Of a stretch of 64,000 bases of DNA, positions 1 to 64,000 are shown in pieces. This DNA comes from Desulfosediminicola ganghwensis (GTDB lineage Bacteria > Desulfobacterota > Desulfobulbia > Desulfobulbales > Desulfocapsaceae). The notes under the pieces are model-generated. The model was not told where the DNA came from and made no database searches. It was given only the letters and a program-made list of their open reading frames with translations. Where the stretch lies: positions 2,999,001 to 3,063,000 of the forward strand of contig NZ_CP050699.1 of the NCBI RefSeq assembly GCF_005116675.2, given 5' to 3'. The translations under genes and the position numbers were made by a program. The stretch's first letter is position 1. Each line of letters starts with the position of its first letter.

Positions 1-271
1 ATCGGGCTCCGGTGGGTCAACGGTAAACCTTCACCCACTGGTTGTTCTTGACAAGATAGAGGAGGGGGCCAGGAAAGCGATGCAGGCTGATAGTGCGGCC
101 TGTCGTAAGCAAATGCCAGAAAAGTTCGAGACAAGCATCACCTACGTTAACCATCAGGATGCCTATAAGGCGTCGTTCTTTCCCGGGGCAAGACGTATTT
201 CATCACACGCCATAGCCTATGAAGCAGATAATTATTTTGACGTATTGAGACTTTTTCTCTTCAACCTCTAA
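1..271 (+). CDS. M55 family D-aminopeptidase (DppA-like), C-terminal fragment
   Basis: The frame is open from base 2 to the TAA at 269-271, so the window cuts the gene and only about 89 C-terminal residues are present. The fragment reads NLHPLVVLDKIEEGARKAM near its beginning and later SFFPGARR followed by a conserved-looking EADNYFDVLRLF end. That layout matches the C-terminal region of zinc-dependent M55 D-aminopeptidases, where a helix with the LHP...GA pattern is followed by an LPGVxR segment and a final hydrophobic helix. These enzymes release D-amino acids from short peptides, as in peptidoglycan peptide recycling. The metal-binding residues lie upstream and cannot be checked. An internal ATG at 80 is only a Met within the reading frame. 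The assignment rests on remembered family patterns. Confidence 0.6.
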   Translation, partial: SGSGGSTVNLHPLVVLDKIEEGARKAMQADSAACRKQMPEKFETSITYVNHQDAYKASFFPGARRISSHAIAYEADNYFDVLRLFLFNL

Positions 272-318
272 CTGTTTCCATATCTCTTCATAACTCCGAA
301 AACCAACTGCTGCTCAGG

Positions 319-882
319 TTAGCGACGGGAACCACCGCGATAATTTGAATAACCATGTTTGCGCGGTACTTGTATTCGGTATTTTGGATATCGCTGGTTG
401 TTTCTGGATTTGTAACCTGGGTGTCTCGGGACAACATAGGCAGGGGGATGGTGTTTTTTATAGTGAGGCTTGCCGTAATTCGGTTTGCTATGTTTGTAAT
501 AATTCCTTTTGTATTTCGGGTGGCCCGGCTTGTAATAATTGGGTCGATAGCCGTCATGATAGATAAAGGAGGAGTTGCCGTTTCTGTGTACGATCCCATG
601 ACTGGATTTATACCGCGATTTCTCGACAACTATGGTGGTGACTCCACCATAGCCGGGGCGATGGCTGTAACCTGTCGAACTTCCACCCGAGTAGCTTGAT
701 GTCGGTTCTGAACTTCTGCCGTAGTACCTGTCGAGATATGCCTGGTTATCAATATGACCTGTCCAGTTCTGCTGTTCGCCGGCCCGTGCCAGAGGAACAG
801 AAGTAGTCAGCGCCATAACAAGTGCGACGAGAGCCAGAGTGAGTGGTGCGGTGATATTGGATTTAGGAAAATAATGTCTCAT
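319..882 (-). CDS. Secreted Tyr/Gly/Lys/His-rich protein of unknown function
   Basis: The start chosen is the ATG at 882 because it places a signal peptide (MRHYFPKS, a hydrophobic stretch, then SVPLARA) at the N-terminus. The open frame extends upstream to 1002, but that extension has no signal-like character. After the signal, the roughly 160-residue mature part is rich in Tyr, Gly, Lys, His and Pro, with many short KP..YK and RP.Y patterns and no recognisable fold. The protein is probably exported and basic. Such composition is seen in envelope or matrix proteins that bind polyanions, but no function can be assigned. It lies 209 bp downstream of the DUF2878 gene on the same strand. Confidence 0.55.
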   Translation of the reverse strand: MRHYFPKSNITAPLTLALVALVMALTTSVPLARAGEQQNWTGHIDNQAYLDRYYGRSSEPTSSYSGGSSTGYSHRPGYGGVTTIVVEKSRYKSSHGIVHRNGNSSFIYHDGYRPNYYKPGHPKYKRNYYKHSKPNYGKPHYKKHHPPAYVVPRHPGYKSRNNQRYPKYRIQVPRKHGYSNYRGGSRR

Positions 883-1080
883 AGCTAACACATCGAAACA
901 AAGGTTGAAAACAGACCTGCCCTGCCGGGGCAATGAGCAGTCATCACGATTGGTGACGTTGATGCAGCTGGAACCTGGGGTGCCAACAAGGAAGTACTCC
1001 AATCACTCCCTCCCATTAATACAGACAATAGGTTGCCGGTACCAACAAGTAAAGTTGGCAGCACCTGTTTCGGGAAGGGA

Positions 1081-1108
1081 CTTCGCCACAGTTACTTCGC
1101 CACAGTTA
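1081..1108. repeat. 14-bp tandem duplication at the DUF2878 stop codon
   Basis: The unit CTTCGCCACAGTTA occurs twice in direct succession at 1081-1094 and 1095-1108, followed by a further CTTC. On the minus strand each copy carries GTGGCGAAG followed by TAA, so the duplication has copied the last codons and the stop of the DUF2878 gene. The protein is unaffected because the first stop is used. Confidence 0.8.
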
Positions 1109-1640
1109 CTTCAGTCTTGGGGGACACTTTTGAGGCACAGAACATCATCAATGGCCAGAATAAGGCCCAGAGAAGAGCCAGCAGCAAAAGAGAACTGGGA
1201 GTGGACCAGTTGAAGCTTGCAACTCCAAGCCGGACACCAGCCCAGTAGGCGACAGGGCCACCAATCGCACCGAGCAGCGCTGACAGCAGCCATCGACCCT
1301 TCAACCAGTTCAGGCTGTGGTTTGGCAGCAGGCCCAATGTCATCCAGACAGTTATGAGCCAGAGCGGGATGGGCCAGAAATCACTGGAAAATGAGAAAAA
1401 CCCGATAGCCTTGAGCAGCCCATCTAAAGTGATACCGCAGATGGTAATAATCGCCATCAGCACCATGTCCTTGCCTGGGGATGGTGATACAAGCATGTGG
1501 CATGCAATAAGCAGCAGGGCGAGCCAGAGAAAAGAATTCTGGCCGAATATGCAAATGAGCCAGTTCAGTTGGTAAACGGCGAAATTTGTAACGATCATCC
1601 ACAGTTTGGGAAGGGGCCTGATGTTTGCGAGTGTCTGCAT
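1092..1640 (-). CDS. DUF2878 family inner-membrane protein
   Basis: The 182-residue protein is almost entirely hydrophobic, with about five membrane segments. An N-terminal block reads VTNFAVYQLNWLICIFG, resembling the opening of the DUF2878 family, whose biochemical role is unknown. It follows the chalcone-isomerase-like gene by 16 bp on the same strand, so the two are probably co-transcribed. I recall DUF2878 and Chalcone_3-domain genes occurring together near cyclopropane-fatty-acid-synthase-like genes in proteobacteria, which suggests a lipid or envelope role; no such synthase is present here. A 14-bp tandem duplication covers the stop codon. Confidence 0.6.
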   Translation of the reverse strand: MQTLANIRPLPKLWMIVTNFAVYQLNWLICIFGQNSFLWLALLLIACHMLVSPSPGKDMVLMAIITICGITLDGLLKAIGFFSFSSDFWPIPLWLITVWMTLGLLPNHSLNWLKGRWLLSALLGAIGGPVAYWAGVRLGVASFNWSTPSSLLLLALLWALFWPLMMFCASKVSPKTEVTVAK

Positions 1641-1656
1641 TTTATTTACCAGCCGC

Positions 1657-2205
1657 TCAGCTCTTTTTTCCTCGAAGACCTGAAAGGAGATTAGCTCTTA
1701 GGTTGTCACTAAGCGGTTCTTTTTCTCCCAGCCAGATACCGAAATATACAGCAGCGAAATCAGCGGAGGGGATGACAACCTGTTCGATTCCATTCCGAAA
1801 CAGTCGCGTGGTCTGAGCTTCTCCATTATAGCAGAGGACATAACTGTCACCGTCATCTACTTCTGTGTAATTTTGGTGAAGCAGATCGAGCTGCGGACGC
1901 ACTTTGCTGATAGTTAGCGGATCATGCTGCCGATTGAGGATTTTTTCTGCGGCTTCAATGAAATTTTCCCTGGTCAGGCTGACTGCATAATTTAATTTCA
2001 GGCATCGTGACGATTCTGGGGAGAGCACCTCTCCGGGCAGGGTTGTAGGGTCGGTGTAGAGATGGGCGTCATAGACCTTGATAAAACCCATGTAACGGAC
2101 GCTGCCGGAGCCCTGGAGCTGCATGTTATGAATTTCCATCCCTTGCAGGGAAAGAGGTAAAGTGCTCATCACTATTGTCAGTATAAATAAGTATATCTTT
2201 TTCAT
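1657..2205 (-). CDS. Periplasmic chalcone-isomerase-like (Chalcone_3) domain protein
   Basis: The N-terminus MKKIYLFILTIVMSTLPLSLQG is a Sec signal peptide. The mature part begins MEIHNMQLQGSGSVRYMGFIKVYDAHLY, the hallmark of bacterial chalcone-isomerase-like proteins (GxGxRxxGFxKVYxAxLY), and ends with a typical ADFAAVYFGIWLG motif. The eukaryotic relatives include fatty-acid-binding proteins, so lipid binding is a reasonable but untested guess. Length (182 aa) fits the family. The start at 2205 has a GGAGAG Shine-Dalgarno just upstream. The gene is first in a probable operon with the DUF2878 gene. Confidence 0.7.
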   Translation of the reverse strand: MKKIYLFILTIVMSTLPLSLQGMEIHNMQLQGSGSVRYMGFIKVYDAHLYTDPTTLPGEVLSPESSRCLKLNYAVSLTRENFIEAAEKILNRQHDPLTISKVRPQLDLLHQNYTEVDDGDSYVLCYNGEAQTTRLFRNGIEQVVIPSADFAAVYFGIWLGEKEPLSDNLRANLLSGLRGKKS

Positions 2206-2562
2206 GACTCTCTCCAGTTGGGTACGTGGAACATTGTAGTTACTGTTTCATACATAAACAAAGTAGCAACCTGCAGAGAATTAACAATGTGGAAACATTG
2301 GCTATGAAATGGTAGTGAAACCTATCATTACAATGTCGGTCCCTAAACTGGAAAAAGGGCAAAAAAGCTTGATATTTAAAGGGAATGATTGTTTTTACTT
2401 GCTTAGGGCAAGTGAAACGTGATGGAATAGAGGGTATGCCTTTACAGATGGACTTTAAACCGGAACCAACGGTGTTCTGTCTGACCATTTCGTCTGTCTT
2501 TGTGAAACAGAGCTCGCTGGGTACGTTATTTGAGTGAAATTTTCAGCTGGGAAGAGTGATAC
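2206..2562. other. Divergent intergenic region between the chalcone-like and DUF169 genes
   Basis: About 357 bp separate the two divergent starts, so promoters for both should lie here. A + strand ORF of 33 codons (2437-2538) ends 24 bp before the DUF169 start, but nothing about its sequence supports it as a gene. I see no clear hairpin or recognisable regulatory RNA. Confidence 0.4.
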
Positions 2563-3330
2563 ATGACTGAACTGCGACAAAGAGCAACCGCTATACTGGA
2601 GCTGGCTGGGATAGAAACACCCGTTGTTGGAGTCTATGATGCTCCTCATACCCTGCCGTTCGCACCTTTGGTGCTTGCCAGGCGTTGTATATTTTCCAGT
2701 TATGAAAACTGGCAGAAAGGCCATTGCGTGTTGGTTAACCGGGAGAGTGAAGGGTGTCGTGGGGCGGTATACTGGTTGTGTGGAATAGAGGCAACGTCGA
2801 AGGAGAAGATGAGGCACTTCTACAGCCAACGAAAGGGGCTCAAGGCGACGGCCGAACTCATGGAAAATTGGCTGGAAGACCATCCCCCCCACGAGCCGCA
2901 GGAGAGCCATCTTATCGTCGGCCCGCTGAAAGAGGGGCAGGACAGGTATTTGAAAACAATCACCTTGTATGTCAATCCTGACCAGCTGAGCCTGCTGCTT
3001 ACAGGTTGTGAATACGAAAATGGCCCAGCCGATGCTCAACCGATTATCTCTTCATTTGGTTCGGGCTGTGGCCAGCTTGCGGCACTTTTCAAAGATCTGA
3101 ATGTTCCCCAGGCGATAATCGGTTCTACGGATATCCTGATGCGGGAGCATCTGCCACCGGAGGTGATGGCGTTGACAGTGACCAAGCCGATGTTTGAGCA
3201 GCTATGCAGTTTTGGTGAGAACAGTTCTTTGTTCAGGCCATTCTGGTCAACTCTCCGTAACAAGAGAAGCGAACAGGCGGTGAACGGCTTTGGCGAAAAT
3301 CCCGAGCAGAAATACACCGAGAAGATATAA
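2563..3330 (+). CDS. DUF169 family protein (COG2043)
   Basis: The 255-residue soluble protein shows the DUF169 pattern: an N-terminal LAGIETPVVGVYDAP segment, a central VLVNRESEGCRGAVYWLCG block, an LIVGPLKEG segment and a C-terminal region with SSFGSGCGQLA. Several conserved-looking cysteines (in the EGC, WLCG and SGCG motifs) could hold a metal or cluster, but the family has no established biochemical function. It is common in anaerobes. The ATG at 2563 is preceded by GGGAAGAGTG, an acceptable ribosome-binding site. It converges on the peptidyl-prolyl isomerase gene, with a strong palindromic terminator between them. Confidence 0.7.
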   Translation: MTELRQRATAILELAGIETPVVGVYDAPHTLPFAPLVLARRCIFSSYENWQKGHCVLVNRESEGCRGAVYWLCGIEATSKEKMRHFYSQRKGLKATAELMENWLEDHPPHEPQESHLIVGPLKEGQDRYLKTITLYVNPDQLSLLLTGCEYENGPADAQPIISSFGSGCGQLAALFKDLNVPQAIIGSTDILMREHLPPEVMALTVTKPMFEQLCSFGENSSLFRPFWSTLRNKRSEQAVNGFGENPEQKYTEKI

Positions 3331-3365
3331 AAAAAAACGGGGCCTGTCGAATTCGACAGGCCCCG
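3331..3365 (-). terminator. Rho-independent terminator for the peptidyl-prolyl isomerase gene
   Basis: A perfect 28-bp palindrome with arms CGGGGCCTGTCGAA occupies 3338-3365. Seven A residues at 3331-3337 become a U run downstream of the hairpin on the minus strand, so it terminates the minus-strand gene ending at 3427. It may also stop read-through from DUF169, but there is no U tract on that side. Confidence 0.85.
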
Positions 3366-3426
3366 CTCAGGCAGTACTGGTATCTCGCCCGGTCATGAAA
3401 AAATCGGGCTACCTGGAGAGTTGCTG

Positions 3427-4458
3427 TTAGAAGTCAACAAGCTCCACGTCAAAGATCATGTACGCGTTTGGTGGAATAGGACCACGTCCCTGAGGACCGT
3501 AACCGAGGGAAGGCGGGATAATCAGCACTCGCTTCTCACCTTTTTTCATGCCGAGAAATGCTTCATCCCAGCCTTTGATAACCCGTCCCTGGCCAACAGG
3601 GAAATCGATTGGGGTACCACGATCGTAGGAAGAATCAAACTTGGTGCCGTCCAGCAACTTTCCGGTGTAGTGAGCTTTGATCATTGCGCCGGATGAAGGG
3701 GTGGCATCGCCTTTACCTTCTTCGACCAGAACATACTTGAGACCGGAAGGAGTGCTTACTGCATCAGGCCAGTTCTGCTTGATGAGGTTCACCTCAGCTT
3801 CCATGGCGGCAAGCTCTTTGTCGCGCTGGTTCTTTTCGAAGTTAGCGAGCAGTGCATCAAAAGCGGCCTGGTCAGCTTTGAACGCTTCCGCTTTGGCGCC
3901 AACGCGAATAATCTCCACGCTGTTGATGGTGTCGCCCTGGGCGATAGCGTTAACAATGTCCTGGCCTTCAACTACCTTGCCGAAAACAGTGTGCTTGCCG
4001 TCCAGCCATGGGGTTGGTACGTGGGTAATGAAGAACTGGCTGCCATTGGTGCCGGGTCCTGCATTTGCCATAGAGAGAATGCCGGGGCCTTCATGTTTCA
4101 GACTTGGATCAATCTCATCAGGGAAGGTGTAGCCGGGTCCGCCGGTTCCTGAACCGAGCGGACAACCACCCTGAACCATGAAGTCAGGGATGACTCTGTG
4201 GAAGGTGAGGCCGTCATAATATTTGTCGCCCTTCATTTTGGCGCCGCCGCCAAGTTCTTTGGTGCCCTCAGCCAGGCCAACGAAGTTGGTTACTGTAAGG
4301 GGAGTTTTTTCAAACTCGAGGGAGCAAATGATTTCACCTTTAGAGGTGTTGAACTTGGCGTACATGCCGTCCTGAAGATTTTCTCTTGCCATTATTGGTT
4401 CTCCGATAAAAATTAACGTAATCAGAATGAGTACAAACGAAATTGATACGTTACGCAT
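3427..4458 (-). CDS. Fused cyclophilin-FKBP peptidyl-prolyl cis-trans isomerase
   Basis: One 343-residue chain joins two unrelated prolyl isomerase folds. Residues about 35-190 are a cyclophilin ([35 protein letters not shown]). A charged helical linker spans about 190-235. Residues about 245-343 are an FKBP domain ([52 protein letters not shown]). The first 22 residues form a hydrophobic signal peptide, so the full-length product should be exported. The start at 4458 has GGAG five bases upstream. A second in-frame ATG at 4392 ([10 protein letters not shown]) has its own GGAG eight bases upstream and would give a cytosolic form without the signal. Cyclophilin-FKBP dual immunophilins are known in a few bacteria and protists but are uncommon. 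Confidence 0.9.
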
Positions 4459-4683
4459 GGTTTCTCCATTTGAAAAGGGTGGTTCCTTAAAAAAAGAGCA
4501 TTTTTCGAGTAATTACCTGATATAAATAGGACATGCAAATGGACATGTCGAATTTTACAACGCTTTGGTTGTTGACGATGGTTCGCATTAGGGGTTTATT
4601 GACCTGATTTATAGACCGGTGGTAAACACATCCGGCTTATTCAGGCAACCCGTTAACACTTAGGTCCCCCGGAGAGGAACCGT

Positions 4684-5967
4684 TTGTATACTCTGTACCA
4701 GCTAATACTGACACTACTTTTTTATCTCTTACTGCCTTTTACTCTCGCCTATGTTCTCATTACGGGAAAACACAGGGAGGGAGTGCATCAGCGTCTGGGA
4801 TTATATGGCAGGCTTGCCCGGAAAAAAGGTAAAGCCCGCATCTGGCTGCACGCCGCCTCTGTCGGTGAAGTACATGCTGCCGATATCCTGATAGCTGAAT
4901 TGCGCAAAGAGATTCCCGAGGCGGAATACGTTGTCACCACCATGACAATACACGGAAGAAAGCTTGCTGTCGAGTTGCTTTCCGACGATGTAATCTGCAA
5001 GCTGGCCCCGCTGGATGTGCCGGGTATAGCGGGACGCGTGATCTCAAAAATCGATCCTGATGTGTATGTGTGTCTGGAGACTGAGTTATGGCCGGTGCTG
5101 CTGCGCAGACTGAATAATCGCTCTATACCGACGCTGCTCGCCAATGGCAGGATGTCTGATAAATCTGTAACCAGCTATCAGAAGCATGCCTGGCTTTTTC
5201 AAAAAGTGGTGGAAAACTTCACCGTCCTCACCATGATCAGCGAGTCGGACAAGGAACGCTATGTCTCTTTAGGTATAGGTCCTAAAGAAGTTATTGTCAC
5301 CGGCAACCTGAAGTATGATCGGGAACTGCCTGAAAGCCCGACCGACGTGCGGGACCGTTGCCGAAAAACGCTGTCGATAGTCGAGGGGACAGAGGTCTTC
5401 GTCTGCGGCTCCACCCATACCGGCGAGGAGAATATTCTGCTTCCGGTATACAAGGCCTTGAAACTGAGCGGAGAGCTCGTCTGGATCATCGCCCCGCGTC
5501 ATTTGCACAGGCTGGAACAGGTGGAGACGATGCTCATGGAGCATGGAGTACGCTTTGATCGCTATAGCGCGCTGAAAGAAGGGCACGTGCGACAGCACGA
5601 TGTCGTTATCGTCGACCTCTTTGGAGAGCTTTTTGAGATATATTCAATTGCTGATTATATCTTTTGCGGTGGAAGCCTGGTTGAACGTAACGGCCATAAT
5701 ATACTGGAACCAGCGATGTGGGGACGTACTGTTATGTATGGACCGAGTATGGGGGATTTTCGCGATGCGGTGGAGATGATGGATCTGCAAGAGGCCGGCC
5801 TGCCAGTGACTGGCGGCAGGGCCATCTTCGATAAAATCTCCTATTTTCGCAATCACCGTGAGGAGTATCAACTGCTTTGTCAGCGTGCCGGTCAGGTTGC
5901 CGTCTCTCAACAGGGAGCGGCTAAAAGGCAGGCAGGGCTGGTGGCATCGCTTCTCCATTCGAGTTAA
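4684..5967 (+). CDS. waaA: 3-deoxy-D-manno-octulosonic acid (Kdo) transferase
   Basis: WaaA adds Kdo from CMP-Kdo to lipid A precursor at the cytoplasmic face of the inner membrane. The 427-residue protein has the expected N-terminal membrane anchor (LILTLLFYLLLPFTLAYVLI), the IWLHAASVGEVHAA motif carrying the catalytic Glu, the ETELWP motif, and the C-terminal GGSLVERNGHNILEPAMWG donor-binding motif. The start is a TTG at 4684 with a GGAGAGG ribosome-binding site seven bases upstream; no ATG is suitably placed. It converges on the M1/ChaN gene with a 30-bp gap and no obvious terminator. Its presence indicates an LPS-containing outer membrane. Confidence 0.93.
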   Translation: MYTLYQLILTLLFYLLLPFTLAYVLITGKHREGVHQRLGLYGRLARKKGKARIWLHAASVGEVHAADILIAELRKEIPEAEYVVTTMTIHGRKLAVELLSDDVICKLAPLDVPGIAGRVISKIDPDVYVCLETELWPVLLRRLNNRSIPTLLANGRMSDKSVTSYQKHAWLFQKVVENFTVLTMISESDKERYVSLGIGPKEVIVTGNLKYDRELPESPTDVRDRCRKTLSIVEGTEVFVCGSTHTGEENILLPVYKALKLSGELVWIIAPRHLHRLEQVETMLMEHGVRFDRYSALKEGHVRQHDVVIVDLFGELFEIYSIADYIFCGGSLVERNGHNILEPAMWGRTVMYGPSMGDFRDAVEMMDLQEAGLPVTGGRAIFDKISYFRNHREEYQLLCQRAGQVAVSQQGAAKRQAGLVASLLHSS

Positions 5968-5997
5968 CTATACCGACCTTTCCCTGGTACTCATCAG

Positions 5998-8900
5998 TTA
6001 CGGGTGAGCTTGTTCTCTGACCGGTTTAATCAGTTCCACTTCAAACATAATTTCCTTGTCAAAACCGTTTTCTGTACGGCGTATTTTCAGTTGCACCACA
6101 TCGCCGGGCAATGAGGCGAAGAGTGCAATCCGTACATCCTCCATGGAATGTATTGGGAAATCATCGATAGCAACGATGCTGTCAGTGATGCGCAGTCCTG
6201 CCTCATCTGCCTTGCTTGCCTGGTTAAACGCTGAGATTGTCAGCAGATTTGCATCAGCTGCAGTGGGCTCGTTGATGCTTATACCGATCTTGCCCGGTTC
6301 CGGCAGCTCGAGTGATTCTACCAGAAAGAAATAGTCGGCAATATCGGCAAGGTTATCCGGTGTCGTGCCGTTGAAGATATTCAGTATTGAAGCCTGTTCT
6401 ACATTGGTTCGTCGCGCAACCCGCGGTGGGATGCCAAAATCTTTTCTGGTGTGCTGGGAGCCGGCAAGCACGATGAGTTTGCGGCCGGGATTTTTGTTGA
6501 GGTGATCTGTGATTTCTTCAGCCATGGTCTCGTCCCACAGCGATTGTGCCTGGATAAAGCCCGACGCATAACCCGAGCCGTGACCACCCTGCTGGTGTAG
6601 CGATTGCATCTGACGAAGCTGTCTGGCGTAGCCTGGTAGTGAGAGATCTCTTTGTTGGGGCAGGCTATCGCGAATTTCTTTTGATAGCGCATCTGTTCCA
6701 CCGCTTGAGTAGACGGTGGAAACTGTTTCCCTCGGCAGATTGAGCCCGATGACAGGGATGGAATTTTTGCGGGCGAAGCTGAAAATATCCTGAAAATAGC
6801 GATAATCGTAACTCCAGACCGAAAAGTAGCCGGAAGCTTTTAAAAATTCTTTCTCGGTCATGGCAGAGTTGTATGCCGTATACTGATCCAGCGCCTCCTG
6901 ACTGGTGTACGGAAACATCTCCATACCAATGGCCATATCGGGATGTCTGGCGTGGATTGCCTCGATAATCCGTAGTTGCAGGCGGTGATCGCTCATTGAG
7001 GTGTGCTGCTCACCCAGGTAAATGACATCATTGTTGCTGAGCTGATCGGCGATCGTGCCAAAACTCTGAAGATTGCTGGTGGCACCGCCCCGGGGAAGGT
7101 GCTCGATGGCAATCTGAATGCCATTGAAGCTGTCGTTTATTCTTTTGGCCTTGATGCGACCATTTTCAAAATGCAGAAAAGAATATTTGCCATAGTGACT
7201 GAGCTTTGACGCGGCCGAGGCTGCTTGTGCCGGTCCGCTGCTGGTGACGAGTACTGTGACATGATCTGGATTCAGGGGATTGGGACGTACCTCCAGGGTA
7301 AATCCGTTGCCGGGATGACTGGGGCTGCCGAAAAGACTCTGGACGTGTTTTCCAGCCAGGCCCAGAAAGAGCAGGTTGCTTTCAGCTAACTCGCTATTGC
7401 CCGTATAATCGTCATTTTGAATTTTTAAACTATCATTTTGTAATTGTTCAACAAGAGGTTGGTACTCGTGTGGTGTGTCGGCGCCGGAGAACAGGGCGAT
7501 TTTCTCAGTCGCACCCATAAATTGTGACCAGACAGCCGGACGTTCGTCTTCTGACAGCATCCTGAAAAAATCATATTGCGGGTCAAGGGTGAAGCCCAGT
7601 GGAGGGCTGTCCAGTTCGAGAGTGATTTCCTGTTCGATATTTTCAGTTTTCACTGTAAACCAAACTTCTCCCTGGGTGGTGGCCACACGTACGGGGATGT
7701 GCAGTTGGTATGGTTCCCGGGTCTTTTGCCTCAATTTAAAGTTGAGTGCATGGGTGTCAGCAAAAGAACGAAGTGTAACCTGTTCTATCGCAAGATTCGG
7801 TATATCTTCACGGCTCAATCGTTCATCAAAAAAACGGCTGAGATCCTGCTGGGACGTTTGAGTAAAGATACCCTCGATATCGTGCCACGAAGCGCTGCTG
7901 TTACGATAATCCTGGTAAAATGTCCTGATGCCTTTGAGGAAAAGTTCACTGCCGAGGCGGCTGTGCAATTCATGAAACAGCATCATCGCCCTCGAGTAGC
8001 CGATTGCCCGGCGCGCTTGAGCAAGTGGTTGGTTATGGCTGGCGTTGGTAAAAGATGCGAGAGGTATCTGATTGCTCTGATTGACGTAGCTGAGATAGTT
8101 GAGCACAGCCTCTTTCCTGTATGCCACCCCTTCATCACGGTCGGCTCGGTAGGCGTGATCGGCGAGATAGGAGGTGAGACCTTCACACCAGTTTCCGTGT
8201 TGATAATCAACCTCGATACTGTTTCCGAACCAGGAGTGGAGAATTTCGTGGCCGAGTGAGGTATCCTTGATGAAGGGCAGACGCAGCACAGCCTGACCAA
8301 GCAGGGTGAAGGTGGGCATTCCCAGCCCCGTGGGCTGGCGGTTGGCCACAATCGCGTAGTGGTTATATGGAAAGGGACCTATTTCTCTCTCGTATCTCAA
8401 AATATAGTCACGCGCTTTGTTGAGATAGCCCCGGGCAAGTGAGGCATCCTCCGGGAAAAAGAGGGCGTAGACCTGCAGCCCCTGGCGGACTTTTAGCGAA
8501 GAAACAGAATAGGGCGCTGCGGCGAAATGCAAACCGTATAAGGCATTGCTGAAAGTGGCCGAGAACTGGTTGCCATCCCGGACGAGCGGGAAATCGTCTG
8601 ATTCGGTAATGGCTGTGAAATTTTCAGGTAAACGGGCCGAAAGAGTAAAGCGCATCTTCTTATCCGGAACCGGATGCCAATCACTCAGCAGGGTTATTCC
8701 TTTTTCACTTATCAGGTTTTCATCATCCAGCGAAAAGGTATTGGTATAGGAAAGGAAAAGTTCTCTGGCCTGGTTCGCAGCCGGAATTGAAAAAGAGGTT
8801 GACTGTGGCAGGGTAATTGACTGATTGCTGCCGTCTTGCCTTTTCAGCATTTTCCCTGTTATCTTCAGCGAGCCAAGATTCAGCGATAATTCTTCACCCG

Positions 8901-9129
8901 CCGGAATTGATATTTGCGCCGTTCCCGTGATTTCTCCGCGCACCAGATCAAAGCTGATGGCAAGATGATAATCTGCTGATTCGCTCTCACTTTCAGCTGC
9001 CGCGAGACAAGAAAGAGCTGTGGTAAAGACAAGTGACAGCAGCGTAAACAGCAGAATCAAAATCGAAGATTGCGGCCGGTGCGGGGGCGCCATCACTCGC
9101 TGTGTATGCTGGATGTGGCTGGAATTCAT
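5998..9129 (-). CDS. M1-like metallopeptidase fused to ChaN domain and PDZ domain, secreted
   Basis: This 1043-residue protein has an N-terminal hydrophobic export signal (about residues 20-44). An M1-type gluzincin region follows, with HEILH at 294-298 and the third zinc ligand Glu at about 316 (NWCEGL). The spacing is 17 rather than the usual 18 residues, and the GAMEN substrate motif is replaced by PTGLGMPTF, so classic aminopeptidase activity is uncertain. Residues about 680-905 form a ChaN/DUF399 domain (IYLGEQHTSMSDHRLQ, GMEMFPYTSQEALDQY, QSLWDETMAEEI, AGSQH), a fold linked to haem binding. A PDZ domain (about 945-1030, AGLRITDSIVAIDD) ends the chain. The start at 9129 has AAGG six bases upstream. 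It probably works in the periplasm or on the surface. The combination suggests handling of haem proteins or peptides, which is inference. Confidence 0.8.
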   Translation of the reverse strand: MNSSHIQHTQRVMAPPHRPQSSILILLFTLLSLVFTTALSCLAAAESESESADYHLAISFDLVRGEITGTAQISIPAGEELSLNLGSLKITGKMLKRQDGSNQSITLPQSTSFSIPAANQARELFLSYTNTFSLDDENLISEKGITLLSDWHPVPDKKMRFTLSARLPENFTAITESDDFPLVRDGNQFSATFSNALYGLHFAAAPYSVSSLKVRQGLQVYALFFPEDASLARGYLNKARDYILRYEREIGPFPYNHYAIVANRQPTGLGMPTFTLLGQAVLRLPFIKDTSLGHEILHSWFGNSIEVDYQHGNWCEGLTSYLADHAYRADRDEGVAYRKEAVLNYLSYVNQSNQIPLASFTNASHNQPLAQARRAIGYSRAMMLFHELHSRLGSELFLKGIRTFYQDYRNSSASWHDIEGIFTQTSQQDLSRFFDERLSREDIPNLAIEQVTLRSFADTHALNFKLRQKTREPYQLHIPVRVATTQGEVWFTVKTENIEQEITLELDSPPLGFTLDPQYDFFRMLSEDERPAVWSQFMGATEKIALFSGADTPHEYQPLVEQLQNDSLKIQNDDYTGNSELAESNLLFLGLAGKHVQSLFGSPSHPGNGFTLEVRPNPLNPDHVTVLVTSSGPAQAASAASKLSHYGKYSFLHFENGRIKAKRINDSFNGIQIAIEHLPRGGATSNLQSFGTIADQLSNNDVIYLGEQHTSMSDHRLQLRIIEAIHARHPDMAIGMEMFPYTSQEALDQYTAYNSAMTEKEFLKASGYFSVWSYDYRYFQDIFSFARKNSIPVIGLNLPRETVSTVYSSGGTDALSKEIRDSLPQQRDLSLPGYARQLRQMQSLHQQGGHGSGYASGFIQAQSLWDETMAEEITDHLNKNPGRKLIVLAGSQHTRKDFGIPPRVARRTNVEQASILNIFNGTTPDNLADIADYFFLVESLELPEPGKIGISINEPTAADANLLTISAFNQASKADEAGLRITDSIVAIDDFPIHSMEDVRIALFASLPGDVVQLKIRRTENGFDKEIMFEVELIKPVREQAHP

Positions 9130-9260
9130 GATAGGCCTTAAATTTTTGTCTCAGATTATGAAGAAGAGGTTTTGCCGTCAGACTTGACCGTCACTCCCAC
9201 TTCACTATATTGTTTTCATAGCAGAAAAAACGTCAAATTATTTCATCCGAGTAGAAACTA

Positions 9261-11006
9261 ATGATAATCAAGGCGCAACGCCAAGAAAAAAACAACGATC
9301 TTCAATCGGGCCGTAAAATCAAGTTGGTAGCCCTCAATGCCAAATTCATACATTCATGTCTGGCACTTTTTTATGTGCGCAATGAATTGCGCAGGAATTA
9401 TCCCGAGGCAGAAATTGAAATTCTGCAGTTGACCATCAACGACAATATGTACGAAAGCCTTCTGCGAATCACAGAGGATCAGCCTTTTGGGGTCTTTTTC
9501 TCGGCAGCTATCTGGAACAGCGATAAAACAGAGCAGCTGGTGCGGGACGTGCGGAACTGTCTGCCGGATTGTCGGATCGTAGTCGGAGGCCCACAGGCAG
9601 GGGTGCTTTCGGAGAGCCTTGAACAAGGGCTGTGCAGTATGGTTGTGGGTGAGTTTGAGGGAATTGATCCCGCATTTTATGCTGATCTCGATAGCGGTGA
9701 ACTCAAGCCGAAGTACCAGGGATCTTTTTTTAAGCTGCCAAAGAGGACACTTGATTATCCCTTTTGCGAAGATGATTTTGAGGATCACCTGAAAAACCGG
9801 CATATTTATTATGAGACATCAAGAGGTTGCCCCTATGCATGCACCTACTGCCTGTCAGCGGCTGAAAGAGGGCTTTTTCATAAGGATCTTGAGCAGGTAA
9901 AAGCTGAACTACTGGATATTCTCAAGTATAAACCGAAAGTTGTACGCTTTGTTGACAGAACCTTCAACGACATACCGGAGCGGGCCTACGCCATCTGGGA
10001 ATTTCTTATCGAGCAGGATTGCGACACCCTGTTTCATTTCGAGATCGCACCGGATAGGTTTAGTGAAGAGATGCATGAACTGCTGAAAAAGGTGGAGCAT
10101 GGGCGATTTCAGTTCGAGATCGGTATTCAGTCAACCAATGATGAGACGCTGACAGCTATCCGCAGACGTATTGATAAGGTGGCTGTGCACCCAATCATCA
10201 AGCGCCTGGCGGAGTTGAACACCATTCATCTTCATGTGGATCTCATCCTCGGCCTGCCATACGAGACCGAAGAAAGTTTTGCCAGGTCGTTTGCAGATGT
10301 TTTTGCCATGGGAGCCCACTATATTCAGATGGGGTTGTTGAAAATTTTACCAGACACGCCTATCTGCCATGGGGCTGATGAATATGGTTACCGACACAGC
10401 AGTCATCCACCATATTCGATATTTGCCAATAAATGGCTCAATCATGAGCAGGTCAGCGAACTGTACTGGTTGTGTGAGTGTGTGGAAAAATTTTATAATA
10501 ATCGTTATTTTGTCTCGTTCTGGGCATATTTGCGCCTGCAGGATGAAGATATTTACAATTTTTTTAGCAGGTTACTTGAAGTGGGGGAGCGAAGCGGTTT
10601 TTTGCATCGAGCCTTGACCCAGGAGACCCTCTGTTCGATTCTGTATCAGCTCTGTCAGGATCGTTCAGATCGGGAACTGATTGTTGAGCTATTGCGATAC
10701 GATTGGCTGCGTTGCGGCTTTCGAAAGCTTCCTGATTTTCTGGATATTCCTGAAAATCAGGAGGATATGGTCACAACCAGGGACCTGTTATTCAAAGAGT
10801 TACCAGACAATTTTACCGGAGTGTTTGCATATAAAAACCGAAATCAGTTTTTTAAGCGGTCGGTGTTTTTGAAAATTTCCAATCAGGCTGCGAGATTTCT
10901 GCAACTTGACGAAAGTGGTGCTCAGGCGTTGCGAATTGCATTTTTGCAGGAGCGCGAAAAGACTCTTTATGGGCACAATTCAGTTCTGAGTTTTCCGGCA
11001 AGCTGA
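9261..11006 (+). CDS. B12-binding-domain radical SAM protein, DUF4080 type
   Basis: The 581-residue protein begins with a cobalamin-binding-like Rossmann domain (KIKLVALNAKFIHSCLA, then RIVVGGPQAGV). A radical SAM core follows whose [4Fe-4S]-binding cysteines are C190, C194 and C197 in RGCPYACTYC. Later core motifs include FEIGIQSTNDETL and LHVDLILGLPYET. The helical C-terminal third corresponds to DUF4080. Enzymes of this class carry out radical methylations or rearrangements; the substrate is unknown. The start ATG at 9261 is divergent from the M1/ChaN gene across 131 bp. It ends 131 bp before serA, so co-transcription is possible but not shown. Confidence 0.8.
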   Translation: MIIKAQRQEKNNDLQSGRKIKLVALNAKFIHSCLALFYVRNELRRNYPEAEIEILQLTINDNMYESLLRITEDQPFGVFFSAAIWNSDKTEQLVRDVRNCLPDCRIVVGGPQAGVLSESLEQGLCSMVVGEFEGIDPAFYADLDSGELKPKYQGSFFKLPKRTLDYPFCEDDFEDHLKNRHIYYETSRGCPYACTYCLSAAERGLFHKDLEQVKAELLDILKYKPKVVRFVDRTFNDIPERAYAIWEFLIEQDCDTLFHFEIAPDRFSEEMHELLKKVEHGRFQFEIGIQSTNDETLTAIRRRIDKVAVHPIIKRLAELNTIHLHVDLILGLPYETEESFARSFADVFAMGAHYIQMGLLKILPDTPICHGADEYGYRHSSHPPYSIFANKWLNHEQVSELYWLCECVEKFYNNRYFVSFWAYLRLQDEDIYNFFSRLLEVGERSGFLHRALTQETLCSILYQLCQDRSDRELIVELLRYDWLRCGFRKLPDFLDIPENQEDMVTTRDLLFKELPDNFTGVFAYKNRNQFFKRSVFLKISNQAARFLQLDESGAQALRIAFLQEREKTLYGHNSVLSFPAS

Positions 11007-11137
11007 AAATCGGGAGGAATACAATCCGGCAAATGAGACAGACACAGCAACTCCGGGCAATCGACGGGGAAGTATATCAAAGAGCGGTAACGACTAAAAC
11101 CTTTTGAATTTGCCATGGCAAAGGGGGGGGAGGAGCA

Positions 11138-12328
11138 ATGGTCAGCATGAGGATAAAGAAACTGAATGTCATCGCTCCTGAGGGACTGCGTTTGCTCGGG
11201 GAGGAATTTACCGTAACCGCCGACGAGGCAGATCCCCATGCCATTCTGGTGCGGAGTGCGCAGGTTGATGTTGGCCTGTATCCTTCGCTCTATGCCGTGG
11301 CGAGGGCTGGTGCGGGGGTAAATAACATCAACGTTGCGGAGGCTACCAGCAGAGGTATTTGTGTATTCAATACTCCGGGTGCCAATGCCAATGCTGTGGT
11401 GGATCTGGTATTTCCGATGATAGGCGTCTGGAAGCGCAATATTTATCGGGGTATTCGCTTTTGTGAGTCTCTTGCCGATTTGAAACCAGGCCAGGTGGGT
11501 GAAGTGGTTGAGCAGCGTAAAGCCGCCTTCAAGGGAGAAGAGATCGGTGGCAAGAATCTGGCGGTTGTCGGCCTGGGGCAGATAGGTACCAGGCTGGCCA
11601 ACGGCGGAATCCAGCGACACATGAACGTGAAAGGGTACGATCCATCGCCTGCAGTAGAAAATATCCATCAGCTTTTCCCTGCAGTGAGACTCTGCGGTAC
11701 TTTAAGGGATGCCATTGGCGACGCAGATATCGTTTCGATTCACCTGCCCTTGAATGACAGGACCAGGTATCTTATAAATGCTGAATTTATAAGCAAAATG
11801 AAAAAAGGTTCTATCCTGGTCAACTATTCCAGGGAGCAGATCGTGGATGAAGAGGCGGTTATAGAGGCGCTTGATCAGAATCGGCTTGAAGCCTACCTCA
11901 CAGACTTCCCTACCTCACGGAATGTGGGGCATGAGAAAGTGCTGACAACACCTCATCTCGGCGCCTCCACTTCAGAATCGGAAGAAAATTGTGCCAAAAT
12001 GGCTGCTAAAGAGCTGAGAGCTTACTTGAAATACGGTAACGTGGTGCACAGTGTAAATTTTCCTAATATAGAATCCATACCCACCGATGATATCCACACC
12101 CGCCTGATAGTGATCAATCGCGATGTGCCGGGGATGATCGCCTTCGTTTCAAATGTCTTTGGCAATCACCAGATAAACATTACCAGTTATCTGAACCGGT
12201 CCAATGGGACTGTTGGCTATAATATTATTGATGTGGAAGGGGATATTCCAGCACAGCTTGTCATAGAAGTCGAGAAAAATGAAGATGTTATAAGAACCAG
12301 GTTGATTCACTTCAAAACAGCTGACTGA
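11138..12328 (+). CDS. serA: D-3-phosphoglycerate dehydrogenase, short ACT-domain form
   Basis: The protein oxidises 3-phosphoglycerate to 3-phosphohydroxypyruvate with NAD, the first step of serine synthesis. The D-2-hydroxyacid dehydrogenase features are RAGAGVNNINV, the GLGQIG nucleotide-binding loop near residue 147, the catalytic Arg in VNYSREQIVDEEA, and His in TPHLGAST. A C-terminal ACT domain (about 320-394, INRDVPGMIAFVSNVFG) is the likely serine-sensing module. At 396 residues it lacks the extra ASB domain of long forms. The ATG at 11138 follows GGAGGAG; an 8-G run at 11123-11130 lies just before it. A related hydroxyacid dehydrogenase cannot be excluded. Confidence 0.85.
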   Translation: MVSMRIKKLNVIAPEGLRLLGEEFTVTADEADPHAILVRSAQVDVGLYPSLYAVARAGAGVNNINVAEATSRGICVFNTPGANANAVVDLVFPMIGVWKRNIYRGIRFCESLADLKPGQVGEVVEQRKAAFKGEEIGGKNLAVVGLGQIGTRLANGGIQRHMNVKGYDPSPAVENIHQLFPAVRLCGTLRDAIGDADIVSIHLPLNDRTRYLINAEFISKMKKGSILVNYSREQIVDEEAVIEALDQNRLEAYLTDFPTSRNVGHEKVLTTPHLGASTSESEENCAKMAAKELRAYLKYGNVVHSVNFPNIESIPTDDIHTRLIVINRDVPGMIAFVSNVFGNHQINITSYLNRSNGTVGYNIIDVEGDIPAQLVIEVEKNEDVIRTRLIHFKTAD

Positions 12329-12820
12329 GGCCGTTTGCCGTCGTAGTAAAAAAAACATGACGCGTAGGTTGCTGTTATTTTGTGACAGGTGTGAAAAATT
12401 GGCGGTGATGACTGCTAATGTACAAAAAATTGTATGATTTGGCCTGTTTTAAGCTACCACGGGAAGAGTGCTCAATAGTGTAAGTGGCCGATATATAAGT
12501 CTAAGTCATGTTTGTTGCGCGAGGTGGCACGGATGGTGCAAGGGTTATTATGCTTTTATCTCTTCTCTCCTTTCTCCTGAGAAAGACCGACCTTGCTCCC
12601 CGCTCGGTCGGTTTTTCTTTTTTTATCCTTCCGATGTTGTACTATCCAGCCGAAAGATTTCGTCTCAAGGCTGTGAACAGTCGCATTACCTCCAGCTATT
12701 TTCCCACTGATATGCTCCGCCTGTGAGACTTGTTCATCACGGGTCGCGTTCTTATCTCTATTGAACAATGGGCTTGATCGTCCTGTATATAATTCGATTT
12801 CACCGTTGATACCTTCCGCC
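12329..12820. other. Long intergenic region holding an orphan intrinsic terminator
   Basis: About 490 bp lie between serA and the DUF362 gene. The only strong signal is the terminator at 12586-12617, about 260 bp after serA and 204 bp before the DUF362 start. No coding frame looks convincing. The stretch from about 12420 to 12617 could encode a small RNA or a leader with attenuation, but I recognise no named RNA family and no clear promoter. Confidence 0.5.
12586..12617 (+). terminator. Orphan rho-independent terminator
   Basis: ACCGACC at 12586-12592 pairs with GGTCGGT at 12606-12612 across a 13-base loop, followed by TTTTCTTTTTTT. It is too far from serA to be a simple 3' terminator, so it may end a small RNA or attenuate the DUF362 transcript. 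Confidence 0.8.
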
Positions 12821-13762
12821 ATGACTTCATACCAGAAAAAACACCAGGTTATTCTCAGCCGGTGCCCCGATTACGAACGGGCAAGACTCGGCGATACGTT
12901 GAATAGCGTTATGTCATCACTGGTATTACCGCAAAATACCAGCGGGTTGCGGGTGCTGCTTAAGCCCAATTTCGTCAGTAGCAGGGGGCAGGAAATTGCC
13001 TGCACCAACGTTGAGTTTTTACGGGCTGCTGCTATTTGGTTTAGAGACCATGGGGCGAAGGTCACAATTGGTGATTCTCCAGCCTTTGGTTCCACCAGAT
13101 CAGTGATGGATAATTATGGTATGACTGATCTACTGGCGGATATCGGATGTGAACCCGTAAATTTCAGTCGTCCTGTCGTTCGTGTCGTCGGGGACGGCAT
13201 TTCCCTGGGTATTGCCAGAGAGGCATTTGAATGTGATCTGCTGGTGAATCTGCCAAAGCTGAAAGCACACAACCAGATGTTTGTCACAGGTGCGGTGAAA
13301 AACCTGTTTGGAACAGTAGTGGGCATCCAAAAAGCCGGGTTGCATATGCGTCATGGTAGCTCACATGACGAGTTCGCCAATATTCTTCTGGAACTGTCGG
13401 AGATTTTGCCCGACAATATTTCATTGGTCGATGGCATCAGGGTTATGCATCGATCCGGCCCGATGGATGGAGATCCCTTGAGTCTCGGGTGTGTGGGCGG
13501 TGCTCATAGCGCGGTGGCTCTGGATACTGCCCTGTTGAGCGTTCTTGAACTGCCGTTCGATGAAAGCCCCCTTTGGCGGGTGGCAGCTGCGGCCAAACAC
13601 TCTGGTGCAGATCCGAAAAGCATTGATTATGTCATGGAGCATCCCGAAAGCTTCCACGGTTCAGGGTTTCGGGCTCCGGAAGGATTGAATCCCATCCGAT
13701 TCAATCCTTTTCGCCTTATGATGAGCACCATAAGAAAAGTGAAAATCGCTCTCCGCGGCTGA
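12821..13762 (+). CDS. DUF362 domain protein
   Basis: The protein matches the DUF362 pattern: a VLLKPNFVSSRG segment, VTIGDSPAFGSTR, and the signature NLPKLKAHNQMFVTGAVKNLFG. DUF362 proteins are widespread in anaerobes and often carry ferredoxin domains, but none is seen here. Its function is not established. The ATG at 12821 (MTSYQKKH) is preferred; the frame extends upstream to a TTG at 12761, but that 20-residue extension does not look protein-like. It ends 58 bp before the FabL-type gene, so the two may share a transcript. Confidence 0.75.
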   Translation: MTSYQKKHQVILSRCPDYERARLGDTLNSVMSSLVLPQNTSGLRVLLKPNFVSSRGQEIACTNVEFLRAAAIWFRDHGAKVTIGDSPAFGSTRSVMDNYGMTDLLADIGCEPVNFSRPVVRVVGDGISLGIAREAFECDLLVNLPKLKAHNQMFVTGAVKNLFGTVVGIQKAGLHMRHGSSHDEFANILLELSEILPDNISLVDGIRVMHRSGPMDGDPLSLGCVGGAHSAVALDTALLSVLELPFDESPLWRVAAAAKHSGADPKSIDYVMEHPESFHGSGFRAPEGLNPIRFNPFRLMMSTIRKVKIALRG

Positions 13763-13820
13763 CATATTTCTATAAAAAAGAGTTTCAACAGTACATTTGA
13801 ACCGGCGAAGGATGTTTCCA

Positions 13821-14573
13821 ATGATAAATGTACAAGGAAAGGTGGCCCTGATTACCGGTGGTTCCCGTGGTATTGGTCGGGCTGTTGCTCTGCGTCTGGC
13901 CGAGAACGGGGCCGATGTAGTTGTCAATTACGTGCGTCATAAAGGCGATGCCGAACAGACTGCGAAACTGGTAGAGAAGGCTGGGGCCAGGTGCCATGTG
14001 GTGAAGGCGAATGTGGCTAAAGAAGAGGATCTTGCCAGAATGTTCGCTGAGATTGAACATATCTTCGGGCGTCTTGATATTCTGGTAAGTAATGCTGCCT
14101 CCGGTGTCCTGAAGCCGGCATTGGAGTTGACTGCACGGCACTGGGACTGGGCAATGGACATTAATGCCCGTGCTCTTTTGTTTCTGGTGCAGCATGGCAT
14201 GCACCTGATGAGGCCAGGAAGCAGGGTAATGGCTATTTCAAGCCTGGGCGCGGTCAGGGGTATCGAAAATTATACCACTGTGGGAGCTTCAAAGGCAGCT
14301 CTGGAGGCACTGGTGAGGCATCTTGCCGTGGAGCTGGGACCTAAAGGTATTCTAGTGAATACCATCAGTGCGGGCGCTGTTGACACCGATGCCTTGAAAC
14401 ATTTTCCCAACCGGGAAGAAATTCTCAGGAAATCTGTTGAAGCTACTCCTCTTGGCCGACTGACAACCCCCGGTGACGTAGCTGATATCGCCTTGTTCCT
14501 ATCCAGCGATCTTGCCTCCATGGTGCATGGGCAGGTAATAATTGTCGATGGAGGCTATGCTGTTCATGGCTGA
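13821..14573 (+). CDS. fabL: Short-chain dehydrogenase/reductase resembling enoyl-ACP reductase FabL
   Basis: The protein has the NADP(H)-binding TGGSRGIG loop and several blocks very like Bacillus subtilis FabL: NAASGVLKPALEL, HWDWAMDINARALLF, ENYTTVGASKAALEALVRHL and DTDALKHFPNREE. The catalytic arrangement is Tyr-X6-Lys (YTTVGASK), as in enoyl-ACP reductases, rather than the Tyr-X3-Lys of FabG. It would then reduce trans-2-enoyl-ACP in the last step of fatty acid elongation. I chose ATG 13821 because GAAGGA lies eight bases upstream; the frame opens at a TTG at 13797 and has another ATG at 13812. A different SDR substrate remains possible. Confidence 0.75.
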   Translation: MINVQGKVALITGGSRGIGRAVALRLAENGADVVVNYVRHKGDAEQTAKLVEKAGARCHVVKANVAKEEDLARMFAEIEHIFGRLDILVSNAASGVLKPALELTARHWDWAMDINARALLFLVQHGMHLMRPGSRVMAISSLGAVRGIENYTTVGASKAALEALVRHLAVELGPKGILVNTISAGAVDTDALKHFPNREEILRKSVEATPLGRLTTPGDVADIALFLSSDLASMVHGQVIIVDGGYAVHG

Positions 14574-14695
14574 CAGTGTACATTAACCTTTCAGGATATC
14601 AGAAAAGTTGTCCTTATAAGGATATTGACGAAGCGACCGGAGTTAAAAAATCTCGTCGTTTTGGTATATAGAAAAAATTCAAGCACGTACGATTT

Positions 14696-15295
14696 ATGAT
14701 TTACAGAACTCTCAAACCATTTGTTCTCGCTTCAAATTCACCACGAAGAAAAGATTTTCTCACCGACCTGGGCCTGGATTTCAGGATTGAAGCTCGGGAG
14801 ATAGATGAGTCGCCCCTGACAGCCGAAGACCCGACACTCTATGTGGAGCGAATGGCGAAGCGTAAGGCCTCTGTGGTGGCGGATCTCTTTCCGGGGGAAT
14901 ATGTGGTGGCGGCTGATACAGCGGTCTGTCTTGGTGAGACAATACTCGGCAAGCCAGCTGATGAGCAGGATGCGGTTGAAATGCTGTTGGCGCTTTCCGG
15001 TCGCAGCCATGTGGTTCGCTCCGGAATCTGTCTCCTGAACAGGCAGTTGAACAGGGAAGTAGTTCTGTCTGTGGCAACAGATGTACACTTTGTTGAGTTT
15101 GATGCAGCTGTTGCCAGAAGCTATGTGAAAACAGGTGAGTCTTTAGATAAGGCAGGCGCATACGGTATTCAGGGTAGTGGGGCTTTCCTTGTCGGGCGAG
15201 TTTCCGGTTCCTATACCAATGTGGTTGGGCTCCCCTTGGCTGAAACCATTAATGTCTTAAAAAATGAAAAGATTATAGACTCTTCAATCAATTAG
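14696..15295 (+). CDS. maf: Maf/YceF family nucleotide pyrophosphatase
   Basis: The 199-residue protein has the Maf opening LASNSPRRKDFL, the EYVVAADTAVCLGETILGKP block, and the KAGAYGIQGSGAFLV and SYTNVVGLPL motifs. Maf proteins hydrolyse non-canonical or modified nucleoside triphosphates (dTTP/UTP or methylated forms) and have been tied to septum inhibition. The gene is preceded by a 122-bp gap and followed by a weak hairpin with a short T run. Confidence 0.9.
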   Translation: MIYRTLKPFVLASNSPRRKDFLTDLGLDFRIEAREIDESPLTAEDPTLYVERMAKRKASVVADLFPGEYVVAADTAVCLGETILGKPADEQDAVEMLLALSGRSHVVRSGICLLNRQLNREVVLSVATDVHFVEFDAAVARSYVKTGESLDKAGAYGIQGSGAFLVGRVSGSYTNVVGLPLAETINVLKNEKIIDSSIN

Positions 15296-15336
15296 GTTGA
15301 ACCTGTAACTGTAGAAATGGTACAAAGAGCATAAGC

Positions 15337-15362
15337 AGAGAATAGAGATGTATTCTCTTTTG
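15337..15362 (+). terminator. Probable terminator of maf
   Basis: AGAGAATA at 15337-15344 pairs with TATTCTCT at 15351-15358 across a six-base loop, followed by a short TTT run. The stem is A/T-rich and the T run is brief, so termination may be partial. Confidence 0.5.
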
Positions 15363-15691
15363 CAAAAAAGAGTTGTCCATATTTGCAACAGCCCGTTATG
15401 AGTGAATTTTTGCTGGTAAATGTTTGTTTCTTAGCCTTTATTCAGTTTTACTGAAGCGGAAAACAGTTTGCAGGCATTCTGTGGTACGCTGATGGCTGAT
15501 GTGAAGTGGATCGGTACACAAAGAAGAATAGTATGAATGTTATTGATATCCCTTGGAATTCAGAGCAAATTTCAGTACGATATTCACAACTGTTCTTTAC
15601 GAACTGTATTGCGCCAGATTCTTTAATTATTTTTATCCTTAATTCAAGGCACAAGCCGGTTTGACAGCCCTGTTACAGGAGCCAGAGCTAT
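15363..15691. other. Intergenic region upstream of the HEAT/PilZ gene
   Basis: About 330 AT-rich bases should hold the promoter of the two-gene unit starting at 15692. A 43-codon ORF from ATG 15533 is present but has neither a good ribosome-binding site nor a protein-like composition. I see no riboswitch structure. Confidence 0.4.
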
Positions 15692-18600
15692 ATGACTGAG
15701 GCAGCCACTCAGCAAGAGTATGTTTCCACGCTGAAAACACTCAATAACACCATCGTAACAATTCGCACTTTTCCTGCGAATGCGCCCCAGGTTACCAATG
15801 CTGTAGAGCGCGGTTATAAAACGCTAAAGCACCATTTGCGAAATAGGGGAGACTTTTCACTGGCTCTGGTCGGTGATGATTTGCTGCTCTGTGGTGAATT
15901 GCTTTCTGAGGGAACGATCCGTTCCATATCCAATCTCCTTGTCTATAGACAACTCGAGCTTTTGGGCAGCCGGAAATGCACCATACAGCCGGGGCTGGAT
16001 CGAAACAACTTTAATAAGCTACTTGAAGTTTTCAGTGGCAAGGTCGACCAGATTAAGCAGGAGGGTGGTGGTCTCGGTTTTGTCAGAAAGCTTGGAGTTG
16101 AGGAATATTTCTTCAAAGATGAGAAGGATGTCGAGGCAGACCAGTCTGTTTCGCCGGAGGCTGAAGTTGTTGAAGGGGGTGTCGCGGTTATGCGTCAGGT
16201 CCCAAAAGAGCTGGTCGATGTTCTTCTCGGGCGTGAATCCCGCAAAATTATAGTCGATGAATTGATCTCGATGCTGACTGTGCCGGAAAAGGGAGGGCAG
16301 GTTTTTATAGCCTCTCTTAGTGGCATACTGGAGGGGTTGAGACAAAATAAGGTCTTTGCCAATTCCGCGGCTCTCAACCAGATTCTTGGCAACTACGAAA
16401 AGCTTGCTGGTGCCGAACAGCGGCAGGATTTCATGCGGACGGCTGCAAATATGGCACTTCAGGAGTTTGAATTGCCGGTGCTTGCGCTGCTGATGAGCCA
16501 GGAATTTCAGGTGGAAAGTGGTCGAATTTTCAGTGAGTTCCTGCTGCAGCACATTTCATATGAACAGTTTGCAGGTGTTATTCGTGAATTGAGGAAAAAA
16601 AGCTCCCGTTTGCGACTCACAGAAAAGGGTGATTCGCGGCAGCTTCAGTTTTTGAACGGCGCAGTGAAAATGCTGCTGGCTACCCCCAAAGGCAAACAGA
16701 ACCTGGGCAAAGAGAAAGCTCAGAGTATTCTTGATGCCGGTGAAAAGGCACGAAAAGCCCAGCGGGTCCAGGCAGGACTGCGGGCACTGGTGCAGGGTAA
16801 TATCGACGTCCTGGACAGCGAAGAGTTTATTGACCACTTGCCGTTTGTGCTACAGAAGATGATAGCTGACGGCATGGAGACCGAGGTCAGGGATGTACTG
16901 AACAAGCTGTCGAGCTATTTTGCCGGTGTCGGTGTTGAAGATCAGATCAGCCTTATCAGGAGCCTGGTGCAGATCGGTGAAAACCTTATTGCTGAAGGAC
17001 ACTGGGAGCAGTTCGAATTGATTGCCGAACCTCTTCTGATCTGGTTGAGGGATTCAGACACAGCGGATGGTATTTATGAGAGAGCGTGTGTCTGTCTGCA
17101 GGCATTTATGGGTCGGTCCTGGCAGGATGGGAAGAACCGTAATGGTGACAGAGTGTTGTCCATGCTCTATCGTATTCGTTCGGGCAAGCTCAATAAACAT
17201 GACAAGATTCGTGAAATGGTCGGCAGGGTTCAGGGCCGGAAAATCGACAGGGAGCTACTCGCTCACCTATTGACCGAATGTCTTGAGAATCCCAAAGATG
17301 AGGTTGTATCACGTCGGCTTATATTGCAGGGCCCTGTTGCATCACGCTTTCTGGTTGAGCGCATGATGCAGGCCGAAAGCGCTCAAAACAGATTTAAAAT
17401 CATAGATCTGCTTACCTATGGTGAACAATTTCTGCCCGATATAATTATTGAATACCTGGCAGAACCAATGCCCTGGTATGGCAAGCGCAACTTGCTGAAG
17501 TTGTTGGGGGAGACAGGAAGAAAAGAGCACCTTGACGCAGCCTATCCATATCTGCAGCACGAGGATATGCGTGTTCAGCGAGAGGCATTCAACTGCCTGT
17601 ACAAGATTAGCGATGATGAACGCAAAAATGTCCTGCTGAAGGGTCTGGGCGACGCCGGTGAGGCAATGAAGCTTCAGATCATGAAGGCGCTTGCTCCCAT
17701 GAGTGATCATGAGGTGGTAAAAGGATTGGAGCAGGTTCTCGCGGATTATCAATACTTCAGTGAAGAATTCCGCGATACCCTGCTTATAAGTGCGTGTCGC
17801 GTGCTCGCCCGCTGCCCTAAGGCTGAATCGGAGAGAGTGTTGCAGGAGTTTATCGAACAGCGCGGCAATCGTCAGGCCAAAAAAATAGGCAGTGCGGTAT
17901 GGGACGCTGCCAGGGAGGCGGTAAACCACCTGGAAGATTCCCAGCGAGCCGCAGCGGTACGCATGAAGGTAAAACCCGGTCAGTTCCGGGCGGGAGGCAG
18001 ACGACAACCTGAAGGCGCTAAGGGTGAAGAGCCACGGTTGGTAACAGGGCTTGATGAAGAACGGCAGCTTTACGAGCTACTGGATAAAGGTAAAAAAGCT
18101 CCAGCCAGAGAGTTGTTGATACGCCTGATTGGTAATATGGCCAGGCAGAGACGATTCCCTCAGGCAGAAAAGCTGCGTGAATTGCTCATTCAGGCTGATC
18201 CGCTTGCCTTGAAGGATATCATGAGGGCAGCGGAACTTATTGAGGATGAGAAACAAACTTCGGTTGGCGGGCTGCAACAGGATGCCTGGCTGGAGTTAAC
18301 TGATTCCCTCAGTACTGAAGAGTACAGCACTCTGTATCATGCTCTTGAGAGAAAACGTTATGGCAATGAAGAAGTCATTATCCAGCAGGGAGATGAGCAG
18401 GGTGCGCTCTATTTTATCAACTCCGGTGGTGCGAAGCTCCATTACCGTCAAAAGAATAGAGAGGTGCTGCTCAAGCTGATGCGACCGGGTGAAATTCTTG
18501 GAGCCCATGTCTTTTTCGACGCGTCTGCGTGGACCTTCTCCGCATCAGCACTTGGCCAGACTGACGTTGCTGTGCTGCAGCTTGAACAGCTCAAGCACTT

Positions 18601-19084
18601 GAGAGAAAATTTTCCGGCACTTGAAAGAAAACTCAAGCATTTTTGTGAACAGTTTGAGAGTACAGGGGAATTTTTTGAACTCAGCGATAGAGAAAGGCGG
18701 GAGCATTTACGGAAACCACTGGAGCCGACAGGGGTAACGATGGCCCTGCTCAACGAGGATGAGCGCAGCATTGGTGTCGAGTTAAGGGGAGAACTCATTG
18801 ATCTTTCCCGTGGTGGTCTTTCTCTGTTGATGCGTATTACCAGAAAAGATAATGCCCGGCTTATGCTGGGTCGTTCCATACAGCTGTTTCTCCCTTATGG
18901 GGAAGGCGGCGAGAAGACTATTACCTTCCACGGTCAGATTGTGGCGGTGCGTGAGAAAAACGTGATGCAGATGGAGTACTCCATTCATACCCATTTTTTC
19001 AAAGGTCTCACTGAAGCGCAGATCGAGCAAATTACACGATTGGCTGCGCTCAGGAAAATTCCTGACACAATATCAGGGAGCTGA
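15692..19084 (+). CDS. HEAT-like repeat protein with cNMP-binding-like and PilZ domains
   Basis: This 1130-residue cytoplasmic protein has no membrane segment. The long helical N-terminal part includes HEAT-like repeats around residues 520-690. Residues about 868-985 form a cyclic-nucleotide-binding-like barrel (IIQQGDEQGALYFINSGGAKL, PGEILGAHVFFD), but the Arg that contacts the cyclic phosphate in CRP is absent (ASAWTFSASA). Residues about 1000-1105 form a PilZ domain with both c-di-GMP signatures, the Arg-rich RREHLRKP and DLSRGG. It is therefore a plausible c-di-GMP effector. The gene precedes the DnaB-like gene by 38 bp, and an EAL relic follows that gene. CAGGAG lies upstream of ATG 15692. 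Its partner and output are unknown. Confidence 0.75.
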   Translation: MTEAATQQEYVSTLKTLNNTIVTIRTFPANAPQVTNAVERGYKTLKHHLRNRGDFSLALVGDDLLLCGELLSEGTIRSISNLLVYRQLELLGSRKCTIQPGLDRNNFNKLLEVFSGKVDQIKQEGGGLGFVRKLGVEEYFFKDEKDVEADQSVSPEAEVVEGGVAVMRQVPKELVDVLLGRESRKIIVDELISMLTVPEKGGQVFIASLSGILEGLRQNKVFANSAALNQILGNYEKLAGAEQRQDFMRTAANMALQEFELPVLALLMSQEFQVESGRIFSEFLLQHISYEQFAGVIRELRKKSSRLRLTEKGDSRQLQFLNGAVKMLLATPKGKQNLGKEKAQSILDAGEKARKAQRVQAGLRALVQGNIDVLDSEEFIDHLPFVLQKMIADGMETEVRDVLNKLSSYFAGVGVEDQISLIRSLVQIGENLIAEGHWEQFELIAEPLLIWLRDSDTADGIYERACVCLQAFMGRSWQDGKNRNGDRVLSMLYRIRSGKLNKHDKIREMVGRVQGRKIDRELLAHLLTECLENPKDEVVSRRLILQGPVASRFLVERMMQAESAQNRFKIIDLLTYGEQFLPDIIIEYLAEPMPWYGKRNLLKLLGETGRKEHLDAAYPYLQHEDMRVQREAFNCLYKISDDERKNVLLKGLGDAGEAMKLQIMKALAPMSDHEVVKGLEQVLADYQYFSEEFRDTLLISACRVLARCPKAESERVLQEFIEQRGNRQAKKIGSAVWDAAREAVNHLEDSQRAAAVRMKVKPGQFRAGGRRQPEGAKGEEPRLVTGLDEERQLYELLDKGKKAPARELLIRLIGNMARQRRFPQAEKLRELLIQADPLALKDIMRAAELIEDEKQTSVGGLQQDAWLELTDSLSTEEYSTLYHALERKRYGNEEVIIQQGDEQGALYFINSGGAKLHYRQKNREVLLKLMRPGEILGAHVFFDASAWTFSASALGQTDVAVLQLEQLKHLRENFPALERKLKHFCEQFESTGEFFELSDRERREHLRKPLEPTGVTMALLNEDERSIGVELRGELIDLSRGGLSLLMRITRKDNARLMLGRSIQLFLPYGEGGEKTITFHGQIVAVREKNVMQMEYSIHTHFFKGLTEAQIEQITRLAALRKIPDTISGS

Positions 19085-19122
19085 TCTGCCCTGATGGTAA
19101 AATTCCCAGTCAAGAGAAGTCC

Positions 19123-20910
19123 ATGAGCAACCCTGACGATCCTGTCTCCAGGTTTTACTTTGACCAGTTACGGCAACATGATGGCCATTGGCAGGATCGT
19201 GGCATTTATCTCGCCGACTGCCCATTTTGTGGAACCGGCAACGGTTCTCCACCGGCAAAGCTTGTGGTCACGCTGAACCCTTCCAGTTTCTTTCACGGTT
19301 ATTTCAGATGTTTAGCGCGATGTATTCCTGGTGGCTTCAGCCAATACTTTGGTACATTGACCGGGCTTTCGCCCGAGACTGTTCCCGGTTACGATCCAGA
19401 CGCGGAGAGCGCGAAAAAATTGCTTGAATTCCCCATGGGGAACTCCAATGAGGAGATGATCTCCTGCCGGGACCGGTTGCGGGAAGAGCCACTGGATTTT
19501 TTCCAGCAACTTGGGGTCAGCCGCGAGGTGCTGGCCGAAAATCAAGTGGGGTTTAACGGTCGTTACATTACCTATCCATACATTCAGGCAGATGGGAATT
19601 GCTACTCTATTCGCTGTGTTCACCCGGAAAGGGATGATGATTTTTTCTGGCAGGGGGAAGAACATTTCAGCAGCGATCCGTATCGAATCTTTAATTTCAC
19701 CGATATTGCCCGCTGTACGGATGGAGCCTTGTTTCTGGTGGAAGGTGAGCAGGAGTTGTTGGTGTTGAAACAGATGGGCTACCCCGGTATCGCTGTGCCA
19801 CATCATCAGGCCTTTGACGCAATCACCCCTGAGTTACTGCACCAGGTGAAAACGGTTTTCGTGCTGATCAGAAACAGTGCAGAAGGAATGAGCGCAGCCC
19901 GTGAGATGGCCTCGCGTATAGGTTTCAAGGTGCGTATTCTGCGCTGGCCGTCGAAGTCGGCCAGGAACTTTGGCATATGCGATTTGGCTCGCCAGGAGGG
20001 TAAAGGGGTGCGGCAGGTTTTCGGTCAAATGATCCGCAACTCCACTGCTTTTTCTCCGTTTGCCTCACCTGAACGGGAATATTTGCAATTTATTCAGAGG
20101 CTGAAAGACAAGGGTGGCGCAGCTTATGAAGGGCTGCGAACAGGTTTCCCGCTATTTGATTCTGCACTGGATGGTGTTCATGGCATCAATATTATTGGTG
20201 GCGCTCCCAAGGTAGGTAAGTCGGCTTTCGCTATTCAGCTTGCAAGCCAGATGGCCCAGGCAGGTGTGCCTGTGCTCTATTACGATTTTGAGAATGGTCG
20301 CCAGCAGGTATATCAACGTATCCTGAGCCGCCTGAGCAGGCTGGAAGTGAAGCGTCTTACCAGTACCAACCTTGACCCGGATGAGCATGAAGCATATCAG
20401 TCAGCTCTGGCCAGGCTCAGACGTATGCTCGATAATTTCAGGGTTATCAATGACCGGAAAGTTAAGCCGGAACTGATGCGCAGACATGTCGACTTTTTGC
20501 GGCACGAGACCCGTAAAGATTATGTGGTCGTAGTGATAGACAGTTTGCATAAGCTGCCATTCAAGGATTTGAGTGAGCGCAGAACAGGTATTGACGCCTG
20601 GTTGCGTGAGCTTGAGTCGATCCGCGATGAAATGCAGGTGTCTTTCCTGGTGATCTCAGAGCTGTCCCGGGGTGCGGAGAAAGCCTATTCGGAGATGCCA
20701 CATCTCGGGGTATTCAAGGGTTCCGGCGATATCGAATACAGCGCAGATAATGCCATGGTCCTTTTTAATGAGACCTCTGGTGGCAGCAACCGGTCCTGTG
20801 TGTTGCATATCGTTGCCTCAAGAGAATATAGCCCTGGGGCTGTTGCCCGGTACAGGCTTGATTACCCTTATTGGGGTTTTGTTGAAGAGCCCCTGCCGGA
20901 AAGCATTTAA
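19123..20910 (+). CDS. Zinc-finger/TOPRIM-like/DnaB-type ATPase (primase-helicase-like)
   Basis: The 595-residue protein has a zinc-ribbon-like N-terminus (C33, C36, C63, C67), a TOPRIM-like region (LFLVEGEQELLVLKQMG, Glu at about 208) and a DnaB/RecA-fold ATPase. The ATPase has Walker A GGAPKVGKSAF (359-369), Walker B YVVVVIDSLHK and motif ISELSRG followed by GSGDIEYSADNAMVLF, as in DnaB. In the TOPRIM region the metal-binding DxD is replaced by RNS (VLIRNSAEG), so primase catalysis is doubtful while ATP binding looks intact. The order resembles T7 gp4 and Twinkle. It lies 38 bp after the HEAT/PilZ gene with AGAGAAG before its ATG, so the two are probably one operon. No other phage gene is nearby. 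Confidence 0.75.
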   Translation: MSNPDDPVSRFYFDQLRQHDGHWQDRGIYLADCPFCGTGNGSPPAKLVVTLNPSSFFHGYFRCLARCIPGGFSQYFGTLTGLSPETVPGYDPDAESAKKLLEFPMGNSNEEMISCRDRLREEPLDFFQQLGVSREVLAENQVGFNGRYITYPYIQADGNCYSIRCVHPERDDDFFWQGEEHFSSDPYRIFNFTDIARCTDGALFLVEGEQELLVLKQMGYPGIAVPHHQAFDAITPELLHQVKTVFVLIRNSAEGMSAAREMASRIGFKVRILRWPSKSARNFGICDLARQEGKGVRQVFGQMIRNSTAFSPFASPEREYLQFIQRLKDKGGAAYEGLRTGFPLFDSALDGVHGINIIGGAPKVGKSAFAIQLASQMAQAGVPVLYYDFENGRQQVYQRILSRLSRLEVKRLTSTNLDPDEHEAYQSALARLRRMLDNFRVINDRKVKPELMRRHVDFLRHETRKDYVVVVIDSLHKLPFKDLSERRTGIDAWLRELESIRDEMQVSFLVISELSRGAEKAYSEMPHLGVFKGSGDIEYSADNAMVLFNETSGGSNRSCVLHIVASREYSPGAVARYRLDYPYWGFVEEPLPESI

Positions 20911-21560
20911 TTCGTTCACCCTTCGTATAACTGTATTCTTCAGTTATTATCTTAATTGCCACCAATTGCCTTTTCTCCGTCTTTCCTGAGCTGGACCTTT
21001 GTTGGAGATCCTGAAAAGGAACTTGATAAAGTTAATCTATCAGTAGACTCCGGAATCATTGCCCGACGGGAAAATGAACAGTGGGTTGACATTTACAAGT
21101 AATTCAGCAAGTTGTACTGGAGCGGTTGCCAAAAATGCAATTGCCGGATACAGCAGGTGTGCTCACCAGTGTAGTTACTTACTGTCATCGCAATGGGGCA
21201 CACCCTTGGCGTCAAGATGCTGGCAGAAGGTGTGGAGATACTGGAGCAGTTGAACCTCGTTCACGATATGGGCGTGGACGAGGCTCAAGGGTACGTCTTT
21301 GCCAAGCCGGTTTCGGCCAGGAAGTTTTTGGAAATGCTCAAGACCTGGGGAAATGAGTCATCGGTATTAAAGATGTGTGGCGCCAGGACCCAACCAATTA
21401 TAGCGTTCTGTGGGAAGTCTCGTTATGTTCACTTTCCAGCGTACTTTTATTGTATTCTGCAGAAAATGAACCCGCCCGATATGATCATGTGGCATTGCTT
21501 GATACTCTACCCATGCCTTGAACTGAGATAAGCTGACGAGACGCCGACAGACTGCAGGGC
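20911..21560. other. Decayed region between the DnaB-like gene and trmFO
   Basis: This 650-bp stretch contains no intact gene. It has an unrecognised 48-residue frame at 20956-21102 (ending RRENEQWVDIYK) and the EAL-domain relic described separately. The frames are broken by stops and at least one frameshift. No convincing terminator follows the DnaB-like gene. Confidence 0.6.
21126..21360 (+). pseudogene. Remnant of an EAL-domain c-di-GMP phosphodiesterase
   Basis: Around 21126-21180 one frame reads LPDTAGVLTSVVT. From about 21180 a second frame continues as VIAMGHTLGVKMLAEGVEILEQL followed by DMGVDEAQGYVFAKPVSARKFLEML. Together they match the last third of an EAL domain (the region after KIDRSF, through AHxLGxxVxAEGVE and GxxxxQGYxFxxP). 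The two parts are in different frames and the rest of the domain, including the EAL motif, is missing. An in-frame ATG at 21193 allows a 112-residue ORF, but it would lack the catalytic centre. It sits directly downstream of a PilZ-containing operon, so it may once have belonged to the same signalling unit. Confidence 0.75.
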
Positions 21561-22877
21561 TTAAATGATCTGGTCACTTTCAAGCCAGTTTTTAAGTGCA
21601 TCCAGGCCCGCCTCTGCTCGCTTTTCGCCGCGAAACCGTTTCGGTACTTTCTTTTTCCAGGCTGGAAACAGGCCAAAGTTGACATTTGAGGGCTGAAAAT
21701 GTTTGGGATCGCTTTCCGTCAGATGCCTCACCAGGGCTCCCAGTGCGGTTTCGGGCGGTGGCACGGAAGGTGATTGACCGTTTGCTTTTCTGGCTCCGTT
21801 GATTCCAGCCAGCATACCCATCGCTGCGGATTCGACGTACCCTTCCACACCGGATAACTGACCGGCGAGCAGCATATCGGGGCGGGATTTGAATTCGAGG
21901 GTTGGCTCCAGCAGTTCGGGGGCGCAGATGAAGGTGTTGCGGTGGATGGAACCGAAACGTACGAATTCAACATTTTCCATCCCGGGGATGAGCCGGAATA
22001 CCCTGTTTTGCTCGCTGTAAGTCAATTTAGTTTGAAAGCCGACCATATTGTACGTGGTACCTTCAGTGTTCTCCATGCGCAACTGAACTACAGCGTATGG
22101 ATCTTCACCGGTCCTTGGATCTGCGAGACCAACAGGTTTCATTGGGCCGAAACGCAAGGTTTCATCGCCTCGGGAGCGAATTACTTCAACTGGCAGGCAA
22201 CCTTCGAAATATTTTGGTTTTTCAAACTCCTTCAAAGGTACACACTGGGCGTTTGCCAGTTCGGTGATGAAATGAAGGTACTGTTCCTGATTCATGGGGC
22301 AATTCAGATAGTCGCCCGGGCCGTCATCGTATCGTGATTTTTGGTAGACGATTTCTTTATCGAGCGATTCTGCGCTGACGATTGGGGCTATGGCATCATA
22401 AAAGGCGAGGCGGTCTCTGCCGGTCAGCCTGATAAGAGATTCAGCAAGGTTCTCGGAAGTAAGTGGACCAGTGGCAAGAATAACGGTGTTTTCGGTTGGC
22501 GAAGGCAGCTCGGTTATTTCCTTGTGAACAATCTCAATATCCGGGTGATTTTTCAGGACCTCGGTGACATAGGCTGAAAATTGCTCGCGATCGACAGCCA
22601 GTGCCTTGCCGGCAGGAACCTTACATTCATTTGCGGCCCTCATGATGAGCGAATCGCAGCGGCGCATCTCTTCTTTTAGAAGACCGACTGCAGACCCGAT
22701 ATCGTCAGAACGAAAGGAGTTGCTGCAGACCAGTTCGGCCAGATCAGGGGAACTGTGAGCCGGGCTGAAGCTGTGGGGTTTCATGTCGTACAGGGTAACG
22801 GTACAACCTCGTTTGACTGCCTGCCAGGCGGCTTCGCTGCCGGCAAGACCTCCGCCGATAATTTCAATATGCTTCAT
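21561..22877 (-). CDS. trmFO: Methylenetetrahydrofolate-tRNA-(uracil-5-)-methyltransferase TrmFO
   Basis: TrmFO methylates U54 in the T-loop of tRNA, using methylene-THF and FAD. The 438-residue protein has the FAD-binding [11 protein letters not shown] motif at its N-terminus and the [13 protein letters not shown] segment with Cys51. It also has [13 protein letters not shown] with Cys227, corresponding to the two cysteines known in the B. subtilis enzyme, and a C-terminal [16 protein letters not shown] block. Length and motifs are typical. The 3D-domain lipoprotein and mutL lie upstream on the same strand, with 77 bp between the lipoprotein gene and trmFO. Confidence 0.95.
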
Positions 22878-22954
22878 AATATTTTCAGAGAATACGTGCA
22901 GCCCGGTCAGGTAAGCGATAGTGCTTTGTAAACCTGGTCTGCAGGTTGTTTATG

Positions 22955-23524
22955 TTATGGGTAGTAAATTTCTACTCTAAGTCGTTTTCGGCCCCACTCA
23001 AGGGCCTCCTGGTGCGACTTGAAATAGAGGTCGATCCTGTTGCTGCCCTTGATTGCTCCGCCGCGGTCCTCGACCCGGCCCCAGCCATAGCCTGGAACAT
23101 ACATCCTGGTGCCGAAAGGGTAATAGCGGGTATCGGCTGCTATGGTTCCCTCATCGGCCATGATAGCCCAGGGCATCATCCTGTAAGGGATGGTCCATGG
23201 TTTTGCGGCAGAATCCATGGAAAAGAGCCCGGGCTGTGGTTCGCTGGGTTTGGTGCCGCTGGCAGTTCGTCCACTATACGGTTGTCCGGCCTGATGCCCC
23301 TGGCTTACGTATCTGTTCCACACATCGAGCTTCAGCTTCGACCAGCTGCCGCGCTCCCAGCCACAGCATTGGCCACAGCCGCAATAGGCAGTAGTTTCAA
23401 TCATTTTGCCGACCGGTTTTTTTGCACAGCCACCAAGCATTGTCAGAAAAATTGCAATAATGATGACACATGCTGTGGGTAGAGGCGTGGAGCAGACAGG
23501 GCTTTTTATGTTCTGTAAAACCAT
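22955..23524 (-). CDS. 3D-domain lipoprotein (cell-wall associated)
   Basis: The N-terminal signal ends in a lipobox, TMLGGC, so the mature protein starts at a lipidated Cys (about residue 33). The C-terminal half is a 3D domain, named for three Asp residues seen here in IAADTRYYPFGTRMYV, GRVEDRGGAIKG and RIDLYF. This is the double-psi barrel found in MltA-type lytic transglycosylases and Rpf/YabE proteins. An N-terminal TAYCGCGQCCGW cysteine cluster is typical of a subgroup in sulfate reducers and relatives. A role in peptidoglycan remodelling is likely. Its start overlaps the 3' end of mutL by 19 bp, indicating coupled translation. Confidence 0.82.
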   Translation of the reverse strand: MVLQNIKSPVCSTPLPTACVIIIAIFLTMLGGCAKKPVGKMIETTAYCGCGQCCGWERGSWSKLKLDVWNRYVSQGHQAGQPYSGRTASGTKPSEPQPGLFSMDSAAKPWTIPYRMMPWAIMADEGTIAADTRYYPFGTRMYVPGYGWGRVEDRGGAIKGSNRIDLYFKSHQEALEWGRKRLRVEIYYP

Positions 23525-25509
23525 TTTTTCAAGTCTTCAGGGCTGAATTGTTTTACGACAGGTCGGCCGTGCGGGCAATGGGAAAAGAGATTCGCCCTGG
23601 CCATTCGCATTAGAAGCGCATCAATTTCTTCTACACTGAGCGTGGTGCCGGCTTTTACTGCAGCTTTACATGCCATGGTGGCGAGGATAGTATCAACAAT
23701 ATCACCAGATTCCCGACGTGAACTTTCACTGCCGAACTGTTCGAGCACGTCAATGAATAGATCTGCCGGTCCGACTTTTCCGGTTATGGCAGGAACGGCA
23801 GAAATTATCCACGAATTACCACCAAATTCACGGATGGAAAACCCCATGTGTGCCAGTTCCTCCTGATGCTTTTCCACCAGTTGAGACTGGAAAAGTGTCA
23901 ACTCAATCGTTTCAGGGAAGAGCAGGTTCTGGCTGGCGGTATTTCTGCTGAGATATTGCTGGCGAAGTTCCTCGTATATCAAGCGTTCATGGGCGGCGTG
24001 CTGATCAATGACCAGTAACCCTTCACTGCTTTTACAAAAAATATAAAGGTCAGCAAATTGGCCGATTACCTGCAAGCCATGGCCGTTATTCTGTTCCGGC
24101 AGCAATGATGTTTGCTGGAATGAGACTGTATTCGCCTTTTCCTGCAATGGTTCAGCGGGAATAGGAGGGACAGGTGGAAGCTTTTCGGTCTGTGGCTCCC
24201 GGGTGCTGAATCGGGATGTTTCCGGCTCAAAGGCAGCAGGTTGAAAATCATTCGCGTCCGGCTGAGGTTTCATGCCGCTTGAGGTTGGTTTGAAAAAATC
24301 AGCTTCAGGCTTTGCGGGCGACTGTTGTTCCGGTTGGTCGGATGTCGCACTCGTTGGAAAAGAGAGGGGGCTTGCCTGTACTTTTTCTATCAGATCTTCC
24401 TGGGTGGGTTCGGATTCAAGAGGCACGAACGGGTTGCCTGCCGGCTGCTCTCGTTCCAGCGGAATAGTTGTCGTCTCGGATCGGGAAGAGCCGAACATTG
24501 CAGTCTGCAGCCTTCTCTGCTCCCCCAGCATGGCTTTGGCCACTGTTTCGGTTATGAGAGCGTGGATACTGCGGCTGTCGCGAAACCGCACCTCATGCTT
24601 GGCAGGGTGTACATTGACGTCCACTTCATCTGCGGGCAAGAGCAGATGCAGCAAACCCGCGGGGTTCTTGCCCTTCATCAGAAAGCCTCTTAAGCCTTCC
24701 GCGGCAGCGTGAACCATCATCCTGTCCTTGATTGCCCGACCGTTGACAAAAAGGCGAAGCCGCGCGGGACCCGTATGCAGACGTTCCGGCGGGATCAGGT
24801 AACCATAGACCCTCCGTTCGGGGGAGCGGACCTGATCGTCGCCAACCTGTATGAACCTGCCGGTGTAGTTGATCAGCTGAGCAAGCCTCTGCTGGAGAGT
24901 CAGGGAGTTATCCAGATAGAGGTTACGCTTTGAGTTAACTGTCAGGGAGAAGGTGACATCAGGGTTTGCCAGGGCGTAATTGCGGATGACTTCATCAATG
25001 TGATTGAGTTCGGTACGCATGGTACGCAGGAATTTTTTCCTGGCAGGTGTGTTGCCGAACAGGTTTTTGATCTCAAATATAGTCCCAACGCTGCAGCCAG
25101 CTTCGTGGACCCTGGTCAGCTTGCCGAATTGAATTTCAGCGCGAGTGCCGAGGTCGGCATCGTGTCGGCGTGAGGTGATGGTCATTTTGGAAACGGAACC
25201 GATAGAGGGAATAGCCTCCCCTCTGAACCCGAGGGTATTGATGGCGTTCAGGTCCTTATCGGTTTGTATTTTAGAAGTACCATGTCGCTCAAGGCTGAGT
25301 AGCACATCGTCCTCATCCATTCCCTCACCGTTGTCAATGATGCGGATGAGCCGGGTGCCGCCGCCCTCGATCTCAACTTCAATGCGGTCTGCACTTGCGT
25401 CAAGACTGTTTTCAACCAGTTCTTTGACGACGGAGGCCGGGCGCTCTACTACTTCGCCTGCAGCTATCTGGTTTGCCAACTGCTCAGGCAGGATACGGAT
25501 TTTAGCCAT
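23506..25509 (-). CDS. mutL: DNA mismatch repair protein MutL
   Basis: MutL couples MutS mismatch recognition to downstream repair. The GHKL ATPase domain is clear: ANQIAAGEVVERPASVVKELVENSLDA, then IDNGEGM, TLGFRGEA and the ATP-lid region. The middle is a Pro/Glu/Gln-rich linker (about 340-460). The C-terminal dimerisation domain includes DQHAAHERLIYEEL and ends with ACKAAVKAGTTLS and FSHCPHGRPVV. The DQHA(x)2E(x)4E-type and CPHGRP motifs suggest the endonuclease-active form of MutL found in bacteria lacking MutH. At 667 aa its length is normal. The gene is divergent from the PBP gene. Confidence 0.95.
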   Translation of the reverse strand: MAKIRILPEQLANQIAAGEVVERPASVVKELVENSLDASADRIEVEIEGGGTRLIRIIDNGEGMDEDDVLLSLERHGTSKIQTDKDLNAINTLGFRGEAIPSIGSVSKMTITSRRHDADLGTRAEIQFGKLTRVHEAGCSVGTIFEIKNLFGNTPARKKFLRTMRTELNHIDEVIRNYALANPDVTFSLTVNSKRNLYLDNSLTLQQRLAQLINYTGRFIQVGDDQVRSPERRVYGYLIPPERLHTGPARLRLFVNGRAIKDRMMVHAAAEGLRGFLMKGKNPAGLLHLLLPADEVDVNVHPAKHEVRFRDSRSIHALITETVAKAMLGEQRRLQTAMFGSSRSETTTIPLEREQPAGNPFVPLESEPTQEDLIEKVQASPLSFPTSATSDQPEQQSPAKPEADFFKPTSSGMKPQPDANDFQPAAFEPETSRFSTREPQTEKLPPVPPIPAEPLQEKANTVSFQQTSLLPEQNNGHGLQVIGQFADLYIFCKSSEGLLVIDQHAAHERLIYEELRQQYLSRNTASQNLLFPETIELTLFQSQLVEKHQEELAHMGFSIREFGGNSWIISAVPAITGKVGPADLFIDVLEQFGSESSRRESGDIVDTILATMACKAAVKAGTTLSVEEIDALLMRMARANLFSHCPHGRPVVKQFSPEDLKKWFYRT

Positions 25510-25612
25510 GAATGAAACGAATTAGAGTTGCTTGTTGAAAGGTAAATGGTACATTTGGGTCTGGTCATTAAAGATACAGAAAGAGCCAATTTTTACCAAC
25601 ACTATTCTCCTT

Positions 25613-27499
25613 GTGTCAGACGAAAAGAAAAGCAAGTCATCCAAGGCTTCCAGTAAGCCAACCCAGCCTCGCAGGAAACCGCGTAATGAGAAACATATAA
25701 TCGGGTTTCTGTTTTCAATCTGCCTGCTGCTCACTATATTTCTGGGCAGTTCTCTCTTTATAATGAAGAGCTTGCAGATCCCGGATATTCGCACAGTAGC
25801 CAATTACCAACCGGCTGAGGCCTCTATAATCTATGACCGGCACGGCAGAGTTATCGAGCGGGTCTTTGCGGAAAACAGAACCGTTGTGGAGCTTGAGGCC
25901 ATGCATGAACTGCTCCCGGATGCTTTTGTAGCTGCCGAAGATGGCCGTTTTTATGAGCATAAGGGGCTTGATTTTATCTCGGTAATGCGTGCCCTGGTGG
26001 TAAATTTGAAAAGTGGTCGCAAGAGCCAGGGAGGTTCCACTATAACCCAGCAGGTGGCTCGCGGCTTGCTGCTTAGCCCTGAAAAAACATATATCCGAAA
26101 GTTCAAGGAGGCGATACTTGCCTGGAGAATAGATACTCTTCTGACCAAAAAGGAGATCCTCTATATCTACCTCAATCAGATATACCTGGGTGAGGGTGCT
26201 TTTGGGGTGGAGGCCGCTTCTCAGGTGTATTTTGGTAAATCGGCCTCGCAGCTGACTCTTGGAGAGGTGGCGCTGCTTGCCGGTCTGCCGCAGGCACCCA
26301 CCAGATATTCTCCTTTGAAGCATCTGGATAGAGCTCGGGCGAGGCAACGATATGTACTCAACCGGATGGCGGATGACGGTTATATTACTCCGGACAAGGC
26401 CAGGGTCGCCTATATTTCCAAGCTGAATTTGAGAGCTGGCAAGCGGGGATTTGACCCGGTCAACGGGTATTACCTCGATGTGGTCAAAAAACAGGCAACT
26501 GAGATCTTAGGTCGTCCACTGCAGGAAGCGGGCGCGAGAATCTACACTCACCTCGATCCGAAATTACAGAAAAGTGCTACTCAAGCGGTGGTCAGTGGAC
26601 TGCGCTCTGCAGGTGTCCGTCAGGCGCTGAGGGATGTGAATTCGCGCCGGATACCGCAGGGAGCACTGGTGTGTATCGAGCGCAGCAACGGCAGGGTGCG
26701 GGCATTGGTCGGGGGGGCTGATTATTTTGCATCACCGTTTAACCGGGCGGTCCAGGCAAAACGGCCTGCAGGTTCAATTTTCAAGCCTTTCGTTTTTGCC
26801 GCCGCTCTTCAGGATGGATGGAAACCGCTCAGCATCATCAGTGATGCACCCCTTTCTATTTCCGGCGGTAAACATGGCGTCTGGCAGCCGAAGAATTACT
26901 CCGGAAAATATCATGGGGATACCACCTTAAAGAATGCACTGGCAAACTCCTATAACGTTGCGGCTGTCCGGTTGATGCAAAATGTCGGGGTCAAACGAGT
27001 TCATGCCATGGCTGACGCCTCTGGCATTACCGCGAAGATGCCACCAGATCTGTCCCTGGCTCTTGGTACGGTGGATGTTTCTTTGCTCGAGATCACTGCT
27101 GCTTATGGACCATTTGTCAACAGTGGTATTTACACCGAACCGTCATTTATTCGTCGCATTGTGGTGGAGGACAAAGAGCTCTGGCGGGAGTCGCCCATGA
27201 GGGTTCAGGCGATGACACCAAGGACCGCACTCAACATGGAAGCCATGCTGGAAGAGGTGGTGACCAATGGTACCGGAAAGCGTGCCAGTGGCTTGCCCGG
27301 CGCAACAGGGGGTAAGACCGGTACCACCGATAAAAACAGAGACGCCTGGTTTGTTGGCTTTAACGGTAACTATATCAGTGGAGTATGGGTCGGCCATGAT
27401 CTGAATCAGACCCTTGGCGACAAGGAAAACGGTGGAAGAACGGCTGTACCCATCTGGAGGGATTTTATGGCAGAGGCCCGGGGGGATTCTGCCCGCTGA
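25613..27499 (+). CDS. Class A penicillin-binding protein (PBP1A family)
   Basis: This is a bifunctional peptidoglycan synthase. After a short basic, Ser/Lys-rich cytoplasmic tail there is one membrane anchor (HIIGFLFSICLLLTIFLGSS). The GT51 glycosyltransferase domain has AAEDGRFYEHKG and GGSTITQQVARG. The transpeptidase domain has the SxxK motif in RPAGSIFKP, SYN, and GGKTGTT. The open frame reaches back to a TTG at 25532, but the first 27 residues look non-coding, so I chose the GTG at 25613 (VSDEKKSKS); no good ribosome-binding site marks either. A hairpin terminator follows at 27552. Confidence 0.9.
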   Translation: MSDEKKSKSSKASSKPTQPRRKPRNEKHIIGFLFSICLLLTIFLGSSLFIMKSLQIPDIRTVANYQPAEASIIYDRHGRVIERVFAENRTVVELEAMHELLPDAFVAAEDGRFYEHKGLDFISVMRALVVNLKSGRKSQGGSTITQQVARGLLLSPEKTYIRKFKEAILAWRIDTLLTKKEILYIYLNQIYLGEGAFGVEAASQVYFGKSASQLTLGEVALLAGLPQAPTRYSPLKHLDRARARQRYVLNRMADDGYITPDKARVAYISKLNLRAGKRGFDPVNGYYLDVVKKQATEILGRPLQEAGARIYTHLDPKLQKSATQAVVSGLRSAGVRQALRDVNSRRIPQGALVCIERSNGRVRALVGGADYFASPFNRAVQAKRPAGSIFKPFVFAAALQDGWKPLSIISDAPLSISGGKHGVWQPKNYSGKYHGDTTLKNALANSYNVAAVRLMQNVGVKRVHAMADASGITAKMPPDLSLALGTVDVSLLEITAAYGPFVNSGIYTEPSFIRRIVVEDKELWRESPMRVQAMTPRTALNMEAMLEEVVTNGTGKRASGLPGATGGKTGTTDKNRDAWFVGFNGNYISGVWVGHDLNQTLGDKENGGRTAVPIWRDFMAEARGDSAR

Positions 27500-27551
27500 A
27501 AAATCAGGAGACCTGGAAATCGCATCTCGGATTGTTGTATAGGTAACAAAA

Positions 27552-27582
27552 AAGCCCGACTGGTAAAAATACCGGTCGGGCT
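27552..27582. terminator. Bidirectional terminator between the PBP and pit genes
   Basis: AAGCCCGAC.GGTA pairs with TACCGGTCGGGCTT around an AAAA loop, with one mismatch. A-rich sequence upstream gives U's for the minus-strand pit transcript; the plus side has only a weak T run. Confidence 0.75.
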
Positions 27583-27611
27583 TGAATCTTTTCCTGCTCT
27601 ATACTTCCAGG

Positions 27612-28877
27612 TTAACCAAAGATACCTTTCAGGGTGAAGAATATCAGCATGGCCATAACAGCGCCTGCCGGCAAGGTGACCACCCAGGAAATAATAATGT
27701 TTCCGACGACTCGGAGATCAAGCGCGCCGATTCCTCTGGCTAAACCTACACCCAGTACGGAACCTACCAGGATGTGTGTGGTGGAAACCGGCAGCCCTGT
27801 CCTGGAGGCGAGGACTACTGTGGTTGCCGCTGCAAGTTCAGCACAGAAGCCGCGGGATGGTGTGAGTTCTGTGATCTTTTTACCGACAGTAAGCATAACC
27901 CTGTAGCCGAGGGTGATAAGACCGAGCACGATACCACCGCCACCCAGCAGCAGAATCCAGACAGGCAGATCGGATTCCTGCATAACTTCACCACCGGAAC
28001 CGACAATACTTACTACAGCAGCGAGCGGTCCGATTCCGTTTGCCACATCGTTTGAGCCGTGGGCAAAGGCCATGGCGCAGGCCGTAAAGAGCATCATCGG
28101 GCTGAAAACTTTCTCCACACTGGCGAAGTGGGTTTCCCGGTTGGTGCCGATATCTTCTTTAATATTTCTGATGAAGTACCAGCCCAGCGCAGCTGCCATT
28201 GCGCCAATAATGCTCGCGACGGCAAAACTCTGGAGGACGGTGAGATCAACGTTCAGATGTTTGAGTCCCTTGAAGAGGGTGACAAGGGAGATCATGAAGC
28301 CCACCATGAAAATGTAAGCCGGCGCGTACTTCTTGGCGTTCCTTAGTGGCTGATCCGTGTCGAAAATAAGCTTTCTGGTGCTCATCACCAATAAAAAGGC
28401 AATCGTGCCACCAATAGCAGGGGATATTACCCAGCTGGCAACAACGCTGCCCACTTTGCTCCATTTAACGGCTTCGGGTCCGATTCCAACGAGAGCAAAT
28501 CCGATAAGCGCGCCGATAATGGAGTGTGTGGTTGACACAGGCCAACCTCTGGTAGAGGCAATCATCAGCCATAGTGCAGCAGCCAGAAGCGATGCCAGCA
28601 TACCATAAACAAGGATTTCGGGATTGGCAGCGATACCGGAGGGATCGATGATGCCTTTACGAATTGTTGAGGTAACATGGCCTCCAGCCAGTACAGCCCC
28701 CATAAATTCAAAGATAATGGCGATGCATATAGCCTGTTTTACGGTGATGGCACCTGCACCAACAGAGGTTCCCATGGCATTGGCAAGGTCATTGGCGCCA
28801 ATACCCCAGGTCATGTAGAGTCCGAAGATAACCGCCAGGATGACCATGGCGGTTCCATAAGTAGCAATAATTTCCAT
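27612..28877 (-). CDS. pit: Inorganic phosphate transporter, PiT family
   Basis: The 421-residue membrane protein has about ten transmembrane segments and the duplicated PiT signatures GANDLANAMGTSVGAG near the N-terminus and HGSNDVANGIGPLAAV in the second half. Each half also carries a VSTTHSIIGA/VSTTHILVGS motif. PiT proteins take up metal-phosphate by proton or sodium symport with low affinity. The upstream DUF47 gene ends only 9 bp before this start, so they form an operon. A GAGGGG ribosome-binding site precedes the ATG at 28877. Confidence 0.93.
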   Translation of the reverse strand: MEIIATYGTAMVILAVIFGLYMTWGIGANDLANAMGTSVGAGAITVKQAICIAIIFEFMGAVLAGGHVTSTIRKGIIDPSGIAANPEILVYGMLASLLAAALWLMIASTRGWPVSTTHSIIGALIGFALVGIGPEAVKWSKVGSVVASWVISPAIGGTIAFLLVMSTRKLIFDTDQPLRNAKKYAPAYIFMVGFMISLVTLFKGLKHLNVDLTVLQSFAVASIIGAMAAALGWYFIRNIKEDIGTNRETHFASVEKVFSPMMLFTACAMAFAHGSNDVANGIGPLAAVVSIVGSGGEVMQESDLPVWILLLGGGGIVLGLITLGYRVMLTVGKKITELTPSRGFCAELAAATTVVLASRTGLPVSTTHILVGSVLGVGLARGIGALDLRVVGNIIISWVVTLPAGAVMAMLIFFTLKGIFG

Positions 28878-28886
28878 TTTCCCCTC

Positions 28887-29567
28887 TTATTTGGACAGGA
28901 ACAAAAGTACGCGGTCAGCCATATTCTCAGACTGGTCTGAAATGTTGCCAAGAAGTTCGAGTATCTTGTACCAATACATCACAGAAACTGGATCTAATTC
29001 AGCCTCAATTTCAAAAAGCGCCCTGCGTGCGCGATGGAGGATGGCGTCGATATTGTGTTCGCTGCGGCGAACACCGGCAATCATTTCGGTGACTCGTGCC
29101 ATTTCACGTCCTCCAAAGCCAACTTCCAGCAACTCGTCGAGTTGTTCAATCATTTCCTTGGCTTCGGAAGTTACCTCCATGGTTCCCTCAAGCAGCTCGT
29201 CAAGATGGGATTTGAGTTTGTCGGGGACAATCATATCCCTGAAGGTGACTATCTGACTGATAGCTTCTGCCGTGTCGGCAATGGAGTCCTGATCGCTGAT
29301 AAGACCGAGTAAATCTTTTCTGTCTACCGGCATCAATAACGAGGTAGGCATGTTAAGTCTGAAGGTGGATTTGATTTTATCCGCTTCAGTTTCCAGTTCA
29401 CTGATTTGTCGGGATAAATTTCTGGTCTGTCCTTTATCCTTGGCATAGATTGCGTCGAATAGGGGTGGTACCAGACAGATACAGGAGAACACTGCACGCA
29501 TGTGTTCCTGAATCGGCTTAAACGGTGAACGTCGGAACAGGCCCGACAGGGGCGTAGTTGATCGCAT
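28887..29567 (-). CDS. DUF47/PhoU-like phosphate transport regulator (TIGR00153 family)
   Basis: The all-helical, PhoU-like protein begins MRSTTPLSGLFRRSPFKPIQEHM, the standard opening of TIGR00153/DUF47 proteins. These sit next to pit genes and are thought to modulate the transporter. The start at 29567 (nine bases after AGAGG) is preferred; ATG 29573 and an upstream ATG 29609 are alternatives, the last without a ribosome-binding site. It is the first gene of the pit operon. Confidence 0.88.
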   Translation of the reverse strand: MRSTTPLSGLFRRSPFKPIQEHMRAVFSCICLVPPLFDAIYAKDKGQTRNLSRQISELETEADKIKSTFRLNMPTSLLMPVDRKDLLGLISDQDSIADTAEAISQIVTFRDMIVPDKLKSHLDELLEGTMEVTSEAKEMIEQLDELLEVGFGGREMARVTEMIAGVRRSEHNIDAILHRARRALFEIEAELDPVSVMYWYKILELLGNISDQSENMADRVLLFLSK

Positions 29568-29998
29568 GATCATTGACCTCTTCACTTTTGTTTTTTTGCC
29601 ATCAGGCATTTTGGTTCAATTCAAGCTAGAATTGTCTCTCTCCTAACACTAATATTAGGCGAATATTAAAAACAGGTTAAACTAAACCGAACTATCAAGA
29701 ATTGCCAATCAAATATTGGGCTGCAATTAAGGGTAGATAAATTGAATAAGTACGTTGGACCAGTTAGTTATGGAATCTTTGAAAAAATACTGAATATTAA
29801 GATTGTGTTAAGAAAACTATATTACACAAAGAAATTGGCAGGAATTGATCAGGAGGTAATGTGCGGGATCCGGCAGACGAACAACCGGGATTGACGGCGG
29901 AACAACCGCCGGGTGTGACCAGGGGCAGGTGGCGATGATTCCAGTTGGAGTCCAATATGACAACCATTGTGCGGCCTGTATGAACATGGCAATGAAAG
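29568..29998. other. Region upstream of the pit operon
   Basis: This AT-rich stretch should contain the pit promoter on the minus strand; I cannot point to a certain Pho box. Near its right end, AGGAGG at 29851 precedes a GTG (29861) opening a 25-codon frame, whose stop overlaps the ATG (29935) of a 39-codon frame running into the convergent gene. A hairpin CGGCGG/CCGCCG lies at 29895-29911. Confidence 0.4.
29861..29938 (+). CDS. Candidate 25-residue peptide, unsupported by homology
   Basis: A GTG start follows a perfect AGGAGG by four bases. The frame encodes RDPADEQPGLTAEQPPG and ends RGRWR. Its TGA at 29936 overlaps the ATG of a second small frame (29935-30054, with an HCAAC motif) in an ATGA arrangement that would permit translational coupling. 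The second frame runs into the 3' end of the phosphatase fusion gene on the opposite strand, which weakens the case. Confidence 0.2.
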   Translation: MRDPADEQPGLTAEQPPGVTRGRWR

Positions 29999-32080
29999 TC
30001 AGATATTATTTATCAGTTTGGTCAGAGGCTCTGCAGGGTAGGTCAGAGGGATAAGGCCACCTTTCAGCTGTTGTAAAATGGCGGGACCCTCTTGATGGGC
30101 GCTGTAGATAATATGGTGGTTCTTGATTGAGCCAACGTTTTTCCAGATTGAGCCGAATGGGTCAAGTGGTGTATGACCGACTATGAAAGGTGTTCCTTTT
30201 TTAACCTTCAATGCCTTCCTGAATTTTTTAACATCGCTTTTGGTGTATCCTGCCAGATAATGAGGCCGCTGGAGCCTGTTTTTGGTCACTTCTCTGATGA
30301 GTACGGGATTGTCGGCGATATGTACTATGTCATCGTACGTGACCTGAGTACGTGGTGGGGCCGCGTGGCAACCATAAAAGTGTTTGGATTTGACGACATA
30401 GGCGAGTTTGTCATACAACTTTTCCATCTCCTGCGCATATTCTTCGCCACGGAGTTCAACCAGGCGGTTACGCATCAGCACTCCCTGAAGAATACCGTTT
30501 TTACTGATATTCGTGGCAAAAGTGTCGTGGTTTCCGCGTATGTAGAAGAAGTTTTCAGGAAAGCGAAGTTTGAGTGTTATGATCAGATCCATCAACAGGA
30601 TTGAGCTATCCATTGACTCCATCTCGTCGAGGAGTTCTGAATGAACTGCATCGCCAAGAATTATGATTGTCGTTGATTTAGATTGCAGGCAATTGAGCAG
30701 GCAGTTCTCGGCGATAATTTTTAGCAGGTTATCAACCATTCCATGCAGATCACCGATAATCAGGGGCAACGCGCGCTGATCGAGTTCAATGATTCCTCCT
30801 GGCATGCCGTCTCGCCTGGGTGGACGCATTGGTTCATTATCCATCAGGGTGTTGAGTTCCTGAATCCGTTTTAGCGCCACATCAGGCTCAAGCAAAGCGA
30901 TCGGGCCTCCATAAAGATGCCGTATGGTGATAAAGGCTTTCTGTCGATTTGCCTCGACCTGCTCCCGGTAGTCCAGATCATCAAAACGAACAAGTTTGAC
31001 ACCGTATTTCTCGTCAAGCGGGGTTATGGTCAGATCTCCCCTGTTATTTGTGATAGTGGCGTGGCGATTTGCTACTTGTTCCGAGAACTGAAGAATAGTG
31101 TCGTATTCGCTGTTGGCTTTACCGAGGATCACCGTTTCACCAGGAGCGATGCGGACAAAACCGGTGGGGTCTGTGCTTGAGCATGCCTGGGGGGTGTTGA
31201 TGATCCAGCTCTTTCGTATATCTTTGCGTTTGACTCCCAGTGGAATTTCAGGGTGGAAGCAGAGGCGCTGGTCACCAAGAAGCATTTCGAATGTTCGGCC
31301 ATCATGGGCGATTCTATTGATCCCCCTGATACGACGTATGTCATTGGTGATGGTAAACCAATTGCCTTGTTTCATACCAATGACCTGCTTCCAGCCTGCC
31401 CAGGTCTTAAGGCTCGGGCGTGGTGGGCTATAACTGATCGCCCATTTAGGTATGGTGGCAACGCCCTTTTCGGCTATACGCATCGGCTTGCCCTCAAGCC
31501 CTATGCGAATATAAACATTTAAACCAGCCCGATGCAGATAGAGGGCAATTTCCTGGTATGCCTGGATCTGTTTCTGAACAATTTCCTCGGTTAATTCTGT
31601 ATCAACTGGAAAATAACCGCGGCTCTGACGTTCTTTCCGGCGTCTGTAAATTGTCTCATAGTCGGGAAGAAGGAATTCGAAAATATACCGTTGCCGCCAG
31701 TTGGTCTGGAAAAAATATTGCTTTTTAGGCGGAATCTTGAGGCGTTCAAATTCGATTGGTGGCGGAGGATCCTGCTCCAGCCATTCCTTTTCAAAGACAG
31801 TAAGAGCTTCTTTGTGCCCGGCAAAAGGCATGCCGAGGTGGACCTCCCGCGGCCTGTAGATCAGCGTCTGGTCTTTCCACCACCCTTTTCGGGTAAGGTC
31901 GATATACCCTTCGTTAGGCCACCCTTTGATCTGGTTGATATAATACGATTTTCCAGCTCCCGGTGGCCCGGTTACCACCAGTTGCAGGTATTCCAGACCA
32001 ATGGGCATCGCCACGCCGCGAATATTCTGGATATCCTTGATCGGTACCAGTATTTTATGTAGAGGGTCTTGCATTTTCAC
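29999..32080 (-). CDS. P-loop NTPase/FHA-like/PPP-family phosphatase fusion
   Basis: The 693-residue soluble protein has an N-terminal kinase-like P-loop domain with Walker A GPPGAGKS (38-45) and a following DLTRKGWW segment. A middle region (about 310-370) resembles an FHA fold (VILGKANSEYD, ANRHATITN, then LDEKYGVKLV). The C-terminal metallophosphoesterase has GDLHG (443-447), GDAVHSE (476-482), GNHD (516-519), a GCHAAP His at 572 and VGHTP His at 636, which is the full PPP metal-binding set. Separate kinase and phosphatase modules on one chain recall bacterial Pnkp, and an FHA module recalls mammalian PNKP, so nucleic-acid end repair is possible. Regulated phosphorylation of protein or nucleotide is an alternative. 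The gene stands alone, divergent from ogt across 352 bp. Confidence 0.72.
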   Translation of the reverse strand: MKMQDPLHKILVPIKDIQNIRGVAMPIGLEYLQLVVTGPPGAGKSYYINQIKGWPNEGYIDLTRKGWWKDQTLIYRPREVHLGMPFAGHKEALTVFEKEWLEQDPPPPIEFERLKIPPKKQYFFQTNWRQRYIFEFLLPDYETIYRRRKERQSRGYFPVDTELTEEIVQKQIQAYQEIALYLHRAGLNVYIRIGLEGKPMRIAEKGVATIPKWAISYSPPRPSLKTWAGWKQVIGMKQGNWFTITNDIRRIRGINRIAHDGRTFEMLLGDQRLCFHPEIPLGVKRKDIRKSWIINTPQACSSTDPTGFVRIAPGETVILGKANSEYDTILQFSEQVANRHATITNNRGDLTITPLDEKYGVKLVRFDDLDYREQVEANRQKAFITIRHLYGGPIALLEPDVALKRIQELNTLMDNEPMRPPRRDGMPGGIIELDQRALPLIIGDLHGMVDNLLKIIAENCLLNCLQSKSTTIIILGDAVHSELLDEMESMDSSILLMDLIITLKLRFPENFFYIRGNHDTFATNISKNGILQGVLMRNRLVELRGEEYAQEMEKLYDKLAYVVKSKHFYGCHAAPPRTQVTYDDIVHIADNPVLIREVTKNRLQRPHYLAGYTKSDVKKFRKALKVKKGTPFIVGHTPLDPFGSIWKNVGSIKNHHIIYSAHQEGPAILQQLKGGLIPLTYPAEPLTKLINNI

Positions 32081-32432
32081 GAGGGGTATTAAAGCGTTAA
32101 TAGAAATGGAACATAACTTCCTGCCAAGAATACACTTTGTTTGTCTTTGCTGTCAACGCAATGGGATATAAAGTGTCGTATATCTCAGCTTAATTAATGA
32201 TCTGATTCCCCTTAAAGCCCAGCTTCACGAATCGAGGCGTGAGGAGCAAGTAGTTAGGGGGGGAGGAGTAACAGCCCAAAGCTAAAGAAGTGTTCCCGGC
32301 AACTCAATATAATGAATCGATTTCCGGAGGGCCACATGCCAATCTGCCGCATCTCTCTTCCCACCTCTTTAAGCTGAAGATTGGGGGGAATCAGAGTTTA
32401 TTATTATAAATTAATTTTCCACATATATAACC
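32081..32432. other. Divergent region between the phosphatase fusion and ogt
   Basis: The 352 bp should hold promoters for both flanking genes. The last 40 bases before ogt are very AT-rich. A G-rich GGGGGGGAGGAG run lies near 32256-32268 but no start codon with a sustained frame follows it. Nothing else is recognisable. Confidence 0.35.
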
Positions 32433-32939
32433 ATGAATTGTATACAAACCTTCTGTTCGCTTGATCAGGGACCGTTGTCAGGGATATTTTTGACGAGTGA
32501 TGGTGAAAGCCTGCAATCTTTACAATTTATTATCGGGTCTATCGAAAAGGAGCGACTGTTATCACAACGTAATCCCCGTCACAGCGAGTGTGAACTCCAC
32601 CGTAGGGCACATGACCAACTTGAGGAATATATAAATGGCAGATTACGTTCGTTTGACCTGCCCATACAGCTGAATGGCACCGAATTTCAAAGAAAAGTCT
32701 GGCACATCATAGAGGATATTCCTCATGGCCAAGTGTTAACATATGGGCAAATAGCAGCAAAACTAGGGAGTCCGGGATTGAGCCGAGCAGTAGGGCAGGC
32801 AGCAAACAAAAACCCGATTCCGCTCATTATACCCTGCCATCGGGTAGTGGGAGCGGGAGGGAAACTTACAGGCTTTGCAAGCGGTGTGGAGCTGAAGTCG
32901 TATCTGCTGAGCCATGAGCGGCGTGATCGACTTTGGTAA
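32433..32939 (+). CDS. ogt: Methylated-DNA-[protein]-cysteine S-methyltransferase
   Basis: This suicide enzyme removes O6-alkyl groups from guanine. The C-terminal domain is unmistakable: FQRKVWHIIEDIPHGQVLTYGQIA, then RAVGQAANKNPIPLIIPCHRVVG with the acceptor Cys at 135, and GFASGVELKSYLL. The N-terminal domain is short and lacks the Ada zinc cysteines, as in Ogt-type proteins. Its 168-residue length is normal. It converges on the glutamate synthase operon. Confidence 0.93.
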   Translation: MNCIQTFCSLDQGPLSGIFLTSDGESLQSLQFIIGSIEKERLLSQRNPRHSECELHRRAHDQLEEYINGRLRSFDLPIQLNGTEFQRKVWHIIEDIPHGQVLTYGQIAAKLGSPGLSRAVGQAANKNPIPLIIPCHRVVGAGGKLTGFASGVELKSYLLSHERRDRLW

Positions 32940-32942
32940 GGG

Positions 32943-32981
32943 AAAAAAGCCGATCCACCGCTGAACAAACGGTAGATCGGC
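32943..32981 (-). terminator. Terminator of the glutamate synthase operon
   Basis: GCCGATC.ACCG at 32949-32960 pairs with CGGT.GATCGGC at 32970-32981 (one mismatch). Six A's at 32943-32948 give a U run on the minus strand, so it ends the operon finishing at 33008. Confidence 0.75.
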
Positions 32982-33007
32982 TGAATATATCTGAAGCAGA
33001 TTGACTG

Positions 33008-35365
33008 CTACAGCGGGTTCATGGTCCAGATACCGCAAGGGCAGGTATCTGCACAGAATCCACAGGCGATACATTTTTTATCGTCGGAGACATATTCAAA
33101 GTCGAAATCTGACTTGAATTCATATCCGTTCTGCGAACCGATAATTATCTCGCGGCGGGTAATGGCCCCGGTGGGACAGATGGTCTCACAGAGATGACAG
33201 TCACGACACGAAGCGCAGGAGAGGCATCGTTCCGCCTGATCCGTTTCGGTCGATCCCTTGGAACAAGGAGAGTAGTGATTAATGGTGAGTGCTCGTTTGC
33301 TGATAACCGATTTGTTAAACGGTTTGAACTCTTCACCTTTGCACTGGGCGATAATGAATTCGGCAGCTTCCTTACCGGCACCGAGTGCGTTGGTGGCAAG
33401 TCCTGGTTTTTCCACGTCACCGACGGCGAGTACATTGCCACTGGAAGTGACATGAGCCTTGTTGGTGGTGATCCAGGCGGCACCGCCCACTGTGATTGTC
33501 TCTACGGTATCAGGCAGGAACGAGAGAGCCGGTACATCACCGATAGAGATAAAGACCGATTGAGCCGGAATCAGGTCACCTTCGGCGGTTATCAGCCCCT
33601 CTTTGGTGATTTCCTTAGTGGAAACAGGCCAGCGAAATTGGGCGCCAAGTTCCTGGGCTGCCTCTTTTTCCTTGCCGAAAGCAAGCGGTTTCTGGATATC
33701 CACCAGGGTGACTTTCTCTGCACCAAGCCTATACGCTTCACAGGCAACATCACAGCCCACATTACCGGCACCGATCACAACCACCTCACGGCCCACTTCC
33801 ATCGGTGAGCTGCTCTTGGCTGATTTGAGGAAGTCCAGCGCGGCGGTTACATTCTCGTGACCAGGGAACTGCAGACGACGGGGCTCGTGAGTACCAATTG
33901 CAATAACTACGTAGTCGTAGTCCTTCTGTAATGCGGTGAACTTCTCCTTGCTCATCTCGGTATTCAGACTTACCTTGATGTTTTCCATGGAGTTAAAACG
34001 CTCAATCTCAATGTCCCAGATAGCCCGGGGGAGTCTCTCCCAGGGGATAACCTGGGCAAGCTTACCGCCAAGCTGGTCACCTGATTCGAAGATATGTGCG
34101 TGGACGCCGGCCAGAGCCAGCTGCCAGGCAACACTCATTCCTGCAGGGCCGCCACCGATGATGGCCACTTTTTTGCCGGTAGATGCTTGAGCTTCAGGGG
34201 CATGAAAGTTACCGACAGCCCGACCGAGAATATGCATGTCGATGGAGTCGTCAACACCTGTTCTGGAACAGTTCTCCATACAGAGGTTCGGGCATACGGC
34301 GCCGCAAACGGAGGCTGGCAGCGGGGTGTAGCGGAGCAGCATTTCGTAAGCTTCATCCGCTCTACCTTCGCGAATGAGTCTCAGACGGTCAATGGTCGGT
34401 ATATGTACCGGACAATAGTAGGTACAAGGCGCGGCTGATTCCTGATTGGCCCAGAAAGGTTTTTTGCGGCGCAGGTCATCGGTGACGATTGCTGCAATCG
34501 GGCTACGATCAAGGCCCGGGGCCAGATCGCGCAGCGGGTCGCCGCCGAAAGCTTTGTTCCAGTGCTCGTTGCGGAACTCAGCCATAGGCATAGGTCCCGA
34601 CCACATCAGGGCGCGCTCCTGTGGAGTAATGGCGATCAGGATCTGCCATTCATCACGCTTGGTGAGGGTCTCAAGCAACTCTTCGCGGCCAATTTTCTGC
34701 AGGTAGCCGGCCATATTTTCAGAAAGCCACTGCCATTGCTCGTCGTTAGGTACATCAAGCCGGGCATTGTTACGGGAAAATGAACTGTCGGTTTCACCGC
34801 GGAAGTAAATTGTACCACCAACCATACCGACACAGGGACGGTAGCCGAGGACATTCTCCGGGGTTTTGGCATCGATACCGCAAACTACAGCGATACCGCC
34901 ACAGTTGAACTCGGCAAAAGAGTCACCGGTCGAACCGAGAACCCAAAGCTCGGGTTTTTCATAGGCCGGGTTCCACTTGGTCATGGTGAGACCGCGGGCA
35001 CCTATTGAACCGGCAACGTATACTTTACCAGCGGCCATGGCGTTACAGGCACCATTGGTGGCATCACCGATAACGGTAATTTCCGCGCCGATGTTCAGGT
35101 AACCGAGGTCGTCTGAGGTTGCACCTTCACATTTGATGGAGGTGCCGGGTAAACCCATACAGCCGAGACGCTGCCCGGATGGGCCTTTAACTTTGATGTC
35201 GAGTCCGTCCTCGTGTTGAAGCCGGATACCGATGTTATGCTGGCCGTATGTTTCTAATAGCAGGGATGAGGCCTCAGACGCAGCAGAGCGAACCATCTTC
35301 TCAAACTTCATTGAGCTGATGCGTATTCCGTTGTTGTCGAGACCTTTTATAACAGTCGTAGTCAC
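33008..35365 (-). CDS. Glutamate synthase GXGXG domain fused to GltD-like oxidoreductase and ferredoxin
   Basis: The 785-residue chain joins three modules. Residues about 1-250 are the GXGXG beta-helix normally at the C-terminus of GltB (GDATNGACNAMAAGKVYVAGSIGARG, GGTIYFRG). Residues about 310-690 are a GltD-like FAD/NAD(P)H oxidoreductase with its N-terminal Fe-S cysteines (CTYYCPVHIPT, CGAVCPNLCMENC) and two dinucleotide loops (AIIGGGPAGMS, VVIGAGNVGCD). The C-terminus carries two more [4Fe-4S] sites (CRDCHLCETICP and CIACGFCADTCP). It would pass electrons to the FMN subunit encoded upstream. The start is a GTG at 35365 with GAGGAG six bases before it. It is the last gene of the operon. 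Confidence 0.88.
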   Translation of the reverse strand: MTTTVIKGLDNNGIRISSMKFEKMVRSAASEASSLLLETYGQHNIGIRLQHEDGLDIKVKGPSGQRLGCMGLPGTSIKCEGATSDDLGYLNIGAEITVIGDATNGACNAMAAGKVYVAGSIGARGLTMTKWNPAYEKPELWVLGSTGDSFAEFNCGGIAVVCGIDAKTPENVLGYRPCVGMVGGTIYFRGETDSSFSRNNARLDVPNDEQWQWLSENMAGYLQKIGREELLETLTKRDEWQILIAITPQERALMWSGPMPMAEFRNEHWNKAFGGDPLRDLAPGLDRSPIAAIVTDDLRRKKPFWANQESAAPCTYYCPVHIPTIDRLRLIREGRADEAYEMLLRYTPLPASVCGAVCPNLCMENCSRTGVDDSIDMHILGRAVGNFHAPEAQASTGKKVAIIGGGPAGMSVAWQLALAGVHAHIFESGDQLGGKLAQVIPWERLPRAIWDIEIERFNSMENIKVSLNTEMSKEKFTALQKDYDYVVIAIGTHEPRRLQFPGHENVTAALDFLKSAKSSSPMEVGREVVVIGAGNVGCDVACEAYRLGAEKVTLVDIQKPLAFGKEKEAAQELGAQFRWPVSTKEITKEGLITAEGDLIPAQSVFISIGDVPALSFLPDTVETITVGGAAWITTNKAHVTSSGNVLAVGDVEKPGLATNALGAGKEAAEFIIAQCKGEEFKPFNKSVISKRALTINHYSPCSKGSTETDQAERCLSCASCRDCHLCETICPTGAITRREIIIGSQNGYEFKSDFDFEYVSDDKKCIACGFCADTCPCGIWTMNPL

Positions 35366-35432
35366 TGATAACTCCTCATGTCAAGTAACGGAGTATATTG
35401 AACTCCGTTACGTGTTTGTTCATTATGTCGGT

Positions 35433-37073
35433 CTAGCAGACGTATTTGATTTGCAGCCTTTCTGCGGCAGCTTTATCTGCGATACCCAGGGCGTCGGACA
35501 TACCGACCGGCAGACACTGGGAGCGTCCGAGCGGAGCCATGATCTTCTTGACCTCAGTGTTGATAGACATATATACGTCTGCAACGCGTTCGGCGACCTT
35601 GTCCGGGTCAAGACGTCTGTAAAGTTTCGGGCTCTGGCTGGTAATACCCTTCGGGCAGATACCGGTGTTGCAGACGTTGCAGCGGTTCTTCTCGTTGCCG
35701 AGGCAGCCGCCGACGGCCTGCATGATATATTTACCGATATGGACACCTGATGCACCGAGCATAACGAGAGCCATGCCGTTCTGGGCAACGTTGCCGTTTT
35801 TGCCGATACCGCCGGCTGCAAAGATCGGGATCTCGTTCTGTTTACCCTGTGCTGCGAGATCAAGATAACACTCGCGAACACAGGAAGCGACCGGATGACC
35901 GGTGGCATCCATGGAGACGTTATAAGCCGCACCGGTTCCGCCGTCGATACCGTCTATCATCAAGCCGGCTGCGTATGGGTTACGAACCAGGTTGTTCAAT
36001 ACGGATTTGGCAGAAGTTGATGCGGAAATTTTAGGATATACCGGCACCTTGTGCTCAAACGCTGTGGAGAGGGTTTGAACCATTTTCATGACACTCTCTT
36101 CAATGGAGTAGAGAGTCTGATGAACAGGCGGTGAAGGCAGGTCAACAGCTTCCGGAACACCACGCAGGCGTGCAATCAGTTTGGAAACTTTATACCACAT
36201 GAGCAGTCCGCCATCTCCAGGCTTGGCACCCTGGCCATACTTGATCTCGATGGCTGCAGGCATGCACTGCATCTCCGGAATGGCACGGATGATCTCATCC
36301 CAGCCGAAGTAGCCGGAAGCGATCTGCAAAATAATGTATTTAAGGTAAGGGCTTCTCAATACCCAAGGTGGGCAGCCGCCCTCACCGGTACACATGACGA
36401 CCGGGATACCGAGTACTTCATTACAGTAGGCGACACCCTGCAGCATTCCGAGCCACATGTTTGGCGACAGTGCACCAAAGGACATGGAGCCGATCACGAA
36501 CGGAAATATTTCGCGGGTTGGTGGTATCCAGCCGCCGTTGATGGTTCTGTCGAGAAAATCCTCAGGGGAAAGTACGCGCCCGAGAGTGGTGGTGACATTG
36601 AACTCGTGACGACCCGCATCGAGCGCAGGGTCAGTCAGCATCGAAATACGGTCGAACATGATGCGATCGAGCAGGGTCGGACCTTCGACATTTCTACGGC
36701 CGCCGCGCTTGTTCGGTTCACCTTTCTGGTTGTTGAAGAATACTGAACGATTTTCGTTGGAATTCGGCACCGGCGTGATTGCCTCATTGGGGCAGACCAT
36801 GGAACACATGGAGCAGCCAATGCAGGCATTAGCCATCTTGGTTCTCTGACGAATTCCGACGAAGGTTTTATAATCGCTGCCACGTTTTTTGCTCAGCACA
36901 TCTACACGAGGGACTCTTTGTCTCCGGTAGGTGAGGTGAATTGCCCCTTTTGGGCATATGGCAGTACATTTTCCACACAGGGTACAGCGATCCTCCCGAT
37001 GCTGGATGATCCACTGTAAATCAGTGTAGCTTAGGCTGCTTGGGGTAACGGTAACTGATTGTGTTGAGACCAT
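35433..37073 (-). CDS. gltB: Glutamate synthase FMN-binding domain subunit with N-terminal ferredoxin
   Basis: The 546-residue protein begins with two [4Fe-4S] motifs (CTLCGKCTAICP and CIGCSMCSMVCP). The glutamate synthase central/FMN domain follows: SFGALSPNMW, EIKYGQGAKPGDGGLL, GIDGGTGAAY and IPIFAAGGI. It condenses 2-oxoglutarate with ammonia delivered by the amidotransferase subunit to make glutamate. This free-standing form is the archaeal-type arrangement also seen in anaerobic bacteria. The start at 37073 overlaps the end of the amidotransferase gene by 43 bp and has AAGGA eight bases upstream. Confidence 0.9.
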   Translation of the reverse strand: MVSTQSVTVTPSSLSYTDLQWIIQHREDRCTLCGKCTAICPKGAIHLTYRRQRVPRVDVLSKKRGSDYKTFVGIRQRTKMANACIGCSMCSMVCPNEAITPVPNSNENRSVFFNNQKGEPNKRGGRRNVEGPTLLDRIMFDRISMLTDPALDAGRHEFNVTTTLGRVLSPEDFLDRTINGGWIPPTREIFPFVIGSMSFGALSPNMWLGMLQGVAYCNEVLGIPVVMCTGEGGCPPWVLRSPYLKYIILQIASGYFGWDEIIRAIPEMQCMPAAIEIKYGQGAKPGDGGLLMWYKVSKLIARLRGVPEAVDLPSPPVHQTLYSIEESVMKMVQTLSTAFEHKVPVYPKISASTSAKSVLNNLVRNPYAAGLMIDGIDGGTGAAYNVSMDATGHPVASCVRECYLDLAAQGKQNEIPIFAAGGIGKNGNVAQNGMALVMLGASGVHIGKYIMQAVGGCLGNEKNRCNVCNTGICPKGITSQSPKLYRRLDPDKVAERVADVYMSINTEVKKIMAPLGRSQCLPVGMSDALGIADKAAAERLQIKYVC

Positions 37074-38173
37074 ATGGTTAATTCCTTTCTATGGGGAGGG
37101 ATGATAACTGTATGTTCGCGCATTGGCTGGAAGTCGAGGGATGGGTCCCGGTCGGGAACCAGTGCGTCTACGCCACAAATCTCTGAGGCAATGGCCCAGG
37201 CGCCATCACGGCCGCCAACGGTTGCCGGGCGCAGTTTCTTCTGGTCCATTACCAGCATGCAGGTTTCGTCCGGCAGAGTACCGATGACAGCGTTGGGACC
37301 ATCGATTACCAGGCGACGACAAACATTGCGCAGACCTTTTAAGAACTCTCCCTGGGGATGCTTTTCAAGCTCTTTGGAACTGAGTGGAGTGATGATATGT
37401 TTGTACGCCTCAAGCGGCAGCTTGAGCTGTTTGAGTGTGTAGTGCAGAATATGGGCAAATACTTCAGAGTCACTCTGGTAGCCAATGTACCCTGGGATGT
37501 TTTTGCCAAGCAGCCAATCTTTAATCGGTACGAAGGCGGTGTTCTCACCATTGGTCATGGTGGCAATACCTTCTATAAAGAATGGGTGGCAGGCGTACAG
37601 GTTAATGCCGTAGTTGGTGTTCTGCCGACCCTGGGCCATGCAGACACGCGACTTGATCTGGCCGTCCCATAAAGAGAGTGCGTTGCCGATCTCAAGCGGC
37701 CAACCGACTTCCTTGATCATCGCAACATCAGGATAGAAGGAGAATACTGTCAGGTCGTTGTTGTTGTCCTCACCCAGCTTTCTTAAGGCGAGACGAGTGA
37801 GTAGCAATTCCCTTTCGCGCTCTTCCTGCGGTTTGTCTTTAAATTCAACAGGCATGCGGTAGGCACGAAGAAAGTATCTGTAGCGGTCTTTGGCTTCGAT
37901 GAGTTCCGGACGCATGGTGAAACGATGGTCATATTTGAGCTCGTATCCGCGTTCATCCATGAACTCATCCATGCGCTGTTCCGCTTTTTTAGAATGTGCG
38001 ATTCCGGAAAGAATCGGGAAGCGCGGATTGTATTTGAAATCTTCAAACTCCATCCCGCGAAGTAGCAGTCCAAGCCCGGAGCCATCATAACCTTCCTGCA
38101 TGGCTTCCATTGCCTGTATCACTTCGTACGGGGAGAATGGTTCATTCGCTGTTTTTAGAGCTAAGCGACACAT
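37031..38173 (-). CDS. Glutamate synthase class II glutamine amidotransferase subunit
   Basis: The product starts MCRLA, so Cys2 becomes the N-terminal nucleophile after Met removal, as in class II (Ntn) amidotransferases. Supporting motifs are GDGSGLGLL-like DGSGLGLLL near residue 31, GRQNTNYGINLYACHPFF, and MTNGENTAFVPIKDWL (the conserved NGE). It hydrolyses glutamine and feeds ammonia to the FMN subunit encoded next. GGAG lies five bases before the ATG. It is the first gene of the three-gene glutamate synthase operon. Confidence 0.88.
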   Translation of the reverse strand: MCRLALKTANEPFSPYEVIQAMEAMQEGYDGSGLGLLLRGMEFEDFKYNPRFPILSGIAHSKKAEQRMDEFMDERGYELKYDHRFTMRPELIEAKDRYRYFLRAYRMPVEFKDKPQEERERELLLTRLALRKLGEDNNNDLTVFSFYPDVAMIKEVGWPLEIGNALSLWDGQIKSRVCMAQGRQNTNYGINLYACHPFFIEGIATMTNGENTAFVPIKDWLLGKNIPGYIGYQSDSEVFAHILHYTLKQLKLPLEAYKHIITPLSSKELEKHPQGEFLKGLRNVCRRLVIDGPNAVIGTLPDETCMLVMDQKKLRPATVGGRDGAWAIASEICGVDALVPDRDPSLDFQPMREHTVIIPPHRKELTIWSQHNQLPLPQAA

Positions 38174-38462
38174 GGTTTCTCCTGCTGAAAATAAAGAAAG
38201 TAGCCCGGATGGGCTATGTTAAACGCGTCTATGAGGTACAAGCCGGGACGGGGATTCCTGCCGGATGAACAAAGACTAGAAAATTACGATACTGCGAAGT
38301 TGGATTTGTAGATTTAAATAAAATTCCAGAGAAAGTCAAGAAAAATACTATATTGTCAGATTTCTGGCAAAAATTCAGAATAATATTCAAAAATGTAAAA
38401 AAAGAGGTGCTCAATTGTCGGTATGGGCAATTACGGAGTAAGAGGAGCAGGGAGGTCATTCA

Positions 38463-38540
38463 ATGAAAAATTGTATGGATTGGTTTAAATCAGGATTTTT
38501 TATCTGTAAAGATGGGGCAGGCGCCCTGTTTATCTCGTGA
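38463..38540 (+). CDS. Candidate 25-residue peptide
   Basis: ATG at 38463 lies six to seven bases after GGGAGG. The frame encodes MKNCMDWFKSGFFICKDGAG and ends with ALFIS. The mix of charged and aromatic residues looks peptide-like, but no family is recognised and chance is quite possible. Confidence 0.22.
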   Translation: MKNCMDWFKSGFFICKDGAGALFIS

Positions 38541-38773
38541 AATGTGAAGATTAGGCTGTTGGTGCCAGGAACTGTATATTGAGTTTCATCGTAAAGGTGG
38601 CACTATGATCTGAACTAAGCCTGATCTGGTGGAATACCAGTTGGAGGGCTCACCTTGCAGGACCCGGGTGGAGTGAATGATTCTCTGCCGACGGAAGTAT
38701 TGCAGTTGAGCAGAAATGCAGGCCCAACACAGCTGCTTGAGATGCCGGTGCCTGGGGAGTGGTAGGAAATAAA

Positions 38774-38820
38774 AAACGCCAGTTACCTTAGCGATGGAGT
38801 CGCAGAGTATGCTGGCGTTT
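38774..38820 (-). terminator. Terminator of the tatA pair
   Basis: AACGCCAG pairs with CTGGCGTT across a long, partly structured loop. Flanking A-rich sequence on the left gives a U tract on the minus strand after the second tatA gene. Confidence 0.6.
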
Positions 38821-38840
38821 AAAAATCAGGGTGAAAGGGG

Positions 38841-39086
38841 CTATTTCAAAATGCGGCCGATGTCTTTGACCTGATCAACTTTTTCTTTGATCTCTGCGGC
38901 TTCTTTGACGCCTGGGATATCATCGACGATCTTCTTGGTTTCTCCTTCAACGTCACTGACGCCTTTTTTGAAAGAGGAGATGGCCTTGCCAAGTCCGTGT
39001 CCGATCTCTGGAAGCTTTTTGCCACCGAAAACGAGCACTCCTATGGCAAGAATTACAATTAGCTCAGGTGTGCCGAGTCCAAACAT
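38841..39086 (-). CDS. tatA: Twin-arginine translocase component TatA/TatE
   Basis: The 81-residue protein has the TatA layout: a short N-terminal membrane helix (PELIVILAIGVLVFGGKKLPEIG), the FGGKKLPE hinge, an amphipathic helix (GLGKAISSFKKGVSD) and a charged tail. TatA multimers form the export path for folded Tat substrates. It follows a second tatA gene by 60 bp; no tatB or tatC is in the window. Confidence 0.92.
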   Translation of the reverse strand: MFGLGTPELIVILAIGVLVFGGKKLPEIGHGLGKAISSFKKGVSDVEGETKKIVDDIPGVKEAAEIKEKVDQVKDIGRILK

Positions 39087-39146
39087 GATTTGCTCCTAAG
39101 GGGCTGTTGCTTCTAATGCGATGTAGCGAGAGGTTTGATCAAAAAA

Positions 39147-39341
39147 CTAAGCGGTCTTGTCGCTGTTGTCTTTCTTGTCCTCATCAATTTTCTTGGGATC
39201 CTCTTCCTGACGGGTAGCCTCTTTGAAATTTTTAATACCTTTACCAATTCCGGAGCCGATCTCTGGAAGTTTACCTGCTCCAAAAATAATTACAATAATA
39301 ACCAGAATAACGATGAGTTCCGGCATTCCAAGTCCGAACAT
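39147..39341 (-). CDS. tatA: Twin-arginine translocase component TatA/TatE, second copy
   Basis: This 64-residue paralogue shares the [13 protein letters not shown] opening, the [21 protein letters not shown] hinge/amphipathic helix and a strongly charged Asp/Lys tail. It is the upstream member of the pair. The two differ mainly in the tail, suggesting an old tandem duplication with possible division of work. Confidence 0.9.
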
Positions 39342-39495
39342 ATATTTACCTCGGCGAAAGAAATTACAATAAACTGACCATCTTTAGCCTAGACGGATGG
39401 TCTTAAAAAAGTGCCACTAGAATGTAGAGTAGAATCGACAGAAAGTCAAGGATGTTGGATTCCCGGCCGATTGCCCTGACAATTATCAAATTATG

Positions 39496-40809
39496 TCATG
39501 TGCTTTTTATGACTTGAGCGATTGCTGCAGCTTTTGCGAGAATTTTTTCCTCGTCAAGAGTGGTGAGTTTCCTGTCTCGCATGACGACCTTCCCGTTAAT
39601 GACCGAGTGAAGCACATCCCCGCCCCGTGCAGCATAGACCATGTGTGATGGTATATTATAACAGGGCGTCAGGTGAGGCTGATCGAGGTCGATGACGATG
39701 CAGTCAGCTTTTTTGCCAACCTCCAGCGTGCCGATATTCTGGTCGGCATTCAAGGCTATCGCACCACCTATGGTGGCGGCAGTGAGAGTGGTTTCCGCGT
39801 CCATCACGGTGGGATCACTATGTATTGCTTTATGAATTTTTGCCACACTGTTCATCTCGCCGAACATGTCCACATCATTATTAGAAGCGCTGCCGTCAGT
39901 GCCGAGAGAGAGGTGGGCTCCGGAATTGAGGAGTTCGACCACCGGGGCTGTACCTGAGGCGAGTTTCATGTTGGATTCAAGGCAGTGGCTTATTTTTACT
40001 TCGTTGCTGGCAAGGATTTCAATTTCCTCATCATCCAGCTTAACACAGTGTGCTGCCAGCACATTGGGGCCAAGTAGATTAAGTGACTGCAGATGCCGAA
40101 CCGGTGATTTGCCGTATCGTTCTGTACAGGTATCAACTTCTGACTGATTTTCCGAGAGATGGATATGATAGATGCTGTTTTCCTTCGCTGCAACTTCTCC
40201 CAGTCTTTCCAGTAGTTGCGGTGAGCAGGTGTAGACACTGTGCGGATCGGCAGTAACAGTGATTAGCTGGTCGTCCCGGTAGTGATCGAACATTTCCTGA
40301 ATATAGCTGAAACCATTCTCCAGTGGACCGTAGCAGGGTGATGGGAAATCATAGAGAACTTCACCAACCCAGCAACGCATACCGGCTGTTTGTGCTGCTT
40401 TAGCGACCTCTTTCGTGAAGAGATACATGTCACAAAAGCTGGTTGTGCCGGATTTAATCATCTCTGCGATAGAGAGCAGCGTTGAATGGTAGACGATTTC
40501 CGGTGTAAGTTTGGCTTCCGCCGGAAAGATATGGTCCTGCAGCCAGGTCATCAGCGGCAGGTCATCGGCGATACCCCTGAAGCATGCCATTGCAGCGTGG
40601 GTGTGGGTGTTTACCAGCCCTGGCATCACCAGACCGTGGGGGGTGTGAAGATGTTCGGCTTGCGGGTATTTACCGGTGAGTAAGCCGGTGGGCGCTATTT
40701 CTGTTATGGCGTTACCTGTTACAGCTACTCCGTGGTTATGGAGCACAGAGGACTGGCTGGCGGCAGGGAGCAGGTACTCACCGCTTATTATGAGATCCGG
40801 TTGTTCCAT
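39496..40809 (-). CDS. Amidohydrolase, MTA/SAH (or 5'-deoxyadenosine) deaminase type
   Basis: The 437-residue protein belongs to the cytosine-deaminase-like amidohydrolases. It has the metal ligands in VNTHTHAAM, HIHLSE, LAAHCV and the catalytic Asp in LGTDGSASNN, plus the family signature HTHAAMACFRGIADDLPLMTWL. These enzymes deaminate 5'-methylthioadenosine, S-adenosylhomocysteine or 5'-deoxyadenosine to inosine derivatives. The PNP gene just upstream could then cleave the product, giving a salvage route for by-products of SAM chemistry. GGAG lies six bases before the ATG. The exact substrate cannot be read from sequence. Confidence 0.82.
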   Translation of the reverse strand: MEQPDLIISGEYLLPAASQSSVLHNHGVAVTGNAITEIAPTGLLTGKYPQAEHLHTPHGLVMPGLVNTHTHAAMACFRGIADDLPLMTWLQDHIFPAEAKLTPEIVYHSTLLSIAEMIKSGTTSFCDMYLFTKEVAKAAQTAGMRCWVGEVLYDFPSPCYGPLENGFSYIQEMFDHYRDDQLITVTADPHSVYTCSPQLLERLGEVAAKENSIYHIHLSENQSEVDTCTERYGKSPVRHLQSLNLLGPNVLAAHCVKLDDEEIEILASNEVKISHCLESNMKLASGTAPVVELLNSGAHLSLGTDGSASNNDVDMFGEMNSVAKIHKAIHSDPTVMDAETTLTAATIGGAIALNADQNIGTLEVGKKADCIVIDLDQPHLTPCYNIPSHMVYAARGGDVLHSVINGKVVMRDRKLTTLDEEKILAKAAAIAQVIKST

Positions 40810-40927
40810 GGGATACTCCAGAAAGAAAATAAGATTTGTGAATACAGCCTATTGAGATCTTGATTGGCTGTGAACATACCACGACAGCAACCTGGTCGCA
40901 TCTCGATTTCGCCATCGACAGGGTGAC

Positions 40928-41782
40928 CTAAATGGAGAGTGATGGCAATCTGCGGGTTACCTCTGTAACCAGCTGCTGGAGTTGCGGAGTTACTTTGGCA
41001 GCAGTAGCTATAATGTCTTCAAGAAGGATCGGCTGAAAATTGTCAGGATCGTTAACATTGGAAACAACCGAGAGACCGAGTACTTCCATGCCAGCGTGGC
41101 GCGCTACGATCACCTCCGGCACAGAAGACATTCCCACAGCATCCGCTCCGGAATCACGCAGCCACCTGGTTTCCGCAGGCGTCTCCAGACTTGGGCCTGG
41201 TATACAGGCATAGGTGCCGCTTATCACGTTTTTCAGGCCGCAGGTTGTGGCACAATCCATGGCTGTTTTAATAAGGCCGGGGTGGTAGGGCACTGAAAGA
41301 TCTGGAAAGCGCGGTCCCCACTCATCAATATTTGGACCACGAAGGGGATTTTCGCCGAGGAAATTCAGATGATCTCTGATCGCCATAATAGAGCCGGGAG
41401 CGATGATCGGGTTGAGGCCGCCGGCAGCATTGGTGAGAATGAGTAGTCTGGCCCCAAGGAGTGACAGTACCCTGATGGGAAAGGTCACTTCTTTGGTTGA
41501 GTAGCCTTCGTAAAAGTGAAATCGGCCTTGTAGTACAGCCACCTGCTCACCTTCAAGAGTACCTATAATCAGGTTACCCTGATGGCTTTCAACGGTGGAG
41601 GCAGGAAAATGAGGTATTTCAGAATAGGGAATTACCAGCGCATTTTCGACTTTGTCGGCAAAACCGGAGAGCCCGGTACCAAGCTGGATCACAGTGCGGG
41701 GCATAAACGGGAGTGTGTCACGAAAATGGGCGACACACTCCGTTACTTTCCTGACATGAGCTGCAAAGCTTGAATCAGCCAT
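40928..41782 (-). CDS. Purine nucleoside phosphorylase (trimeric type)
   Basis: The 284-residue protein has the PNP/MTAP family features VIQLGTGLSGF, GRFHFYEGY, LILTNAAGGLNP, PGPSLETPAETRWLRDSGADAVGMSSVPE and the conserved Asn in VVSNVNDPD. It splits purine (or 5'-modified) nucleosides with phosphate into base and ribose-1-phosphate. Its ATG overlaps the thrC stop by 8 bp (ATGGCTGA), so translation is probably coupled. The deaminase gene follows. Inosine/guanosine versus 5'-methylthioinosine preference is open. Confidence 0.85.
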   Translation of the reverse strand: MADSSFAAHVRKVTECVAHFRDTLPFMPRTVIQLGTGLSGFADKVENALVIPYSEIPHFPASTVESHQGNLIIGTLEGEQVAVLQGRFHFYEGYSTKEVTFPIRVLSLLGARLLILTNAAGGLNPIIAPGSIMAIRDHLNFLGENPLRGPNIDEWGPRFPDLSVPYHPGLIKTAMDCATTCGLKNVISGTYACIPGPSLETPAETRWLRDSGADAVGMSSVPEVIVARHAGMEVLGLSVVSNVNDPDNFQPILLEDIIATAAKVTPQLQQLVTEVTRRLPSLSI

Positions 41783-43172
41783 GGCGAGCGTGGTTTTTCA
41801 GGTATTCCGCAATACCTGCTTTGTCTGCATCCATCAATTCGCAACGGGCTTCCCGATCGGCGAGCCCTGCAATTGATTCGGGGATATCAGGGTCACGGCC
41901 GATGGCGGTGTGAACAACATCACCAAACTTTGCCGGATGGGCAGTGGCCAGGCAAACAATCGGGATTCCAGTACTCCGGTGTTCCTGGGCGGCTTTAACT
42001 CCAATTGCGGTATGCGGGTCGAGGACGTAATTGAATTCCTGGTAAAAAGATCTAATGGTTTCTACCACCTGATCTTCATTGACAGCATACGTGCCGAAGT
42101 CACGACGAATCTGGTCCTGATAGGCATTCAGGTCAATTTTCCCGCTTGTCGCAAATTCTTCCATGAGTTCCCTGGTACGTTCGGGTTCGCTATCCATAAG
42201 GTAATAGAGGTAACGCTCGAAGTTGGATGCAGACTGAATGTCCATGGAAGGGCTGGAGGTCTGCACAACATCACTGAGTGAGTAATCTCCCGCACTTACG
42301 AAACGGCTGAGAATATCATTGGAGTTGGTTGCAAGGATAAGGCGTCGTATAGTTCCTTCCGGAAGCATGCGTTTGGCAATATATCCTGCGAAAATGTCAC
42401 CGAAGTTGCCAGTTGGCACGGAAAAATCAACGGAAGCCAGCTTTTCGTGCGAGTTGACGTGCAGGCAGCTCCAGACATAATAAACAACCTGGGCGAGCAC
42501 CCTGGCCCAGTTGATGGAGTTAATGGCCCCCAGGTGATATCTGTTCTTGAATTCTACATCTCCGAAAATGGACTTAACGATGGCCTGGCCATCATCAAAA
42601 GAACCCTTGATCGCGATGTTGAAGACATTGTCATCGAGCACGGTGGTCATCTGCTTTTCCTGCACTTCGCTTACGCGCCGGTGCGGATGCAGAATGAAAA
42701 TGTTAATCCGTTCCTTGCCTCGCACACCATAGATGGCAGCGCTGCCAGTATCTCCTGAAGTGGCTCCGAGAATGTTCAGGAAAGAGTCATCTTTTTCAAG
42801 TAGATATTCGAATAGATTGCCAAGAAACTGCAGCGCCACATCCTTGAAGGCCAGGGTCGGACCATGAAAGAGCTCAAGGATATGCAAATCGCCGCAATGA
42901 ACGAGTGGAGTTACCTCGTCGTGGCTGAAGCTTTCATAGGAGGCATTGATGAGGTTACGCAGGTCGCTCGCAGGAATGTCATCAATGAAGCGCGACATCA
43001 CCTCATAAGCGAGCTCACTGTAGCTTAGCTCCTGCCAGGCCGTAAGTGTCTCACTGCCGATTCTCGGGATCGTTCTCGGCAGCAGCAGTCCGCCATCTTC
43101 TGCAAGTCCCATGAGGACTGCTTGAGTAAAGGGAATATTACTTACTTTGCCACGTGTACTGATGTATTGCAT
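41775..43172 (-). CDS. thrC: Threonine synthase
   Basis: This PLP enzyme converts O-phosphohomoserine to threonine. Typical features are the N-terminal MQYISTRGKVSNIPFTQAVL, the PLP Lys at 110 in GPTLAFKDVALQFLG, and the phosphate-binding and substrate blocks LGATSGDTGSAA and VPTGNFGDIFAGY. Its 465-residue length fits the fungal/proteobacterial class. It lies 98 bp after rsfS and is translationally coupled to the PNP gene. Confidence 0.95.
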   Translation of the reverse strand: MQYISTRGKVSNIPFTQAVLMGLAEDGGLLLPRTIPRIGSETLTAWQELSYSELAYEVMSRFIDDIPASDLRNLINASYESFSHDEVTPLVHCGDLHILELFHGPTLAFKDVALQFLGNLFEYLLEKDDSFLNILGATSGDTGSAAIYGVRGKERINIFILHPHRRVSEVQEKQMTTVLDDNVFNIAIKGSFDDGQAIVKSIFGDVEFKNRYHLGAINSINWARVLAQVVYYVWSCLHVNSHEKLASVDFSVPTGNFGDIFAGYIAKRMLPEGTIRRLILATNSNDILSRFVSAGDYSLSDVVQTSSPSMDIQSASNFERYLYYLMDSEPERTRELMEEFATSGKIDLNAYQDQIRRDFGTYAVNEDQVVETIRSFYQEFNYVLDPHTAIGVKAAQEHRSTGIPIVCLATAHPAKFGDVVHTAIGRDPDIPESIAGLADREARCELMDADKAGIAEYLKNHARHG

Positions 43173-43270
43173 AATCTATCTGTCCAAGGTGTTGAATTTG
43201 GCAGCTCATGGGAATTCAGGATGCAGTGGAGACTGCCAAAGTGAAATAGTCTGGCCAGTACAGGTGTCAG

Positions 43271-43648
43271 TTACTGGTCTTCGACGTTGATTCGGGGGGC
43301 GTCATGCCACAACCCTTCCAGATCATAGAACTCACGCTGATCATAATAAAAAATGTGAACAACGACATCCCCAAAATCAAGAAGAACCCACATTCCGTCC
43401 TGAAGGCCTTCTGCCCTTGAGGTTTTAACACGTTTTGAGCGCATCTCACCTTCAATAGCCTCGGCGAGTCCCTGGACATGACGGGTCGAACGGCCGTTCA
43501 TGATTACAAAAAAGTCAGTAAAAGACGCTTTACCTTGTACGTCCAGAATTACAACATCTTCAGCCTTGGTATCCAGGGCAACCTGGGCACATGTTTTGGC
43601 CAGTTCCAACCCGCTTTTATCGCGGTATTCTTTTTTTAGTTTTCTCAT
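43271..43648 (-). CDS. rsfS: Ribosomal silencing factor RsfS
   Basis: RsfS (DUF143) binds L14 and blocks subunit joining in starved cells. Motifs are VVILDVQGKASFTDFFVIMNGRSTRHVQGLAEAI and GLQDGMWVLLDFGDVVVHIF, ending in the usual FYDLEGLWHDAP. The start used is ATG 43648 (MRKLKKEY); the frame is open upstream into topB, but that 40-residue extension is the topB 3' end read in another frame. It starts 41 bp after topB stops. Confidence 0.92.
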   Translation of the reverse strand: MRKLKKEYRDKSGLELAKTCAQVALDTKAEDVVILDVQGKASFTDFFVIMNGRSTRHVQGLAEAIEGEMRSKRVKTSRAEGLQDGMWVLLDFGDVVVHIFYYDQREFYDLEGLWHDAPRINVEDQ

Positions 43649-43688
43649 AGTATTCTTGCCCCGAAATCTGTAGGGGCGGTGAAATTTT

Positions 43689-46139
43689 TTATGCTGTTTT
43701 ACGCTGCTTGCGCGGTGGAAACTCAAAACTGATCTTGCCGTTTTTCCCGAGCAGCAGATACGCGTCAAAAGGTTTTCTCTTTTTAGATATAAAGCCTTTT
43801 ATCAACTCTGTTTTGCCATCAGTCAAGAGTTGCTTGATATTTGCGGACGATATTTCTTTTGAAAGAATGATTTTTCCGATTTTCAGTCCCTTGTCTTTGT
43901 CACCATCTAAAGCGGAAGCTGACATATAGCCCGCAGGTGTTTCGTAAACGGGGCTTCCGTCAATTGGCGATTGTCCAAGCGGTGTTGATTTTTTGATTTC
44001 CTCAATATCTATATCATCAGTGGAATCAGCAAAGATGAATTCAATTTTTTTGTTGTAACGAACCGAAGCGGTGAAAGGTTTGCCGCGTTTTGAACGGAAA
44101 TCGCTGTATGGTCCGAGTGTCTCGCCTTTGATGAGGCGAACTATCTCATCGTCACTCATTACCCGCCCACCGAGGATCTTGCGGATGGTGATCTTTTCGT
44201 CTTCTGAGATCCAGGCTGTAGGAGAACCGAAAAACTTGACTCCGTCAACCGGGCTGAAGGGTGCTTCCTGACGAACCTCTGTGGCTTCAAAGTTTTTTAT
44301 CTGGTCAATGATATGCCTGGTGAGATCCCGGATCTCCTTCATGAACTTTTCGCGGGTAAGCTGCCCTTTCAGGATCTGGTTAAGCTTATATTCCCATTCA
44401 CCAGTCATTTCCGGAGAGGCGAGCACCTCAATTTTCATGGCTTCCAGCAGGGATAACAGCTCAAAGGCTTTGCCGGTGGGAGTGAGGTCCTTGCCCTCAC
44501 GAACAATATACTTTTCCTTGATGAGTTTCTCTATGATCGCCGCACGGGTGGCAGGTGTGCCAAGCCCACGCTCTTTCATGGCATCGGCGAGTTCTTCGTC
44601 ATCAATGAATTTATCGGATTTTTCCATCGCCGACAGGAGTGTGGCTTCTGTATATCGCGGTGGCGGGGTCGTCTCCTTGTCTTCTTTTTCGATGGAGTCA
44701 CAATTGACCTTGGCGTCTGGAGCCAAGGGGGCCAGCAGCTTTTCGTTCTCACCAGACTGACCTCCGCCGTAAATGGCTTTCCAGCCTGCGTTCAGAAGAA
44801 TCTTGCCCTCGGTGATGAAGGTCTCCTTTTCAACGATGGAGGTCCGCCTGGTGTTCATATATACAGCTGCCGGGAAAAAAACTGCCAGAAAGCGCTGAAC
44901 AACCATCTGGTAAATTTTCAGCTCTGGTTCAGAAAGTTCCTTGGGCAACAGGCTGGTGGGCATAATCGCATGGTGATCGGTAATTTTCTTATTGTCGAAT
45001 ATGCGTTTGTCTTTTTTGATGTAGCCCTTTTCAAGCGCCTCATCTGCAAATTTACCATATTGCCAGCCTTTTTGCTTTTTAACAGTTTCGGTGGCGGTTT
45101 TTACATAGTCTTCAGGCAGGTTCCGGCTGTCAGTTCTCGGATAAGTGAGCACCTTGTGACGCTCATACAAGGCCTGGGCCAGGCCAAGAGTATTTTTGGC
45201 AGAAAAACCGAAACGGGAGTTCGCCTCACGCTGGAGTGAGGTGAGGTCGTAAAGTTGTGGTGAACGCTGGGTTGACTCCTTGCTGGTTTCGGTAACCTCG
45301 GCGGGCTTGCCTGTACATTTGTCTACGATTGCCAGCGCTTTCTCAGGTTCCCAGATCCGGTCGGCTTTAGCGTAGGAGTTGGCCGGGTCTTTTCTAAAAC
45401 CAGTATCTATCCATTTCCCGAGATACTCCTGCCCATCAGCTGCAAAGGTTGCAGTCAGGGTAGAGTAGGGAACCGGCTCAAACCCCAGGCGGACTTGCTC
45501 ACGTTTTACTATGAGTGAAAGGGTCGGGGTCTGCACTCGCCCGCAGGGAGTAAGGAAAAAACCACCTTTCCTTGAATTGAAGCCGGTAAGGGCTCTGGTT
45601 GCATTGATGCCTATCAGCCAGTCAGATTCTGAGCGACAGAGAGCGGTGTCCTCAAGCGGTACCATCTCTTCATTCTGCCGCAGATTGTCAAAACCTTTCT
45701 TTATTGCATCTGTGGTCATCGATTGCAGCCATAGACGCTTGAAAGATTTTCTGGCTACGGAGTTGTTCCAGACGTAATTGATTATGTATTTAAAAATCAA
45801 TTCACCTTCGCGACCGGCATCACAGGCGTTGATTATCTCAACAACGTCTTTTCTGCGGATCAGCTTCTGCAAGGCATTTAATTGGGATTTTGTTCCGTCC
45901 AGGCCCTTGAGGGGAAATGATTCGGGGAGAATTGGCAGGTTTTCCATTCCCCATTTCTGGTAATCCGGGTTGATTTCTTCCGGGTAGCAGATGGATACCA
46001 GGTGGCCTATGGCATACGAAACTATATAATCATCGCTTTCAAAGTGAGTTTTCGTCTTTTTGAATTTGCCTGGCAGTACCTTGACGAGATCTCCGGCGAC
46101 ACTTGGTTTCTCGGCAATTATGAGAGTTTTTGCTGTCAT
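43689..46139 (-). CDS. topB: DNA topoisomerase III, type IA
   Basis: The 816-residue enzyme relaxes and decatenates DNA by passing single strands. It has the N-terminal TOPRIM (LIIAEKPSVAGDL, INACDAGREGELIF), the type IA core with active-site Tyr333 in HKVLTYPRTDSRNLP, and ATRAAIIEKLIKEKYI. The C-terminus has no zinc-finger cysteines; instead it holds repeated YxG/SKRGKPF-type modules (FRSKRGKPFTASVRYNKKIEF and ISKKRKPFDAYLLL). No clear ribosome-binding site precedes ATG 46139. Confidence 0.93.
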   Translation of the reverse strand: MTAKTLIIAEKPSVAGDLVKVLPGKFKKTKTHFESDDYIVSYAIGHLVSICYPEEINPDYQKWGMENLPILPESFPLKGLDGTKSQLNALQKLIRRKDVVEIINACDAGREGELIFKYIINYVWNNSVARKSFKRLWLQSMTTDAIKKGFDNLRQNEEMVPLEDTALCRSESDWLIGINATRALTGFNSRKGGFFLTPCGRVQTPTLSLIVKREQVRLGFEPVPYSTLTATFAADGQEYLGKWIDTGFRKDPANSYAKADRIWEPEKALAIVDKCTGKPAEVTETSKESTQRSPQLYDLTSLQREANSRFGFSAKNTLGLAQALYERHKVLTYPRTDSRNLPEDYVKTATETVKKQKGWQYGKFADEALEKGYIKKDKRIFDNKKITDHHAIMPTSLLPKELSEPELKIYQMVVQRFLAVFFPAAVYMNTRRTSIVEKETFITEGKILLNAGWKAIYGGGQSGENEKLLAPLAPDAKVNCDSIEKEDKETTPPPRYTEATLLSAMEKSDKFIDDEELADAMKERGLGTPATRAAIIEKLIKEKYIVREGKDLTPTGKAFELLSLLEAMKIEVLASPEMTGEWEYKLNQILKGQLTREKFMKEIRDLTRHIIDQIKNFEATEVRQEAPFSPVDGVKFFGSPTAWISEDEKITIRKILGGRVMSDDEIVRLIKGETLGPYSDFRSKRGKPFTASVRYNKKIEFIFADSTDDIDIEEIKKSTPLGQSPIDGSPVYETPAGYMSASALDGDKDKGLKIGKIILSKEISSANIKQLLTDGKTELIKGFISKKRKPFDAYLLLGKNGKISFEFPPRKQRKTA

Positions 46140-46607
46140 GTATTTTATTATAGGGGGCAGTGAAGCAAGGCGAAATATCTGGGCCAGCCGTTTACCCTGG
46201 AAGATTATTGATCAGGTGACAGAATGTTATGTGTCTTGGCGTGTTAACGCAACTCTTGAAGCAGGTTTTTTTGCCTGTGAATGAAAGTACATCATAATGA
46301 ATAGGAAAAACCAACCATCCCGGAATTGAAAGATGTTGTATATATCTGCGTCAGGTTTGTCAAATGGATTTTAAAATATTTTTACCATTCATCCGGTTTC
46401 ACCACTTTATGAATTTCCTAATAAAGGCAAGTAAATATAGAGGTATAGTTGGTGGAAAATGGTTACCTGCAACCCATAGGTAAATGACCGCTGTTTAAAT
46501 CTTGCTTCTTGCGTAACAGACAAAAGCAGTTAAATTTTCAGGAGTGGAATAATCTGATAAGCTCTGATCTTTCTATGTTTTGCCGATTCTCATTTTTGTT
46601 GGCCCTC

Positions 46608-46636
46608 TTGACAGGGAAAACGAAGTATGTTTTATT
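46608..46636 (+). promoter_or_regulatory. rimP: Candidate promoter of the rimP-nusA-infB operon
   Basis: A perfect TTGACA is separated by 17 bases from TTTATT, a weak match to the -10 consensus. The distance to the rimP start is about 275 bp, implying a long leader that contains the hairpin at 46797. Confidence 0.35.
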
Positions 46637-46796
46637 TGCCACATTGAAAGATTGGACTTTCGATCTGTTGAGGCAGATTACAGGGTAGTTGCGTGAAAAC
46701 TCCTTTCTTCAATTCGGGTTGGAGTCATTTACGTAAAATGCTCCGCTCGACAACGCCGGTATACCTCCAGCAGGTGTCTCTGCAGGAAGGCTTTGG

Positions 46797-46822
46797 AAAG
46801 TGGGCTTTGCCCGCTTTTTTTT
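46797..46822 (+). terminator. Intrinsic terminator/attenuator in the rimP leader
   Basis: AAAGTGGGC pairs with GCCCGCTTT (one G-U) across a TTT loop, followed by five further T's. It sits 91 bp before rimP on the same strand, so if the transcript starts upstream it must be read through, a position suited to attenuation of an operon that encodes NusA. Confidence 0.65.
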
Positions 46823-46912
46823 ATGCCTGAATGATGATGCCGGTATATCAGGTGCCGCCGTGAGGCATGGGCCTAAAGGAAAATTCATCGCTTTCGTAGC
46901 GGGTATTGGCTG

Positions 46913-47368
46913 ATGAGCGACTTTATAATTGAAAAAATTGAAGATTTTGCAGCAACTTTGCTGCCCTCCATGGGGCTTGAACTGGTTGATGTTCAGTTCC
47001 GAAGAGAAGGGCACGGCTGGGTTTTGCGGATTCTTATTGATAGTGAAGAGGGAATAACTGTTGATCATTGCGCTGATGTCAGTCGTGAAATGAGTGATTT
47101 CCTCGACGTGGAAGATCTGATTGATTATCCATATAATTTAGAGGTCTCCTCTCCAGGTATTGAGAGGCCTTTGAAGTCTCTTGCCGATTACCAGCGGTTT
47201 GCCGGCAAAAAAGCGCGCATCAAGCTGCGGGAAGCTGTTGGCGATCAGAAAGTGTTTGTGGGAGTTATTCAGCAGTCAAATGATGAGCACGTAGAATTGC
47301 AGCTGGAAGACGAAAGTACCGTGCAGCTGCCTTTTGAACTTATCAGGAAAGCCCGTCTGTCACTGTAG
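46913..47368 (+). CDS. rimP: Ribosome maturation factor RimP
   Basis: RimP assists 30S assembly. The 151-residue protein has the expected LELVDVQFRREGHGWVLRILID opening, GITVDHCADVSREMSDFLD, and the signature YNLEVSSPGIERPLKS, then an SH3-like C-terminal domain (VELQLEDESTVQLPFELIRKARL). It is the first gene of the conserved rimP-nusA-ylxR-infB-rbfA cluster. Confidence 0.95.
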   Translation: MSDFIIEKIEDFAATLLPSMGLELVDVQFRREGHGWVLRILIDSEEGITVDHCADVSREMSDFLDVEDLIDYPYNLEVSSPGIERPLKSLADYQRFAGKKARIKLREAVGDQKVFVGVIQQSNDEHVELQLEDESTVQLPFELIRKARLSL

Positions 47369-47458
47369 TGTTCGAAGGGTGAAAGACAATTGCGTTACAA
47401 CTGAGTGCGAATGTCCTCCCGTAAAGAGGCAGGAAGCAATAAGCATGGAGCAAAAAAA

Positions 47459-48886
47459 ATGGTATCGGAGCTTAAACGCATAATCGATCAGATCAGCAGA
47501 GATCGCGGATTCGACAAGCAGTTGCTGGTTGAGGCCATTGAGGAGGCGGTACAGTCAGCTGCGCGTAAAAAGCTTGGCAGCCGGCGGGATATTGAGGTTC
47601 GCTACAACGACGAATACGGCGAGGTAGAGGTCTTTCAGTTCCGAAGTGTCGTCGAAGTGGCTGAAGATGAACAGACTGAAATTTCATATGAAGAAGCTAT
47701 AAGCCTGGACCCTGATGTACAGATGGGTGATGAGCTTGGCGAAAAGATGCAAAATATTACCGATCTCGGTCGTATTGCTGCACAGTCAGCCAAGCAGGTA
47801 ATCATCCATAAGATGAAAGATGCTGAGCGTGAAGTGATTTACGACATGTTCAAGGATCGGCAGGGTGAGGTTGTAAGCGGTATTGTGCAGCGCTTTGAGC
47901 GTGGCAATATGATCATCAATCTGGGTCGTACCGATGCTATTTTGCCGAAGGATCAGCAGATTCCCAAGCGTTCCTTCAAGCAAGGTGACCGTATCCGCGC
48001 CTATCTTACTGAGGTGCGTCAGACCGCACGTGATTCACAGCTGGTTCTCTCCAGGACAAATGATGAGTTCCTGGCTAAGTTGTTCCAGATGGAAGTGCCG
48101 GAGATCTCTGAGGGCATCGTACGTATCATGGGCGTAAGTCGTGAACCAGGCTTTCGTGCCAAGATTGCAGTGAGTTCCTCAGAGAGTGACGTTGATCCGG
48201 TAGGTGCTTGTGTCGGAATGAAGGGTTCAAGGGTGCAGAACGTTGTCCAGGAACTTCAGGGTGAGCGGATTGATATTGTTACCTGGTCCCCGGATCCGGC
48301 TAAATATGTTTACAATGCGCTTGCTCCAGCTCATGTAAGCATGGTTCGGGTTGATGAGGACAATAACTCTATGCTGGTGGTTGTACCAAACGATCAGCTC
48401 TCTCTGGCAATTGGCAGGCAAGGACAGAATGTACGACTTGCGTCCCGGCTATTGGGCTGGAGAATTGATGTGAAGAGCGAGCAGCGCTGGAATAATCTCC
48501 AGGATGCCGGTTATCAGACAATTCTGGCTCTTGACGGAGTTGATGAGTCGCTTGCTGATCAACTTTTCGGCAAAGGTGTCCGCTCTGTTGCTGATCTTGC
48601 CCAAAAGAGTGTCGAAGATCTTCTGGTGATTCGTTCTCTCGGCAATGAGTCTGCAGCTGCATTGATTGATGCCGCTAAGGTTGCAGCGGCGGCCATGCCT
48701 GAGCTCTCTGAGAGTGATCAGGAGGCTGAGGAAGAGACATCGGTAGAGGAAGAGGTTGCCAGCGAAGTGGTAGGAACCCTTGATGAAGACGTTACCGATG
48801 AGGAACGTGAGGAAGCTCGGGAAGCTGAAGAATCTGGCGACGCAGAGGGTGGGGACGAAGTCTCCGAGGAGAAGCCTGAAGCGTAA
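47459..48886 (+). CDS. nusA: Transcription termination/antitermination factor NusA
   Basis: NusA binds RNA polymerase and nascent RNA and controls pausing and termination. The order is NTD (ELKRIIDQISRDRGFDKQLL), S1 (VSGIVQRFERGNMIINLG), KH1/KH2 (VGACVGMKGSRVQNVVQEL, NDQLSLAIGRQGQNVRLAS), one helix-hairpin-helix segment (LDGVDESLADQLFGKG) and a strongly acidic tail of about 60 residues. I chose ATG 47459 because GGAG lies eight bases upstream and the N-terminus then aligns with other NusA proteins; the frame is open from an ATG at 47405. Confidence 0.95.
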   Translation: MVSELKRIIDQISRDRGFDKQLLVEAIEEAVQSAARKKLGSRRDIEVRYNDEYGEVEVFQFRSVVEVAEDEQTEISYEEAISLDPDVQMGDELGEKMQNITDLGRIAAQSAKQVIIHKMKDAEREVIYDMFKDRQGEVVSGIVQRFERGNMIINLGRTDAILPKDQQIPKRSFKQGDRIRAYLTEVRQTARDSQLVLSRTNDEFLAKLFQMEVPEISEGIVRIMGVSREPGFRAKIAVSSSESDVDPVGACVGMKGSRVQNVVQELQGERIDIVTWSPDPAKYVYNALAPAHVSMVRVDEDNNSMLVVVPNDQLSLAIGRQGQNVRLASRLLGWRIDVKSEQRWNNLQDAGYQTILALDGVDESLADQLFGKGVRSVADLAQKSVEDLLVIRSLGNESAAALIDAAKVAAAAMPELSESDQEAEEETSVEEEVASEVVGTLDEDVTDEEREEAREAEESGDAEGGDEVSEEKPEA

Positions 48887-48899
48887 GAATAGGTGTTGT

Positions 48900-49106
48900 G
48901 TGGCGGAACCGGTACGAACTTGTGTGGCTTGTGGCCGCAAAGATATAAAAAGCAACCTTCAGCGTTTTGTCTGGCGAGGTGACTCGCCGATAATTGATGA
49001 AACTGGTCGGGAAACCGGTCGGGGTGCATACTGTTGCAAGGTTGAACGTTGTCTGCAGAGGTTCGTAAAGCAGAATAAAAAATGGAAAAGAGTATTTCGC
49101 CTTTGA
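48900..49106 (+). CDS. ylxR: YlxR/RnpM family RNA-binding protein
   Basis: The 68-residue protein starts at GTG 48900 with VAEPVRTCVACGRKD, the standard YlxR opening, followed by LQRFVWRGD, GRGAYCC and CLQRFVKQNKKWKRVF. YlxR proteins lie between nusA and infB in many bacteria; in Bacillus and Clostridium relatives they bind RNase P RNA and modulate it. The frame opens earlier (ATG 48780) inside nusA, but that part is nusA sequence in another frame. Confidence 0.88.
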   Translation: MAEPVRTCVACGRKDIKSNLQRFVWRGDSPIIDETGRETGRGAYCCKVERCLQRFVKQNKKWKRVFRL

Positions 49107-49208
49107 GGAAATAGTATCTATAATAGCTCTACAGTGATGATCCATCTTATGATGATGAATCGGTAAGAGCTCTGAGTGCTAGGAGAGAAGGAAATACGGG
49201 AGTAAAGA

Positions 49209-52154
49209 ATGAGCAAGGTTAGGGTTTACGAACTGGCCAAGGAAGCCGGTATGAGTGGTAAGGCTTTGGCAGATAAACTCATAGAAGCTGGCTACGACAT
49301 TAAGAGCCACAGTTCATCAGTCGATGAGGAAACAGCTGCCAAAATCCGTACTACGGTATTGAAAGACTCAGATACCAAAATGGTTGAAAAGCGGATCAGC
49401 GGTGATCAGGGGTCGACTGTTATTCGCCGCCGATCAACCGTAATCCGTCGTAAGGCGAAGCCACAGGACGAGTCTGTAGAAACAGCGTCGATGGATGATG
49501 TGGCGCCAGAATCGACTGCTGAAAGTGTTGATGCGGAAGCTACGGTAGCGGATGCGGTTGCAGAGTCTTCTGTGCCAGAAAAAGAAATTGAGGCAAAAGA
49601 GCCGGAGCAAGGTGCTAGTGAGGCGGAGATTGATGCTGAACCTGCGAAGAAACAGCCCGTCACTCCCCGGGCCGAGAACGTCGCCAAGGTTATCAGTCGT
49701 CCTGTACCTCCCAAGCCTGCTAAAGTTGAAAAGAGTCGTTCTCCGGAGCCAAAACCGGAGCCTAAGTCTGAACCGGCAATTTCCAAACCGGAAAAAAGTG
49801 TCGTCAGTGAAGAATTAAAGCAAGAAAAAGAAGCTGTTGACCAGCCGGAAAAATTGGTGAGAAAAGAAAATACTGAAAAAGTTGTGGTGCAGGAACCTGT
49901 TGTAGAAGAAAAGCAGCCTGCCGCGCCCTCAAAACAGGACCAGCCTTTAAAGAAGGTAGAAGCAGATAAGCCTGCCAGGCAGGAAAAGCCAAAGGCAAAA
50001 CCTGCTGCCCAGCCGCAGCGCCGTGGAATGGCCAAAATTGTTGGTACTATTGAGTTGCCAAAAGAGCCGGAGAGTAGTCATCCATCACGACCTCGTAAGA
50101 GGCCAACAAAACCTGCACCGAGTCGCAGACCAGCGCGTCCGGATCAGCCAGCTGCTCCAAGTACCCCTGCTCAACCAGTTGCAGATGATGCACGTGGTAA
50201 AAAACGTGGTAAGAAAGGCGCCGTTGTCAAAGAAGATGATCGTAATCGCAGACCGGCTAAAGGCGGAAAAAAAGGTGGCAAGAACGTAAAATTTACCCAC
50301 TTTGGCAATGACTATAGCCGCAGCCAAGGTAAACGTGGGAAAAAAGGCAGAGGGCAGAAAGAGCGTGTAGTTCAGCCTGTAGCCGAGATGAAGGCCAGTA
50401 AACGCCGTATCGTAGTTTACGATACCATCACAGTAAGCGAGCTTGCTGCCCGCATGCGCATCAAGGCCAGTGAGGTAATTGCCAAACTGATGGGCCTCGG
50501 TGTCATGGCGACTATCAACCAGGCTGTTGATGTGGATACCGCTATGCTGATTGCCGCTGACTTCGGTTATGAAGTCGAGCAGGGAATTACCGAAGAGATC
50601 GGTATCCAGATGCTTGATGAGTCCCAGGAGGGCGGAGAACTTGTGTCACGCTCACCTGTCGTTACAGTTATGGGGCACGTTGACCACGGTAAAACATCTA
50701 TTCTCGATGCCATTCGAAAAACTGATGTGGCTGAGGGTGAGGCTGGTGGTATTACCCAGCATATTGGTGCATACCATGTTCGCTCAAGCGCTGGTGACGT
50801 TACTTTTGTAGATACCCCAGGCCATGCCGCCTTTACCGAGATGCGTTCCCGTGGTGCCCAGGTAACTGACCTCGTTATTCTGGTTGTTGCCGCTGATGAT
50901 GGTGTGATGGATCAGACCCGTGAGGCAATCAATCATGCCCAGGCTGCTGATGTTCCCATTCTTGTTGCGGTCAATAAGATCGATAAAGACAATGCCGATC
51001 CGGATCGTGTTAAGCGTGAACTTGCTGATTATGACCTGATTCCTGAAGAGTGGGGTGGTCAGACAATCTTCTGTGAGACTTCTGCCAAAAACAATATCGG
51101 CATCGATGAGCTTATGGAGTCCATCCAGCTCATGGCTGAAATACTTGAGCTCAAGGCTGACAAACAGAGAAAAGCCAAAGGTCGCGTAATTGAGGCTAAG
51201 CTTGACAAAGGTCGTGGTGCGGTGGCAACCGTACTCGTCCAGGAAGGTACCTTAAACAATGGCGACAACTTTGTCGTGGGCATGCATGCCGGTAAAGTTC
51301 GGGCAATGTTCGACGACCGCGGACGTACCATCAAGACAGCTGGTCCTTCTATTCCTGTAGAGGTTCAAGGTCTTTCAGGTGTACCGCAGGCAGGTGACGA
51401 ATTCGTCGTTGTTACCGATGAGAAGATGGCTAAGAACGTCAGCCAGGTTCGTGCGATGAAGGCACGTGAAGCTGAGCTTGGAGCCAACAGCAAGATTTCC
51501 CTCGACAAGCTCTTTGAGAAGATGAGCGAAGGAGAGGTGCAGGAACTGCGGGTTATTCTCCGTTCTGATGTGCAGGGTACTCTTGAGGCCTTCGCCAAGG
51601 CAGCAGAAGAACTTTCCACCAAGGATATTAAAGTTCGCGTGCTGCACGAAGGTACCGGTACCATCACCGAATCCGATATCCTGCTGGCATCTGCTTCTGA
51701 AGCAATTATCATCGGCTTTAACGTTCGTCCGACCGTTAAAGTAAAGGAACTTGCCACCAAGGAAAATGTCGATATCCGGTCTTACGACGTAATCTATCAT
51801 GCGCTGGACGATATCCGTAAAGCGATGGTGGGTATGCTGGAGCCGACTTACAAGGAAGACGTTATTGGTCTTGCTGAGGTTCGTGAAACATTCAGTGTAC
51901 CGAAAATCGGAGTTATCGCAGGTTGTAGTGTCTCCGATGGCAAGATTCAGAGGAATGCCGGTGTTCGCGTCCTCAGGGAAGGTGTGGTTGTTTACACTGG
52001 CAAAATCGGTTCTCTCAGGCGCTTCAAAGACGATGTTAAAGAGGTCGCTACCGGTTATGAATGTGGTATCGGCGTAGAGAACTTTAATGATATCAAGGTA
52101 GGTGATCATCTCGAAGCGTTTGTAATGCTCGAGGTGGAAGCGACCCTGGACTAG
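49209..52154 (+). CDS. infB: Translation initiation factor IF-2
   Basis: IF-2 is the GTPase that places initiator tRNA on the ribosome. The 981-residue protein has an N-terminal IF2_N module ([21 protein letters not shown]) and a roughly 300-residue Lys/Glu/Pro/Ala-rich low-complexity linker. A second IF2_N-like module follows ([21 protein letters not shown]), then the G domain ([27 protein letters not shown]) and domains II-IV. GGGAG lies six bases before ATG 49209. Confidence 0.97.
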
Positions 52155-52167
52155 TAGTTGGTGAAGT

Positions 52168-52587
52168 GTGAATATCTGGGATCCGAAAGAAACGCTTGAC
52201 TCCATCGGCCTTGGCCGACAGGAGAAGAAGCGGCCCGCCCGTGTGGCCGATGTAATTCGTAACGAACTGGCAGTGCTTATGCTCAGCAAGGTCCGTGACC
52301 CGAAACTTGGAGAGGTTAATATCTCCAGAGTGGAGGTTACGGACGACCTGAAAATAGCCCGCGTCTTTTTTACCCTGTTAAGTGGTAAAAAACGGGCTAA
52401 AGGGGCAGAGAAGTCGTTGCAGAACGCAAGAGGTTTTATGCGCAGTCATCTGGCTAAAACCCTGAACCTGAAACATACACCTGATCTGCAATTCAGGTAT
52501 GACGACAATGCCGACAAGGTGGCTCATGTTGAATCACTTTTTCAGGAAATAGAGAATGAGCGAAAAGACCGCAGCGAAGATTCCTGA
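52168..52587 (+). CDS. rbfA: Ribosome-binding factor A
   Basis: RbfA is a KH-like 30S maturation factor. The 139-residue protein has RPARVADVIRNELAVLM, KLGEVNISRVEVTDDLKIARVFF and HTPDLQFRYDDNADKVAHVESLF. It starts with GTG 52168, 14 bp after infB, and overlaps the start of nrnA by 32 bp. Confidence 0.94.
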   Translation: MNIWDPKETLDSIGLGRQEKKRPARVADVIRNELAVLMLSKVRDPKLGEVNISRVEVTDDLKIARVFFTLLSGKKRAKGAEKSLQNARGFMRSHLAKTLNLKHTPDLQFRYDDNADKVAHVESLFQEIENERKDRSEDS

Positions 52588-53572
52588 AAAAATAACTGAA
52601 GCAATCAGGCAGGCTGAGAGTATTACCCTGTTAACCCATATCCATCCTGATGGTGATGCGCTTGGCTCTATTTTGTCATTCGCCGACATTCTGGAGGCGA
52701 TGGGTAAACGGGTAATGGTATTTCTCGAAGAGCCTGTTTCCGAACTGTTCAGTTTCCTGCCCGGCACAGAGCGTGCCAATAACGATATAGATACGGTCAT
52801 CACCGAGGCAAGAGCCGCAGGTGATGGCCACATCACCGTTGCACTTGATTCAGGTGATGACCGACGGCTTGGCGTTCACATGGAAGACCTGTTGAAACTC
52901 AGGCCGTTTCTCGTTATCGATCATCATAAATCACATAAGGATTATGGCGAGTTTCGCTGGGTTGAACCGGGTGCGTCTTCAACCGGCGAGATGATTTATG
53001 AACTCGCTTTGGCTCTCGATGCCGAAATATCTTATGAGGCTGCTGTAAATCTCTACGTGGCGATTTGTACCGATACCGGCTCTTTTCGTTATGAGTCGAC
53101 AAAACCTCGCACATTCCGCGTCGTTGCCGAACTTTTGGAAAGAGGCGTCAAGCCGCATGAGATTTCCCAGAATCTCTACGACAATGTCAGTCTGCCGAGA
53201 ATTAAGTTGCTCCAACAGGTGTTAAGTACCCTTGCGGTTTATGATGGCGGTCAGTTGGCCTTTGTCCACGTTACTCAGGAGATGCTGGAGAAAAGTGGCG
53301 CAACCTCTCACGATGTAGAGGGTTTTATTAATTACCCTCGCTCCCTTGGCACAGCTAAAGTTGCGGTATTTGTGAAAGAAGGAACCGAGGGTACAGTTTC
53401 TGTCAGCCTCAGAGCAAAAGGCGAGTGTGATGTGGCAGATGTTGCAGCAGACTTCGGTGGGGGCGGCCATAGAAATGCCGCAGGGTTCCGTTTTCAGGAC
53501 AAAACCGTGGATGAAGTTCACTCGCTGGTGCTGCAGAAATTACGCTTGCGTTTAAAAGATCAAGCGGAATAG
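52556..53572 (+). CDS. nrnA: DHH-family oligoribonuclease/pAp phosphatase NrnA
   Basis: NrnA degrades nano-RNAs and 3'-phosphoadenosine 5'-phosphate. The DHH motifs are present in order: THIHPDGDALGS, VALDSGDDRR, VIDHHKSHKDYG and CTDTGSFRYEST, with the DHHA1 substrate motif GGGGHRNAAGF near the C-terminus. Its 338 residues fit. AGGA nine bases before ATG 52556 and the overlap with rbfA suggest coupled translation. Some NrnA relatives also cleave pGpG, which may matter given the c-di-GMP modules in the window. Confidence 0.92.
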   Translation: MSEKTAAKIPEKITEAIRQAESITLLTHIHPDGDALGSILSFADILEAMGKRVMVFLEEPVSELFSFLPGTERANNDIDTVITEARAAGDGHITVALDSGDDRRLGVHMEDLLKLRPFLVIDHHKSHKDYGEFRWVEPGASSTGEMIYELALALDAEISYEAAVNLYVAICTDTGSFRYESTKPRTFRVVAELLERGVKPHEISQNLYDNVSLPRIKLLQQVLSTLAVYDGGQLAFVHVTQEMLEKSGATSHDVEGFINYPRSLGTAKVAVFVKEGTEGTVSVSLRAKGECDVADVAADFGGGGHRNAAGFRFQDKTVDEVHSLVLQKLRLRLKDQAE

Positions 53573-53595
53573 CCTTTCCGTAATTACATATATCA

Positions 53596-54333
53596 ATGTC
53601 AGATTTTTATGCCGGAGTATTTTTGATCGACAAACCGGTCGGTCCTTCGTCTTTTACCATGGTTCGCCACGTTCGAAAGTTGCTTGGCATTAAAAAGGTC
53701 GGTCATGCAGGAACGCTCGATCCATTTGCCTCAGGGCTGCTGATTATTTGTGGCGGCAGACCTGCGACTCGCCTGATCTCATCTTTCATGGATGGAGAGA
53801 AGGAATACGTGGCTACACTCTGTCTTGGAAGGCAGACAAGCACACTTGACCCTGAGGGTGAAGTTGTTGGTGAAGGAGCGGTTGGCTACCTGAGCGAACG
53901 TCGTATTGAGGAATGCCTCGCCTCTTTCAGGGGTGAGCAGATGCAGGAACCACCCGCATATTCTGCTCTTAAATATAAAGGTAAACCACTCTATTATTAC
54001 GCTCGTAAAGGTATAGAGGTGAAAAAGGAGCCACGCAGAGTTAACATCCTGGAACTTGAGCGCATAGATACCAAAGGTGATTTATGTGGGTATCATCCTG
54101 AATTTCAGATTCGCGTGGTGTGCAGCAAGGGAACGTATATACGAACCCTGGCAGCTGATATAGGTACAGCCTTGGGTTGCGGTGCGTACCTAACAGGATT
54201 GCGGAGAACCAGAAGCGGTCCATTCACTATAGAAAATGCAGTCAATGGCCAGACACTTTCCGACCCTGCTGAACGTGAGAACATCATGAAAAGCATGTTA
54301 TCGGTAGAGGATGTCGGGAATCTGTTGCAATAA
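53596..54333 (+). CDS. truB: tRNA pseudouridine-55 synthase
   Basis: TruB makes pseudouridine 55 in the tRNA T-loop. Motifs are GVFLIDKPVGPSS, VGHAGTLDPFASGLL with catalytic Asp42, KEYVATLCLGRQTSTLD and VCSKGTYIRTLAADIG. At 245 residues it lacks the extended PUA tail of E. coli TruB. It lies 23 bp after nrnA. Confidence 0.95.
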   Translation: MSDFYAGVFLIDKPVGPSSFTMVRHVRKLLGIKKVGHAGTLDPFASGLLIICGGRPATRLISSFMDGEKEYVATLCLGRQTSTLDPEGEVVGEGAVGYLSERRIEECLASFRGEQMQEPPAYSALKYKGKPLYYYARKGIEVKKEPRRVNILELERIDTKGDLCGYHPEFQIRVVCSKGTYIRTLAADIGTALGCGAYLTGLRRTRSGPFTIENAVNGQTLSDPAERENIMKSMLSVEDVGNLLQ

Positions 54334-54447
54334 ATGACAGAGTTGGCTACTTTAATATGTTTTGTAGTTGTATTATAGATTATAGGTGACTTTTTGGGAC
54401 ACGCCACCTGCTCCCAAGCCACCTGCCGGTTCACATTGGGGACCGTA

Positions 54448-54484
54448 TTTTTATCAGAGAGCCTATCTAACTCTGTGATAAAAA
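54448..54484. terminator. Hairpin between truB and rpsO
   Basis: TTTTTATCA at 54448-54456 pairs with TGATAAAAA at 54476-54484, with additional GAGAG/CTCT pairing inside. It lies 60 bp before rpsO and could be a bidirectional terminator or a structured part of the rpsO leader, where S15 autoregulation occurs in other bacteria. Confidence 0.5.
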
Positions 54485-54544
54485 TGAAGCCGAAATTAAT
54501 GATATCGATTGATTAGATTGAGTATACAGTACAGGAGGAATGTT

Positions 54545-54814
54545 GTGGCACAAACAACAATTAAGAAAAACGAAATTATCGAAAAACATAAAATCCATTC
54601 TTCAGATACCGGTTCTTCAGAGGTGCAGATTGCTCTTTTGACCGACCGTATCCAGTACCTGACCGAGCACTTCAAGACACACAAGAAGGATCATCACTCT
54701 CGTCAGGGCCTTCTGAAGTTGGTTGGACAGCGCAGAAGCCTGCTTGACTACCTCAAGAAAAAAGACGTAAACAAATACAGAGCTCTTATTCAGGATCTCG
54801 GTATTAGGAAGTAG
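54545..54814 (+). CDS. rpsO: 30S ribosomal protein S15
   Basis: The 89-residue protein has [49 protein letters not shown] and the usual C-terminus, matching S15 exactly in length. The GTG at 54545 is the start because AGGAGG lies seven to eight bases upstream; the frame also opens at 54509, but that adds a non-S15 extension. It is followed by pnp, the usual order. Confidence 0.96.
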
Positions 54815-54865
54815 TCAATGCCAGTATTGTTGGTATTCCCCTACGTACGTTAGAGCCATTGTATG

Positions 54866-54905
54866 CCTCAGGCTGTGCCATAACCCGGCTACGGTCTGAG
54901 GTTTT
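54866..54905 (+). terminator. Hairpin in the rpsO-pnp spacer
   Basis: CCTCAG at 54866-54871 pairs with CTGAGG at 54896-54901, with further GC-rich pairing inside and TTTT after. In many bacteria this spacer carries an attenuator and RNase processing sites through which pnp is controlled. Confidence 0.55.
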
Positions 54906-55011
54906 GTCTTTATAGGAATTCCGGAAAATAGAAAAGCATACGGGGCTGGTGGATAATCCAGTCAGTACAATGGCAATTGCATTGCCCTGATGCTGAATAA
55001 TTGGAGAAAAT

Positions 55012-57090
55012 ATGTTTACACAAGTCGAAACCGAAATCAGTGGAAAGAAAATTTCCATCGAAACCGGTAAAATTGCCAAACAGGCATCAGGATCAATTGT
55101 CATCAAATGTGGTGGCACCGTAGTTCTGGTAACCGTAGTTGGAGCGAAAAAGGCGCGTCCTGACGCTCCGTTCTTTCCTCTTACCATTGAATACCAGGAA
55201 AAACTCGCCTCTGTCGGCCGTATTCCAGGTAACTACTTCCGTCGTGAGATTGGTCGTCCGAGTGAGCACGAAATTCTCACCTGCCGCATTATCGACCGTC
55301 CGCTTCGTCCGCTCTTCCCTGAAGGGTATATGGCGGAGACCCAGGTCATCGCTACTGTACTATCTGCAGATCAGCAGAATAACCCGGATGTACTGGCTCT
55401 GACCGGTGCATCTTGCGCGATCACCCTGTCTGACATCCCGTTTGCCGGTCCTGTGGCTGGCGGCCGTGTTGCCTGTATCGATGGTCAGTTCCTGCTCAAC
55501 CCAACCGCTAAAGAGCTTGAAAAGTCTACAATGGATATCGTCGTTGCCTGTACCAGAAACGCGGTAGTCATGGTTGAAGGTAAGGCTGACGAGCTGACAG
55601 AAGACGAGGTCCTCTCTGGTATCTTCTATGCCTATGAGAATCTCCAGCCGCTCATCGACATTCAGGAAGAGCTGCAGAAAACCAACGGCAAGACTAAGCG
55701 TACAGTTGATGCTCCGGCGGTTAATGAAGAGTTGATGGCCAAGGTACGCGAGATCGCTGCTGAGGGCATGAATGAGGTTGTAACCTGCAGCGACAAAATG
55801 AAGCGCTACGACCTCTACGATGAACTCAAAGAGAAAGTCGTTGCCGAACTCGAGGAAGAAGGTCAAAGTGGTTCTGAGATTTCAGACTATCTTTCTGACT
55901 ACAAGAAAGATCTGATGCGTTCCAGAATCGTCGAAGAGGAAGTTCGTATCGACGGAAGAACCTTCGACCAGGTTCGTCCAATCAATTGCGAAGTTGCCTG
56001 TCTGCCAATGACCCACGGTTCGTCGCTCTTTACCCGTGGTGAGACCCAGGCAATGGTTACCGCGACACTTGGCTCTGAGCGTGATCAGCAGCGTATTGAG
56101 ACCTTGCTCGGTGAGGTCAACAATCGTTTCATGCTTCACTATAACTTCCCACCATACTGCGTGGGTGAGGCTCGCATGTTGCGTGGACCTTCCCGTCGTG
56201 ATATTGGTCATGGCACCCTGGCATTGCGTGGTCTTTCCGCTGTAATGCCAAGCGCAGAGGACTTTCCGTATTCCGTTCGTGTGGTTTCCGAGGTTCTCGA
56301 ATCTAACGGTTCATCCTCCATGGCAACTGTCTGCGGTGGTTCCATGGCATTGATGGATGCCGGTGTACCGCTTAAGAACCCAGTTTCCGGTATTGCGATG
56401 GGGCTGATCAAGGAAGGAGAGAAGATTGTAATACTTTCCGATATCCTTGGTGATGAGGATCATCTTGGCGACATGGACTTCAAGGTTGTTGGTACCCGCG
56501 ACGGTTTGACTTCCCTGCAGATGGATATCAAGATTGATGGTGTTGATCGCGATATTATGGGTCGTGCTCTCGAGCAGGCCAAGGCAGGACGTATTCACAT
56601 CCTGGAGGAGATGGGCCAAGGTATTTCCGAGTCCCGCGAAGAGGTTGCAGACCATGCACCGAAATACTTCGTCCACAAGATCAACCCGGATAAGATTCGT
56701 GACATCATCGGCCCTGGTGGCAAAATCATCAAAGGACTTTCAGAAGAGTTCGATGCCAAGATTGAGGTTGATGACAGCGGTCTGGTGAAAATGTTCACTG
56801 TCAACGGCACCCTTGGTGACGCCCTGATCGCCAAAGTCAAGGAACTCACTGCAGAGGTAGAGATTGGTGCAGTTTACAAGGGTACCGTGAAAACCATTAA
56901 GGATTTCGGTGCTTTTGTAGAAATTCTGCCGGGAACCGATGGTCTTGTTCACATCTCTGAGCTTGACACCAAGCGTGTTGCTAAGGTATCAGATGTGGTG
57001 AGCGAGGGTGACGAGATTGAGGTAACTGTCCTTGATGTCGACAACCGCGGCCGTATTCGTCTCAGCCGTAAGGCATTGCTGAGTGACTGA
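55012..57090 (+). CDS. pnp: Polyribonucleotide nucleotidyltransferase (PNPase)
   Basis: PNPase is a phosphorolytic 3'-5' exoribonuclease. The 692-residue chain has two RNase PH domains (GGTVVLVTVVGAKK, PFFPLTIEYQEK; later GETQAMVTATLGSERD and SMATVCGGSMALMDAGVP), a KH domain (IRDIIGPGGKIIKGL) and an S1 domain (VYKGTVKTIKDFGAFVEI). All expected catalytic regions are present. GGAG precedes ATG 55012, and a strong terminator follows. Confidence 0.97.
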   Translation: MFTQVETEISGKKISIETGKIAKQASGSIVIKCGGTVVLVTVVGAKKARPDAPFFPLTIEYQEKLASVGRIPGNYFRREIGRPSEHEILTCRIIDRPLRPLFPEGYMAETQVIATVLSADQQNNPDVLALTGASCAITLSDIPFAGPVAGGRVACIDGQFLLNPTAKELEKSTMDIVVACTRNAVVMVEGKADELTEDEVLSGIFYAYENLQPLIDIQEELQKTNGKTKRTVDAPAVNEELMAKVREIAAEGMNEVVTCSDKMKRYDLYDELKEKVVAELEEEGQSGSEISDYLSDYKKDLMRSRIVEEEVRIDGRTFDQVRPINCEVACLPMTHGSSLFTRGETQAMVTATLGSERDQQRIETLLGEVNNRFMLHYNFPPYCVGEARMLRGPSRRDIGHGTLALRGLSAVMPSAEDFPYSVRVVSEVLESNGSSSMATVCGGSMALMDAGVPLKNPVSGIAMGLIKEGEKIVILSDILGDEDHLGDMDFKVVGTRDGLTSLQMDIKIDGVDRDIMGRALEQAKAGRIHILEEMGQGISESREEVADHAPKYFVHKINPDKIRDIIGPGGKIIKGLSEEFDAKIEVDDSGLVKMFTVNGTLGDALIAKVKELTAEVEIGAVYKGTVKTIKDFGAFVEILPGTDGLVHISELDTKRVAKVSDVVSEGDEIEVTVLDVDNRGRIRLSRKALLSD

Positions 57091-57118
57091 TCACTGAAAA
57101 GGGATCAGATTTGATATT

Positions 57119-57152
57119 AAGCCGGCTCTTTATGGGCCGGCTTTTTTTTTCT
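57119..57152 (+). terminator. Rho-independent terminator of pnp
   Basis: AAGCCGGC.C pairs with G.GCCGGCTT across a TTTAT loop, followed by a long T run interrupted once by C. It ends the long cluster that begins at rimP. Confidence 0.9.
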
Positions 57153-57178
57153 TTTTTTTCATTTTGAACCAGGCCATT

Positions 57179-57661
57179 ATGACATCTTTTCGAACTCCCA
57201 CAGTACGAAGCTTGCCAGTTAAATTCTGTTGGTTACTGCCTGAAGAACAACATGATCTCCAGTTGCCATCATATGAAACAGCCGGGTCTGCCGGTATGGA
57301 TGTAGGGGCGGCGGTGGAGGATGATCTTGAGCTCGCACCAGGTGAAATTGTGTTGGTGCCGACCGGCTTTGCCGTTGCTATTCCCGAAGGTTTCGAAATA
57401 CAGGTTCGACCACGTAGTGGCCTGGCTGTAAAGCATGGCATTACTATTATAAATAGTCCTGGCACAATCGATTCAGACTATCGCGGTGAGGTGAAAGTCG
57501 GCCTCATCAACCTGGGAAAAAACAGCTTTACCATCAGGCGGGGGGATCGTATAGCTCAACTGGTTCTTGCTCCGGTAACGCTGGCCTGCTGGGATGTCTG
57601 TACCGAACTTGATGATACCGATCGCGGCGCTGGAGGCTTCGGCCATACCGGAGTTCGCTGA
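57179..57661 (+). CDS. dut: Deoxyuridine 5'-triphosphate nucleotidohydrolase
   Basis: The trimeric dUTPase hydrolyses dUTP to dUMP. All five motifs appear: [38 protein letters not shown] and [13 protein letters not shown] 57179 is chosen; an in-frame TTG at 57164 lies inside the T-rich terminator region and is unlikely. The metallohydrolase gene begins one base after the stop. Confidence 0.95.
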
Positions 57662-57662
57662 C

Positions 57663-58430
57663 ATGAGATTCAGTGTGCTTGGCAGCGGCAGCCGGGGAAA
57701 TTCTGTCTATATAGAAAGCGGTGCTACCGGGATACTTATTGATAATGGTTTCTCAGGTAAAGAGCTTGAGAAACGGTTACTTTCTATTGGTCGAAGTCTG
57801 GACAATATTACAGCGATCTGTCTGACCCACGAACATAATGACCATGTTGCCGGAGCAGGAGTTATTTCGCGGCGCTGCAAGGTACCTGTTCATGCAAATC
57901 CAGGTACCTTTGAGGGGGCGGAGAAGAGGCTGGGTAAGCTATATCAGAGGGCTGATTTTGCCACGGGAGACGAGTTGAGCATCGACGATCTTCAGGTGAG
58001 ATCGTTTCGCATCTCCCATGATACACTCGATCCGGTTGGCTATGTGGTGAGTGATGGTACGAAACATTTTGGCTACTGTACCGATACAGGTAAAGTTTCT
58101 AAGTTGATGGAGTTACGGCTTGCCCGGTGCCATGGCCTCGTCCTTGAGTTTAACCATGACCCGGAAATGTTGAAGAATGGACCGTATCCACTGATGCTCA
58201 AGCAAAGGGTGCGATCCAGTCATGGCCATCTGGCAAACGAGGAAGCTGGAGAGTTCTTAGGTAGCCTGGTACACAACTCTTTGCAGGTTGCGGTATTGGC
58301 TCACCTGAGCGAAACCAATAATACCCCTAATTTTGCCATGGCTGCTGCGCTGCCCCACATGCCGGCTGACCATCCTGCCAGACTGCTTGCCGCTGAGCAG
58401 GACAAGGCGACAGATCTTTTTCAACTCTGA
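57663..58430 (+). CDS. Metallo-beta-lactamase-fold hydrolase, WalJ/YycJ type
   Basis: The 255-residue protein has the opening MRFSVLGSGSRGNSVYIE and the metal-binding THEHNDH (His56, His58, Asp60, His61), with further ligands in the SHGHLANEEA and HLSETNN regions. WalJ/YycJ relatives are putative exonucleases that influence DNA repair fidelity. The ATG at 57663 follows the dut stop directly, and GGAG lies inside dut, so translation is coupled. Confidence 0.88.
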   Translation: MRFSVLGSGSRGNSVYIESGATGILIDNGFSGKELEKRLLSIGRSLDNITAICLTHEHNDHVAGAGVISRRCKVPVHANPGTFEGAEKRLGKLYQRADFATGDELSIDDLQVRSFRISHDTLDPVGYVVSDGTKHFGYCTDTGKVSKLMELRLARCHGLVLEFNHDPEMLKNGPYPLMLKQRVRSSHGHLANEEAGEFLGSLVHNSLQVAVLAHLSETNNTPNFAMAAALPHMPADHPARLLAAEQDKATDLFQL

Positions 58431-58442
58431 TCTTTTTGAAGT

Positions 58443-58684
58443 GTGCTGGAGATGAATCCATCTACTCAGTGACATTTTCAACTTCCCGTCTGTCTCGAGC
58501 AATTATCGACGCCTGCACTTTGTTGGCCTGGTGATAACGATAAAATCGTCACCGCCTGATTGACCTGAAAAACCGATAGTGCTCTTGTCGATTTTTTGAC
58601 AGCTTCTATCAGAATGTCTCCGGTCTTTGTGATCACACGCTCGACCTCTTCAATACCGTGATCAGTGTTGAATGGTTTTAAGCC
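58443..58684 (-). pseudogene. Remnant of a GGDEF (diguanylate cyclase-like) domain
   Basis: Read on the minus strand, 58684 downward gives GLKPFNTDHGIEEVERVITK then TGDILIEAVKKS, which resembles the GGDEF segment DxxxFKxxND..G...GD.vl. After a frame change near 58590 the sequence reads STIGFSGQSGGDDFIVITRP, the GGDEF signature region with GGDDF. A further frame change gives VQASIIARDRREVENVTE and a stop. At least two frameshifts and the missing ends show that the gene is dead. It is too short and broken to be expressed as a cyclase. Confidence 0.65.
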
Positions 58685-58732
58685 ACAGGGTTGAAGATCT
58701 CGCTAACAGAAACAGTTCCTGTATAAAAGAAA

Positions 58733-58765
58733 AAGGCCCGGTGCTAAAAATATAGCCCGGGCCTT
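58733..58765. terminator. Bidirectional hairpin terminator
   Basis: AAGGCCCGG.GCTA pairs with TAGCCCGGGCCTT with one bulged base. A-rich sequence on the left supports termination on the minus strand. Confidence 0.65.
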
Positions 58766-58787
58766 GCAGTATGCAGGCCCTTACAAT

Positions 58788-58816
58788 AAAAAAAGAGCCT
58801 GACCCCGTAAGGGGCC
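58788..58816 (-). terminator. Terminator of yhbY
   Basis: On the minus strand GGCCCC and GGGGTC form a hairpin around TTAC. A run of seven U's follows after AGGCTC. It lies just after the yhbY stop at 58827. Confidence 0.6.
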
Positions 58817-58826
58817 AAAACGCGTT

Positions 58827-59162
58827 TTAGGCTTTGGGAAGCTTGATGCGCTCGTCTTTTTTACGTTTGGGATTTGCGCGATAAAGAATCAGGGTTTTAC
58901 CAATGATTTGAACAAGGTAACTGTCTGTTGCCTTGGCGAGCTGTTCTCCGCCCAGATCCTTTTCCACACCACTGTTTTTGCCAAGTTTTACCTTGATAAG
59001 CTCGCGTCGTTCGAGTTCGACATCGGCGGCTTCGATAAGCGATTCGCTCAAACCTTCCTTACCAACCTGAACCAGCGCCGGCAGGTCATGAGCGAGGCTT
59101 TTAAGATATTTCTTCTGCCTGCTGGTAAGAGCAGGTTTTTCGTCATTTTTAATTTCAGTCAT
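58827..59162 (-). CDS. yhbY: YhbY family (CRM-domain) RNA-binding protein
   Basis: The 111-residue protein has the CRM signature: LTSRQKKYLKSLAHDLPALVQVGKEGLSE, VELERRELIKVKLGKNSG and a LVQIIGKTLILYR C-terminal strand. YhbY associates with pre-50S particles. ATG 59162 is preferred over an in-frame TTG at 59174. It is followed by a hairpin terminator and preceded by the TraB-family gene on the same strand, 57 bp away. Confidence 0.9.
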   Translation of the reverse strand: MTEIKNDEKPALTSRQKKYLKSLAHDLPALVQVGKEGLSESLIEAADVELERRELIKVKLGKNSGVEKDLGGEQLAKATDSYLVQIIGKTLILYRANPKRKKDERIKLPKA

Positions 59163-59219
59163 AGTGGTGAACAACCTGTTGTTCTGCTGCCTATAGAATT
59201 ACAACTCTACGATAAGCAG

Positions 59220-60416
59220 TTAACTTATTAAATTTTTAAAGATTTCATAGCCGCCTACCCAGGTGCCGATAGCTGAGCCGAGACCGGTGAAGAAAAATAC
59301 CAGGAAGACCCTGAGAAGTTTATTTTTCCACCAGCCGGTGAAGGACGAGATGTCATCACCAACTGATTCAAATTCACGAACTACAGGAGGTCGTGTCATA
59401 ACCTGAATAAAAGCGGTTACATAACCTGCACCGATAACCGGTGTCAGGCTTGTGATAGGGGCTGCGGTAAAAGCCCCTATAGTGGTGAACGGGTGGGCAA
59501 GTGCCAAAAGGGCACCACAAGCCGCAGGAATACCGTTGGCGACAATCCAAAACATCAAATTGGCACCTGCAACACTGGCGCCTTTCATCACCCCGATGGC
59601 CACGAGTGAAGCGAGAATCAGCATGGGGACAGACCACCCTGCGACTTTCCATCCCTTGGAAATCGGCGGAATAGTGCTAATTTCCGCTATCTTGTTTTGC
59701 TGATCCTGCGGTAAAGACTTTTTTATACCTGCTACATGTCCTGCACCGACTACTGCAACCAGTTTCTGACCAGCAGAAGCTTTAATTTTCTCGGCAAGAT
59801 ATATGTCACGCTCGTCAATCAGCACTCGCTTCAGATCAGGAAATGATTCTCCCATTTCAGACATGAGGGTGGAAAGCACATCTTTCTTCTTCATGTCTTC
59901 AAGCTGTTCTTTGCTGATCTCTTCTGAATCGAAAACACTGGCCAGAAGAGAAGTCAATAAATGGCCTTTACGAAACAATGAGGTTGATTTCCATGCTCTC
60001 CGTAAAGTGATTCGAACATCTCGATCGCAGAGACTAATAGGAATGTCATTTGCTTTGGCGCTGTCAGCACCTGCCAGAAGTTCGGCACCAGGTTTAACCC
60101 CTAATTGGTTCCCGAGTTTTTTCTGGTAGGACCCCATCAGCAGGCTGACCAGGAGAGTGGACAGCTGCTTGTTGCGAATGACCTGTTTAAGATCCAGAGC
60201 CTGCCAGTTCTCCTTGCGGGACATGGCATGGTAGCGCTGGTCATCAAGTTCCAGGCAGACACAGTCGGGCTGCTCCGAATTGATTACCTGTTCTACGAGA
60301 TCTACAGATTCCTGTGAGATGTGGGCAGTGCCGATGAGGAGGATTTCCTTATCGGCAATCGTGATTCTATGAACATCTGGTCCATAGTCATAAGCGTCGG
60401 TTTCTGTTGTTGTCAT
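59220..60416 (-). CDS. TraB/PrgY family membrane protein
   Basis: The 398-residue protein has an N-terminal TraB domain with ILLIGTAHISQESVDLV, DCVCLELDDQRY, ISLCDRDVRITLRRAW and VAVVGAGHVAG. Four C-terminal membrane segments follow (about 265-395, including VPMLILASLVAIGVM and FWIVANGIPAACG). The fold is related to ChaN/Tiki-type domains with conserved GxxH and E residues. Enterococcal relatives block peptide pheromones and mitochondrial ones affect lipid handling; the role here is unknown. Confidence 0.82.
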   Translation of the reverse strand: MTTTETDAYDYGPDVHRITIADKEILLIGTAHISQESVDLVEQVINSEQPDCVCLELDDQRYHAMSRKENWQALDLKQVIRNKQLSTLLVSLLMGSYQKKLGNQLGVKPGAELLAGADSAKANDIPISLCDRDVRITLRRAWKSTSLFRKGHLLTSLLASVFDSEEISKEQLEDMKKKDVLSTLMSEMGESFPDLKRVLIDERDIYLAEKIKASAGQKLVAVVGAGHVAGIKKSLPQDQQNKIAEISTIPPISKGWKVAGWSVPMLILASLVAIGVMKGASVAGANLMFWIVANGIPAACGALLALAHPFTTIGAFTAAPITSLTPVIGAGYVTAFIQVMTRPPVVREFESVGDDISSFTGWWKNKLLRVFLVFFFTGLGSAIGTWVGGYEIFKNLIS

Positions 60417-60604
60417 GGAATAAATTTTCTCTTATACAGCCAATTAATCAGCATTCCTGCAGAAGTATCGAGATGGGGGAAACAACGGAACGTATTCCAT
60501 GAAAACCTGAAACGTAGCTCCATCGACTCTGTCAAAAGATACATCCTGTCAGCGTAAATTCAAGCCAGCCTTTGCTTTCTTTCTCTCTCTTTGACAGGAA
60601 TATT

Positions 60605-62329
60605 CTATCCCTTTCGGATAATAAGCCTACTACCAGGGTGGATGAGATTGGACTTGAGGTTGTTCAACTCCCGGATGCTATCCGCAGAGATGTTAAATCT
60701 GCGGGAGATGGTCCATAACGAATCACCATCCTGAACCTTGTACCAATTATAGTCGCTCGGGATGGAAACTTCATCCGGCAAGCCCTTTTTCTGTGCAGTA
60801 AGTGTGGGGATAGCACCTGATGATGATACGAGCGCAGATGTAGCCGGTTGATCGATAATCAACTTACTGGTTGAAGCGAGTATTCGCCTGGTTCCTGAGG
60901 TGCTTTTATTCGCATCCTCTATAAAGAGTGCGAGTTGCTGCCCGGCGCGGATTGAGTGGACACTTTTCAAGCCGTTCCAGGAGACAATCATGTTTTGCGG
61001 AACCTTGTACTTTTTAGCAATTTTGGAGATAGTCTCGCCACTTTGGATTTTATGCAGGATCAGATTATCATTATATGCAGCGAGATTGCTCAAATCACCG
61101 TCCGGCAGCAACTGGTATTTTACCATCGGATACGGAACGCGGAGATTGGTCCCCGGTTTGAGATTGGAGGACCTGAGATTATTCACTTTCAACAGCGCAG
61201 TGGTGTTCAGGTTATACTTTCTACAGATTGAGGCGATAGTTTCTCCCCGCTTGATAGTGTGCGTCTTGTAACCGGTGCTGACATAGGAGTGCAGATTGTC
61301 AAGATTCGACATGGCAAGCGATCTGCTTCCTGCCGGTATTTTTACACTGTAACCGACCTTGTTGGGAGGGGTCTTGCCGCGACGGAGTTCCTGATTGAGA
61401 GCCTTGATTTCCCTGACGTTGGTGCCGGAGATAATAGCTACAGCATCAAGGGGCATGCCTGGTTCGACCTGGATTTTATCGTATGTAAGAGGCTCTTCGT
61501 AGGCGATATTGGTAAAACCATATCTCTCGGGCTGTCTTGAGATCATGATTGCTGCTATCAGCTTGGGTACATAGCGCTTGGTTTCGAGGTGTAGATATTT
61601 ATGCTGGGCAAGATCCCAGAAATTATCTACCTGATAGCGCTTCAGACCATTACGAATTTTTCCTGGCCCGGCATTATAGGCGGCAACAGCAAGATGCCAG
61701 TCACCGAACTCTTTGTAGAGATCGCCAAGATATGCGATTGCAGAGGCTGTGGATTCTTCCGGGTCTATGCGCTGGTCTATATATGAGTCAATTTTCAGGT
61801 TGTATTGTTTGCCGGTGGCCGCCATAAACTGCCAGAGACCAACCGCCCGGGAGCGGGAATAGGCGCGTTGGCTGTAGCCGCTCTCAATCATTGAGAGATA
61901 TACAAGGTCTTTGGGTAGTCCGGCCTTTTCCAGCTCATGCTCAATGAAAGGGACATATTTACCAGAGCGAGCAAGCCAACTCTCAAAACTGCGGCGCTGG
62001 CTGGTCTGAAACAGGTTCAGGTACATCTCTACCTGTTTATTAGTTACCACGGGGAAATCGAAGAGTTGTTCTACTCCGGTGATGGTGGTATCTTCTCCCC
62101 ATTCACCTGTTTCACTTAAAGCCCGTAATTCTTCATCAAGGTCCGCATCTGATTCGCTTGAAAGGTATTTGAGGTCGGGATCATTGATGTCGTTGTCAGC
62201 GGCTCCTTCGATATTTCCGTCTTTTGTTGCAAGATAATCGGATTTTTCATTGATCGCGCAGCCTGAGAGAAAAAGTGCTGACGAAATCATTGTAAGTAGG
62301 GGGGCAGTCGTAATATATTTTAGAAACAT
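60605..62329 (-). CDS. MltD-like lytic transglycosylase lipoprotein with three LysM domains
   Basis: The start at 62329 gives a lipoprotein signal ending in the lipobox FLSGC. A goose-type SLT domain follows, with the catalytic Glu in LSMIESGYSQRAYSRSRAVGLWQFM and AVAAYNAGPGKI. Three LysM repeats occupy the C-terminal half, starting HTIKRGETIASICRKY, HKIQSGETISKIAKKY and YKVQDGDSLWTISRRF. It cleaves peptidoglycan glycan strands at the outer membrane. The frame is open upstream to 62377, but that extension disrupts the signal. It is divergent from a class A PBP gene. Confidence 0.92.
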   Translation of the reverse strand: MFLKYITTAPLLTMISSALFLSGCAINEKSDYLATKDGNIEGAADNDINDPDLKYLSSESDADLDEELRALSETGEWGEDTTITGVEQLFDFPVVTNKQVEMYLNLFQTSQRRSFESWLARSGKYVPFIEHELEKAGLPKDLVYLSMIESGYSQRAYSRSRAVGLWQFMAATGKQYNLKIDSYIDQRIDPEESTASAIAYLGDLYKEFGDWHLAVAAYNAGPGKIRNGLKRYQVDNFWDLAQHKYLHLETKRYVPKLIAAIMISRQPERYGFTNIAYEEPLTYDKIQVEPGMPLDAVAIISGTNVREIKALNQELRRGKTPPNKVGYSVKIPAGSRSLAMSNLDNLHSYVSTGYKTHTIKRGETIASICRKYNLNTTALLKVNNLRSSNLKPGTNLRVPYPMVKYQLLPDGDLSNLAAYNDNLILHKIQSGETISKIAKKYKVPQNMIVSWNGLKSVHSIRAGQQLALFIEDANKSTSGTRRILASTSKLIIDQPATSALVSSSGAIPTLTAQKKGLPDEVSIPSDYNWYKVQDGDSLWTISRRFNISADSIRELNNLKSNLIHPGSRLIIRKG

Positions 62330-62584
62330 ATGAGTTATCAGTGGCCTATATATTAAGTAAACGGGGCGTTGAACCATATAGGTTACCCGGAAAAGTTTAT
62401 TGAGTTCTGCAATATAACTTTGTACATTCAGGTCTGTTTTGACGCAGAGCTATTGATATTTGGAGAGTATTTAAAACCTAAGTGGTAAAGAATTGCAAGG
62501 ATAATGCTGTCCGCCGACACCCGGCTTTAAGCAGTTGCCTGTCACATACCGCATATCACCCTGTCACGGCAGAAAAAAACAACT
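62330..62584. promoter_or_regulatory. Divergent promoter region between mltD-like and PBP genes
   Basis: The 255 bp separate a peptidoglycan-cleaving enzyme from a peptidoglycan synthase, so both promoters should lie here and shared regulation is possible. No operator palindrome is obvious. Confidence 0.35.
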
Positions 62585-64000
62585 ATGTTAAAGAAGCTAT
62601 TCTATTTTTTCCTGTTTGTCTGTTTTGCAGCTGTAGCAACGGCTTCAGGTGGACTGTACTATTATATCGTGCTGGAACCTGGTACCGAGATTGATGAGAA
62701 TAATATCGGGTCAATTCTTGGTAAGGAAAGTCCTGTATTTTATAATGATAATCAGACAAAGCTCGGAGTGTTTTTTGACGAGGCTCACCGTCAATATGTT
62801 CGATATGGCGAGATTCCTGAAGATTTTGTCAATGCTTTGGTGGCGGCTGAGGATAACCGGTTCTTTGAGCATTTCGGCTTTGACGTTTTCGGAATTACCA
62901 GGGCGGTTATCAGAAATGTTCAGGCGGGTAGAATTGTCCAGGGCGGTAGTACCCTGACCCAGCAGACAGCAAAAAATCTATTTAAAAGAACCGAGAGATC
63001 ATATAAGGCGAAATTAAAAGAGTTGCTCTTTGCGTTGCGGCTTGAATATCGCTATCCGAAGGAAAAAATATTCGAATTTTATGCCAACCAGTTCTATGTG
63101 AGTGGGAACGGTCATGGATTGGGGGTTGCCGCAAGATATTACTTTGACAAGAAGCCGAGTGAGCTGACTTTGGTTGAGTGTGCCTTTATTGCCGGCAGTG
63201 TCAAAAGACCCAATTATTATAATCCATTCATCAAGAAAACCAGAGAAAGTGCTGAGCTGGCAGAGCAGCGGGCCAGGGGACGTTTGAAATATGTGCTCGA
63301 TAAAATGCTCGAGCTGGAAATGATCGGCCTAGGGAAATACCGGGAAGCACTTGCTTCCAATATTGGTTTTAATCAGGGGCAGGTGGGGTACTCTCTCGAT
63401 TATGTGATGGAGATGGTTAAGGATGCTGTCACGACCCAGGAGATAACCGAGAGTCTGGAAAAACACGATATAGACAATGTGGCTACTTCCGGTATCCGGA
63501 TTATCACCACCGTTGATAAGGATATCCAGGCAAAAACCCTCTACGCTCTTCGTCACGACCTCTCCCGTCTCGACACCTTACTGCGCGGTTATGAGCGTGA
63601 TGAAGTGCAGCAGGAATACAGTGAGATGACGTATACCGGTGACAATCGGCTGGATGTCGGCTCATTTCTTTTCGGCACGGTAAGCAGTGTCACAGTGACC
63701 GGCGGCCAGATCCTCGCTGTTGTCGATTTTGGTAGAAAACTCGGGGCAGGTACGCTTGATACCAAGGGTTTTGAGCATCTGGTCGATCCCCGGGTAAAGT
63801 GGCAGAAGAATATCTGGGCCAAGCCAGCCAAGGCTGATACGGAAAAGCTTGCCGGGCAGATTCAGCCTGGAGATAAAATATGGGTAAGCGTCCGCGACGT
63901 GAACGAGGTTGGCGATGTGCTGCTCGACCTGGAAAAATACCCCAAGGTCCAGGGCGCAACTATGGTTATGAAGGATGGTATGATCCGGGCCATGGCGGGC
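62585..64000 (+). CDS. Class A penicillin-binding protein, 5' part (runs off the window)
   Basis: The frame is open from ATG 62585 to the last base (472 codons) and is cut by the window edge. It begins with a membrane anchor (LFYFFLFVCFAAVATASGGLYYYIV). A GT51 glycosyltransferase domain follows, with LVAAEDNRFFEHFGFD, QGGSTLTQQTAKNLF and FYANQFYVSGNGHGLGVAARYYF. The beginning of the region leading to a transpeptidase domain is present (GIRIITTVDKDIQAK), but the SxxK, SxN and KTG motifs lie beyond the edge. It differs clearly from the PBP at 25.6 kb. Confidence 0.88.
   Translation, partial: MLKKLFYFFLFVCFAAVATASGGLYYYIVLEPGTEIDENNIGSILGKESPVFYNDNQTKLGVFFDEAHRQYVRYGEIPEDFVNALVAAEDNRFFEHFGFDVFGITRAVIRNVQAGRIVQGGSTLTQQTAKNLFKRTERSYKAKLKELLFALRLEYRYPKEKIFEFYANQFYVSGNGHGLGVAARYYFDKKPSELTLVECAFIAGSVKRPNYYNPFIKKTRESAELAEQRARGRLKYVLDKMLELEMIGLGKYREALASNIGFNQGQVGYSLDYVMEMVKDAVTTQEITESLEKHDIDNVATSGIRIITTVDKDIQAKTLYALRHDLSRLDTLLRGYERDEVQQEYSEMTYTGDNRLDVGSFLFGTVSSVTVTGGQILAVVDFGRKLGAGTLDTKGFEHLVDPRVKWQKNIWAKPAKADTEKLAGQIQPGDKIWVSVRDVNEVGDVLLDLEKYPKVQGATMVMKDGMIRAMAG

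Follow-up and report, generated by a model that had tools for sequence, protein, structure and literature searches.

A P-loop kinase-like, FHA-like and PPP phosphatase protein encoded beside a DUF47-Pit phosphate-uptake pair in Desulfosediminicola ganghwensis and its relatives

Bacterial Pnkp is built from a kinase, a PPP phosphatase and a ligase, in that order, while mammalian PNKP carries an N-terminal FHA domain followed by a HAD-type phosphatase and a C-terminal kinase. PPP phosphatases are recognized by their GDxH and GNH(E/D) motifs together with two metal-binding histidines, and their second motif is canonically GDxxDRG, with an arginine that binds phosphate. FHA domains bind phosphothreonine through an Arg/Ser/His triad, and arginines in the lid are a feature of P-loop kinases. 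As regards phosphate import, the control of Pit-type transporters through DUF47/PhoU-like proteins is, to our knowledge, poorly understood. Bacterial Pnkp is reported to share its operon with Hen1 (PMC4411300), and DUF47 (phoU2/pitR) and pitA are described as an operon in S. aureus (PMC7326077).

The window analyzed here, a stretch of 64 kb from D. ganghwensis, contains a gene whose product combines a probable P-loop kinase-like domain, an FHA-like middle and a PPP phosphatase on one chain, and which is followed by genes for a DUF47 protein and a Pit-type transporter (Table 1). An earlier note on this DNA had claimed a single chain of 693 residues, which the 693-codon open reading frame on the minus strand confirms, and had listed the motifs GPPGAGKS, GDLHG, GDAVHS and GNHD and two histidines, all of which are present. 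Conservation was counted in an alignment of 45 non-redundant relatives with identities to the window protein down to 52%. Residues G38, P39, P40, G41, G43, K44, D444, H446, D477, H480, N517, H518, D519, H572 and H636 are invariant in it, and the motifs are therefore not a product of chance. The three-domain outline drawn in the same note also holds, with the qualification that the middle is FHA-like only and that the kinase fold match is non-significant.

Table 1. Features of the three-domain protein gene and its downstream partners, in window positions.
Feature	Residues	Position	Strand	Basis
Three-domain protein gene	693 codons (691 aa from ATG 32074)	29999..32080	minus	ORF calling
P-loop kinase-like domain (probable)	1-232	31385..32080	minus	nearest folds P-loop kinases, Z <= 7.4; invariant residues
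Walker A GPPGAGKS	38-45	31946..31969	minus	alignment
Lid-like segment R148..R151..G155..P158.D160	148-160	31601..31639	minus	alignment
Beta-rich FHA-like middle	core 303-372	30881..31384 (core 30965-31174)	minus	Pfam, model, profile comparison, alignment
PPP-type phosphatase	395-693	30002..30898	minus	Pfam Metallophos E 1.1e-7; PHROG NinI-like E 1.2e-10; Z about 27 to PP5
PPP motif 1 GDLHG	443-447	30740..30754	minus	alignment
PPP motif 2 variant GDAVHS	476-481	30638..30655	minus	DRG replaced, H480 invariant
PPP motif 3 GNHD	516-519	30524..30535	minus	alignment
DUF47 / PhoU_div protein, downstream partner		28887..29609	minus	Pfam PhoU_div E 1.2e-50; linkage
Pit-type phosphate transporter (PHO4), downstream partner		27612..28877	minus	Pfam PHO4 E 3.5e-121; linkage

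The open reading frame was found in one copy when its own 5.65 Mb genome was searched. Its start codon is probably the ATG located two codons into the frame, because the methionine encoded there is present in 42 of the 45 aligned relatives. In two genomes the coding sequence is broken into two overlapping frames, near residue 200 in G081 (L055/L230) and near residue 420 in G125 (L238), which may be due to assembly error or to a real frameshift. The AlphaFold model of the entire protein has a mean pLDDT of 84.2 and a pTM of 0.76. Pfam recognizes a calcineurin-like phosphoesterase over residues 440-640, in addition to weak AAA matches. The single NCBIfam match is to PdeM, a ligase-associated DNA-damage-response phosphoesterase family (residues 466-524, E 0.011, 15.2 bits against a cut-off of 150). 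A PADLOC scan gave no match, and neither Rfam families nor tRNAs were found across the window. Searches of PMC papers, which leave out most of the subscription literature, returned no description of the three-domain protein.

In the AlphaFold model, the C-terminal part adopts the fold of a PPP phosphatase, superposing on PP5 (3h64) with a Z of 27.4 and an rmsd of 2.9 over 267 residues, and on PP1 and PP2A with a Z of about 26. Residues D444, H446, D477, H480, N517, H518, D519, H572, R602 and H636 are unchanged in all 45 rows of the alignment. The claim of a complete PPP metal set was borne out with respect to the metal motifs, but the arginine of GDxxDRG is missing, motif 2 reading GDAxH in 45/45 rows. 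In five spirochaete relatives the same motif reads GDxxHDDR, its histidine being invariant in both groups. The domain shares with PP5, PP1, PP2A and the phage NinI type the fold, metal motifs 1 and 3 and the GHTP motif, and differs from them in the lost arginine and in the two further domains fused to it.

The N-terminal domain is probably P-loop kinase-like, judging from its model and its invariant residues. D61, W67, W68, R78, E79, E135, R148, R151, P158 and D160 are unchanged in 45/45 rows. A separate model of residues 1-400 (pLDDT 77.1, pTM 0.56) gave as best Foldseek matches a deoxyribonucleoside kinase, the C. thermocellum polynucleotide kinase and an adenylate kinase, with E values of 0.019-0.051, none significant, and residues 32-200 reached a VIA Z of up to 7.4 against P-loop kinases, below significance. 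The C. thermocellum polynucleotide kinase (Z 7.3, rmsd 4.2, 127 aligned residues, Foldseek E 0.027) is tied at a Z of about 7 with adenylate and deoxynucleoside kinases. Because a common arrangement can be enough to yield matches of this strength, the designation P-loop kinase-like stays only probable. Two of the checks proposed in the earlier note gave a divided answer for this part of the protein. Structure prediction placed kinases as the nearest folds, but at non-significant scores, and profile-profile comparison with 17 AAA_33 proteins scored 38, against at most 17 in eight shuffles, but over a 35-column P-loop stretch only. Outside the P-loop, the profile of the domain matched neither AAA_33 nor PPK2. 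Among PDB chains, nothing scored below E 0.49 with the sequence profile of residues 1-232 or with that of residues 233-400, and Foldseek returned no significant match among viral structure models.

The fold list also bears on a metabolic explanation, namely a polyphosphate or inositol-type enzyme in which a PPK2-like kinase and a polyphosphatase would be joined in one chain and encoded next to a phosphate importer. PPK2 structures appear among the listed folds and span a larger portion of the domain than the others (roughly residues 1-237 of the model, with 164-178 aligned residues and a Z of about 6), PPP-type endopolyphosphatases do exist and could serve as precedent, and the phosphate-uptake context would be appropriate. 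However, the comparison with the profile of 16 PPK2 proteins of relatives scored 16.7, no better than five shuffles (up to 16.3), which makes membership of the N-terminal domain in PPK2 doubtful, and genuine PPK2 genes are found elsewhere in the same genome. We regard this explanation as very improbable.

The middle of the protein is likely related to genuine FHA domains, as suggested by profile comparison. Pfam FHA matches residues 318-362 with E 0.007 and 17.2 bits, under the curated cut-off of 20.7; 6/45 members reach E 0.1, and no PF00498 match at E 0.01 was found in the organism's own genome. An hhalign comparison of the region with 24 FHA domains from related genomes gave a score of 29.6 (E 2e-4, probability 46%, 53 columns), while eight shuffles gave at most 15.6, the reversed profile 11.8 and mismatched domain pairs at most 16.6. 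The list of fold matches of the residues 1-400 model, 50 entries filled by kinases, contains no FHA structure. The Arg/Ser/His triad is complete in just 7/45 rows and reads K/A/H in the window protein, so a phosphothreonine pocket of the classical kind is not to be expected. The proposed FHA-like middle can be retained in so far as the profile relation is concerned, but the Pfam match lies below its cut-off and the triad is degenerate. Ahead of the FHA-like core lies an additional beta-rich stretch with an invariant H259-D260-G261 (residues 233-287; 31220-31384, minus strand). Circular permutation of an FHA domain could conceivably explain it; the respective comparison of residues 233-298 with the last FHA strands (15.7 against at most 12.4 in five shuffles, 14 columns) was too weak to be accepted.

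Like mammalian PNKP, the protein unites kinase-like, phosphatase and FHA(-like) domains in a single chain, but they are arranged as kinase-like, FHA-like and PPP, with a phosphatase that is PPP- and not HAD-type. Given this difference and the unconserved FHA pocket, the suggested parallel to the mammalian enzyme is not upheld. The similarity to bacterial Pnkp lies in a P-loop kinase-like domain placed N-terminal to a PPP-type phosphatase. The differences comprise the FHA-like insert, the GDAxH form of motif 2, DUF47 and Pit as partners where Pnkp has Hen1, and the ligase, which is lacking as previously claimed: no Pfam ligase match appears even at E 5, and the PPP domain ends the chain.

Concerning distribution, a scan of genome contigs retrieved 39 loci, most of them full-length and 48-72% identical to the window protein. 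The full-length ones come from Desulfopila, Desulforhopalus, Desulfocapsa, Desulfobulbus and uncultured kin, two are short fragments (L065, L066), and six spirochaete loci (L058-L062, L064) correspond to the C-terminal part only. The gene was detected in 26/58 related genomes by single-sequence search and in 84/257 genomes of the class by profile search, all 84 carriers belonging to two families of the same order, f1 (63) and f12 (21). Across the phylum, the kinase profile matched 3/395 genomes. Two are f1 and the third, G423 (L099), was discarded, its match being an ABC-transporter ATPase by its sequence; none of the f12 carriers of the class search is among these three. The phosphatase profile at E 1e-6 matched 5/390 phylum genomes, two from f1 and three more distant (G286, G471, G380). 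The three-part chain is limited to two families of one order among the genomes searched. Plasmid and phage collections contained no match to the whole protein, and viral contigs none to the phosphatase part; the kinase part had two P-loop-only matches among the latter. These are small AAA_33 proteins (L218, L219), 54% and 49% identical to the protein over its residues 28-62 and 24-62, respectively.

The spirochaete loci are relevant to a further explanation, in which the P-loop domain is a switch sensing ATP/ADP or GTP that gates the PPP domain, and the latter alone acts on a phosphoprotein of phosphate uptake. It would agree with the secure fold, which is available for the PPP domain only, and with an N-terminal part lacking significant matches beyond the P-loop. 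It would also agree with six spirochaete loci having the phosphatase without the kinase part; residues 1-400 found nothing better than E 0.04 in six spirochaete genomes. Five of these loci lie near a Pfam protein kinase gene (L058-L062), an arrangement equally compatible with an ordinary protein phosphatase. On the other hand, the lid-like pattern, in which R148, R151, P158 and D160 are invariant, and the acidic residues D61 and E135 are features required of a kinase. We consider this explanation unlikely. In five of the six spirochaete loci (L059-L062, L064) the next gene codes for a conserved protein, about 306 aa long and incomplete in L064; that of L059 has no Pfam match and, by eye, looks HipA-like.

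The main result concerns the gene neighbourhood. Among 30 loci, DUF47 is found downstream on the same strand in 27 and Pit in 28; neither partner is present at L057, or at L039 in the 2.1 kb that follow the gene there, and DUF47 is missing from L045. DUF47 lies beside the gene on the same strand in 22 of the 23 testable f1 genomes, three of the 26 carriers having been set aside as cut by contig ends or fragmentary. In the exception, G016 (L234), the f1-type flanking genes are kept and DUF47 and Pit are absent beside the gene; two lower-scoring DUF47 genes are located elsewhere in that genome. The wider f1 neighbourhood (glutamate-synthase-type genes, MutL, PBP and GIDA, which we take to be TrmFO) is common but rearranged. 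Since this neighbourhood, too, is common to the genomes, f1 linkage alone is weak evidence. For f12, stretches of up to 5 kb on each side were fetched for 18 of the 21 carriers. DUF47 is present in 18/18 and Pit in 17/18, in the same order and strand, the remaining contig ending before Pit, and none of seven f1 flanking genes queried was detected in these 18 stretches. The 30-locus, f1 and f12 sets partly overlap and their counts are not additive. DUF47 also occurs without the three-domain gene, in 17/32 non-carrier genomes. In the window, the same-strand downstream genes are DUF47 and Pit, and the next gene upstream is on the opposite strand; across the gap of 389 nt between the gene and DUF47, co-transcription is only a possibility.

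The same neighbourhood has to be considered for the possibility of Pnkp-like healing of nucleic-acid ends, the kinase acting on 5'-OH ends and the PPP domain removing 3' or 2',3'-cyclic phosphates. In the window, a gene with an O6-methylguanine methyltransferase domain adjoins and MutL lies four genes downstream, the kinase-then-PPP order is that of bacterial Pnkp, one of the equally ranked nearest folds is that of a polynucleotide kinase and the sole NCBIfam match, far under its cut-off, is to PdeM. However, adenylate and deoxynucleoside kinases fit equally well, there is no ligase domain, the FHA-like insert is foreign to bacterial Pnkp, and the conserved gene context gives no hint of nucleic-acid repair. 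Ten scanned neighbour genes included neither Hen1 nor a ligase. The proposal of an end-processing enzyme consequently retains little beyond the domain pairing, the partners being a phosphate transporter and a PhoU-like protein, and we find it rather improbable. The usual position beside a phosphate importer and its partner therefore makes a phosphate-uptake switch or enzyme likelier than an RNA/DNA repair enzyme. Of the two readings offered by the earlier note, phospho-signalling remains the better one given these partners, and the gene is very probably linked to phosphate uptake.

Phylogenetic trees were also examined. A DUF47 tree was built from 67 proteins, 49 of the 52 DUF47 matches in related genomes and 18 from f12 modules. 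All 39 module copies, plus one extra, are set apart in it with a bootstrap of 90 and a branch of 0.88. The extra copy, L239, is the second DUF47 of G028 and is found on another contig, on which no copy of the three-domain gene was detected. In the trees of 37 loci, the f12 loci L030, L220 and L221 group with the window and with L028 and L029 (Desulfopila), with a support of 1.0 for the three-domain gene and 0.98 for DUF47, and of 100 in the 67-protein tree. The Pit tree agrees with the other two more coarsely, assigning the same three loci, together with f1 loci, to a group of 15 members (1.0), apart from the other f12 loci. Correlation of tree distances gave r 0.88 between the three-domain gene and DUF47 and 0.87 between that gene and Pit, values also expected from vertical descent alone. 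Taken with the family labels, the trees suggest that the three genes may have been transferred between families as one unit, because the misplaced f12 trio fits such a transfer.

Compared with the S. aureus pitR/phoU2-pitA operon (PMC7326077), the two downstream genes form the same kind of DUF47-Pit pair; the differences are that this pair usually comes with a third, bifunctional-looking enzyme and that its DUF47 proteins fall in a separate clade. We propose that the protein would be the third member of a three-gene module, together with a distinct DUF47/PhoU-like protein and Pit, and that this module may have moved between families. The N-terminal P-loop domain would phosphorylate a substrate at the expense of ATP, and the C-terminal PPP domain would dephosphorylate that substrate or one linked to it. 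The degenerate FHA-like domain might serve as a scaffold or an intramolecular sensor, unlike a classical phosphothreonine reader. The outcome would tune phosphate import, in one direction or the other, via DUF47 and Pit, either of which the protein may contact physically. Against this proposal stand the loci that lack one or both partners, the 389-nt gap, the module-type DUF47 of G028 away from the gene, the DUF47 genes of non-carrier genomes and the spirochaete loci with a phosphatase part only. Adjacency and common history are no proof of a common mechanism, and we consider the chances evenly balanced that the protein is a bifunctional kinase/phosphatase serving the Pit-DUF47 module, its kinase activity being inferred.

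A more specific possibility is that the bifunctional protein makes, through its kinase, and destroys, through its PPP domain, a dedicated phosphorylated signal that is read by its own DUF47 and gates Pit. The signal may be a small molecule or a modified protein. In eukaryotes, phosphate transporters are controlled by inositol pyrophosphates and SPX domains, and a make/destroy system of this kind would, if true, be a functional analogue. We deem this version quite doubtful.

A third regular partner of DUF47-Pit that carries two invariant motif sets, and that apparently travels between families together with the pair, is a concrete, testable candidate for the control of Pit-type phosphate import. 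It also represents a further way of joining kinase-like and phosphatase domains, apart from the RNA-repair Pnkp and the DNA-repair PNKP.
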